DNA from: Candidatus Wolfebacteria bacterium
Lineage (GTDB): Bacteria > Patescibacteriota > Minisyncoccia > Phycocordibacterales > EsbW-18
DNA length: 35,732 nucleotides
Direction: 5' to 3'
Assembly: GCA_022616195.1 (NCBI GenBank)
Contig: JAKEFG010000019.1
Span: 1-35,732, forward strand
Below the pieces are notes generated by a model that ran no database searches, was not told where the DNA came from, and saw only the letters and a program-made list of their open reading frames with translations. Of the stretch, positions 1 through 35,732 are shown one piece after another. A program made the position numbers and the translations under genes. Within the stretch, counting starts at the first letter, position 1. Each line of letters opens with the position of its first letter.

Positions 1-32
1 ACCCACAACCCAACCAAAGTACAAATATTCGA

Positions 33-48
33 TTATTCGCGCGAATAA
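33..48. repeat. 16-bp perfect palindrome
   Basis: TTATTCGC is followed directly by its reverse complement GCGAATAA, and GCGAATA recurs just after it. It lies about 125 bases before the toxin-antitoxin promoter, so it could be an operator, but nothing ties it to that pair. The remainder of 1-172 shows no gene. Confidence 0.5.
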
Positions 49-172
49 GCGAATAGTTTGACCGCTTTGTGCGGGATAGAAAACCTCTGCCGGACCTGAA
101 ACCGCACGGGGAGTAGTAAGTACTGACCTTTTGAAATAACGGGAAATTTTAGGACAAGGGTGCGCTACTTCA

Positions 173-201
173 TTGTCCGTTAAGACGCGGTGTGCTAGTA
201 T
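173..201 (+). promoter_or_regulatory. Promoter of the toxin-antitoxin pair
   Basis: TTGTCC (173-178), a 17-base spacer, then TAGTAT (196-201) preceded by TGC (extended -10). The start codon at 211 is only nine bases after the -10 box, so the transcript would be leaderless or nearly so. Confidence 0.6.
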
Positions 202-210
202 AGCCGCATC

Positions 211-420
211 ATGACCACGCTTGAGAAAAAACGGTTGGAGCGGCTTGAGCGCGAGGTGGCGGAATTGCGCGCCATGGTGAGGGCGGTAGTTCCTTTTGAT
301 GATGAGGGAGAATATCGCCCGGAGTTTATCCGAGAGCTCAAAAAAGCGCTCCGCAAAAAACCAACCTATACGTATACCGGTTCAGGTGCTCTTTTAGAGC
401 AGCTCAAAAGCATCAAATAA
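211..420 (+). CDS. Probable antitoxin of a RelE-type toxin-antitoxin pair
   Basis: A 69-residue, highly charged protein. Residues 1-25 are heptad-like (rich in Leu, Glu, Arg) and should form a coiled coil. The middle has a FDDEGEYRPEFIRELKKAL segment and the end is basic, as in antitoxins that wrap around RelE-fold toxins. No DNA-binding fold is recognised. The call rests on size, charge and position: its stop is two bases before the start of a RelE-like gene and both share one promoter. The start at 211 is the first ATG after a good extended -10 box and has no SD. Confidence 0.6.
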   Translation: MTTLEKKRLERLEREVAELRAMVRAVVPFDDEGEYRPEFIRELKKALRKKPTYTYTGSGALLEQLKSIK

Positions 421-422
421 AG

Positions 423-683
423 ATGCGTCTGACTTACAGCAAAGTTTTTCTCAAACGTCTCAGTAAACTTCCTGTATCCGTTCAAGAAAAGACCGACGGA
501 CTTCTTCTGCTTCTTTCTGTTGATATTCGCCACCCGCTGTTACATACCAAACGTCTGCGCACGATGGATGATTTGTACTCGTTCCGTATCGGGCGCGACT
601 ATCGTTGCATCTTCCGTATCCTTGATACGGAAACGGTGCACTTGGTGGATATCGCGCACCCAAAAGACATCTATCGGGGTTGA
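423..683 (+). CDS. RelE/ParE-family toxin
   Basis: An 86-residue basic protein with the RelE/ParE layout: N-terminal strand (MRLTYSKVFLKRLSKLP), two helices, then a sheet containing LYSFRIGRDYRCIFRI and a closing VHLVDIAHPKDIYR. The RIGRDYRCIFRI strand is the most diagnostic piece. Toxins of this family either cleave mRNA at the ribosome or inhibit gyrase; the sequence does not say which. It follows the antitoxin-like gene by two bases, so the two are probably translationally coupled. Family call firm, activity inferred. Confidence 0.8.
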   Translation: MRLTYSKVFLKRLSKLPVSVQEKTDGLLLLLSVDIRHPLLHTKRLRTMDDLYSFRIGRDYRCIFRILDTETVHLVDIAHPKDIYRG

Positions 684-708
684 CTTTTGGGGGGATTTAT
701 GCTAGGAT
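680..708 (+). promoter_or_regulatory. Promoter without an evident gene
   Basis: TTGACT (680-685), 17-base spacer, TAGGAT (703-708) preceded by TGC. It overlaps the last codons of the toxin. No convincing ORF follows, so it may drive a small RNA. Confidence 0.5.
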
Positions 709-714
709 GGTGGA

Positions 715-833
715 AGAGTTTGAGAGGACGCTCAAAAATCCTGTATTTGAGGGGTATTTGCCCGCATGGGCTATCCACTCATAGTGCAGGTTGACAGCGT
801 CCTCAAAAGAATGCCCGAAATGCTATACTTCGG
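715..833 (+). ncRNA. Possible structured small RNA
   Basis: Downstream of the promoter at 680-708. TTTGAGAGGACGCT (719-732) can pair with AGCGTCCTCAAA (796-807), enclosing a GCCC-GCAT-GGGC hairpin near 760-771. A second hairpin, CCCGAA/TTCGGG (814-833), follows and itself contains a TGC-TATACT -10-like sequence. No poly-T terminator is seen. This is inferred from base pairing only. Confidence 0.25.
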
Positions 834-1084
834 GCAGAAGTCACCGGATAATCCTTTTGTGGGGTTGATTCGTGTGAGTCGCATTTGTAACGCGACATCG
901 TTCGCCAAAGGTGAACGAATCATAAGTTCTTTGAAAGCTTGGTTTCATAAAAAACAGGGTATAGGAATTAGGGTTGCAGGGTTATAGGAGAGATTGGAGT
1001 AAGCAAAGAGGTTGCGACACACGTTGCTTCTTTGCTTACTCCAACTCCAATCCCGGAGGCGGAGACAGCAGAAGGGAGGACGCC
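834..1084. other. Intergenic stretch with hairpins, no gene seen
   Basis: Short ORFs here have no family features. The stretch holds a hairpin TCGTTCGCC-AAA-GGTGAACGA near 898-918 and the strong hairpin at 994-1044 upstream of the metzincin gene. Confidence 0.4.
994..1044 (+). repeat. 16-bp inverted repeat in the metzincin leader
   Basis: TTGGAGTAAGCAAAGA (994-1009) pairs perfectly with TCTTTGCTTACTCCAA (1029-1044) around a 19-base loop. It ends about 30 bases before the SD of the next gene. There is no T-run, so a leader structure or binding site is more likely than a terminator. The 13 bases GGAGTAAGCAAAG in its left arm recur at 2412-2424. Confidence 0.6.
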
Positions 1085-2242
1085 ATGCGCGTCATCAAGT
1101 TCGTCCTGGCCGCCCTCATCATGGCGGTCTCCACCCCCGCCGCACTGGGAGTCGACTACGTCATCGAGGAGGATCCGGCGTTCGTGCCGGAGGGGCTCCG
1201 TTCCATGTCGATGGGGGCGACCCAGGGCCCCGGCGGGGTCTACTACTTCCCGCTTCGGGTCCACTGCGCGTTCAACCTCCCGGTCGCGGACTGCCAGGGG
1301 TACTACAACCTGATGCAGGCGAAGCTGAACGTCCCCTTCGAGGTGTCGGGCATCGACGCTCGCTTCGTCCTCGAGGGGCCGTTCCCCTCGCCGGTGGTCT
1401 CGGTGGGGTCACTCCTGTCGGTATACAACGCCTACAAAGCGTGGTACCCGGCGGACGGCAGGTTCGGGATGCTCCTCGTGCCCACCGGCGACGGCACCGC
1501 AAACGGCCTGGCAGGTGTCACCAACCCCGTGCCCGGAGTCCTGCTCCGCTCGGCGGTGAGCATCGAGAACTGGGTCTTCGCTGGCCGGCCACTGCTGGGT
1601 GTTGAGTTCGTTGAGATCCCAGCCCACGAGACCGGTGGACACAACCTTGGTCTCCTCCACGACGGAGAGTGCCCGTTGCCGCACAACATGGATGGATGTG
1701 GGTACGTGAACTCCCAGGGGATCGGGGACATCATGTCGGCGAACGGAATCTATCGCGAGACGAGGTTCTCGGACCCAACCGTCATGGTGGAAGGTGAGCC
1801 GTTCGGCAGTGCGAGCGCGAACGCAGTCCGGTTCGTCAACTCGCGTCTCGCCGACTACGCCGCCGTCACGGCACCGGTGGTCGTGCCCTGCGTCGCCCCG
1901 CCCGATGATGTTGCCCACCTCCAGGGCGGGCGGTTTGAGGTGTCTGTCTGCTGGCGCACCTCGCAGGGTACGTCGGGTCCGGCGCGGCTCCTCTTCATCA
2001 CTCCTGAATCAGCGTTCTTCTGGTTCTTCAACGAGGGCAACATCGAGCTCATCCTCAAGGTGAAGAATGCCTGCGTGGAGCCGTTTAACCGGTTCTGGTT
2101 CTTCGCCGCTGGGCTCACCAACGTCGAAGTAACCATGACGGTGTTGGACGACCACACCGACACGGTGAAGACCTACCAGAACCCCCTGAACACGGCGTTC
2201 CAGCCGATTCAGGACACAAGCGCGTTCGACACCTGCCCGTAG
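1085..2242 (+). CDS. Secreted metzincin-like metalloprotease with an altered zinc motif
   Basis: 385 residues from the ATG at 1085, chosen because GGGAGG precedes it and a signal peptide begins there (MRVIKFVLAALIMAVSTPAALG). Around residue 181 it reads HETGGHNLGLLHD, followed by a Met-turn-like GIGDIMS, which is the metzincin pattern HExxHxxGxxHD with one extra residue (HExxxH). The C-terminal ~110 residues form a second domain bounded by cysteines, with FWFFAAGLTNVEVTMTVLD and a final QDTSAFDTCP. From memory this resembles a domain of secreted proteins in Acidobacteria/Proteobacteria. Codon use is much richer in C and G than in the core genes. Transfer is likely; activity is uncertain because of the extra glycine. 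Confidence 0.75.
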   Translation: MRVIKFVLAALIMAVSTPAALGVDYVIEEDPAFVPEGLRSMSMGATQGPGGVYYFPLRVHCAFNLPVADCQGYYNLMQAKLNVPFEVSGIDARFVLEGPFPSPVVSVGSLLSVYNAYKAWYPADGRFGMLLVPTGDGTANGLAGVTNPVPGVLLRSAVSIENWVFAGRPLLGVEFVEIPAHETGGHNLGLLHDGECPLPHNMDGCGYVNSQGIGDIMSANGIYRETRFSDPTVMVEGEPFGSASANAVRFVNSRLADYAAVTAPVVVPCVAPPDDVAHLQGGRFEVSVCWRTSQGTSGPARLLFITPESAFFWFFNEGNIELILKVKNACVEPFNRFWFFAAGLTNVEVTMTVLDDHTDTVKTYQNPLNTAFQPIQDTSAFDTCP

Positions 2243-2285
2243 CGAAGCCAAGCACCATCACCGCTCTCGAAGTACCGAGAGCCGC

Positions 2286-2316
2286 GGGCGACCTTCACAG
2301 GCCGCCCTTTTGTTTT
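2286..2316 (+). terminator. Rho-independent terminator after the metzincin gene
   Basis: GGGCGACC (2286-2293), loop TTCACA, GGCCGCCC (2300-2307): an 8-bp stem with one mismatch, followed by TTTTGTTTT. Confidence 0.8.
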
Positions 2317-2326
2317 GGTATACATA

Positions 2327-2356
2327 TTGACACAGCGATATTTTTTGATGTAGAGT
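2327..2356 (+). promoter_or_regulatory. Promoter of the glycosyltransferase gene
   Basis: TTGACA (2327-2332), 18-base spacer, TAGAGT (2351-2356). It lies just after the preceding terminator and leaves a leader of about 60 bases before the GTG at 2424. Confidence 0.6.
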
Positions 2357-2423
2357 GGGGATGGAAAAACCGACTGCGGTTACTTCAAACCGCCGTCTTG
2401 AACCTTGAAAAGGAGTAAGCAAA

Positions 2424-3602
2424 GTGATAATCCTGATGATCTGCAAGTATCCCCCGATTCAGGGTGGGGTTAGCGCGGAGTGCTACTGGACGGCGAACAT
2501 GCTCGCGGAGATGGGACATGAAGTTCATGTTCTGACCAACGCCCAAGAGGTTGAGGCGGAGTATCGCATTGAAATGATGCCGGAGGATGAGAAACTCCTT
2601 ACCGGTTTTCGCAAGGAGGGTTCCATACGGGTGTGGAGTACGCACGTGGACAAAAAACACGTGTTCATACCTCAAACCAATCCATCGATGTCCAAGCTTC
2701 TGAGCGCTGGACTCGAGGTGGTTGAGGCTCATAGGCCAGATTTCATTCTGGCACACTACCTAGAGCCGTATGGTGTCGTTGCGTTCATGTTGTCGAGACT
2801 GACTGGCGTCCCGTATGTCTTCCGGCACGCAGGGAGTGACATCGGACGGCTCATGCTCACTTCACAGCTGGGGAGGATTCATCGCGAAGTGCTCCGAGAA
2901 GCATTGTTTGTCATGACCCAGCCAAGTCACCGCGAGCGTTTCGCCAGTGTTGGGGTGCGTCCAGAAAGGTTGATGGGGTCGGTTTCTACCAAGATGCGCC
3001 ACGACCTCTTCTGCCCCACTCCGTTTTCCATCAGAAACCCCTTTGTTCTCGGTGTCTACGGTAAGGTCGGGAGGAGTAAGGGCACCGAAGCCCTAATCCG
3101 CGCTGTGAAAAAACTCCCGGAAGACGGCTGCCTCGTCAAGCTTCGTACACACTGGGGCGGGAGAGATCTCGGCTACTACGAGTCGTTTGTGGGGGAGCTA
3201 GGTGTAAGTCACCTAGTAGACAACAGGGGCTTCATTCCCCACTGGCGCATCCCGAGGTTCATCCAGTCTTGTGATGCTGTCCTGTTTCTCGAAAATCGTT
3301 TCGGCATCAGTTTTCACCAACCCTCTATCCCACTTGAGGTTCTTTCCTGCGGGAGACCGCTGATAACAACCGCAGAAGTTGCAAACAAGCCCACGTACAG
3401 GGAACTCATCCGCGACGGACAGAATGCCTTCGTTCTTGATGGAGCGGTCACGATGGAAAGTGTGGCATCCGAGATTGTCAGGGCACAGAACTCTTTACAG
3501 CGCTCGGGTGTCATCCAGTATCCAGGAATCCTCCCAAACTCCGAGGTTTGGATGAGGGTACGCATGCAGCGTCTTCTCGATACCATCCAGCAACGGCTGT
3601 AA
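2424..3602 (+). CDS. GT4-family glycosyltransferase (GT-B fold)
   Basis: 392 residues starting at GTG, supported by AAAAGGAG eight bases upstream. The N-terminal Rossmann half begins IILMICKYPPIQGGVSAE and has the AHYLEPYG / YVFRHAGSD segments typical of GT4 enzymes. The C-terminal half has YGKVGRSKGTEALIRA and then PLEVLSCGRPLITT with a downstream E (ELIRDGQNAFVL), corresponding to the nucleotide-sugar binding E-x7-E region. Such enzymes transfer a sugar from a nucleotide donor to a lipid or polysaccharide acceptor; the substrate cannot be read from sequence. It is a single-gene unit between its own promoter and terminator, with no sugar-pathway neighbours. Confidence 0.85.
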   Translation: MIILMICKYPPIQGGVSAECYWTANMLAEMGHEVHVLTNAQEVEAEYRIEMMPEDEKLLTGFRKEGSIRVWSTHVDKKHVFIPQTNPSMSKLLSAGLEVVEAHRPDFILAHYLEPYGVVAFMLSRLTGVPYVFRHAGSDIGRLMLTSQLGRIHREVLREALFVMTQPSHRERFASVGVRPERLMGSVSTKMRHDLFCPTPFSIRNPFVLGVYGKVGRSKGTEALIRAVKKLPEDGCLVKLRTHWGGRDLGYYESFVGELGVSHLVDNRGFIPHWRIPRFIQSCDAVLFLENRFGISFHQPSIPLEVLSCGRPLITTAEVANKPTYRELIRDGQNAFVLDGAVTMESVASEIVRAQNSLQRSGVIQYPGILPNSEVWMRVRMQRLLDTIQQRL

Positions 3603-3629
3603 TGCTGGTTCAGCCAGCTCATGTCCACG

Positions 3630-3663
3630 AGCCGCGTCGGTGCCTGACGCGGCTTCTTTGTTT
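3630..3663 (+). terminator. Rho-independent terminator after the glycosyltransferase gene
   Basis: AGCCGCGTC (3630-3638), loop GGTGCCT, GACGCGGCT (3646-3654): perfect 9-bp stem followed by TCTTTGTTT. Confidence 0.85.
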
Positions 3664-3684
3664 GCTGAGAGAATCTGGAAACAG

Positions 3685-4206
3685 TTATTTTTTAGACACT
3701 TCCTTGATTTCAGAAATGTCTCGGAACATTTTCAACCTCTTCTCTCTTGTCAGAGACAGAACCCATCTCCACGCTTCTTCATAGTTGTGGAGGCCTTTTC
3801 GCGAACTTTCTACCTTGACCTGCTCATCCGCGAACGCCTTTCCGTACAGCTCGACCCACACATCATAGAGAATTAAAAAGAGCATCCGGTGTGAATCTGT
3901 GTTTAGATCTTTCCCGTCGATTCCGAATAAGAGGCGGTGTCCGAGCTCATGAACAAGAGTCGCTTTTTTAGTGTTGTATGGATAACTTGCGCGCAGTTTC
4001 ATGATGTCGTTCGGAGAGCGGCCGGAAAAACTCACTCCTTCGTAGACGACGGCACCGATGCGCTCCTCTGTGAATGATAACCCTGAAACTTTCTCAAAGG
4101 CCTGAACTATCGCAGCACCACCCTGTTTCCAAATCTCGCGATACTCATCCGCCGCCTGAATCAACCCGGTGTCTTTGAAGATCGGAACGAAATGTAGAGC
4201 AAGCAT
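3685..4206 (-). CDS. Small HExxH zincin-like protein
   Basis: 173 residues with no signal peptide. The centre reads ATLVHELGHRLLFGID, a complete HExxH zinc motif in a helix followed by a glycine turn. A later helical segment, LYDVWVELYGKAFADE, could supply the third zinc ligand. The C-terminus is basic (LTREKRLKMFRDISEIKEVSKK). Family not recognised beyond zincin-like; it may be an intracellular peptidase or a DUF-type minigluzincin. It is convergent with the glycosyltransferase gene and lies downstream of the GRDP-like gene on the same strand. No SD is visible before the ATG at 4206. Confidence 0.55.
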   Translation of the reverse strand: MLALHFVPIFKDTGLIQAADEYREIWKQGGAAIVQAFEKVSGLSFTEERIGAVVYEGVSFSGRSPNDIMKLRASYPYNTKKATLVHELGHRLLFGIDGKDLNTDSHRMLFLILYDVWVELYGKAFADEQVKVESSRKGLHNYEEAWRWVLSLTREKRLKMFRDISEIKEVSKK

Positions 4207-4281
4207 AAAGTAAAATGGTTAATAGAAATCAAGAGAGAGGGGCACGTGTGCACATGACCCTCTCTACAGGCGAGGTGACGA

Positions 4282-4770
4282 TCAGTCGTCGTTGCAGGCG
4301 GCGTCACAGCCGCACTGGTCGTTGCAGCTGAAGTTGGCTTCCCCCGGAAACGAGTACTGCCAGTTCTCGGAGAGACCGTCGCCGAAAATCTCCTGCGCCA
4401 TCGCAAGAGCTCTCCTGCCCTGCCCGCCGTTCGTCGGCGGGTCGTCCGGGTACTTCGGGCGATGATGGATGAACCGACCGAAGTGGCGCTCGCAGAAGTC
4501 CGCGTAGTCTCTTGTGAAAAGGATGAACTCATGCCACCCGAAGTCGAGTGTCTCGGTCGGGGCGATGGGCTCGTCGGCGATAGCGCAGAGGCAAAGGAAC
4601 CTCTTGGTATCGGCGAAAAGCTGCTCCGCATCCCTCGGCTCAATCCCCAGCTTCTTCTGAAGACGCTGAACTACTGCCGGATGCTGATACGCCATCACCT
4701 CGTCCAGCGACACTTCTCCGACGACGTGTTGTTGCCACGCGGCAGGCTGTTGGATCGGCTCTGCGACCAT
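4282..4770 (-). CDS. GRDP/DUF1399-like protein with a cysteine-rich tail
   Basis: 162 residues from the ATG at 4770. The frame opens at a GTG at 4782, but that GTG lies inside the SD, so the ATG is preferred. The SD region (4778-4788) complements 11 bases of the usual 16S 3' end. Residues 80-110 read LDFGWHEFILFTRDYADFC and ...HFGRFIHHRP, which matches bacterial glycine-rich-domain (GRDP, DUF1399) proteins as I remember them. The last 15 residues, SCNDQCGCDAACNDD, hold four cysteines and look unlike the body; they could bind metal or be modified. Function unknown. Its -35 box lies in a 22-bp repeat that also occurs upstream of the micro-ORFs at 6541/6376. Confidence 0.55.
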   Translation of the reverse strand: MVAEPIQQPAAWQQHVVGEVSLDEVMAYQHPAVVQRLQKKLGIEPRDAEQLFADTKRFLCLCAIADEPIAPTETLDFGWHEFILFTRDYADFCERHFGRFIHHRPKYPDDPPTNGGQGRRALAMAQEIFGDGLSENWQYSFPGEANFSCNDQCGCDAACNDD

Positions 4771-4840
4771 TGACTCTATCACCTCCTTGTCTAGGTACTA
4801 TGCTGTCGAGGCGGAAGTGCCTCAACATAAACCTATTTGG

Positions 4841-4868
4841 AGTATATACCTCAATGCCTATTTATCAA
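4841..4868 (-). promoter_or_regulatory. Promoter of the GRDP-like gene
   Basis: On the minus strand TTGATA (4868-4863), 16-base spacer, TATACT (4846-4841). The -35 box lies inside the 22-bp direct repeat 4862-4883. Confidence 0.6.
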
Positions 4869-4883
4869 CACCGCCCCATTGCC
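4862..4883. repeat. 22-bp direct repeat, copy 1
   Basis: Begins TTATCAACACCG and ends CCCCATTGCC. An identical copy lies at 6718-6739; the bases on either side differ. The two copies bracket the M16 gene and the micro-ORFs. Confidence 0.85.
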
Positions 4884-4908
4884 CGGTTTCTTTTGTGCCA
4901 CTCTACGG

Positions 4909-6183
4909 CTAAAGCTCCAAAGAACGTATGTCAATGTCGTTTCGTGTGAGCGACTGTCCTACGACCGCCACTTTGGGTTTCTGCGAAAAAATCTCTTTGG
5001 CGACGTTCTGAATGTCTTTGGCGGACACGGTCTGGAACTTCACCAACTCTTCCGTATACCCCCCGCTGTTCGGTTGTTCGGTAAACAGCTTTGAGTAGTA
5101 GAATGCCGTGTTTACGGTGCTTTCCATGTTAAACAAATCCATTGCCGCAAGACGTTTTTTTACTCTTGAAATCTCACTTGCCGATGGCGCTTCAGATGCC
5201 GCTCGGTGAAGTTCCCGCCCAATGCTGTGTAGAACCTCGTCTGTGCGTTCAGCCGCAACAGCGGTGGTTATGAAAAACATCCCGTGATACTTTGAGGAAC
5301 GCGACGCCGCTGAGGTATAGTACGCGTGTGCTGTGCCTATACGCATTGACATAAACAAACGCGACATTTCTCCCTCGCCAAGGATTTTGGAAAGCAAAAA
5401 CGCGGCGTATTTTTTCTGGTCGTCGGCGGTGTAGCCGTAGTGGCCGACGGCGAGCACCGTCTGACCCGGTTCTCCTCCCAATTTCGTAGCGACGCTCGTG
5501 CCATCTTGTCTGCCGGGAGACACAACAGCACCGGGTTCTTTTGCCCCGTTCTTCCAGTCACCGAAGTATTTTTGGGTGAGCTTGAGTAGCTTTGTTTCAT
5601 CAATGTCCCCGCATACCGACAGCACAAATCGTTCCGGCCGGTAATGCTTTTTCCAAAACTCCACAATAATTCCGCGGTCCATTTTCTCAATATGTTCCGG
5701 CGTACCCGCGACACTCACGCCAAGCCGATGATTTTGATACAGAAGTTCCACGAGCGTTTCCATCGACTTTCGTCTCGGGTTTGCCAACACCTGCCGAATC
5801 TCTTGGAGAATGATTTTTTTATTTCTCTCTACGCTCTCTTGGGGAATAAGCGGGTGGATAAGTACCTGCGAGAGAAATTCAAGTCCGCGCTCACTATCTT
5901 CTTTCAGTACGCTTGTTCTGTATTCTGTCGTTGTATTGTCAGTAGTGGCGCCCCGCCGACCGCCGACTTCCGCAATACGGTTGGTGCTTTTCTCGGGAGA
6001 AGGAAACTTTTGCGTACCTTCCAAGACAACGTGCTCAAGAAAATGCGCCGCGCCCGTCTCGTTTTCTTTTTCGTGAATACTTCCCACGTCGCCGCACATA
6101 CTCAACGCAACCGTTCCCGTGCCCATGCGGGGAACGTGCACAACGCGAAGGCCGTTCTGTAGCGTAAAAATTTTGAAGTCCAT
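4909..6183 (-). CDS. M16-family zinc peptidase (insulinase/processing peptidase-like)
   Basis: 424 residues. The inverted zinc motif HxxEH appears as AAHFLEHVVLEGT near residue 47, with the downstream glutamate region NTTTEYRTSVLKEDSERGLEF, so the catalytic domain is intact. The usual second, inactive M16 domain follows (FVLSVCGDIDETKLLKLTQKYFG onward). The length matches single-chain bacterial M16 proteases of about 420 residues. No signal peptide, so probably cytoplasmic. Start at 6183: a -10-like TAGGAT (6203-6198) lies 14 bases upstream and there is no SD. It is separated from the upstream micro-ORFs by a strong terminator. M16 enzymes cut short peptides and some mature ribosomal peptides; a link to the micro-ORFs is inference. 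Confidence 0.9.
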   Translation of the reverse strand: MDFKIFTLQNGLRVVHVPRMGTGTVALSMCGDVGSIHEKENETGAAHFLEHVVLEGTQKFPSPEKSTNRIAEVGGRRGATTDNTTTEYRTSVLKEDSERGLEFLSQVLIHPLIPQESVERNKKIILQEIRQVLANPRRKSMETLVELLYQNHRLGVSVAGTPEHIEKMDRGIIVEFWKKHYRPERFVLSVCGDIDETKLLKLTQKYFGDWKNGAKEPGAVVSPGRQDGTSVATKLGGEPGQTVLAVGHYGYTADDQKKYAAFLLSKILGEGEMSRLFMSMRIGTAHAYYTSAASRSSKYHGMFFITTAVAAERTDEVLHSIGRELHRAASEAPSASEISRVKKRLAAMDLFNMESTVNTAFYYSKLFTEQPNSGGYTEELVKFQTVSAKDIQNVAKEIFSQKPKVAVVGQSLTRNDIDIRSLEL

Positions 6184-6203
6184 AGCCAGTTACGTACATC
6201 CTA

Positions 6204-6248
6204 TCAAAAATAAAGAGGCGGGTCTGTGCTTCGGAAGCACAGACCCGC
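6204..6248 (-). terminator. Strong terminator between the micro-ORFs and the M16 gene
   Basis: On the minus strand GCGGGTCTGTGCTTC (6248-6234) and its exact complement GAAGCACAGACCCGC (6232-6218) form a 13-15 bp hairpin, followed by CTCTTTATTTTT. Confidence 0.9.
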
Positions 6249-6268
6249 TTTGAGACCAGCAAGGTCTG

Positions 6269-6376
6269 CTAGTCCCCGTGATCGCCGGAGTCCTCGGAGG
6301 GGGTGTTCCCCTGCTCCACTGCCGCATCGAGGTCGACGTTTTCGTAACCGGTGCTCTCGGAAGAGAACCAATCCAT
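6269..6376 (-). CDS. Micro-ORF 2: 35-residue acidic peptide
   Basis: Reads MDWFSSESTGYENVDLD, then AAVEQGNTPSEDSGDHGD, then TAG. The ATG at 6376 follows AAAGGAGGTGAT (6392-6381), an exact 12-base complement of the usual 16S 3' end, at a good distance, so translation is very likely. The peptide is strongly acidic with no Lys or Arg and an aromatic N-terminus, and has no signal peptide. No family recognised. It is the second of two tandem micro-ORFs that share a promoter and end at a strong terminator. It could be a secreted or modified peptide precursor, but nothing in it proves that. Confidence 0.6.
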   Translation of the reverse strand: MDWFSSESTGYENVDLDAAVEQGNTPSEDSGDHGD

Positions 6377-6380
6377 GCTT

Positions 6381-6392
6381 ATCACCTCCTTT
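6381..6392 (-). promoter_or_regulatory. Perfect 12-base Shine-Dalgarno of micro-ORF 2
   Basis: AAAGGAGGTGAT on the minus strand, eight bases after the GG core to the ATG. It is the longest SD in the window and decides the start of the 35-residue ORF. Confidence 0.8.
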
Positions 6393-6415
6393 CGTCGGGT
6401 TCTGCGCAACGCTGT

Positions 6416-6541
6416 TTAATGTGCCACGCAGTGAATCGGTCCTGGCACAAGGACATCAGATTGCGTTGAGTCGTCCGTGTCCGGCCCTTCCTCGTCGGGT
6501 TTCACGGAGCGCGGGTCGGCGCAGGTGTTCTGATTTGTCAT
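6416..6541 (-). CDS. Micro-ORF 1: 41-residue acidic peptide
   Basis: Reads MTNQNTCADPRSVKPDEEG, then PDTDDSTQSDVLVPGPIHCVAH, then TAA. AAAGGA lies seven bases before the ATG at 6541. It has two cysteines (residues 7 and 38), one near each end, so a disulfide or thioether loop is possible. The middle is Asp/Glu-rich. No signal peptide and no family recognised. It ends 39 bases before micro-ORF 2. Codon use is C/G-rich like the neighbouring accessory genes. Support is the SD, the clean upstream promoter and the tandem arrangement. Confidence 0.5.
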   Translation of the reverse strand: MTNQNTCADPRSVKPDEEGPDTDDSTQSDVLVPGPIHCVAH

Positions 6542-6616
6542 TCTAGTGTCCTTTCATGAAGCCGCGGTTGTTATATTAGGGGTTGAACGAACAGGGTGTT
6601 TTCCGAGGACATCGTA

Positions 6617-6626
6617 CCCCCCCCCC
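6617..6626 (-). other. G10 homopolymer in the micro-ORF leader
   Basis: Ten consecutive C on the plus strand read as G10 in the minus-strand leader. Five bases after it, an ATG at 6612 opens a 13-codon frame (MSSENTLFVQPLI, stop ending at 6571). The tract could vary in length by slippage or act as a ribosome landing site. Confidence 0.4.
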
Positions 6627-6652
6627 TCAACATAAAATGCAAGCCGTCAAAT

Positions 6653-6681
6653 TCTATAAAACGTATCTATGATTGTGTCAA
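6653..6681 (-). promoter_or_regulatory. Promoter of the micro-ORF pair
   Basis: Minus strand TTGACA (6681-6676), 17-base spacer, TATAGA (6658-6653). It leaves a leader of roughly 105 bases containing the G10 tract. Confidence 0.65.
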
Positions 6682-6717
6682 ATTTTCTGAGTTCCTGACT
6701 ATTTTTATTGTTTTACC

Positions 6718-6739
6718 TTATCAACACCGCCCCATTGCC
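6718..6739. repeat. 22-bp direct repeat, copy 2
   Basis: Identical to 4862-4883. On the minus strand it lies about 40 bases upstream of the micro-ORF promoter and contains GGGCGGTGTTGATAA. Confidence 0.85.
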
Positions 6740-6746
6740 GTGTGTT

Positions 6747-6776
6747 TTGACGGTGCTAGGATGAAAGTGCTATAGG
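6747..6776 (+). promoter_or_regulatory. Promoter of the surface-protein gene
   Basis: TTGACG (6747-6752), 18-base spacer, TATAGG (6771-6776) preceded by TGC. The leader to the ATG at 6842 is about 60 bases and AT-rich. Confidence 0.55.
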
Positions 6777-6841
6777 TTTTTTGTATTATTGTTGTCTGCC
6801 ATATACTACATACTATCTACTAACTACTACATTATTTAAGT

Positions 6842-9457
6842 ATGACCAAGAAAAAATTTTCGTTTTTCCTCGGAACCCTTGTGCTCGTGTTCGGCTCCTT
6901 CGGATTCGTACACACAGCGGAAGCAGGTGGGTCATACTTTCCACCCCTTTTTCCAACACCGTCGTTCTCGCTTGATGGTGGGCAAAACAACTTGACGGTA
7001 ACAGCGGCTGGAGGATCTGGCTTCTATCAGTTTTTTCAGGCAACGTGTCCCAACGGTCCGGGGGGTCCCTATATCACCGGTCCGTATTTGATGGACGACG
7101 GTCTGATGGGTATCGGGAGCGTGTCCGCTGTGGTGAACGAGAGCGAGATCACAGAAACGGATCCTGGAGAAGTAGGAGCTGTATGTGATAGCCCTGGGTC
7201 AAGGGGCGCGTTTTCTACGACAAAAGTATTGGATGTCTCAGGTCTTCCGAACAATACATACGCGCTCTCGGTCACGATGTGTACGACACCTCAAATATGT
7301 GCCACGCGAACGGCGGACGTGACGATAAACCGCGCAAGCCCGCCGCCCCCACCCCCACCACCAGCTCTTGTTGGTTCGTGTGTTGGTTCGCCTAATCCGG
7401 CAGCAGTGAACCAGGCAGTTACTTGGGCAGCGTCCGCGTCGGGCGGCACCGGCTCGTACACGTATTCATGGAGCGGTACTGACGGACTCTCGGGGACATC
7501 GCAGAGCGTCAACAAGGTGTATTCAGCAGAAGGGACAAAAAGTGCGACGGTAACCATTACGTCTGGAAGCCAGTCAATCAACAGAAGTTGTTCTATAACT
7601 GTAAACCCTAATCCCGCGCCACCAGAGTATATTCTTACGGTTACCAAAAACGGCACTGGCACAGGTACGGTGACCGGTCCGGGTATCAGCTGTGGCAGCG
7701 ACTGTGATGACAATTATGCCGAGGGTACACAAGTGCCGCTCACCGCGACAGCCGACCCCGGCTCTGTCTTCGTCGGCTGGAGCGGCGCGTGTAGCGGCAC
7801 GGGGGGGTGTACCGTCACGATGAATGCAAACAAGAGCGTTACCGCAACATTCAACGCCGTACCGCCGAACAACCCGGTATCGTGCTCCCCATCATCGCAG
7901 TCGGTTCCCATCAACAGCTCCGCGACATTGACCGCCTCGGGCGGCAACGGACTCTATTCATGGGCTGCTACCAACGGCGCTCTGCCGTCAACGGGCACCG
8001 GCGCGACGTTCTCAACGTCTAAATTCAACCCCGGCTCCTCGTCAATCACAGTCACGAGCGACGGTCAGTCGGCGATATGCTCCGCCTCGTGGACATCCGC
8101 AATCTATCAGCTCTTCGTACAAAAACAGGGGACCGGTAGCGGGAAAGTCGTGAGCTACCCCGTCGGCATTGACTGCGGTCTTGATTGCTCCGGCTCGTAC
8201 TACCAAAACACTAACGTGTCGCTTACCGCGACCGCCGACCCCGGGTCAATGTTTGCCGGATGGGGCGGCGCGTGCTCGGGCACCGATACATACACCGCGA
8301 CGCTGATGACCGGGAACAAAACCTGCACCGCGACATTCAACACCAATCCATTGCCCCAACACCAACTCACCGTAAGCGTGAACGGCTCTGGCTCGGGCAC
8401 GGTCACGAGTAATCCAACAGGCATTAACTGTACGGCCACCGGAGGTGATTGCAGTGAATACTACGACCAGGGCGCAACGGTGTACCTCACCCCGAGCGAG
8501 GGCGCCGGTTCAACGTTCGTCGGCTGGAGTGGTGACACAGATTGCTCTGACGGGCAGGTACTGATGTCATCAGCGCGGAACTGCACGGCAACTTTCAACG
8601 CGACCGCGCCGACGACAGGTAGCGTGAACGTGCAGTCCAATGTTCCGACCACGTGGGTGCTCACCGGTCCCAAGGGCCAGCAGATGCAGGGAACGCCGGT
8701 GAGTAATATGACATATGAGAACCAAGCCCCGGGCTCATACTCGCTGGTAAACCTTGCTGAAGTGGCAGACTATGAGTACCCGCCGACAATTGCACCGGCA
8801 AGCTCGCAAACGCTCATGGCCGGCGACTCTATCACGTTCTTTGTAACGTATACTCTGGAAGGAATGCCGGGACCGGGGCTCTCCTGTGACGGGCCTGACA
8901 GCGCGGTTTCGACGTACGAAACCATGACATTTACCGCCACAGGAGGCACCGGCACCTACAATTGGAGCTCACCTTCGGGATGCAATCAAACAGGCGGCTC
9001 GGGCGCGACCTACGAAGCATCCTGCTCCACGGTCGGCACGAAGAACTTTACCGTAAGCGACGACAACGGTGACGCCACCTGCGTCGTGGAACTCATTGCC
9101 CAGTGTTCGGACGACAAAGACAACGACAAGGATGCGCTCATTGACTGGGATGGTAACAGCGGAGCCACGGTGCCCGACCCGGGATGCATCGGTCCTGACG
9201 ACACGAGTGAAGTTAACACAGTACCGCAGTGTAGCGACAGCGTGGACAACGACGGTGACAAGATTATAGATTTCTCTGGAGGTGACCCGGGTTGTGTTAA
9301 CGAAGATGACGATGACGAAACTGATCCAATAGTCACTCAGTGCTCTGATGGACTGGACAATGATGGCGACGGACTCACAGATTTTGCGGGGGGTGACACT
9401 GGTTGCATAAGCCCTTCCGATGATAATGAGCAAAACCCGCAATTCGAGGAGTTCTAA
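6842..9457 (+). CDS. Large secreted surface protein with InlB-type repeats and Asp-rich calcium-type repeats
   Basis: 871 residues with a signal peptide (MTKKKFSFFLGTLVLVFG... to AEAGG). A proline run (about 166-173) separates an N-terminal domain from the rest. Three divergent InlB-B-like repeats begin near residues 262, 421 and 506; each has the form ...GSGTVTS/GP..GIxC...C, TATADPGS, F.GW.GACSG and CTATFN. PKD/Ig-like segments lie between them. The last ~115 residues carry three QCSDxxDNDxD repeats (near 753, 795, 832), resembling thrombospondin-3/EF-hand-like calcium loops. Such proteins act in adhesion or as a surface layer, here perhaps contact with a host cell (inference). No sortase motif is seen. 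It is a single-gene unit. Confidence 0.8.
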   Translation: MTKKKFSFFLGTLVLVFGSFGFVHTAEAGGSYFPPLFPTPSFSLDGGQNNLTVTAAGGSGFYQFFQATCPNGPGGPYITGPYLMDDGLMGIGSVSAVVNESEITETDPGEVGAVCDSPGSRGAFSTTKVLDVSGLPNNTYALSVTMCTTPQICATRTADVTINRASPPPPPPPPALVGSCVGSPNPAAVNQAVTWAASASGGTGSYTYSWSGTDGLSGTSQSVNKVYSAEGTKSATVTITSGSQSINRSCSITVNPNPAPPEYILTVTKNGTGTGTVTGPGISCGSDCDDNYAEGTQVPLTATADPGSVFVGWSGACSGTGGCTVTMNANKSVTATFNAVPPNNPVSCSPSSQSVPINSSATLTASGGNGLYSWAATNGALPSTGTGATFSTSKFNPGSSSITVTSDGQSAICSASWTSAIYQLFVQKQGTGSGKVVSYPVGIDCGLDCSGSYYQNTNVSLTATADPGSMFAGWGGACSGTDTYTATLMTGNKTCTATFNTNPLPQHQLTVSVNGSGSGTVTSNPTGINCTATGGDCSEYYDQGATVYLTPSEGAGSTFVGWSGDTDCSDGQVLMSSARNCTATFNATAPTTGSVNVQSNVPTTWVLTGPKGQQMQGTPVSNMTYENQAPGSYSLVNLAEVADYEYPPTIAPASSQTLMAGDSITFFVTYTLEGMPGPGLSCDGPDSAVSTYETMTFTATGGTGTYNWSSPSGCNQTGGSGATYEASCSTVGTKNFTVSDDNGDATCVVELIAQCSDDKDNDKDALIDWDGNSGATVPDPGCIGPDDTSEVNTVPQCSDSVDNDGDKIIDFSGGDPGCVNEDDDDETDPIVTQCSDGLDNDGDGLTDFAGGDTGCISPSDDNEQNPQFEEF

Positions 9458-9484
9458 AAAATCACACATATTGAGAAATCAACA

Positions 9485-9516
9485 CCCCCTGTCGCGCGTG
9501 CGCGGCAGGGGGTTTG
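9485..9516. terminator. Bidirectional terminator between convergent genes
   Basis: CCCCCTGTCGCG pairs with CGCGGCAGGGGG (9485-9512, one G-T pair). TTTG follows on the plus strand, and TGTTGATTT follows on the minus strand. Confidence 0.75.
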
Positions 9517-9530
9517 TCAAACAAGACAAC

Positions 9531-11210
9531 CTAGGGTGTGGCGTTTGACCACGTAAGTAGGTCGCCGCATTCAAACCCGTCGGTGAAAATGAACGGGTTG
9601 TCGGAACGCCAAAGGTTGAAGTTCTCGGCTCCGGTGAGTGTAGTGTATGGGTCATCACCCACCCCGTTCCACCCGTAGGGGTCCACCGATGTGCTATCCT
9701 TTCGCACCTCGAAGTGGAGATGTGGTGCGACGCCACCGGTGTTCCCAGATCGCCCGATGAGCTGTCCCCGCTGTACGGTCGCTCCCTCGACCACGCACAC
9801 GCGGTCAAGGTGGAGGTACAGCGTCTCGTACCCGGCACCGTGATCCAAGGTGACACGCTTGCCGTTAGAGGGGTCACCCACCGGGTCAGCCAATGTTACG
9901 TTGCCGTCAGTTGCTGCGATGATCGGTGTCCCGATTGTGGCGCGGATGTCCCAGCCGGGATGCCCATCGTAGTTGCAAGTGCCGGCTCCCGTTGTGGTAG
10001 TGCCAGTGTAGTTCAATTCTGGGAGAAAGTCGGTGCCGTCAGTTTTCCTGTAGCTGAAGAGAGGCGGGTTTCCGCAGGCAGAGCCTCCAGTTACCGGCGG
10101 CTCGTTGGAATCAAGTAGCACACCCTCTTCCCCGGTGAAGGGGATGATAGCCGCTCCGTTGAAAGTTTCTGGACAGTACCGTGTGGTCATCGTGTGGTCG
10201 AACACGGAGACGAGCTCAGCCGTTGTCGGTGTGAGGTTAGGGACGGGGAAGTTGAGATGAAAGGCGGGTACAACGAATTCTCCCAATGCCTGTGGAAGTT
10301 GTCCAACAGGGATTGTTGCGGTGACGCTACTGGTGATTGTGTCAATAATCGAGACATTGTTGGAGTTCTGGTTTGCGACGTACAAGAGGTTACCACTAGG
10401 GTCGGTGTCAACGCCCAAAGGTCCTGCCCCGACTGGTATTGTATCAACAACTTGGAGTGTTTGGGTGTCTACGACGCGGACGAATCCGCTAAAATCTGTC
10501 GCATACACCCTATCGCCCAGTGGAGCTACAGCAACACCTGTTGTTCCTCCCCCAGGAACTGTCTGGATTACCGTGTTGTTGGTGAGGTTAACAACGGAAA
10601 GTCCACCACCGGCTGCGCTTGGGACGTATGCGGTGTTCCCATCCGGGTGAATGGCGATCCAGTATGGGCTAGGCCCAACTGGAATGGTGGTTGTAATGGT
10701 GTTGGTGGCGGTATCTATGACGGTAAGCAAGTCAGTAAACTCGTTGGTGATATATACCTGGTTACCGTTTGGGCGCATCGCGATTCCGACTGGCCTGGGT
10801 TGGACTGCAATGGTAGTGATGATGCTTCCGGTGTTGAGGTCTAGAACGGATACCCTGTTTGACAACAGGTTCGTGATATAGGCTCTGCCGTTACTTGGGT
10901 GTACTGCTATTCCGATTGGTGCGGAGCCGGCTGGGAGGGTGTCGAGGGCAGTATTTGTAGTGGTGTCAATCACAGAGAGGGTGTTTTCGTGGAAGTTTGC
11001 AACGTACACACTTCTGTTGTCGGGAGAAATTGCCACTCCAATTGGTTCATCTCCCACCACTATGGTTTTGATGACGGTGTTGGTCTCTGTGTCTATGACC
11101 GAAACAGTATCCTCGCTCCTATTGCTGATGTAGGCAAGAGTTTGAGCGTTGGTGACTGTGGCGGTAACGAGAGCGGTGACGAGGACGAACAGAATCGTCT
11201 GGATTTTCAC
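9531..11210 (-). CDS. Secreted YVTN beta-propeller fused to an M23 (LytM) peptidase
   Basis: 559 residues from a GTG at 11210 preceded by AAAGGAG six bases away. A signal peptide (MKIQTILFVLVTALVTATVTNA) is followed by seven or so propeller repeats of the type VSVIDTxTNTVxxTIxVGxxPxGVAxxPDG.xxYVxN over about residues 25-315. Further on, HPGWDI (about 418-423) and HLHFEV (about 493-498) give the M23 zinc ligands H, D and H, so a peptidoglycan endopeptidase domain looks intact. The end, FTDGFECGDLLTWS, resembles the DGFESGD tail seen in secreted proteins of Gammaproteobacteria/Acidobacteria (from memory). Strong SD and foreign-looking tail suggest transfer. A role in cell-wall cutting of self or neighbour is inferred. 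Confidence 0.85.
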   Translation of the reverse strand: MKIQTILFVLVTALVTATVTNAQTLAYISNRSEDTVSVIDTETNTVIKTIVVGDEPIGVAISPDNRSVYVANFHENTLSVIDTTTNTALDTLPAGSAPIGIAVHPSNGRAYITNLLSNRVSVLDLNTGSIITTIAVQPRPVGIAMRPNGNQVYITNEFTDLLTVIDTATNTITTTIPVGPSPYWIAIHPDGNTAYVPSAAGGGLSVVNLTNNTVIQTVPGGGTTGVAVAPLGDRVYATDFSGFVRVVDTQTLQVVDTIPVGAGPLGVDTDPSGNLLYVANQNSNNVSIIDTITSSVTATIPVGQLPQALGEFVVPAFHLNFPVPNLTPTTAELVSVFDHTMTTRYCPETFNGAAIIPFTGEEGVLLDSNEPPVTGGSACGNPPLFSYRKTDGTDFLPELNYTGTTTTGAGTCNYDGHPGWDIRATIGTPIIAATDGNVTLADPVGDPSNGKRVTLDHGAGYETLYLHLDRVCVVEGATVQRGQLIGRSGNTGGVAPHLHFEVRKDSTSVDPYGWNGVGDDPYTTLTGAENFNLWRSDNPFIFTDGFECGDLLTWSNATP

Positions 11211-11306
11211 TGCGGACTCCTTTCCGAGTCAGTTGGTTTAGGTTGTCTCTGGTTGACGAAGAACTCTATGCGAAACTCCGCAGTGCGGAGAGTGTTTTCC
11301 GCATGG

Positions 11307-11312
11307 AGTATA
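11307..11312 (-). promoter_or_regulatory. -10 box of the propeller/M23 gene
   Basis: TATACT on the minus strand (11312-11307), preceded by GGGCGGTG, a sequence also present in both 22-bp repeats upstream of the micro-ORFs and the GRDP-like gene. The -35 region is weak. Confidence 0.4.
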
Positions 11313-11365
11313 CACCGCCCTACTTGCAAAAACTACCCCAGAGCTCCTCTAAAACCACCACCACA

Positions 11366-11405
11366 AAATCCATTCTAAAATTCTATAGAATTTTAGAATG
11401 GATTT
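11366..11405. repeat. 40-bp perfect palindrome
   Basis: The left half AAATCCATTCTAAAATTC-TA is mirrored without a mismatch and without a spacer, with centre TATA at 11384-11387. There is no T-run, so it is not a normal terminator. It lies between the propeller/M23 gene and the rplJ promoter. Confidence 0.85.
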
Positions 11406-11448
11406 GCCAGCACTTACTGTTCTTCTGTACTCATTTTCTCCCGTTGGG

Positions 11449-11480
11449 CTATTCCAATGTTCTTAAGAACATTGGAATAG
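11449..11480. repeat. 32-bp perfect palindrome
   Basis: CTATTCCAATGTTCTT is followed directly by its reverse complement. It lies 43 bases after the 40-bp palindrome and differs from it in sequence. Confidence 0.85.
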
Positions 11481-11511
11481 TTCTGGTTCATGACTTGTTG
11501 TGGCCGGGGAC

Positions 11512-11539
11512 TTGCACTTTTGACGGAGAGGTGTAGTAT
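11512..11539 (+). promoter_or_regulatory. Promoter of the rplJ-rplL unit
   Basis: TTGCAC (11512-11517), 16-base spacer, TAGTAT (11534-11539). Transcription would start near 11546, at the beginning of the structured leader. Confidence 0.6.
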
Positions 11540-11545
11540 GGGGGT

Positions 11546-11640
11546 GAAGCCGAAGATATATAGGCAGCGGGAGAAAACCGCGGAGGTCCTATTGAGGTCG
11601 AGAGGGTCATCCCGCACGGCTTCGTCATAGCCGGTTTTTT
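11546..11640 (+). promoter_or_regulatory. Putative L10 leader with attenuator
   Basis: GAAGCCG (11546-11552) can pair with CGGCTTC (11617-11623) to close a multi-helix region that includes GCGG-GAGAAAA-CCGC. The same CGGCT can instead pair with AGCCG (11629-11633), followed by GTTTTTT: a short terminator. The two pairings exclude each other, as expected for attenuation by the L10-L12 complex. Known L10 leaders lie directly before rplJ; here a GIY-YIG gene intervenes. Confidence 0.5.
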
Positions 11641-11674
11641 AGTTAAATAAGAAGCGAAGCGACTATATTTAACT
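11641..11674 (+). repeat. Hairpin before the GIY-YIG guest element
   Basis: AGTTAAATA (11641-11649) pairs with TATTTAACT (11666-11674) around a 16-base loop containing GAAGCGAAGCGAC. It sits between the attenuator and the guest element. Confidence 0.55.
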
Positions 11675-11676
11675 TA

Positions 11677-11978
11677 ACCCAGCACCTTCTTGTTTTATGA
11701 CAGGTTTGTATCATGTCTACGTAATTCAGAGTAATCAGACAAAAGAACTCTACTTTGGATTTACTGGTGATATTGAGCAGAGAGTCAAGGAGCATAATGA
11801 GGGTAAGAACACCTCAACTGCTGAGCAACGTCCGTGGACACTGGTCTACTGCGAGTCATATCGTTCTGAAAGAGACGCGCGAAACCGCGAGCAGAAACTG
11901 AAACACTACGGTAACGCACGAACATACGTAAAGCGACGACTCACAAATGGTCTCTTGTAGGACAAGAAGGTGCTGGGT
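11677..11978 (+). mobile_element. Inverted-repeat-bracketed guest element (GIY-YIG)
   Basis: ACCCAGCACCTTCTTGT (11677-11693) and its exact complement ACAAGAAGGTGCTGGGT (11962-11978) bracket one ORF. The left arm ends three bases before the ATG and the right arm begins one base after the TAG. Element length is 302 bp. Two other guest ORFs in the operon have the same layout. Confidence 0.65.
11697..11960 (+). CDS. Small GIY-YIG nuclease-family protein
   Basis: An 87-residue single-domain protein of the YhbQ/URI type. The GIY part is YHVYVIQS and the YIG part is YFGFTGDIEQRVKEHN, with the catalytic Arg in RVKEHN and a Glu in NREQKLKHYG; the family consensus YxGxT is kept. Single-domain GIY-YIG proteins are often mobile or of unknown role and cut DNA with one metal-dependent site. 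It separates the rplJ leader from rplJ and is bracketed by 17-bp inverted repeats, which suggests an inserted unit and not a translation gene. No SD precedes it. Confidence 0.85.
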   Translation: MTGLYHVYVIQSNQTKELYFGFTGDIEQRVKEHNEGKNTSTAEQRPWTLVYCESYRSERDARNREQKLKHYGNARTYVKRRLTNGLL

Positions 11979-12018
11979 GCTCGAAAATTATAGTCATTAA
12001 CCCTCCTTACTTTTCGGC

Positions 12019-12504
12019 ATGGCGGTAACAAAACAAAAGAAACAGGAAGTAGTAGCAAAGCTCAAGGATATTCTCAGCAAGGCAGAATCAGTAACATTTG
12101 TAAATTTCCATGGCCTCGGTGTATCTGGAACTGCTCTCATGCGGAGTGCACTGAAGCAGGAAGGTGTTGGTTACATGGTTGCCAAGAAAACCCTTATCAA
12201 ACTTGCACTCGGTGGGGTGAAAGCGGAAGGTGACGTACCAGCTCTCCCTGGCGAGCTCGCCATTGCATACGGCGCGGAAACTGCCCCGGCGCGCGAGGTG
12301 TATGCGTTCCAGAAACGCTACGAGGACAAGGTTTCCATTCTAGGAGGCATTTTTGAGGGACGTTATCTGGACAAGGAAGCGATGCTTGCAATCGCCCAGA
12401 TCCCTTCGCTCCAAGTGCTCCGTGGTATGTTCGTAAACGTGATTAATAGTCCGATACAAGGACTTGCAGTAGCACTTAACGAAATAGCAAGAAGCAAAAA
12501 TTAA
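12019..12504 (+). CDS. rplJ: Ribosomal protein L10 (uL10)
   Basis: 161 residues. The N-terminal rRNA-binding domain is recognisable: MAVTKQKKQEVVAKLKDIL, then SVTFVNFHGLGV, the ALMRSALKQEG..YMVAKKTLIKLAL block and a C-terminal helix that holds L7/L12 dimers. It forms the base of the L12 stalk that recruits elongation factors. rplL follows after 30 bases. The ATG at 12019 has no SD. Probably autoregulated through the leader at 11546-11640. Confidence 0.95.
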   Translation: MAVTKQKKQEVVAKLKDILSKAESVTFVNFHGLGVSGTALMRSALKQEGVGYMVAKKTLIKLALGGVKAEGDVPALPGELAIAYGAETAPAREVYAFQKRYEDKVSILGGIFEGRYLDKEAMLAIAQIPSLQVLRGMFVNVINSPIQGLAVALNEIARSKN

Positions 12505-12534
12505 TAAAAAGGAAATTAACTTGAAACCAAAAGT

Positions 12535-13026
12535 ATGAACGATACAGATAAAAAAGAAGAAATCAAAACAGCAGCGGTGCCTGCTCCGACGTCGCCGGAG
12601 GGCAAGTCGGAGTCCCGACCCGGGAGCGTCGGGACGGAGGAAAAAGAAGAGGTTGAAGTTCCGACAAAGTTCAAGAAGCTTGTTGAGGAGGTTGAGAATA
12701 TGAGCGTGCTTGAGCTCAACGAGCTTGTGAAAGTGTTTGAAAAAAAGTTCGGCGTCTCTGCACAAGCCGTAGCCGCGCCCGCCCAAGGCGGGTCCGCCTC
12801 TGGTGGAGAAGAGAAAAGCACTTTCAACGTGGAACTCACCGGTGCGGGTGCGAACAAAATCGCCGTAATCAAGGTGGTGAAGGAAGCGGCGGGACTCGGC
12901 TTGAAAGAAGCGAAGGACTTGGTTGAAAGTGCTCCAGCGATGGTAAAAGAAGGTCTCAAGAAAGAAGATGCCGACGCTCTGAAGGCAAAACTTGAAGAAG
13001 CAGGTGCTCAGGTGACTCTTAAATAA
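12535..13026 (+). CDS. rplL: Ribosomal protein L7/L12 (bL12) with an N-terminal extension
   Basis: 163 residues against the usual 120-130. The dimerisation helices begin near residue 44 ([20 protein letters not shown]), the Ala/Gly-rich hinge is [13 protein letters not shown], and the C-terminal factor-binding domain has [20 protein letters not shown]. The first ~42 residues are extra and largely charged. Part of them (residues 17-33) is encoded by a tandem-hairpin repeat (12584-12634) also found in rpsJ and rplC. Multiple copies form the ribosomal stalk that stimulates factor GTPases. Confidence 0.95.
12584..12634 (+). repeat. In-frame tandem-hairpin element, rplL copy
   Basis: Hairpin A: CTCCGAC (12584-12590), bulged G, partly paired inner stem, GTCGGAG (12606-12612). 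Hairpin B: TCCCGAC (12613-12619), short loop, GTCGGGA (12628-12634). It is 51 bases and in frame. The T and A in hairpin A pair with each other where the other copies have C and G. Confidence 0.7.
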
Positions 13027-13060
13027 ACTTTCTTCAGGGGATAATCCAAAATACTCCTAA

Positions 13061-13090
13061 CACCGTTGAGGTGTGAAGTGTTTCTTTTGT
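13061..13090 (+). terminator. Weak terminator after rplL
   Basis: ACACC-GTTGA-GGTGT hairpin followed after a few bases by TTTCTTTT. The stem is short, so readthrough is likely. Confidence 0.35.
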
Positions 13091-13115
13091 GAAAATTATA
13101 TGAAGGCGTTATACT
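13087..13115 (+). promoter_or_regulatory. Leaderless promoter of the wHTH/NTase-like gene
   Basis: TTGTGA (13087-13092), 17-base spacer, TATACT (13110-13115). The ATG at 13123 is seven bases later, at the expected transcription start. Confidence 0.65.
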
Positions 13116-13122
13116 GGAGACA

Positions 13123-13758
13123 ATGGAAACACTCGCAAAGCTCTTCAGCTCGGGGACATTAGTGAAAATCATGCGACTGTTTCTGTTTCACCCGACGGAA
13201 GCGTATGACGCTGATGACTTGGCGCGAAAAACAAAATCGGGCAAAAAGTCGATCCTCTACGAAACAAAATTGCTCACGGACGTCGGATTTTTGAAACAGG
13301 CGATGTTCTCCAAGAAAGTTATGAAGACAGTCGGGCGGAAGCGAGCTGAGCGAAGTAGGCGGGTGAAAGGATGGGCGCTTGATGAGTCATTTCCGTATCT
13401 TTCGTCGCTTAAGACGCTCTTGGTCAATACCGATCTTATGAACAAGGGTGAGCTGGAGCAACGTCTCTCGCAGGTGGGTCGGCTCAAGCTCATCGTCGTC
13501 TCAGGAGTATTTATGCAGGAAGACCAGCAGATTGACCTGCTTCTCGTCGGCGAGCGCATACGATACCCTGCACTTGCCTCGGCAATCAAAGCGATTGAAT
13601 CGGCAATTGGCACGGAGGTTCGCTACGCGATTTTTCCGCCCGACGAGTTTGAGTACCGTATGGGTGTCCGCGACCGTCTTCTGCGGGATGTCTTTGACTA
13701 CCCACACTTGGTAGTAAAGAACAGTTTTAGGAAGAGTTTTTCGTCAAGTAGTGCTTGA
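13123..13758 (+). CDS. Winged-helix protein with a nucleotidyltransferase-like domain
   Basis: 211 residues. Residues 1-70 form a winged helix (LAKLFSSGTLVKIMRLFLFHP, then DADDLARKTKSGKKSILYETKLL). The C-terminal half has a degenerate NTase fold, VSGVFMQEDQQIDLLLVGE followed by IGTEVRYAIFPPDEFEYR and DVFDYPHLVV. The usual GS...D catalytic pattern is only partly kept, so it may be a regulator and not an enzyme. It lies after rplL and is read from its own leaderless promoter. A basic insert GRKRAERSRRVKG (about residues 70-82) is encoded by a repetitive-looking stretch. Target unknown. Confidence 0.6.
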   Translation: METLAKLFSSGTLVKIMRLFLFHPTEAYDADDLARKTKSGKKSILYETKLLTDVGFLKQAMFSKKVMKTVGRKRAERSRRVKGWALDESFPYLSSLKTLLVNTDLMNKGELEQRLSQVGRLKLIVVSGVFMQEDQQIDLLLVGERIRYPALASAIKAIESAIGTEVRYAIFPPDEFEYRMGVRDRLLRDVFDYPHLVVKNSFRKSFSSSSA

Positions 13759-13797
13759 GCCATTTTGAGAGACAAAAAAGACCTTGTTTCTAGGCAC

Positions 13798-13806
13798 TTA
13801 TCCACA
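13798..13806 (+). other. Single perfect DnaA box
   Basis: TTATCCACA matches the consensus DnaA box. No cluster of boxes lies nearby, so it is not evidence of an origin; it may be chance or a local regulatory site upstream of the next promoter. Confidence 0.3.
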
Positions 13807-13826
13807 ATATCTCCACAGGTATTCCC

Positions 13827-13845
13827 CACCCGCGGGTGCTATGAT
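13827..13845 (+). promoter_or_regulatory. Extended -10 promoter of the MscS-like gene with a 12-bp palindrome
   Basis: TGC-TATGAT (-10 at 13840-13845) with a weak -35. The palindrome CACCCGCGGGTG (13827-13838) ends at the TG of the extended -10 and could be an operator. Confidence 0.5.
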
Positions 13846-13872
13846 TATTGATAGTGGCGCGAAAAAACGCTC

Positions 13873-13900
13873 AAGACAAAGGTCGTTTTTTGTCTTTTTA
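13873..13900 (+). terminator. Terminator-like hairpin in the leader of the MscS-like gene
   Basis: AAGACAAA (13873-13880) pairs with TTTGTCTT (13889-13896), followed by TTTA. An alternative pairing AAAAAACG/CGTTTTTT overlaps it, so the leader could switch between two forms. Confidence 0.4.
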
Positions 13901-13930
13901 TTCGCTTAGCAACAACTATTCATACAATTC

Positions 13931-14617
13931 ATGCCGTATTCAGCAACAAGTGAAGTGCTGGCACGCTCGTTTCAAGACCTCTGGGGAGGAGTGATCGGGT
14001 TCATTCCCGAGCTCATCATCGCAATCGTCATTTTTATTGTCGGTTGGATTATTGGAGCTCTCTTGGGGCGCGTGGTTGACCAGATTATCAAAGCGGTCAA
14101 ACTGGACTCCGCGCTCCGCAGTGCTGGTCTTGAAGCAGTGCTCTCTCGAGGTGGCTTCAGCTTGAATTCAGGGAGGTTTCTGGGGGGATTGGTGAAGTGG
14201 TTCATCATTGTTGTGTTTTTGATCGCCTCGCTTGATGTGCTTGGTCTAAGCCAGGTGAACGCGTTCTTGAGGGATGTGGTGCTCTTGTATCTCCCGCAGG
14301 TCATTGTCGCGGTCCTGATTCTGTTGGTCGCGGTGGTGATTGCCGAGGTGATGCAAAACATTGTTGTCGGAAGTGCAAAGGCGGCGCACCTGCATTCCGC
14401 GAGCTTTCTCGGTGCGCTCACGAAGTGGGCGATATGGATCTTTGCCGCACTCGCCGCGCTCTTCCAGCTCGGCGTTGCCGCAACATTCATTCAGACGCTC
14501 TTCACTGGCATCATTGTGGCGCTTGCGCTCGCGTTTGGTCTTGCCTTCGGTCTCGGCGGTCAAGCCGCTGCCTCAAGTTTCTTGGATAAGATGCGACGGG
14601 AGATCTCGGAGAAATAG
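13931..14617 (+). CDS. MscS-like integral membrane protein without the cytoplasmic domain
   Basis: 228 residues with about five membrane segments: IPELIIAIVIFIVGWIIGALL, WFIIVVFLIASLDVLGL, LPQVIVAVLILLVAVVIAEV, WAIWIFAALAALFQLGVAA and TGIIVALALAFGLAFGLGG. This matches the conserved TM-helix family related to small-conductance mechanosensitive channels, ending in the Gly/Ala-rich pore-like helix, but the beta domain that follows in MscS is missing. It may form a pore relieving osmotic stress, or only a scaffold. It is a monocistronic unit with its own promoter and a strong terminator. Confidence 0.75.
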   Translation: MPYSATSEVLARSFQDLWGGVIGFIPELIIAIVIFIVGWIIGALLGRVVDQIIKAVKLDSALRSAGLEAVLSRGGFSLNSGRFLGGLVKWFIIVVFLIASLDVLGLSQVNAFLRDVVLLYLPQVIVAVLILLVAVVIAEVMQNIVVGSAKAAHLHSASFLGALTKWAIWIFAALAALFQLGVAATFIQTLFTGIIVALALAFGLAFGLGGQAAASSFLDKMRREISEK

Positions 14618-14662
14618 GAAGACCAGTGAGTAGTGGGTAGTCAGTAGGAGGAACCAAAAACA

Positions 14663-14708
14663 CCAGCACCGTTTTGCCTACTAGGCAAAACGGTGCTGGC
14701 TTGCTTTT
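14663..14708. terminator. Strong bidirectional-type terminator
   Basis: CCAGCACCGTTTTGCC (14663-14678), loop TACTA, exact complement (14684-14699): a 16-bp stem. CTTGCTTTT follows on the plus strand, and GTGTTTTTGG on the minus strand. Confidence 0.85.
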
Positions 14709-14729
14709 CGACACCGACGGGGGTATGCT
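14701..14729 (+). promoter_or_regulatory. Promoter of the unknown membrane protein gene
   Basis: TTGCTT (14701-14706), 17-base spacer, TATGCT (14724-14729), overlapping the T-run of the preceding terminator. Confidence 0.5.
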
Positions 14730-14791
14730 CTTCGGCAGAATCGAGCTTCGTTCACCACACCAAATCATGTTCCTTGGAAAGGAGATAGAGC

Positions 14792-15403
14792 GTGAACATT
14801 AGCAAGGAAGTCTCGGAGTTCGAGGAAATGTTCTGGGATCCGGAGGCCCAACCTTTCTACCCTTACCCCGGTGCTATCTTTTTGTTTATCGTGGGTCTCG
14901 CCGTCTGCCTGCAATCTTGGATGAGTTGGGGATGGAGGGTCGCGGGTGCGGTCGCCATGCTCGTCGCCGTCGTCCTCGTGATGGTTCGCATTCCTGCGGA
15001 TCGCAGGGCAGGTGAGCGTGAACTCCAGCGTCAGCAGGCGGAAGGGCGCTGGGAGGAAGAGCACCGGACCCGCGAGTGTGTCCTTGAAGCCGCGGATGGT
15101 TCAATCTGGTTCCCGTGGCTCCGGGCGGCTTTCCAGGAGGGAATGAACCCTAGCGCGCCTATGAACCAGCTCTATCTCTCCGACATCGCCGAGCGGGTCC
15201 GTGCTGCAGGACGGCTTTGCAAATCAACTCCGGACGGCGACCTCGCAATCCTCGCCCCCGTTTTCTTTTTCGCGAAGGAGTGGCTTGAATCCTGCACAGT
15301 GGACGGTTTTCTCATGATCCGTCTCTCCAATGTGTTCTTCGAGGAAATCGTCTACCCCTACTGGCGCGAGAAGGAGGCACACGCTGTTCATGCTTCTCCG
15401 TGA
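14792..15403 (+). CDS. Unknown protein with two membrane helices
   Basis: 203 residues from a GTG preceded by AAAGGAG about nine bases away. Two adjacent membrane segments (about 27-45 AIFLFIVGLAVCLQSWMSW and 48-66 VAGAVAMLVAVVLVMVRI) form a hairpin. They are followed by a charged helix (RRAGERELQRQQAEGRWEEE) and a ~130-residue soluble domain rich in Trp and Phe. No known family recognised. It is isolated between a terminator and the tuf promoter. The strong SD and C/G-rich codons resemble the accessory genes at 1-11 kb, so it may be acquired. Confidence 0.6.
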   Translation: MNISKEVSEFEEMFWDPEAQPFYPYPGAIFLFIVGLAVCLQSWMSWGWRVAGAVAMLVAVVLVMVRIPADRRAGERELQRQQAEGRWEEEHRTRECVLEAADGSIWFPWLRAAFQEGMNPSAPMNQLYLSDIAERVRAAGRLCKSTPDGDLAILAPVFFFAKEWLESCTVDGFLMIRLSNVFFEEIVYPYWREKEAHAVHASP

Positions 15404-15424
15404 CGGTGAAACCAGTTCTCTCAA

Positions 15425-15452
15425 GCCGGACGCTCTGTACAGAGCGTCCGGC
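15425..15452. repeat. 28-bp perfect palindrome upstream of tuf
   Basis: GCCGGACGCTCTGT is followed directly by its reverse complement. CAGTT and AACTG lie further out and could extend the stem. No T-run follows. It could end the upstream transcript or bind a regulator of tuf. Confidence 0.7.
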
Positions 15453-15497
15453 GAAACTGTCTGCCCACAGGTTACTAACACCATGCTCATGGCAATC

Positions 15498-15525
15498 TTT
15501 GCATTTTTTTACGATGTGCTATACT
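15498..15525 (+). promoter_or_regulatory. Promoter of tuf
   Basis: TTTGCA (15498-15503), 16-base spacer, TATACT (15520-15525) preceded by TGC. The leader to the ATG at 15598 is about 65 bases and has no SD. Confidence 0.65.
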
Positions 15526-15597
15526 GGAGCTCCGCCAATTGTGGGCGAGGAACTTGTACTTATCATTACTAAACACTAATTTCCCCATTACTTATTC

Positions 15598-16800
15598 ATG
15601 GCAGACGCATTTGATCGTTCAAAGCCGCACGTCAACGTTGGGACCATTGGTCACGTTGACCACGGCAAGACGACCCTGACCGCGGGTATCCTCAAGGTTC
15701 TTGATATGAACAAGGACAAGGGATACGGCGCGCGTGTTGAGGGCATTGATGGTATTGATAATGCCCCAGAAGAGAAGGCGCGCGGCATCACTATTGCACT
15801 TCACCATTCGGAGTACTGGACGCCCAAGCGCCATTACGCACACATTGACGCGCCAGGACACGCCGACTACATCAAGAACATGATTACCGGAGCGGCCCAG
15901 ATGGATGGTGCGGTCTTGGTAGTTGCAGCAACTGATGGTGTAATGCCCCAGACACGCGAACACATTCTTCTTGCAAAGCAGGTTGGCGTACCGAAGATTA
16001 TTGTATTTCTCAACAAGGTAGACATGGTTGATGACCCGGAACTCATTGACCTCGTTGAGGAGGAGGTGCGTGAACTTCTTGATAAGTATGAATTTGACGG
16101 CAAGAATGCACCGGTTATCCGCGGTTCGGGCCTCAAGGCACTTGAAGCAACGAGCGCGGATGACGAGTGGGCACAGAAGGTACTTGAGCTCGTGAGTGCG
16201 CTTGATGAATACATCCCCGAGCCGGTTCGCGAGACCGACAAGCCGTTCCTAATGCCCGTTGAGGACATTTTCTCCATTGAGGGACGTGGTACGGTAGTTA
16301 CCGGTCGTATTGAGCGTGGTCAAGTGAAAGTCGGTGGCGAGATTGAGATTGTCGGCATCCACCCGACTACAAAGACGACGGTTACGGGTATTGAAATGTT
16401 CAACAAGTCGCTTGACTCCGGTATGGCGGGTGACAACGCTGGTATTCTCCTACGCGGCACCAAGAAAGAAGATATCACCCGCGGCCAGGTACTCGCGGCA
16501 CCCGGCTCGGTAACGCCGCACACTGATTTTGAGGCGGAGGTGTACATTTTGACCAAGGACGAGGGCGGACGACACACGCCGTTCTTCACCGGCTACAAGC
16601 CACAGTTCTACATCCGAACGACCGACGTGACCGGCGAAGTGACGCTACCGGAAGGGACCGAGATGGTCATGCCGGGCGATACGATTACCTTCAAGGTGAA
16701 ACTTGTTGGACCGGTTGCGCTTGAAGAAAAGCAGCGCTTCGCAATTCGCGAAGGTGGCAAGACGGTTGGCGCCGGTGTGGTGACAAAGATAAACGCATAA
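15598..16800 (+). CDS. tuf: Elongation factor Tu
   Basis: 400 residues, normal length. G1 GHVDHGKT, G3 DAPGHAD (usual DCPGHAD), G4 NKVD and a G5-like SGLKALEA (usual SALKALE) are all present. The switch I region reads [13 protein letters not shown] where most bacteria have GITINTSHVEY, the kind of drift seen in CPR EF-Tu. Domains 2 and 3 follow intact ([26 protein letters not shown]). It brings aminoacyl-tRNA to the ribosome. It heads the S10 block without fusA, rpsL or rpsG, from its own promoter, and rpsJ follows after 63 bases. Confidence 0.98.
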
Positions 16801-16863
16801 GCACGGGTGAGGCAAAGCAGTTCTTCCCGACCTGTTTCGAGAGGAACGGGTAGTAGTGAGACA

Positions 16864-17349
16864 ATGGCAAAGACAAGCACCAAGACAGCTAAAAAGGCGA
16901 CCAAGACGGCTCTCAAGACTCGGGCAAGCAAGAAGAGAGAGACAACACCTGAGGTGCCGCAACCCCGACGTGTTGCTCCGCAACAGTCGGGGTCCCGACC
17001 CCGCTCAACGCGGGCGTCGGGAAAATCGGGCGCTGTGGAGATACCGCAGCGCCTGCGGATACGGGTTCGTGCCTATGAGAACAAAATTCTTGATGCGTCG
17101 GTACGACAGATAATGGACACTACGCTCCGCTACAACGCAAAAGTAGTGGGTCCTGTACCTCTTCCAACGGAAACCTCTCGCTACACAGTTAACCGTTCAA
17201 CGTTTGTCTACAAAGACGCGCGAGAGCAGTTTGAGATGCGAGTACACAAACGGCTTATTGAAATCATTGAGCCGTCTCCAAAACTCATTGACGCACTGAC
17301 CAACCTCTCCTTGCCGTCCGGGGTAAATATTGAAGTTAAGATGCTCTAG
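16864..17349 (+). CDS. rpsJ: Ribosomal protein S10 (uS10) with an N-terminal extension
   Basis: 161 residues against the usual ~102. The conserved body begins near residue 60 ([21 protein letters not shown]) and ends with [15 protein letters not shown]. The first ~58 residues are basic, Lys/Thr-rich at the start. Residues 34-53 are encoded by the tandem-hairpin element 16963-17022. The frame is open back to a GTG at 16807, but ATG 16864 is preferred because the sequence before it is intergenic in character. S10 sits in the 30S head. Confidence 0.93.
16963..17022 (+). repeat. In-frame tandem-hairpin element, rpsJ copy
   Basis: Hairpin A: CCCCGAC (16963-16969), bulged G, TGTTGC-tcc-GCAACA, GTCGGGG (16986-16992), 13 bp. 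Hairpin B: TCCCGAC (16993-16999), CCCGC-tcaac-GCGGG, bulged C, GTCGGGA (17016-17022), 12 bp. Exactly 60 bases, in frame. Confidence 0.8.
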
Positions 17350-17352
17350 CCC

Positions 17353-17380
17353 TTGTCTTTTGGAATGGTTCGTGTAGTAT
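17353..17380 (+). promoter_or_regulatory. Promoter between rpsJ and rplC
   Basis: TTGTCT (17353-17358), 16-base spacer, TAGTAT (17375-17380). It would start a transcript near 17387 carrying the hairpin leader of rplC. Confidence 0.55.
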
Positions 17381-17431
17381 AGTTGCCGTGCAATACAGAG
17401 AAGCCATGTCCCGCCTGTAGCGGGACCACTG

Positions 17432-17481
17432 GACGAAACCGCGCTGCGGCGCTGGATGAGTCCAGTGCCGCAGCGTTCGTC
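17432..17481 (+). promoter_or_regulatory. Long hairpin in the rplC leader
   Basis: GACGAA / TTCGTC at the base, a four-base bulge, CGCTGCGGC / GCCGCAGCG, then CTGGA-TGAG-TCCAG at the tip: about 20 base pairs. A smaller hairpin GTCCCGC-CTGTA-GCGGGAC precedes it. A ribosomal-protein-binding leader is plausible. Confidence 0.55.
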
Positions 17482-17500
17482 ATTACCTTACACAACACAC

Positions 17501-18151
17501 ATGAAGTTTGCGCTCGGTGTAAAACAGCATATGACACAAGTTTTTGACCAGGACGGGCGTGCTCGTGCTGCAACTATTCTTACAGTTCCTCAAATGATTG
17601 TGGCGCAGGTGAAGACAAAAGAACACGATGGTTATGCGGCGGTGCAGGTGGGGACACAGCCCCGACGCCTTAAAACAAAAGAAGGGTCGGGGTCCCGACA
17701 GGCTGATGTCTCGTCGGGAAAGGAGTCGCGGGTCAACAAAGCACAACGTGTAGAAAAAGCATTTCAGGCCCTCAAAGAATTTTCAGTGGACGATACGGCC
17801 GCTCTCAAGGCGGGAGATGTCGTGGACATCTCTGCGTTTGCGCCGGGTGACATCGTGTCAGTTTCGGCGATCTCAAAAGGAAAAGGGTTCCAGGGCGTGG
17901 TGAAACGGCATGGGTTCAAGGGCGGGCCGCGGACGCACGGTCAGAAGCACTCCGAGCGCGAACCCGGGTCAATCGGCATTGGCGGCGTCCAGCGTGTCTT
18001 CAAGGGTACGCGCATGGCCGGCAGGATGGGCGGCAACCGAGTAACGATTCGCAATCTCACCGTGCTTCAGATAGACCCGGAGAGCGGCACCATGCTCGTC
18101 TCGGGGGCACTTCCTGGACGGCGCGGTACGCTTATTGAGGTGCGTGGGTAA
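17501..18151 (+). CDS. rplC: Ribosomal protein L3 (uL3)
   Basis: 216 residues from the ATG at 17501 (MKFALGVKQHMTQVFDQDG); upstream in-frame codons lie in the leader hairpin. The long central loop with KGKGFQGVVKRHGFKGGPRTHGQKHSEREPGSIG and RMAGRMGGNRVTIRNL is intact; this loop reaches the peptidyl-transferase region. Residues ~54-73 (about RRLKTKEGSGSRQADVSSG) are encoded by the tandem-hairpin element 17660-17719, at the place where bacterial L3 normally has a short linker. rplD follows after 49 bases. Confidence 0.96.
   Translation: MKFALGVKQHMTQVFDQDGRARAATILTVPQMIVAQVKTKEHDGYAAVQVGTQPRRLKTKEGSGSRQADVSSGKESRVNKAQRVEKAFQALKEFSVDDTAALKAGDVVDISAFAPGDIVSVSAISKGKGFQGVVKRHGFKGGPRTHGQKHSEREPGSIGIGGVQRVFKGTRMAGRMGGNRVTIRNLTVLQIDPESGTMLVSGALPGRRGTLIEVRG
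17660..17719 (+). repeat. In-frame tandem-hairpin element, rplC copy
   Basis: Hairpin A: CCCCGAC (17660-17666), bulged G, CCTT...AAGG, GTCGGGG (17686-17692). Hairpin B: TCCCGAC (17693-17699), AGGC-tgat-GTCT, bulged C, GTCGGGA (17713-17719). Exactly 60 bases, as in rpsJ, with different inner stems. Confidence 0.8.
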
Positions 18152-18200
18152 TACAAACATGGATCTCGTTAGAAACCAACTAACGAATAGAAGAAAAACA

Positions 18201-18929
18201 ATGGGAGATATGACCACTACAGCGACAAAAAAGAAAATACCCGCAAAGGACAACATTTCTAACGGGATGGAGGTACACGTATACAATACAAGAGGCGAAG
18301 AAACAAGAAAGGTGAAACTTCCCGAGCGGGTATTCGGTGTATCGTGGAACGCTGATTTAGTGCACCAGGTGGTGGTGAGTGAAGAGTCAAACAAGCGCAC
18401 ACCGATTGCACATACGAAAGGTCGTGGGGATGTCCGCGGCGGCGGACGTAAGCCGTGGCGCCAGAAAGGTACCGGACGTGCGCGGCATGGTTCACGGCGC
18501 TCGCCTATTTGGAAAGGCGGCGGTGTAACGCATGGACCGACAAAGGAAAAGAGCTACATAAAGAAGATAAACAAAAAGATGCGTGCCAAAGCACTCTATA
18601 CTGTTCTCTCGCGGAAACTCACCGATGGGGAGATTCTCTTTATTGATAAGGTTTTGTTTAAGGGGCCCAAAACGCGTGTGGCGAAGGCGCTCCTCACTAC
18701 ACTTTCTGATATCAAAGGGTTTGAGGGTCTTCGTACTAAGAGACGGAACGCTGTGCTCTTGGCACTTGGTGAGGATAGTCGTGACACCAAGAGGAGCTTT
18801 CGCAACTTTGGCAATGTCGGCGTGGAAGAGGTGCGCAATCTCAGTCCGGTGGACCTTCTTACCTATAAGTATGTCATTATTACGGATCCCGAGCAGAGCG
18901 TGAAAACTCTTGAAAAACGTCTTACATAA
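18201..18929 (+). CDS. rplD: Ribosomal protein L4 (uL4)
   Basis: 242 residues from the ATG at 18201, the first of several close in-frame ATGs (18210, 18267; 18159 upstream); the exact start is uncertain. The conserved core begins at MEVHVYNTRGEE. The exit-tunnel loop KGRGDVRGGGRKPWRQKGTGRARHGSRRSPIWKGGG is recognisable, as is the C-terminal globular part ending DPEQSVKTLEKRL. The ~22 residues before the core are Thr/Lys-rich. In other bacteria L4 represses its own operon; no matching leader was identified here. Confidence 0.93.
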   Translation: MGDMTTTATKKKIPAKDNISNGMEVHVYNTRGEETRKVKLPERVFGVSWNADLVHQVVVSEESNKRTPIAHTKGRGDVRGGGRKPWRQKGTGRARHGSRRSPIWKGGGVTHGPTKEKSYIKKINKKMRAKALYTVLSRKLTDGEILFIDKVLFKGPKTRVAKALLTTLSDIKGFEGLRTKRRNAVLLALGEDSRDTKRSFRNFGNVGVEEVRNLSPVDLLTYKYVIITDPEQSVKTLEKRLT

Positions 18930-18932
18930 CGT

Positions 18933-19385
18933 ATGAAGCTTTTCAGTTTTAAAAAAAAGAAACCGGCCATCCTTGAGGCGAAAGAGGGCAAAAAGCAGTT
19001 ACGCCGTCCCGGGGATGTCGCCGCTCCAAAAGTTCTGCGTTCTGAAAACGAGATTGAAAGGAGCACAGTACCCGCATCACAGATACCGACACCGATTGCA
19101 TTCGGAAGTGTTTCGCGGATTATTGTACGTCCACGAGTGACCGAGAAAGCAACAGATCTCTCTCAGAAGAGTAATGTGTATGTGTTTGATATATTACCTC
19201 GGGTGACAAAACAGCAGGTGGCACTCGGTATTAAAGAACTCTACGGCATCGTGCCCGACAAGGTACACATTGTTCCCGTACCAGCAAAAAAAGTTCGTGG
19301 CCGACGTGGGGAAGGAGGCGTCAAGACCGGCGGCAAAAAGGCGTATGTGTACCTCAAAAAGGGCGATACTATTGAAATCGTATAA
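18933..19385 (+). CDS. rplW: Ribosomal protein L23 (uL23) with an N-terminal extension
   Basis: 150 residues against the usual 95-100. The normal protein starts near residue 58 (VSRIIVRPRVTEKATDL) and includes VYVFDILPRVTKQQVALGIKELYG and the KKVRGRRGEGGVKTGGKKAYVYLKKGD loop. The first ~55 residues (MKLFSFKKKKPAILEAKEGK onward) are extra, basic, then Pro/Ser-rich. L23 lies at the tunnel exit and docks SRP and trigger factor. It starts three bases after rplD. Confidence 0.94.
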   Translation: MKLFSFKKKKPAILEAKEGKKQLRRPGDVAAPKVLRSENEIERSTVPASQIPTPIAFGSVSRIIVRPRVTEKATDLSQKSNVYVFDILPRVTKQQVALGIKELYGIVPDKVHIVPVPAKKVRGRRGEGGVKTGGKKAYVYLKKGDTIEIV

Positions 19386-19388
19386 TCT

Positions 19389-20240
19389 ATGGCACTCAAG
19401 AAACACAAACCAACAACCCCTGGACGGCGTGGTATGTCGACCATCTCGTATCGTGGAAAACTCTCGACCCGTCGTTCGCACAAGAAGCTCACTAGGGGGT
19501 TCAAGCGCGGCACGGGTCGCAATGCTCGTGGGCGCATCACAATGAGACATAAAGGAGGCGGACACAAACGTCGCTACCGCGACATTGATTTCATGTATTC
19601 TAAGAAAAATATTCCGATGAAGGTTGAGACACTTGAGTACGATCCAAACCGCTCAGGATTCATCGCTCTTGTCGTCTACGCTGATGGCGAGCGACGGTAT
19701 GTGCTTGCACCTAAAAGTGCACGCGTCGGTGACACCCTCGTTGTTTCGGAGAAAGCAAAGGTGTTGCCGGGGAATCGCCTTCCGCTTGGGGATATCCCTG
19801 TAGGAACCTTTGTTTACAACATTGCGCTTGCTACCAATGGTCCGGCAAAAATCGTTCGTTCGGCCGGGAGCTATGCTGAAATCATCGCGCAGGATGCCGG
19901 CTACGTGCAGCTGAAGATGCCCTCCACAGAGATACGCAAAATCATTGCGACAGCGTGGGCAACCGTGGGTGAAGTGTCAAACCCGGAGTATAAGCTCGTT
20001 AACCTGGGTAAGGCAGGACGGGCGCGTTATCTTGGAAGACGCCCCACGGTCCGTGGTTCAGCAATGAATCCTGTTGATCACCCCCACGGCGGCGGCGAAG
20101 GGCGTTCGGGTCGCGGACATCGCCGCGCGCGGACTATGTGGGGTAAGCCGTCGGGTAAAGGTCAGAAGACCCGACGTTCCAAGAAATACTCCAACAAGCT
20201 CATCGTGTCTCGCCGCAAGGTCGGCAAGAGACGTCGGTAG
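19389..20240 (+). CDS. rplB: Ribosomal protein L2 (uL2)
   Basis: 283 residues, about normal. Typical landmarks are KKHKPTTPGRRGMSTISYR, RGRITMRHKGGGHKRRYRDIDF, RSAGSYAEIIAQDAGYVQLKMPS and the peptidyl-transferase-adjacent NPVDHPHGGGEGRSGRG, with the conserved histidines present. The C-terminus is basic (KYSNKLIVSRRKVGKRRR). It starts three bases after rplW; 74 bases with a promoter separate it from rpsS. Confidence 0.97.
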   Translation: MALKKHKPTTPGRRGMSTISYRGKLSTRRSHKKLTRGFKRGTGRNARGRITMRHKGGGHKRRYRDIDFMYSKKNIPMKVETLEYDPNRSGFIALVVYADGERRYVLAPKSARVGDTLVVSEKAKVLPGNRLPLGDIPVGTFVYNIALATNGPAKIVRSAGSYAEIIAQDAGYVQLKMPSTEIRKIIATAWATVGEVSNPEYKLVNLGKAGRARYLGRRPTVRGSAMNPVDHPHGGGEGRSGRGHRRARTMWGKPSGKGQKTRRSKKYSNKLIVSRRKVGKRRR

Positions 20241-20250
20241 CCCACATACG

Positions 20251-20284
20251 TTGACTTTTTGGGGTAATTTGGTAGCATGCTACC
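20251..20284 (+). promoter_or_regulatory. Promoter of rpsS with an overlapping 14-bp palindrome
   Basis: TTGACT (20251-20256), 16-base spacer, TAGCAT (20273-20278). The -10 box lies within the palindrome GGTAGCATGCTACC (20271-20284). TTGACTTTTNGGGG is also the start of the promoter at 680. Confidence 0.5.
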
Positions 20285-20314
20285 ACGCTCTTCACGAGCT
20301 ATTTGTTTTGTCAC

Positions 20315-20656
20315 ATGACGCGCTCACTTAAAAAAGGTCCATATGTAGACCCCAAGCTTTTGAAGAAGATTGAGGGAAAGAAGCCCGACCAAGCCGGGGT
20401 TGTCAAGACGTGGGCACGCCGCAGCCAGGTCAGTCCCGAGATGGTCGGATTTACCTTCGGCGTTCACAACGGACGACAGCATCTCGAGGTGTTCGTAACC
20501 GAGGAGATGGTCGGGCACCGTCTTGGCGAATTCGCACCCACAAAGACCTTTCGTCGACACGGCGGTAAGATGCAGAAAGAGCTTGAGCAAAAACAGCGCG
20601 ATAGCGAGGTTGCGGCTGCAAAAGCGGCGAAGGTATCCGCCGATGCAAAATCATAA
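20315..20656 (+). CDS. rpsS: Ribosomal protein S19 (uS19)
   Basis: 113 residues from the ATG at 20315 ([20 protein letters not shown]); an in-frame ATG at 20303 is upstream of the conserved start. The body ([44 protein letters not shown]) is complete. A ~23-residue C-terminal tail rich in Lys, Glu and Ala ([19 protein letters not shown]) exceeds the usual ~92 residues. S19 binds 16S rRNA in the 30S head. rplV starts two bases after its stop. Confidence 0.96.
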
Positions 20657-20658
20657 CC

Positions 20659-20994
20659 ATGAAGGCAACGCTTTCCAACTACAGACAATCGCCGCGTAAG
20701 GTTCGTCTCGTGACGGATCTTATTAAAGGCAAATCCGTTGCCGAAGTACTTCGCATTCTTGAGCACACTCCAAAACGCGCGACTGGGCAACTTGCAAAAC
20801 TGATTAAGAGTGCGGTTGCAAACGCGGGCGGTGCATCACGCGAGCTTGTCATCACGGACGCACGTGTTGATGAGGGCGTGACACTCAAGCGTGTACGACC
20901 GGTTTCCCGTGGCTCGGCACATATCATTCGCAAGCGCACAAGCCGTGTGTCGCTTGCACTTGGGGAACGGAAGGCAGACAAAAAGAAGGAGTAG
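20659..20994 (+). CDS. rplV: Ribosomal protein L22 (uL22)
   Basis: 111 residues, normal length. Recognised by NYRQSPRKVRLVTDLIKGKSV, a central VANAGG segment and the tunnel-loop region TLKRVRPVSRGSAHIIRKRTSRVSL. It contacts all 23S domains and lines the exit tunnel. Gap to rpsC is four bases. Confidence 0.96.
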   Translation: MKATLSNYRQSPRKVRLVTDLIKGKSVAEVLRILEHTPKRATGQLAKLIKSAVANAGGASRELVITDARVDEGVTLKRVRPVSRGSAHIIRKRTSRVSLALGERKADKKKE

Positions 20995-20998
20995 CATT

Positions 20999-21667
20999 AT
21001 GACACATACTGTTCATCCATTTGCACATCGGTTGGGAATTCTCCGCGACTGGCGGAGTCGTTGGTTTGCCAAGCGTGGTACCTACCAGGAATTTCTGCGT
21101 AGTGATGTACTTCTGCGCGAATTCCTGGAGAAACGCCTTAAGGGATTCTATGTCAGCTCTATTGAAATGGAACGCAATGAAAAATCCCTGAAAATTTTGG
21201 TGGCAACATCGCGCCCCGGGCTCATTATCGGGCGCGGCGGCGAGGGTAGCGAAAAGCTCAAGGCGGATATCATGAAGTTTGTGAAAAAGCACTCGCTAGC
21301 AGTGCCGGGCGACGTAAAAATTGAGATAAGCGAGGTCCGCTCGCCCGAGTCAAACGCCGCAATTGTCGCACATATGGTTGCTGAAGGACTTGAAAAACGT
21401 ATGCCGTTCCGGAGAATTTTGAAGCAGACTGCGGACAAGGTTATGGCCAATCGCGATGTGCTCGGCGTGCGTATTGCGCTTGCCGGCCGCCTCGGCGGAG
21501 CGGACATGGCCCGTCACGAGGAGATAAAGAAAGGGCGCATCCCACTCCAAACTTTCCGTGCTGATATTGATTTTGCCAAAGCGCGCGCGCTCATTCCGCA
21601 GGACGAGCTTGGTATCAAGGTGTGGATTTACAAAGGTGAGGTTTTTGAAGACATGCCAACCAAATAA
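20999..21667 (+). CDS. rpsC: Ribosomal protein S3 (uS3)
   Basis: 222 residues from the ATG at 20999; the frame is open upstream but that lies within rplV. N-terminal MTHTVHPFAHRLGILRDWRSRW, then the type II KH domain with GLIIGRGGEGSEKL (GxxG loop), then the C-terminal domain LGVRIALAGRLGGADMARHEEIKKGRIPLQTFRADIDF. It forms part of the mRNA entry channel. Confidence 0.97.
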   Translation: MTHTVHPFAHRLGILRDWRSRWFAKRGTYQEFLRSDVLLREFLEKRLKGFYVSSIEMERNEKSLKILVATSRPGLIIGRGGEGSEKLKADIMKFVKKHSLAVPGDVKIEISEVRSPESNAAIVAHMVAEGLEKRMPFRRILKQTADKVMANRDVLGVRIALAGRLGGADMARHEEIKKGRIPLQTFRADIDFAKARALIPQDELGIKVWIYKGEVFEDMPTK

Positions 21668-21676
21668 CATACAACC

Positions 21677-22099
21677 ATGCTCTTTCCCAAGAAAGTAAAA
21701 CACAGAAAGTGGCAGACGATGCGGAGAAATCCGAGGCGCAAAGCGCTGGCATCGCGCGGCACGGAGGTCTCTTTTGGTTCATTCGGCGTAAAGGCAACGA
21801 GTGTCGGGCGCATCACATCCAACCAGATTGAGGCGTCGCGCCGGGTCATACGGCGTGCGCTTGGGAAAAGCGGTTCTCTGTGGGTACGTATTTTCCCTGA
21901 TCGTCCGTATACTGCCAAAGGCGGCGAGGTCGGCATGGGCAAGGGGAAAGGTGAACCGCAGGGCTTCCTTGTAGAAGTGAAGCCGGGACGCGTTCTCTTT
22001 GAGGTTGACGGTGTTCCAGAGGATGTAGCGCGTGAGTCACTTCGCAAGGCAGGAGCAAAGCTTCCGGTCAAGACAAAAGTTGTAGCGCGCGAAGGCTAA
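21677..22099 (+). CDS. rplP: Ribosomal protein L16 (uL16)
   Basis: 140 residues, normal. MLFPKKVKHRKWQTMRRNPR at the start, FGVKATSVGRITSNQIEASRRV, and the conserved loop GEVGMGKGKGEPQGFLVEVKPGRVLFEV near the peptidyl-transferase centre, all intact. rpmC follows after two bases. Confidence 0.97.
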   Translation: MLFPKKVKHRKWQTMRRNPRRKALASRGTEVSFGSFGVKATSVGRITSNQIEASRRVIRRALGKSGSLWVRIFPDRPYTAKGGEVGMGKGKGEPQGFLVEVKPGRVLFEVDGVPEDVARESLRKAGAKLPVKTKVVAREG

Positions 22100-22101
22100 C
22101 T

Positions 22102-22305
22102 ATGGCAAAGGACGATTTACACAAAAAGACGGACGGTGACCTGAAGAAAGAGCTACGCGACAGACAGAAAGCGCTACAGCAGTTTCGGTTCGGTTCTGCA
22201 GGGAGCCGCACCCGAAATGTTAAGGAAGGGCACAATCTACGCCGCGATATCGCTCGCCTGTTCACCGAACTCAACGCTCGCCATCGTGTTGGGGGCACAA
22301 AGTAA
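22102..22305 (+). CDS. rpmC: Ribosomal protein L29 (uL29)
   Basis: 67 residues forming two helices: DDLHKKTDGDLKKELRDRQKAL, a turn with FRFGSAGSRTRNVKEGHNL, and RRDIARLFTELNAR. The family pattern EL...R....L..LRF followed by (I)RRxIARxxT is kept. It lies at the tunnel exit beside L23. Confidence 0.93.
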   Translation: MAKDDLHKKTDGDLKKELRDRQKALQQFRFGSAGSRTRNVKEGHNLRRDIARLFTELNARHRVGGTK

Positions 22306-22308
22306 TAT

Positions 22309-22569
22309 ATGGTAGAAAAAAATCTACAGCCGAATACAGGGAAGGTGACGAAGACACTTCGCGGGACAGTTGTGTCCGATAAGATGCAGGGCACCATTGT
22401 TGTGCTGGTGGAGGACTATGTAAAGCATCCCACCTACGGCAAGTATACGAAGCGCCAAAAGCGCTACGCGGTTGACAACCCAAACGGAAGCTACAAGATT
22501 GGGGACACGGTTACTATAGAGTCGTGCCGCCCGCTCTCGAAAACCAAAAGTTTTCGAATAGTTCCTTAG
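22309..22569 (+). CDS. rpsQ: Ribosomal protein S17 (uS17)
   Basis: 86 residues, an OB fold: KTLRGTVVSDKMQGTIVVLVEDYVKHPTYGKYTKRQKRYAVD and a final IGDTVTIESCRPLSKTKSFRIV, the standard S17 end. It normally precedes rplN directly; here a four-helix-bundle guest gene intervenes. Confidence 0.96.
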   Translation: MVEKNLQPNTGKVTKTLRGTVVSDKMQGTIVVLVEDYVKHPTYGKYTKRQKRYAVDNPNGSYKIGDTVTIESCRPLSKTKSFRIVP

Positions 22570-22581
22570 TTACACTTTGTT

Positions 22582-22987
22582 TTAGTTTATTAGTTTATGG
22601 CATCGGAGCTTGAGAATCTGAAGATTTACCAAATGGCGAGTGCACTTGAACTGGAAGTATATAAATCAACAAAATCATTTCCCGGGGACGAAAAATACAG
22701 AAGTATAGACCAGTTGCGTCGTTCTTCAGCATCGGTTACAAATAATATCGCCGAATCGTACGAAAAACGATCGCTTAAAGAGAGGGTGTATATTTGGGGG
22801 GATATTGTTAAAGGCGAGGCACAGGAAACAAAGAACGGATTGATGATGGCCTTACAAAAAGGATTTCACGACAATAAAGATGTTATTGACAGATACACAG
22901 AACTACTCAAAGCCGTCAGTGGGTACATTCGTTTTCTCAAAACTAACAGCGAGCATAGTGAGCGGAACCAATAAACTAATAAACTAA
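22582..22987 (+). mobile_element. Inverted-repeat-bracketed guest element (four-helix bundle 1)
   Basis: TTAGTTTATTAGTTTAT (22582-22598) and its exact complement (22971-22987), 17 bp, bracket one ORF. The left arm includes the first two bases of the guest ATG. The right arm includes its TAA, and the rplN GTG begins one base later. Element length is 406 bp. This is seen directly; mobility is inferred. Confidence 0.7.
22597..22974 (+). CDS. Four-helix-bundle protein of the 23S rRNA intervening-sequence family
   Basis: 125 residues, all helical. The diagnostic pattern is LRRSSASVTNNIAESYEKRS in the middle (family form xQ(L/M)RRSSxSxxxNIAEG), preceded by LKIYQMASALELEVYKSTKSFP and followed by GEAQETKNGL and a last long helix. 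These proteins (TIGR02436, S23) were first seen inside intervening sequences of 23S rRNA genes whose ends pair and are cut out of the rRNA. Their function is unknown. Here it is inserted between rpsQ and rplN and bracketed by inverted repeats. Confidence 0.85.
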   Translation: MASELENLKIYQMASALELEVYKSTKSFPGDEKYRSIDQLRRSSASVTNNIAESYEKRSLKERVYIWGDIVKGEAQETKNGLMMALQKGFHDNKDVIDRYTELLKAVSGYIRFLKTNSEHSERNQ

Positions 22988-22988
22988 C

Positions 22989-23360
22989 GTGATACAGCCA
23001 CAGACCATTCTGAAGATCAGCGACAACTCCGGCGCAAAAATCGGAAGAGTATTCAAGATTCTCGGGAGTTCAAAACGGCGCTATGCGCGCATCGGGGACA
23101 CGGTAGTGCTCTCAGTGCAGGTTGCCGAACCGCGTAAACAGGTCAAGAAAAAGGAAGTACTCCACGCGGTAATTGTCCGGCAGACGCAGCCGTTCCGCCG
23201 CAAGGACGGCTCATATATTCGCTTTGATGAGAACGCGGCGGTGATACTGGAAAAGGGTAAACTTGAGCCGAAGGCAAATCGTATTTTCGGGCCGATTCCG
23301 CGTGAGCTCGGCGAACGCGGCTACCAGAAAATCGTCTCGCTCGCTCCAGAAGTCGTTTAG
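22989..23360 (+). CDS. rplN: Ribosomal protein L14 (uL14)
   Basis: 123 residues, normal, from a GTG: MIQPQTILKISDNSGAKIGR (family start MIQxxTxLxVADNSGAK), then ILGSSKRRYARIGDTVVLSV and IRFDENAAVILEKGKLEPKANRIFGPIPRELGERGYQKIVSLAPEV. The start codon abuts the right arm of the guest element, so pairing of the repeats could affect its translation. L14 contacts 16S rRNA across the subunit interface. Confidence 0.96.
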   Translation: MIQPQTILKISDNSGAKIGRVFKILGSSKRRYARIGDTVVLSVQVAEPRKQVKKKEVLHAVIVRQTQPFRRKDGSYIRFDENAAVILEKGKLEPKANRIFGPIPRELGERGYQKIVSLAPEVV

Positions 23361-23370
23361 ACACAAGTGT

Positions 23371-23592
23371 ATGCACGTCAAAAAGGGAGACAAAGTGAAG
23401 ATACTGACTGGAAAAGACCGCGGAAAGACGGGAAAGATCATCCGCGCGATGCCGAAGCGCGAGCAGGTTATCGTTGAAGGACTCAATCTTTCGAAGAAGC
23501 ACAAGCGAGCGCGCAAGAGCAACGAAAAGGGGCAGATTATCGAGAAACCGATGCCGATACATGTTTCCAACGTCCGAAAAGTCAAGGAGTGA
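23371..23592 (+). CDS. rplX: Ribosomal protein L24 (uL24), short form
   Basis: 73 residues from the ATG at 23371, below the usual ~100. The KOW motif KKGDKVKILTGKDRGKTGKI is intact, followed by VEGLNLSKKHKRARKSNEKGQIIEKPMPIHVSNV; the usual C-terminal zinc-ribbon-like part is absent. The frame is open upstream into rplN, but the KOW start fixes the ATG. It ends in TGA, showing that TGA is a stop here. It initiates 50S assembly. Confidence 0.93.
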   Translation: MHVKKGDKVKILTGKDRGKTGKIIRAMPKREQVIVEGLNLSKKHKRARKSNEKGQIIEKPMPIHVSNVRKVKE

Positions 23593-23621
23593 GCAGAGCG
23601 AGCGACTAGGGTTTTCAGGAT

Positions 23622-23672
23622 CCAGCCCTTATTTTTCAAGTTGTTTTATTCAATTCAGAAAATAAGGGCTGG
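23622..23672 (+). repeat. ORF-less inverted repeat between rplX and rplE
   Basis: CCAGCCCTTATTTT (23622-23635) and its exact complement (23659-23672), separated by 23 bases. It resembles the guest-element repeats but holds no gene; it could be a remnant, a processing site or an inefficient terminator. Confidence 0.6.
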
Positions 23673-23720
23673 GTGGTGATTGTTTCTAAGTTCGTGTACA
23701 CTCACTAAGAAAAATCAACC

Positions 23721-24275
23721 ATGGGACACACCAAAAAACAACAACAGAAAGCTTTTGAGACACTTAAGGAACAGTTTGCATATACAAGTCCGATGGCGGC
23801 TCCCGCTTTGGAGAAAGTGGTGGTGGCTGTCGGCACGGGGTCGCTCCCCGACAAGAACAAGGTGGAGATCATTGAGGACCGCCTTGCAAAAATCACGGGA
23901 CAGAAACCGGCGCCGCGTCCGGCCAAGAAGTCCATCGCAAGCTTCAAGACCCGCATAGGGCAGATCATCGGCTACCAGGTCACGCTTCGCGGCGCTCGTA
24001 TGTATGATTTTTTGGACAGATTTTTGCATGTGGCATTGCCGCGCTCGCGCGACTTCCAGGGCGTCAAGCCCTCGGCGCTGGACGAGATGGGGAATCTCAC
24101 CATCGGTGTCAAAGAGCACACTATTTTTCCCGAGACCTCGGATGAAGAGCTCAAGGATATTTTTGGCCTCTCGGTAACCATTGTAACGAGCGCGAGAGAC
24201 CGGGAGGAGGCACTCGCATTTCTTGAAACAGTTGGTGTGCCGTTTCGAGCCACTGACACAAAAGGCGGAAAGTAG
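23721..24275 (+). CDS. rplE: Ribosomal protein L5 (uL5)
   Basis: 184 residues, normal. Landmarks: KVVVAVGTGSLPDKNKVEIIE, ITGQKPAPRPAKKSIASFKTRIGQIIGYQVTLRG and FLDRFLHVALPRSRDFQGV...LTIGVKEHTIFPE. It binds 5S rRNA and contacts the P-site tRNA. It lies 128 bases after rplX, with the hairpin 23622-23672 and a weak -10 (TACACT, 23697-23702) between. rpsN is separated from it by 210 bases of structured leader. Confidence 0.97.
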   Translation: MGHTKKQQQKAFETLKEQFAYTSPMAAPALEKVVVAVGTGSLPDKNKVEIIEDRLAKITGQKPAPRPAKKSIASFKTRIGQIIGYQVTLRGARMYDFLDRFLHVALPRSRDFQGVKPSALDEMGNLTIGVKEHTIFPETSDEELKDIFGLSVTIVTSARDREEALAFLETVGVPFRATDTKGGK

Positions 24276-24278
24276 CTC

Positions 24279-24307
24279 TTTACTTTTATCTCTCAGCTTG
24301 CTAGTAT
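24279..24307 (+). promoter_or_regulatory. Promoter of the rpsN-to-secY segment
   Basis: TTTACT (24279-24284), 17-base spacer, TAGTAT (24302-24307) preceded by TGC. Transcription would begin near 24314 and carry a ~170-base leader. Confidence 0.6.
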
Positions 24308-24313
24308 GGACGC

Positions 24314-24485
24314 ACCCCGTTGGGGCATTATTACGCTGTGGAATGGCACCACAGCCCCATTTTTACCTGTTGGGTCGTGTCATTTCGGTGTGGTGTTGAT
24401 TCAAGCCACCGAGCACTTTGGACTCACCAGTAAAAATGGAGCTGGATGCTCATTTTTGCAGTTGTTCACCAGTTCGCAAGCAAAA
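24314..24485 (+). promoter_or_regulatory. Structured rpsN leader with an attenuator-like hairpin
   Basis: CCCC-GTT-GGGG at the start competes with pairing of that GGGG to the CCCC after GCTGTGG-AATGGCA-CCACAGC (24335-24355). That hairpin is followed by CCCATTTTT, a terminator-like arrangement. A second hairpin AAAAATGGAGC/GCTCATTTTT lies near 24433-24458. The frame of rpsN is open through the leader from an ATG at 24306, which coincides with the -10 region and so is not a likely start. Confidence 0.5.
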
Positions 24486-24671
24486 ATGGCAAAGAAATCA
24501 GTCATTGCACGGTCTCAAAAGGAGCCGAAGTTCCAGTCTCGCGTGGTGCGACGTTGTTTTCGTTGCGGACGGAAGCGCGGGTTCATGCGAGATTTTAATC
24601 TTTGTCGCATCTGCTTCCGCGAGCTCGCTAACGAGGGGAAAATCCCTGGGGTGCGAAAATCATCATGGTAA
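24486..24671 (+). CDS. rpsN: Ribosomal protein S14 (uS14), zinc-binding short form
   Basis: 61 residues from the ATG at 24486, the standard length of the zinc type (type Z). Two CxxC pairs, CFRC and CRIC, flank [12 protein letters not shown], so zinc binding is expected, and the end GVRKSSW is typical. S14 helps assemble the 30S head. Its stop overlaps the rpsH start by seven bases, so the two are translationally coupled. The long leader before it is described separately. Confidence 0.96.
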
Positions 24672-25057
24672 CTGACCCGATTGCAGATTTCATTGTACAA
24701 CTTAAAAATGCCGGTGCTGTGGGCAAAGCATCGGTTGGTATTCCGTATTCCAACGTGACGTTTGCCGTTGCGCAGTTGCTCAAGCGGGAAGGATATGTTG
24801 ATGAAGTATCCAAGCGCGGTAAGAGGGGGAAGAAGACGATTGAGGTTGCGCTTCGCTATGACGATGACGAGCCGCGCATTACGAACGTGCGGCGTGTTTC
24901 TAAGCCATCGCGTCGAGTGTACTGGGGAGTGCGTGATATCAGACCTGTCCGTCAGGGACATGGTCTTGTTGTGTTGTCTACGCCAAAAGGGGTGGCCTCT
25001 GGAGCGGATGCGCGGAAGAGCGGTGTCGGCGGCGAGGTGTTGTTTGAACTGTGGTAA
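24665..25057 (+). CDS. rpsH: Ribosomal protein S8 (uS8)
   Basis: 130 residues, normal. [26 protein letters not shown] at the start and the conserved C-terminal [26 protein letters not shown] (family STSxGxMSDxxARxxxxGGExLCxxW). In E. coli S8 represses the spc operon. It overlaps rpsN by seven bases, so the rpsN leader would also govern it. Confidence 0.97.
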
Positions 25058-25065
25058 ATATCTCT

Positions 25066-25611
25066 ATGTCACGAATTGGTAAACAAGAACTCGCAATACC
25101 TTCCGGCACAACCGTTCGTGTTGAAGAAAATCGCGTTATAGTGAATGGTCCAAAGGGCGAGCTCGCTCGTACTCTTCGTCCTGATGTTGCGGTATCTGTC
25201 GGGGGCGATGTGGTGACTCTTACGCCGACGAAGAAAACCAAATTCGCTAATGCTTTGTGGGGCACGTACGCGTCACACATTGCGAACATGCTTAGCGGTG
25301 TCAACGCGCCATACGAGAAAGTACTCATTATTGAAGGTGTTGGTTTCAAAGCGGTGGTACACGGAAGTGAACTCGTGCTCTCGCTCGGTTTCTCACACCC
25401 CGTAAAACTTACCATTCCGGAGGGTATCGCCGTTGCTGTTGAGAAAGAGCGTATTACGATAACCGGCATTGATAAAGAACTTGTCGGACACTTCACGGCA
25501 AAGATTCGTGCACAGAAGAAACCGGAACCGTTCAAAGGCAAGGGTATCCGTTACGAGAATGAAGTTATTCGCCGCAAAGCAGGCAAGAAAGCGGTGAGCA
25601 GTGCAGCGTAG
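25066..25611 (+). CDS. rplF: Ribosomal protein L6 (uL6)
   Basis: 181 residues from the ATG at 25066 (MSRIGKQELAIPSGTTV); a GTG at 25051 lies within rpsH. Two tandem L6 folds, the second with FSHPVKLTIPEGI, ITGIDKELVGHFTAKIRAQKKPEPFKGKGIRYENEVI. It binds near the sarcin-ricin loop. Normal length, nothing missing. Confidence 0.97.
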   Translation: MSRIGKQELAIPSGTTVRVEENRVIVNGPKGELARTLRPDVAVSVGGDVVTLTPTKKTKFANALWGTYASHIANMLSGVNAPYEKVLIIEGVGFKAVVHGSELVLSLGFSHPVKLTIPEGIAVAVEKERITITGIDKELVGHFTAKIRAQKKPEPFKGKGIRYENEVIRRKAGKKAVSSAA

Positions 25612-25625
25612 CCGTACTACATACT

Positions 25626-25979
25626 ATGCAAAGTAGAACACAACTAAAGACGGCACGACGGGTACGACGCCACAAGCGGGTACGTTCGACAGTGAAAGGT
25701 ACCGCATCCCGCCCGCGTCTCGCTGTCTTTCGCTCCAATAAATACACCTATGCCCAACTTATTGATGATGTGGCGGAGAAAACTCTGATTGCCGCGAATT
25801 CCCGCGGGGCATCCGGAAAGACGGAACTTGAGCGGGCGAAGGAAGTTGGTGCGGTACTTGCAAAGAGGGCATTGGAAAAGAAAATTACAGAGGCTGTTTT
25901 TGACCGCGGTGGGTTTCTCTATGCGGGGCGGGTGAAAGCAGTTGCTGAGGGAGCTCGCGGAGAAGGACTCACCTTGTAA
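25626..25979 (+). CDS. rplR: Ribosomal protein L18 (uL18)
   Basis: 117 residues. N-terminal basic segment RTQLKTARRVRRHKRVRSTV, then GTASRPRLAVFRSNKYTYAQLIDDVAEKTLIAANS and the C-terminal AVFDRGGFLYAGRVKAVAEGARGEGLTL (family FDRGGY.YHGRVKALAEAAREaGL.F). It binds 5S rRNA with L5. Confidence 0.96.
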   Translation: MQSRTQLKTARRVRRHKRVRSTVKGTASRPRLAVFRSNKYTYAQLIDDVAEKTLIAANSRGASGKTELERAKEVGAVLAKRALEKKITEAVFDRGGFLYAGRVKAVAEGARGEGLTL

Positions 25980-25984
25980 TACAT

Positions 25985-26638
25985 ATGGCAGAGGAGACGG
26001 TACAAAAAGACACAGGGAAAGAAACGCCGAAAACGCCAGGGAGCACGGCACAGGGGCGTGGCCGTATGCGGCGCAACACACGACGTCGCACGCCGCGCGA
26101 ACGAACACGTCCCGAATTTGAGCACAAAGTCATTGATGTGCGGCGTGTCACACGCGTTGTTGCCGGCGGGCGGCGTTTCAGCTTCAGCGTGACCTTGGTC
26201 GCGGGGAACCGCAAAGGGTCCGTTGGCGTGGGCATTGGCAAGGCCGGCGATACCGCGCTCGCGATTGAAAAGGCGATGCGTGACGCGAAACGACATATGA
26301 TACAGATTCCTCGCACCGATACTGACTCAATTCCGCACGAGGTCGGTGCAAAATATGCGAGCGTCCAACTTAAAATTTTTCCCGCTCCTGGCAAAGGTGG
26401 TCTCACGGCCGGAAGTGCCGTGCGCATCGTGCTTGAGCTTGCCGGTATTAAGGCGGTTGGTGCTAAAATTCTTTCACGCACCAAAAACAAGGTAAACATC
26501 GCGCGCGCTGCCATCCTTGCGCTTAAGAAACTTCCGGGCGCGAAAGACGCACCGGTGGCACACGCGCCGCGAGAGCGAGGGCGCGATCCGGTCCGCCATG
26601 CCGGGGGGCAGACAGGCTCACCAGCGTTCGCTAAGTAA
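25985..26638 (+). CDS. rpsE: Ribosomal protein S5 (uS5) with N- and C-terminal extensions
   Basis: 217 residues against the usual ~165. The body runs from about residue 38 (EFEHKVIDVRRVTRVVAGGRRFSF) through GNRKGSVGVGIGKAGDTALAIEKAM to GGLTAGSAVRIVLELAGIKAVGAKIL. The first ~37 residues are Thr/Arg-rich, and ~28 residues after the body (APVAHAPRERGRDPVRHAG) are extra. S5 lies at the mRNA entry and affects fidelity. It is followed directly by rplO, so rpmD (L30) is absent. Confidence 0.96.
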   Translation: MAEETVQKDTGKETPKTPGSTAQGRGRMRRNTRRRTPRERTRPEFEHKVIDVRRVTRVVAGGRRFSFSVTLVAGNRKGSVGVGIGKAGDTALAIEKAMRDAKRHMIQIPRTDTDSIPHEVGAKYASVQLKIFPAPGKGGLTAGSAVRIVLELAGIKAVGAKILSRTKNKVNIARAAILALKKLPGAKDAPVAHAPRERGRDPVRHAGGQTGSPAFAK

Positions 26639-26645
26639 CATTGGC

Positions 26646-27098
26646 ATGCAGCTTCACGAATTACAACGAAAAACGCCGTTGCGGAGAAAGAAGCGCGTGG
26701 GGCGCGGCGGGAAGCGCGGGAAGACCTCGGGGCGCGGGCACAAGGGGCAGAAAGCGCGCGCCGGGCACAAGATGCGCCCGGAAATGCGCGATATCATCAA
26801 AAAACTTCCCAAGCGCCGCGGCTATGGTAAAAACCGCGGACGAACGGTAAACCCGCGAGCGCTCCCGCCGCAGGTGGTGAACCTCCGCGATCTCGAGGGC
26901 GTATTTGCGGAAGGTGACGAGATAACACCCCGCTCGCTTCTTGAGAAAGGACTTGTGCGCCGTGGACGCGGCGGCATACCTCGCGTTAAGATTCTCAGCG
27001 TTGGCGATTTTACCAAACGGTGCAAGGTTTCCGGGTGCAAGGTCTCGGCATCTGCGCTTGAGAAACTCACGAAGGCGGGAACAACTGTTGTTTCATAG
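26646..27098 (+). CDS. rplO: Ribosomal protein L15 (uL15)
   Basis: 150 residues from the ATG at 26646 (MQLHELQRKTPLRRKKRVGRG). The Gly/Arg-rich N-terminal arm GKRGKTSGRGHKGQKARAGHKMRPEM is typical, and the C-terminal globular part (VNLRDLEGVF, KILSVGDFTKRCKVSGCKVSASALEKLTKAG) is complete. The frame is open upstream into rpsE. secY follows after five bases. Confidence 0.96.
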   Translation: MQLHELQRKTPLRRKKRVGRGGKRGKTSGRGHKGQKARAGHKMRPEMRDIIKKLPKRRGYGKNRGRTVNPRALPPQVVNLRDLEGVFAEGDEITPRSLLEKGLVRRGRGGIPRVKILSVGDFTKRCKVSGCKVSASALEKLTKAGTTVVS

Positions 27099-27103
27099 TA
27101 GTC

Positions 27104-28366
27104 ATGCTGCAAAAACTTAAACTCATCATAAACGACACAAGTTTGCGCAACAGAATTCTCTTTGTGCTTGTGGCGCTTATCGTGTTCCGCATACTCGCTA
27201 ATATCCCGATTCCCGGCATTGACGTGGTGGCGCTCGGTGAGCTCTTTGCCAATAACCAATTCTTGGGACTTCTCAATATTTTCTCGGGTGGCGGACTCTC
27301 TTCGCTCTCCATCGTGATGCTCGGTGTCGGTCCCTACATTACTGCAAGCATCATCATGCAGCTTTTGACCATTATGTCGCCGCAGCTCAAGGCGATGTAC
27401 CAGGAGGAGGGCGAAGCGGGTCGCCGGAAGTTTGCCCAGTACTCGCGCTTGCTCACCGTTCCCCTGGCGGTGATTCAAGGATTCGGCTTTCTGATTCTCC
27501 TCCAACGGCACGGCGTCATTGAGGGTCTCGCGGGGCTTGACCTCGTGACGAACCTCGCGGTCATTACTGCTGGCTCCTTGCTCCTGACGTGGATAGGGGA
27601 GCTCATCAGCGAGTACGGCATCGGGAACGGCGTCTCGCTCATTATCTTCGCGGGCATTGTCGCAAGCATTCCGACCACGGTGCGCCAGCTCACGTTCACG
27701 TTTACCCCCGACCAGCTTCCCACGTACATTGCATTTCTCCTTGCCGCGGTGGTGATTACCTTGGGCGTGGTCATCGTGACGGAGGCGGAGCGCCCCATAC
27801 CCATCACCTACGCCAAGCGGGTCCGCGGCATGAAGGTCTACGGCGGCGTGTCCACATACCTTCCCTTGCGGGTTAACCAGGCGGGCGTCATCCCGATTAT
27901 CTTCGCACTCTCCATTTTGCTTTTCCCGCAAATGATAGTGAATTTTCTCGCCGGGAGCGGGAGCGCCGTCATCGCCACGGTGTCGGGCTTCATTCTGAAT
28001 ATTCTCAACAATCCGTGGGTGTACGCACTTCTCTACTTTATCCTGGTGTTCCTCTTCACCTACTTCTACACGGCGATTACCTTTGACCCGTCCACCATTG
28101 CCAAGAATCTGCAGAAGGGCGGGGCATTCGTTCCCGGCGTTCGCCCGGGCGGCTCTACCACGGACTATCTCTCCAAGGTGCTGACACGGCTCACGCTCGT
28201 TGGTGCGGTGTTCCTCGGCGTTATTGCGGTCCTCCCGCTTGCCATTCAGGCGGTTACCGGCATTGCCGCTTTCACCATCGGCGGCACGGCGCTCCTCATC
28301 GTGGTCTCCGTGGTCATTGACCTCGTGAAGAAGATAGACGCGCAGACAACGATGCGTGAATATTGA
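27104..28366 (+). CDS. secY: Protein translocase subunit SecY
   Basis: 420 residues with ten membrane helices. Landmarks: RILANIPIPGID in TM1, a plug-region LNIFSGGGLSSLSIVMLGVGPYITASIIMQLL, YGIGNGVSLIIFAGI, LRVNQAGVIPIIFA and TYFYTAITFDPSTIAKNLQKGGAFVPGVRPG, the ribosome-binding loop. It forms the membrane pore for exported proteins, which here would include the three signal-peptide proteins of the window. It closes the tightly packed run from rpsN. Confidence 0.98.
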   Translation: MLQKLKLIINDTSLRNRILFVLVALIVFRILANIPIPGIDVVALGELFANNQFLGLLNIFSGGGLSSLSIVMLGVGPYITASIIMQLLTIMSPQLKAMYQEEGEAGRRKFAQYSRLLTVPLAVIQGFGFLILLQRHGVIEGLAGLDLVTNLAVITAGSLLLTWIGELISEYGIGNGVSLIIFAGIVASIPTTVRQLTFTFTPDQLPTYIAFLLAAVVITLGVVIVTEAERPIPITYAKRVRGMKVYGGVSTYLPLRVNQAGVIPIIFALSILLFPQMIVNFLAGSGSAVIATVSGFILNILNNPWVYALLYFILVFLFTYFYTAITFDPSTIAKNLQKGGAFVPGVRPGGSTTDYLSKVLTRLTLVGAVFLGVIAVLPLAIQAVTGIAAFTIGGTALLIVVSVVIDLVKKIDAQTTMREY

Positions 28367-28412
28367 GCAAAACAGGAAGGCGAGTGCGCGAGCCGACCAT
28401 GTTTTGCTACAA

Positions 28413-28558
28413 CCCCGCCCCGCTTTTGCCGCCGCCGATAGGAGCGATGCGGGTGCGAATAGCACATTCCTCTTGCGCGAAGCATCGCTCCGCTGTGGCA
28501 CTCATTTTTATTCAGCAAACCACGAAACCTGTTATACTTTTGCAAAAGCGGGGCGGGG
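28413..28558 (+). repeat. ORF-less 17-bp inverted repeat between secY and adk
   Basis: CCCCGCCCCGCTTTTGC (28413-28429) and its exact complement (28542-28558). Nested inside, GGAGCGATGC (28441-28450) pairs with GCATCGCTCC (28482-28491). No convincing gene lies between. Size of the arms matches the guest elements, so it may be a guest that lost its ORF or a palindromic mini-element. Confidence 0.65.
28511..28538 (+). promoter_or_regulatory. Possible promoter of adk
   Basis: TATACT (28533-28538) with a poor -35 TTCAGC (28511-28516), spacer 16. The right arm of the inverted repeat would lie in the leader. Confidence 0.35.
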
Positions 28559-28582
28559 CTAGGCTCTAACTAAAATCCAACT

Positions 28583-29182
28583 ATGCAGCCAAAAGTATTC
28601 GTATTCATGGGGAAGTCGGGTTCTGGCAAGGGAACCCAAGCGGAGCTTCTCAAGGAGTATCTGGAGAAGCACGACGGAAGGAAGGTGCTCTATCTTGAAA
28701 CCGGCGGGGCGTTCCGCGAACTTGCCTCGCGCGACACGCATACTGGGCATGTGCTTGCAAAAGCAATGGAGACCGGCGACCTCGCCCCCGTCTTTCTCCC
28801 CGTCTGGGCATGGACGAGCTTTCTCGTGGACCACTACAGCGGCGAGGAACATGTCATCTTTGACGGACTCGCGCGCCGTCAGATTGAAGCGTCCATCTTG
28901 GACTCAGCGATGGAATTTTACGGCGTGGAGCACGTCAACATCATCTACATCAACGTGAGCGACATGTGGGCGCGCGAGCGGCTTCTGGGGCGCGGACGCG
29001 GTGACGACCACGAAGCGGAAATCAAGCGCCGACTCGCATGGTTTGCCGAGAACACCGTGCCTGCTCTTGAGTATTTTAAAAAGTACGAACGCGGGCACTT
29101 CCACGAGATAAACGGCGAACAGACAATACCGAATGTCCACGAGGACATTCTCAAGGGTCTAGGGTTTAGGGTAGAGGGGTAG
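28583..29182 (+). CDS. adk: Adenylate kinase family protein
   Basis: 199 residues. P-loop GKSGSGKGTQ at 11-20, an FDGLARRQIEA segment corresponding to the family DGFPR...QA, and the arginine-rich RERLLGRGRGDDHEAEIKRRL with the DD..E pattern of the lid-closing region. The LID insert is short. Secondary changes (FDGLARR instead of DGFPR) make the exact nucleotide specificity uncertain, but its position between secY and map is the usual place of adk. It would keep AMP/ADP/ATP in balance. Confidence 0.8.
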   Translation: MQPKVFVFMGKSGSGKGTQAELLKEYLEKHDGRKVLYLETGGAFRELASRDTHTGHVLAKAMETGDLAPVFLPVWAWTSFLVDHYSGEEHVIFDGLARRQIEASILDSAMEFYGVEHVNIIYINVSDMWARERLLGRGRGDDHEAEIKRRLAWFAENTVPALEYFKKYERGHFHEINGEQTIPNVHEDILKGLGFRVEG

Positions 29183-29562
29183 AGCGATGCTCAAATCATA
29201 CAAAGACCTGACGGTGTGGCAGCGCGCTATTGAGCTGGTTGAGGAAGTCTACACGCTCACTAAAGCACTACCAAAAGAAGAAATGTACAACCTCATGTCT
29301 CAAATGAGGCGGAGTTCGGTGTCTATACCATCAAACATTGCCGAGGGGTACAAACGGCGCGGGCTTGGCGAGTATCTGCAGTTTCTAAGTATTGCGGACG
29401 CATCTGCGGCGGAGCTTGAGACACAGATTACCATTATGAGAAAACAGTATCCTGACCTTGGCTGTACACATGCAGAGCGTCTTATAGAGGAGGTACAAAA
29501 GATGCTTTTTGTGCTTATCAAAAAACTTTCCTCTAAACCCTAAACCCTGTACCCTCTACCCT
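29154..29562 (+). mobile_element. Inverted-repeat-bracketed guest element (four-helix bundle 2)
   Basis: The left arm 29154-29177 (AGGGT, two bases, AGGGTTTAGGGT, AGAGG) pairs with 29530-29555, with a two-base bulge and a two-base mismatch; AGGGTTTAGGGT is exact. A second register pairs AGGGTAGAGGG (29168-29178) with CCCTCTACCCT (29552-29562), which touches the map ATG. The right arm contains the guest stop codon. Confidence 0.55.
29187..29543 (+). CDS. Four-helix-bundle protein of the 23S rRNA intervening-sequence family
   Basis: 118 residues. LKSYKDLTVWQRAIELVEEVY at the start, then QMRRSSVSIPSNIAEGYKRRG, the family signature in near-consensus form, and a final helix pair ending FVLIKKLSSK. 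It is closer to the family consensus than the copy at 22597 and clearly different from it, so the two are not a recent duplication. It sits between adk and map, four bases after adk, bracketed by imperfect inverted repeats. Function unknown. Confidence 0.88.
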   Translation: MLKSYKDLTVWQRAIELVEEVYTLTKALPKEEMYNLMSQMRRSSVSIPSNIAEGYKRRGLGEYLQFLSIADASAAELETQITIMRKQYPDLGCTHAERLIEEVQKMLFVLIKKLSSKP

Positions 29563-30330
29563 ATGAAAGCGACTGAGAAGGAGCTGAAAATACTCCGCGA
29601 AGGCGGGAAGCGGCTCGCCACGATACTTCACGAACTCTCGATGCACATCGTGCCCGGGGTTTCAACGGACACACTGAACGGCGAGGCGCTCGAGCTCGCC
29701 CATCGGTATGGCGGCGAACCGGCATTCCTCGGCTACACGCCGGGCGGTGCCTCGCGACCCTATCCTGCGGCAATCTGTATGTCAGTGAACGAGGAAGTGG
29801 TGCACGGCGTTCCGAACGAACACCCCAAAGTGCTCCGCGAGGGCGATGTGGTGACGCTGGATATGGGACTTGTCCACAACGGGCTTATCACCGACATGGC
29901 GATAACGGTTCCTGTGGGAAAGGTTGATGTTGAGACGGCGCGGCTTATCAGCGCCGCGCGCGAGGCGCTCACGGTGGCGATTGCCGCGGCGCGTATCAAA
30001 TGCACGACGGGCGATATCGGCGCGGTTGTGGAAGCGACGGCAAAGCGCCACGGGTTCTCCACGCCCCACGAGCTCGGCGGGCACGGCGTCGGGCGCTCAG
30101 TGCATGAGGAACCGTTTATCCCGAACTTCGGCAAGCCGGGCACAGGGGTGAGGTTTGAGGAAGGAATGGTGCTTGCCATTGAACCCATTATCATTGCCGG
30201 CAAAGGCGATATCGTGCTCGCATCCGACGGATTTACCTATGTCACCAAAGATGGCACGCGCGCCGCGCAGTTTGAACACACAGTGGTGGTGACTGATGGC
30301 AACCCGGAAATCTTGACACAAGAAGCTTAG
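29563..30330 (+). CDS. map: Methionine aminopeptidase type I
   Basis: 255 residues from the ATG at 29563; the frame opens upstream inside the guest gene. The five metal ligands are visible: D in VVTLDMG, D in ITDMAITV, H in GHGVGRSVHEEP, E in LAIEPIII and E in QFEHTVVV; the substrate histidine is in VVHGVPN. It removes the initiator methionine from nascent proteins. It is the last recognised translation gene here; infA, rpmJ and rpsM do not follow. Confidence 0.97.
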   Translation: MKATEKELKILREGGKRLATILHELSMHIVPGVSTDTLNGEALELAHRYGGEPAFLGYTPGGASRPYPAAICMSVNEEVVHGVPNEHPKVLREGDVVTLDMGLVHNGLITDMAITVPVGKVDVETARLISAAREALTVAIAAARIKCTTGDIGAVVEATAKRHGFSTPHELGGHGVGRSVHEEPFIPNFGKPGTGVRFEEGMVLAIEPIIIAGKGDIVLASDGFTYVTKDGTRAAQFEHTVVVTDGNPEILTQEA

Positions 30331-30347
30331 ACAAGTAGGGTGGAAGT

Positions 30348-30773
30348 ATGGCTGAAGCATTGAGACAAATGCCGGAGGGAGAACCGGAAGAAGAGAAGGC
30401 AGAAGAAGCGCCGCGCTCCCATAGCGAAGGCCCCGAGCAGCTCGGCGGCATTTCTGGACGCGACAGGAGGGGTCTGGAGCTTCTCAAGGGCAGACTTGAG
30501 GAACGTGAGCGCGATGAAGCGGTTAGGAAGGCAGAGCGCGATGACGCAGAAATCACCCGGTTTCAGAGTGACGTGAAAACGGGCATAGAGAGAATACAAG
30601 AGATACAGAAAGTTGAAGCGGATTTGGCAAAAGCCGAGACGCTTCTCCGGCGCATTGACGCGGGTGAGGAAATAAAACGGCATGGTACCAATGAGCCGAT
30701 ACCGCGCGAAGAAGTGGAGAGTTCAATACGAATCAACAAAGAAAAATTGAGAAAATTGGGATGGGACGCATAA
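30348..30773 (+). CDS. Charged coiled-coil protein of unknown function
   Basis: 141 residues, about half of them Glu, Arg, Lys or Asp. The first ~35 residues are acidic and Pro/Glu-rich, and residues 40-105 form probable coiled coil (LELLKGRLEERERDEAVRKA, IERIQEIQKVEADLAKAETLL). No membrane segment and no known domain. It starts 17 bases after map and may be cotranscribed. Could be a scaffold or a lineage-specific protein; no function assigned. Confidence 0.55.
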   Translation: MAEALRQMPEGEPEEEKAEEAPRSHSEGPEQLGGISGRDRRGLELLKGRLEERERDEAVRKAERDDAEITRFQSDVKTGIERIQEIQKVEADLAKAETLLRRIDAGEEIKRHGTNEPIPREEVESSIRINKEKLRKLGWDA

Positions 30774-30782
30774 GCAAGGATT

Positions 30783-31283
30783 TTGGAGAGAGAAAAGAAT
30801 AACATTTATTACTTCGGCTATGGGGTGCATGTGTCGCCCGCGATGATGCGGGCGCTTTTGGGGCGTACACCCAAAGGTGTCTCTGCAAAGCTCCGACATT
30901 ATCGTTTATACATAGAACCGTGGCATGCGATTCCGCCCGTAGTACAAGCAAAACTCATTGATTACTGGAAACCGAGACGTTTTCAGCGATATGTCATCAG
31001 GCGGCGTCGCGGATATGAGGTGGAGGGTATAGCATGGAACATCACACCGACAGAACGGCGAATTATCAGAGAGTGGGATATGAGTGACGGCAGGTGGACG
31101 GAGGAACAGGTAGTAGTGGCACACATCGTCGGCGGGCAAAAGATTCTTGCCGAGACAGACGTACGCTCCCTGTGGACTGATGACTTGCTACCGCACTCCA
31201 AAGAATCAACCTTTCTCAATAATAAAACCGCGATGCTCATTGTCGCAGAACGTGTGCGGGAGCAGGTTAGCAAGTATCTTTAG
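30783..31283 (+). CDS. Gamma-glutamylcyclotransferase-like protein
   Basis: 166 residues. IYYFGYGVHVSPAMMRALLG near the N-terminus resembles the YFAYGSNM...M phosphate-loop of the GGCT/BtrG fold, and GYEVEGIAWNITPTERRIIREWD matches the later V.G.l..l...e...ld.wE part, with a plausible catalytic Glu. The only start that includes the whole fold is TTG at 30783 (a stop lies just upstream), so the start is less certain. Such enzymes release 5-oxoproline from gamma-glutamyl groups; the substrate is unknown. It ends overlapping the convergent gene by four bases. Confidence 0.6.
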   Translation: MEREKNNIYYFGYGVHVSPAMMRALLGRTPKGVSAKLRHYRLYIEPWHAIPPVVQAKLIDYWKPRRFQRYVIRRRRGYEVEGIAWNITPTERRIIREWDMSDGRWTEEQVVVAHIVGGQKILAETDVRSLWTDDLLPHSKESTFLNNKTAMLIVAERVREQVSKYL

Positions 31284-31651
31284 TTTTCCAATAATCTTCC
31301 TATCATCAGCGCAAGCTCCAGCGCGTCTTCTAGAGCGGCGGTCGGCGCTTCGGTGATTCTCGTCTCGCCGAAAAGGTAGATGTCCTTTGTGATGCGTACG
31401 TCGTAGATGACTTTTCTGGAAAGTGACTTGAGCACCCAGTTTGTGCCTGTCGCGGACTCCACGATTTTTCCCGCTTCCTGCTCGGTATCATAAAATATCT
31501 GCTGGATTTCAATTGCCTTTTGAGAGTATTCAGTGGGGAATGTGCTCGCGACGACTTCTTTTTTGGGAAGGTTGTAGACGAGCATGCCGGTGAGGTCGGG
31601 GTCTTCGTCAACCGCGTGCTGGATGAGCTCGTGTATTTTCTGCTTTTTCAT
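31280..31651 (-). CDS. Conserved-looking protein of unknown function, possibly Roadblock/LC7-like
   Basis: 123 residues: helix (KKQKIHELIQHAVDEDPD), strand LTGMLVYNLPKKEVVAST, helix with QKAIEIQQIFYDTEQEAG, strands TNWVLKSLSRKVIYDVRI and IYLFGETRI, final helix ALEDALELALMIGRLLE. This helix-strand-helix-strand-strand order resembles Roadblock/LC7 or profilin-like folds, but there is no diagnostic motif. The ATG at 31651 lies a few bases after an AT-rich TATATAA on the minus strand and has no SD. Convergent with the GGCT-like gene and divergent from the next. Confidence 0.5.
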   Translation of the reverse strand: MKKQKIHELIQHAVDEDPDLTGMLVYNLPKKEVVASTFPTEYSQKAIEIQQIFYDTEQEAGKIVESATGTNWVLKSLSRKVIYDVRITKDIYLFGETRITEAPTAALEDALELALMIGRLLEN

Positions 31652-31805
31652 AGGTTATATATTTGGTGTGTAATACGACTCCCCGATTCTCTCTGAATGC
31701 GCTCCTGAACAAAAGAGGGGTATGTGGATAGCCGACTCAACTCCCCCACGCCTCCTATTCACAGAGGGGTCTTGCATTTTACGCGCCGATGAGCGTATGG
31801 TACGA

Positions 31806-31833
31806 TTGTTTTTGAGATTACCCACAATAATTA
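31806..31833 (+). promoter_or_regulatory. Promoter of the gene at 31847
   Basis: TTGTTT (31806-31811), 16-base spacer, TAATTA (31828-31833). The ATG at 31847 lies 13 bases later, giving a very short leader. Confidence 0.4.
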
Positions 31834-31846
31834 GGTACATAAAACC

Positions 31847-32731
31847 ATGGCATCACCAGAAGAAATGTCAGTGGGCGCGACCGCAGGTCAGCCGCCGCAA
31901 CAACCTGCGGCGCAGAGAGTTGCCGAGGAGGTTGAAAGGCAGGAACCGTCCCCTGAAGACTACAAGGGTTGGCGTGAGGTAGTAGAGGAGTCAACGGCAG
32001 CACTTAAAAACCTCCAATGGGCTAGAGGCTCATTTCGTCGTGAATATATAGCTCCTGGAATGGGGGGGATGGAAGTGTATCCGTGGGTATCTGAACTGTC
32101 TGCCGAAGAACAGCACCCTGCCCAAGTAGAAGCGCTTGAATTACAGGGAGAAGTTTCAGGATTGCAGACCGAGATAGAAGCACGGCAGAGTAGTTTTACT
32201 GCGTGGCGTAAAGAGATGGTCCAAAGATTTCCAGACGCGGTGAGGAAGTATGGGGACGGTGAAGAATATGTTGATGACAATAGACTAACTGATGAGGAGA
32301 GAGATGAGTACGAGGCGCTTCGGGTAAAAAAGTTTGAAGCTCTTGACGCTGAATTTCCTCAAACTGCGGACTATAGTCGACGAACGGAGGAATTTTTTAG
32401 GGGCATTGAGGAACGGGAGGATACGCTTGAAGGGAAAATAATCTCTGCGCGTAAGCAGCAGGAGCAGGCAGAGTGGCGTGCACTCTACGGTGATCGTCCG
32501 ATGGAGCATCCTCTTGATTTTATTCGTCGACTTCCGGAAGATAAAAATTTCAAGAGGTATTTCACTGAAGGAGGACAGGCAGAACGAATAGAAGCCATTC
32601 AAAGAATTGAGAGGACATATTATCTCAAAGGACCAGCGGCAGCGTTTGCCATGCTTGCTGACCAGGAGAGGACGATACGGGATCTTGGCCTGTTTCCTAA
32701 TATAAACGGTGTGTCTGATCCGTGGAACTAA
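31847..32731 (+). CDS. Charged helical protein of unknown function
   Basis: 294 residues. The first ~35 residues are low-complexity (Gln, Pro, Ala, Glu). The rest is mostly helical with coiled-coil stretches (QVEALELQGEVSGLQTEIEA, RTEEFFRGIEEREDTLEGKI) and a C-terminal segment HPLDFIRRLPEDKNFKRYF. No signal peptide or membrane helix. No family recognised. It lies upstream of the VirD4-like ATPase gene, which has its own promoter, so a shared role is only a possibility. Confidence 0.55.
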   Translation: MASPEEMSVGATAGQPPQQPAAQRVAEEVERQEPSPEDYKGWREVVEESTAALKNLQWARGSFRREYIAPGMGGMEVYPWVSELSAEEQHPAQVEALELQGEVSGLQTEIEARQSSFTAWRKEMVQRFPDAVRKYGDGEEYVDDNRLTDEERDEYEALRVKKFEALDAEFPQTADYSRRTEEFFRGIEEREDTLEGKIISARKQQEQAEWRALYGDRPMEHPLDFIRRLPEDKNFKRYFTEGGQAERIEAIQRIERTYYLKGPAAAFAMLADQERTIRDLGLFPNINGVSDPWN

Positions 32732-32744
32732 CAGAGTTGTTGTA

Positions 32745-32773
32745 TTGAGCTACCCCAGCCCCCTTGCTACACT
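32745..32773 (+). promoter_or_regulatory. Leaderless promoter of the VirD4-like ATPase gene
   Basis: TTGAGC (32745-32750), 17-base spacer, TACACT (32768-32773) preceded by TGC. The ATG at 32782 is eight bases later, which decides the start in favour of 32782 over the TTG at 32764. Confidence 0.65.
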
Positions 32774-32781
32774 GGCAAGTG

Positions 32782-35565
32782 ATGGAAGAACTCAATCTCA
32801 CGCCCGAACAGCCGTTTTTGTCTCATACCGACGAGCTCGCGTTTCTGCGCGAGCGCCTGAAACATTTGGAGAAGAAAATTGAATCGGGTGAGCAGGCGCC
32901 TTCCGGCGAGGAGCCAGCGCACACGGTGGTCAAAGAGTACACAAAGGTTCCCGCAGAGGCGGCACTTCACAAGACGCTCCGCATTCCCGAGCACGAAGCG
33001 GAGGCAATCGTGCTCAACTTGCCGCCCGAGCCCCACGATGTCCGGATGGCGGAATTCCTCGGCGTCTTGCAGGAGCGCGGTGTCAAGAACGCACTCACGG
33101 TCGTTGCAAAACTGGACAGTCCGCATTTACAGGACGACTTTCACCGCTTTCTCGCCGAGTACATCAAAGAGGGGTATTCGACACCCGGTATCAAGGAGCG
33201 CGAGCCCCTCTACAAGGGGCTCGCGATGGCGCTCTACGAAGTATCTCTGCCGCACCTTGATGCGGAAGAACTCAAGCGGGAACTCAAGCCGCTTATCTCG
33301 GCGATGGAGCAGTTCTACGCCGGCATGCGCTCGGTTGCGGGCGATGCACAAGAGCGGAACCACTTCACCGTGGAAATAGCACAACCCGCCGAAGGCGAAG
33401 AGGTTATCTTTTATGTTGCCGTACCGAAAGAGCACGCGACGCTTTTTGAAAAACATATTCTTGGCGTGTTCCCTGATGCGCGGGTGACGGAACACAATGC
33501 CGACTACAACATTTTCAATGAGGTGGGCGAGGTCTCGGCGTCATACGCGGAGCTCAAAGCGCCCGAGATACTCCCGCTCCGGCTTTATCAGACATTTGAT
33601 GTGGACCCGCTCAATGTCATCCTGAACGCGTTCTCCAAATTCGCGCACTCCGGCGAGGGTGCCGCAGTTCAGCTTGTGGTGCGCCCGGCGGACGAGTCGG
33701 TTGGTGAGCGTTTCAAGAAAGTGCAGGGCAAAGTGCAGAAAGGCGAGCCGCTCAAGGACGCGCTCAAAGAAGAAAGTTTGGCGATGGACTTTGCCAAGAC
33801 CGCGTGGGAGCTTTTCAGTTCAAGCGATGCCACAAAAAAAGACGGGGACAAAGAAAAGAAAGAGCGTGAGAAAGTGCCGGACGCGGTTGTGCTTGAACAT
33901 CTCAAGAACAAGCTCGCCACGCCACTATTCGCGGTAAATCTCCGCGTCGTCGCCTCTGCCTCCGACCGCGCTCGCGCAGAGATGATACGGCATGAAATTG
34001 AATCATCTTTCAATCAGTTTGAGGAGGGAAGCGGTAACCGTCTCGGATTCACCGCTCTGTCAGGCCGCGCCAAGGATAAGCTCGTACGCGCGTTTACCTT
34101 CCGGCTCTGGAGCGGTGACGAGCGTATGACCCTCAACGCCGCGGAACTCACGACCATGGTGCACTTCCCGGCGTCAGAACTTCGCGCGGCAACCCAGCTC
34201 AAACGAAGCAAGGCGGGAAGCGCGCCTGCGCCGCTCACGGTCCCGATCGATGGAATCGTCCTCGGCGTCAACCACTACCGCGAGACAACGAAGGAAATTC
34301 GGTTCGCACCTGACGATCGTCTACGACACTTCTACTGCATCGGGCAGACGGGTACCGGCAAGACGACCCTCCTCAAGAACATGATCGTGCAGGACATCAA
34401 GAACGGCGAGGGTGTCTGTATGATTGACCCACACGGGACTGACATCGGGGACGTGCTCGCGAACGTTCCGCGGGAGCGTTTTGACGACGTGATTTACTTT
34501 GACCCCGCCTACACCGCGCGCCCGATGGCACTCAACATGCTTGAGTACGACGCGAGCTATCCCGAACAGAAGACGTTTGTGGTGAATGAGCTCCTCGCGA
34601 TATTCAACAAGCTCTTTGACATGAAGGTGGCGGGCGGGCCGATGTTTGAGCAGTACTTCCGGAACGCCGCGCTCTTGGTGATGGAAGACCCGGGGTCAGG
34701 GAACACGCTTGTTGATCTCTCGCGGGTGCTCGCGGAGAAATCGTACCGCGAGCTCAAGCTCTCCCGCTCCAAGAATCCAATTGTCGTCCAGTTCTGGCGC
34801 GAGGTTGCGGAGAAGGCGGGGGGCGAGGCGTCCTTGCAGAACATCGTGCCCTACGTTACGAGCAAGTTTGATGTCTTTCTCACGAACGACATCATGCGCC
34901 CGGTAATTGCGCAGGAGCACTCGTCGTTCCAGTTCCGCCGCGTGATGGACGAGAAGAAAATCTTACTGGTGAATCTTTCCAAAGGGCGCCTGGGCGACAT
35001 CAATGCGAATCTCATCGGTCTTATCCTGGTCGGAAAAATCCTCATGGCCGCGCTCTCGCGCGTGGACGCGCCGCGCGACTCGCTCCCGCCCTTCTACCTC
35101 TACATTGACGAGTTTCAGAACATCACGACCGACTCCATCTCCTCCATCCTTTCGGAAGCGCGCAAGTACGGGCTGTCCTTAAACATTGCGCACCAGTTCA
35201 TCAAACAGCTTGACGAGAAAATTAAGGATTCGGTCTTCGGCAACGTCGGCTCCATGTGCGCGTTCCGCACGAGCGCCGAGGACGCCGAGACGCTCAAAAG
35301 CCAGTTTGAGCCGGTGTTTTCAGCGCAGGATATTATGAACATAGACAACCGGAACGCCTACCTGCGGCTTTTGATTCACGGGCGTCCCGAGAAGCCCTTC
35401 AATATTGAAACACTCCCGCCAGAGAAAGGCGACCCCGCGGTTGCGGAGGAGCTCAAGGCATTTTCGTACCAACAGTACGGCCGCGACCGCGCCGAGGTGG
35501 AAGCGGAGGTCATGGCGCGGTATGAGAAACCAAGACCAGTAGCACCCGCTCCACCAACCAACTAG
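32782..35565 (+). CDS. VirD4/TraG-type (HerA-FtsK superfamily) ATPase
   Basis: 927 residues. Residues 1-480 are a large N-terminal region without membrane helices, starting with a coiled coil (LAFLRERLKHLEKKIESGE). The motor domain follows: Walker A CIGQTGTGKTTLLKNMIVQ (about 515-535), MIDPHGTDIG, a Walker B YLYIDEFQNITT (about 772-783), then a sensor-like ARKYGLSLNIAHQFIKQL typical of conjugative coupling ATPases with the TraM-recognition (TraG/VirD4 C-terminal) region. In conjugation these proteins pump DNA; in CPR genomes they occur widely and may serve pili or DNA uptake (inference). No other secretion gene lies in the window. Confidence 0.85.
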   Translation: MEELNLTPEQPFLSHTDELAFLRERLKHLEKKIESGEQAPSGEEPAHTVVKEYTKVPAEAALHKTLRIPEHEAEAIVLNLPPEPHDVRMAEFLGVLQERGVKNALTVVAKLDSPHLQDDFHRFLAEYIKEGYSTPGIKEREPLYKGLAMALYEVSLPHLDAEELKRELKPLISAMEQFYAGMRSVAGDAQERNHFTVEIAQPAEGEEVIFYVAVPKEHATLFEKHILGVFPDARVTEHNADYNIFNEVGEVSASYAELKAPEILPLRLYQTFDVDPLNVILNAFSKFAHSGEGAAVQLVVRPADESVGERFKKVQGKVQKGEPLKDALKEESLAMDFAKTAWELFSSSDATKKDGDKEKKEREKVPDAVVLEHLKNKLATPLFAVNLRVVASASDRARAEMIRHEIESSFNQFEEGSGNRLGFTALSGRAKDKLVRAFTFRLWSGDERMTLNAAELTTMVHFPASELRAATQLKRSKAGSAPAPLTVPIDGIVLGVNHYRETTKEIRFAPDDRLRHFYCIGQTGTGKTTLLKNMIVQDIKNGEGVCMIDPHGTDIGDVLANVPRERFDDVIYFDPAYTARPMALNMLEYDASYPEQKTFVVNELLAIFNKLFDMKVAGGPMFEQYFRNAALLVMEDPGSGNTLVDLSRVLAEKSYRELKLSRSKNPIVVQFWREVAEKAGGEASLQNIVPYVTSKFDVFLTNDIMRPVIAQEHSSFQFRRVMDEKKILLVNLSKGRLGDINANLIGLILVGKILMAALSRVDAPRDSLPPFYLYIDEFQNITTDSISSILSEARKYGLSLNIAHQFIKQLDEKIKDSVFGNVGSMCAFRTSAEDAETLKSQFEPVFSAQDIMNIDNRNAYLRLLIHGRPEKPFNIETLPPEKGDPAVAEELKAFSYQQYGRDRAEVEAEVMARYEKPRPVAPAPPTN

Positions 35566-35583
35566 TAAATTGAGGACTAAATA

Positions 35584-35611
35584 TTGACTTTTTCTAATAT
35601 TGTACTAATCT
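35584..35611 (+). promoter_or_regulatory. Possible promoter after the ATPase gene
   Basis: TTGACT (35584-35589), 16-base spacer, TAATCT (35606-35611), in an AT-rich stretch upstream of the partial transposase-like ORF. Confidence 0.35.
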
Positions 35612-35678
35612 AGCATCAGACTATTTATTACTACTTGGCGTCAGACATTTAACGCAACGAATGGCATAATCCATTCGT

Positions 35679-35732
35679 ATGCAACATTCAACATATCGGC
35701 GCCTCACGAACCGCGAGCGTGAGGAATTGAGC
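35679..35732 (+). CDS. Start of a probable IS30-family transposase (cut by window end)
   Basis: Only 18 codons are visible: MQHSTYRRLTNREREELS. The YRRLTxxEREEL pattern matches the first helix of the N-terminal HTH of IS30-type transposases, which usually reads YxxLTxxERxxI. A small hairpin CGAATGG-CATAAT-CCATTCG lies just before the ATG. Partial, so family only suggested. If right, an insertion sequence begins near 35600. Confidence 0.45.
   Translation, partial: MQHSTYRRLTNREREELS

Follow-up and report, generated by a model that had tools for sequence, protein, structure and literature searches.

Positions 11677-11978 of the DNA analysed here are probably a copy of a family of mobile mini-elements of Patescibacteria, about 300 bp long and with a GIY-YIG nuclease gene as their only gene, and sequence comparison together with modelled RNA folding suggests that this copy is tolerated in front of rplJ because its arms and an outer stem pack up the insert without altering the fold of the leader. 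As judged from the sequences, members of the family would carry terminal inverted repeats (IRs) of about 16-23 nt around a single small nuclease gene with intact catalytic residues, and the family is apparently widespread in the phylum and undescribed. The window, by which we mean the whole stretch of 35,732 nucleotides, is contig C9 of a 631-kb genome that is 98% complete. The named relatives from our searches were mostly CPR/Patescibacteria, e.g. Wolfebacteria and Harrisonbacteria.

The insert between the L10 leader and rplJ

A sequence-only reading of this DNA had placed a GIY-YIG element of 302 bp with exact 17-bp ends between a putative L10 leader with attenuator and rplJ, and this arrangement was recovered in our analysis, with the leader model matching at 11542-11602 and rplJ running from 12019. 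The relevant features of the window are the following.

11542..11602, + strand: L10 leader core (ATAGGC...GTCCTATTGAGGTCGA); 25 bits (E 6.6e-5) with a covariance model of 15 relatives
11617..11640, + strand: attenuator-like terminator hairpin (11617-11633) and T-run; pattern scan, same place in the leaders of relatives
11661..11667, + strand: GACTATA, left arm of outer stem; predicted partner 11989-11995 (probability 0.75-0.97)
11677..11693, + strand: left inverted repeat ACCCAGCACCTTCTTGT; 17/17 complementary to 11962-11978
11697..11960, + strand: GIY-YIG nuclease ORF, 87 aa, ATG to TAG; Pfam PF01541, 53 bits, E 4e-14
11962..11978, + strand: right inverted repeat ACAAGAAGGTGCTGGGT; 17/17 complementary to 11677-11693
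11989..11995, + strand: right arm of outer stem, TATAGTC; pairs with 11661-11667
12019..12504, + strand: rplJ (ribosomal protein L10); PF00466, 62 bits
12535..13026, + strand: rplL (ribosomal protein L7/L12); PF00542, PF16320
22597-22974: ORF of a 23S rRNA IVP protein, 125 aa; PF05635, 73 bits

The arms of the 302-base insert are complementary at all 17 positions and enclose 268 nt. With its PF01541 domain and the catalytic Tyr, Arg and Glu, the encoded protein belongs to the GIY-YIG nuclease superfamily. The catalytic residues Y8, Y19, G21, R29, H33, E65 and K69 are all found in the window copy and are 97-100% conserved in 155 related proteins, and the solved structures nearest by sequence are UPF0213 or single-domain GIY-YIG proteins (PDB 1zg2 and 1ywl, E 6e-6).

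Rfam's own L10_leader model (RF00557) matches the leaders of relatives weakly and did not detect the window leader either at the gathering score or at E<=5, where chance matches only were returned. Therefore an order-specific model was built from the relatives. Its only match in the window is the segment 11542-11602, which places a conserved L10-binding core before rplJ, as is expected of an L10 leader. The leader stem has changed on both sides, from GTAGG/CCTAC in the nearest relative (L020) to ATAGG/CCTAT in the window. Most relatives have about 80-230 nt between the leader core and the rplJ ATG; where an element follows the attenuator, in three genomes (window, L023 and L031), this distance is 445-465 nt.

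It had also been suggested that pairing of the arms would bring the leader and the rplJ start close together again, and the computed fold of 11520-12060 is in agreement with this: the arms pair in the predicted transcript with a probability of 0.98-1.0, and the outer 7-bp stem (11661-11667/11989-11995) is predicted to close the insert with a probability of 0.75-0.97. When the leader was folded with the element and as the flanks-joined sequence, the pair probabilities were alike (r = 0.98), and the region folds better than all shuffles (z -4.0). According to these models the insert is folded away as a closed stem with the leader fold unchanged, so that control of rplJ can survive.

Within the order, 148 genomes were searched with L10, and rplJ was present in 136 of them. 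A GIY-YIG gene lies directly upstream of rplJ in at least three of the 136 (G000, G034 and G047), a count that is a lower bound since the nuclease matches were taken at a cut-off of E<=1e-14; one further case (G199) came from the nuclease search. The gene is absent 5' of rplJ in nearly all relatives compared, which upholds the earlier view of the nuclease as an insertion. It follows the attenuator in the window, G034 and G199, and precedes the leader in G047, where it is flanked by TTGAC duplicates. The IRs are ACCCAGCACC in the window and in G034 (with a diverged left side in the latter), TCACTCGAAAATTAATT in G199 and ACCCCCACACC in G047, and since they differ, the rplJ 5' region has probably been invaded repeatedly and not once. 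No closely related empty rplJ allele was found in the genus (one genome) or the family (three genomes, nearest family rplJ protein 58% identical), which counts against the mini-element reading.

Two perfect loop-less palindromes (20+20 and 16+16 nt) were seen just 5' of the L10 leader, at 11366-11405 and 11449-11480, and a palindromic GTCCCGAC...GTCGGGAC repeat at 12612-12635 lies within the N-terminal extension of rplL. Palindromes similar to the latter occur in tRNA fragments near other GIY-YIG genes (L006).

A family of GIY-YIG genes between inverted repeats

From the order and related contigs we collected 162 distinct related GIY-YIG genes (161 of them in the IR counts), chosen by similarity to the window protein; the genomes were binned from metagenomes and may contain some false assembly joins. 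Because ungapped arms undercount the repeats, a gapped score (>=11) was adopted, and by this measure flanking IRs are present at 111 of 161 genes (69%) compared with 26 of 687 control ORFs (3.8%). Perfect ungapped arms of at least 11 nt were found for 54% of the GIY-YIG genes and 1.7% of 535 similarly sized ORFs taken from the same loci, and arms of at least 15 nt for 33% and 0.2%, respectively. Together with the 17/17 match in the window, this gives the family the terminal inverted repeats of a TIR transposon or insertion sequence. Among 28 phylum-wide loci with relatives of the nuclease, 12 have IRs. About 31% of the family is without a detectable IR, and 28 of these 50 genes adjoin tRNA genes, a point that we count against the mini-element reading.

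Tips are shared within subfamilies (CCCAGCAC, CCCCTCAC, CCCCACAC, CCGCACAC, CCCGTTAGA and others). In the most variable subfamilies the inner arm positions agree to about 100% within a copy and to about 20-55% between copies; the start-codon clade is an exception, with arms that match over about 12 nt only. Arm mismatches comprise 8 G-U, 4 A-C and 4 others, counts by which selection on RNA and on DNA are not told apart. On the nuclease tree the IR type changes 19 times against a shuffled mean of 76 (69-83), and the host family 98 times against a shuffled mean of 110 (minimum 103), so the nuclease and its repeat type move as a pair, for the most part independently of the host lineage.

A sister copy with the same 10-nt tip lies before a pilin gene in the window's own genome, and here nuclease and prepilin leader form one reading frame (227 aa, with GIY-YIG and N_methyl domains). 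Copies of 40-125 nt that lack the ORF have the same tips as full copies, several of them with duplications (L041, L034, L054, L055, L135 and others), and they are of the kind known as non-autonomous derivatives of TIR transposons and insertion sequences. Annotated phages and plasmids gave no close relative of the nuclease (one weak phage match). Across the phylum, 93 of 380 genomes (about a quarter) have a close relative, and for this reason the mini-elements may be among the commonest mobile elements of the phylum, possibly annotated as stray GIY-YIG genes.

The outer repeat GCGAAGCGACTATA was tried as a feature of the window's own genome and rejected, being no commoner there than the reversed control (7 versus 5).

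Landing sites, orientation and target duplications

The family has many landing sites besides the rplJ 5'UTR. Copies were found at tRNA 5' ends, in 16S, 23S and RNase P RNA, in 5'UTRs (rplJ, rpsN in L054/L055 and a nusA-like gene in L032), in a pilin gene and at start codons; the rRNA copies were identified by conserved motifs only, and the RNase P RNA hosts were confirmed with RF00010. Relative to the host RNA, 62 copies are in sense and 2 in antisense orientation (tRNA 43:2, 16S 6:0, 23S 8:0, RNase P 5:0).

Of 87 copies, 33 are bordered on the outside by direct repeats of 4-9 nt, compared with about 2.5% of swapped pairs; many relatives have target duplications of about 5 nt, and many others show none. 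No duplication is visible at the window copy, and the copies in rRNA and RNase P RNA are also without them, both of which count against the mini-element reading; the window copy may be old or may have inserted by a different route. A host ATG stands exactly at the right tip of 31 of 111 IR copies compared with 62 of 1624 controls. In 26 of these 31 a start codon is repeated at the left tip, and in 14-15 copies the nuclease TGA overlaps the host ATG as ATGA.

RNase P RNA is intact in G056 (356 nt) and interrupted in its congeners G124 and G205 (607-638 nt); G056 and G124 share about 78-85% identity in the flanking sequence, and the RNase P RNA of another congener, G260, also carries the element.

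In the RNase P RNA of G305 (L141) a GIY-YIG element was observed in the 5' part, just before the conserved AGGAAAGTCCG. The RNase P RNAs of G056 and G305 (L243, L244) further contain the hairpin CCGAGCACCAGCAATGGTGCTCGG, or a near-identical one, two or three times, in different helices. These hairpins share their tip with a GIY-YIG subfamily and are possible minimal remnants; most of the micro-hairpins seen with such tips came from the RNase P RNA of a single genus, and their total number was not above the control.

Beside tRNA genes of the window's own genome there are GIY-YIG genes without clear IRs (L007, L006 and L004). They are preceded by a degenerate copy of the 5' half of the tRNA and followed by an intact tRNA, and L004 sits within a second tRNA-Gln that is interrupted.

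Mode of insertion and alternative explanations

At rplJ the element would have entered the 5'UTR in sense orientation, downstream of the attenuator and ahead of the start codon. We suggest that insertion and spread of the element are driven by a staggered cut that the nuclease places at a short target, which could be a tip-like G/C-rich sequence, a hairpin or a start codon; the proposal is drawn from the duplications, the coupling of nuclease lineage and IR type, and the catalytic conservation. The stem might then be the reason why copies persist in sense orientation only, inside structured RNAs and at 5' ends. A more far-reaching version, to which we give about an even chance, is a class of DNA transposons in which a single-domain GIY-YIG nuclease acts as the transposase and inserts the element at tip-like targets with a 5-nt stagger, with clades specialised for start codons (ATG duplicated, nuclease TGA overlapping the host ATG as ATGA), tRNA 5' ends, or rRNA and RNase P helices, the host gene being left working each time. 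We know of no GIY-YIG transposase, which we count against the mini-element reading, and to our knowledge no insertion-sequence family has a GIY-YIG enzyme. If the reading is true, a selfish element enters essential genes (tRNA, rRNA, RNase P RNA, ribosomal protein operons and start codons) at little cost, and GIY-YIG enzymes gain a transposase-like role.

In their terminal inverted repeats, short target duplications, one ORF and ORF-less derivatives the elements resemble insertion sequences and MITEs. They differ in having a GIY-YIG nuclease and not a DDE, HUH, serine or tyrosine transposase, in their strict sense orientation, and in inner arms that are perfect but copy-specific. With group I introns and free-standing homing genes of the I-TevI type they share the GIY-YIG catalytic domain and insertion in rRNA and tRNA, but they are without intron structure, have no separate DNA-binding region in their about 87 aa, and combine IR ends with unrelated sites. 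Tsurumaki et al. 2024 (PMC11270868) describe CPR rRNA genes in which less conserved sites are occupied by non-intron inserts with small GIY-YIG ORFs, and the rRNA copies found here very probably belong to that set. The text available of that study treats rRNA genes only, with inverted repeats and tRNA sites unmentioned, whereas the elements described here also occur in tRNA, RNase P RNA, 5'UTRs and start codons and have terminal repeats, 5-nt duplications and ORF-less derivatives. Our reading, if true, would explain these non-intron insertions, which had earlier been set apart from homing. A literature search returned no paper that pairs GIY-YIG with inverted repeats or target duplications in Patescibacteria, most subscription journals and preprints lying outside its coverage.

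The strict sense orientation of copies in rRNA and RNase P RNA helices would also be expected if the insert were an RNA hairpin of the IVS type, with a stem kept by RNA selection, either for cleavage by RNase III or for extension of a helix, and with the GIY-YIG gene as a passenger or a separate acquisition. The same window holds an IR-flanked 23S rRNA IVP gene, and GIY-YIG and 23S_rRNA_IVP ORFs both occur in the non-intron CPR rRNA insertions of PMC11270868. Like a 23S rRNA IVS with IVP (PF05635), the elements place an IR-flanked ORF in sense orientation in a structured host transcript, and the window copy is an IR-closed insert in its host RNA with a predicted stem probability of about 1. 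Unlike it, they have a different protein, many non-23S hosts and target duplications, and the window copy itself lies in the rplJ 5'UTR and not in a 23S rRNA gene. The duplications at start codons and tRNAs, the coupling of nuclease lineage to IR type and the conserved catalytic residues suggest that the nuclease is part of the mobile unit, and we regard the hairpin explanation as unlikely.

Less likely still is classical homing, to which the earlier reading pointed with its remark on the spread of GIY-YIG nucleases as homing-type genes; the enzyme would cut alleles that lack the insert, and homologous recombination would then spread its gene. Such a role is classic for GIY-YIG enzymes, and several sites do recur across distant genomes (a 23S H63-like site, a 16S site and an RNase P helix). 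Against this, the window has no intron family match at the Rfam gathering score and no plausible one at E<=5 around the element; the lineages do not keep to one conserved allelic site each, as one subfamily is found at the unrelated sites rplJ, pilin, rpsN and 16S and one clade at the start codons of many unrelated genes, which have no more than about 5 nt in common. IRs and ORF-less copies are foreign to homing genes, and with the 5-nt target duplications they fit a transposon-type element and not allelic homing; PMC11270868 likewise judges that GIY-YIG ORFs in rRNA are not a case of homing. A conserved gene for regulation of the L10 operon, which the four rplJ loci of the order with an upstream GIY-YIG gene (window, G034, G199 and G047) might bring to mind, is very improbable: the gene was found in at least 3 of 136 relatives with rplJ, a comparison that already contradicts it, and the four copies differ in IR type and in position (three after the attenuator, one before the leader). 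That the repeats arose by chance deserves hardly any credence, given perfect 17-nt arms where 0.2% of control ORFs reach 15 nt or more, and a tip shared with the sister copy in the same genome.

The IVP ORF of the window lies between the exact 17-nt inverted repeats TTAGTTTATTAGTTTAT/ATAAACTAATAAACTAA (span 22582-22987), directly before rplN (L14) and in sense orientation. ORF-less hairpins are present at 23615-23679 and 24330-24470 (rplE and rpsN). The one upstream of rplE (L5) has a CCAGCCC tip, and the one upstream of rpsN (S14) is a degenerate copy of the right end of the CCCAGCAC family, in the same place where L054/L055 have full GIY-YIG copies. A perfect hairpin CCAGCACCGTTTTGCCTA-c-TAGGCAAAACGGTGCTGG at 14663-14699 has the tip of the rplJ element and could be either a terminator or a copy that lacks the ORF.
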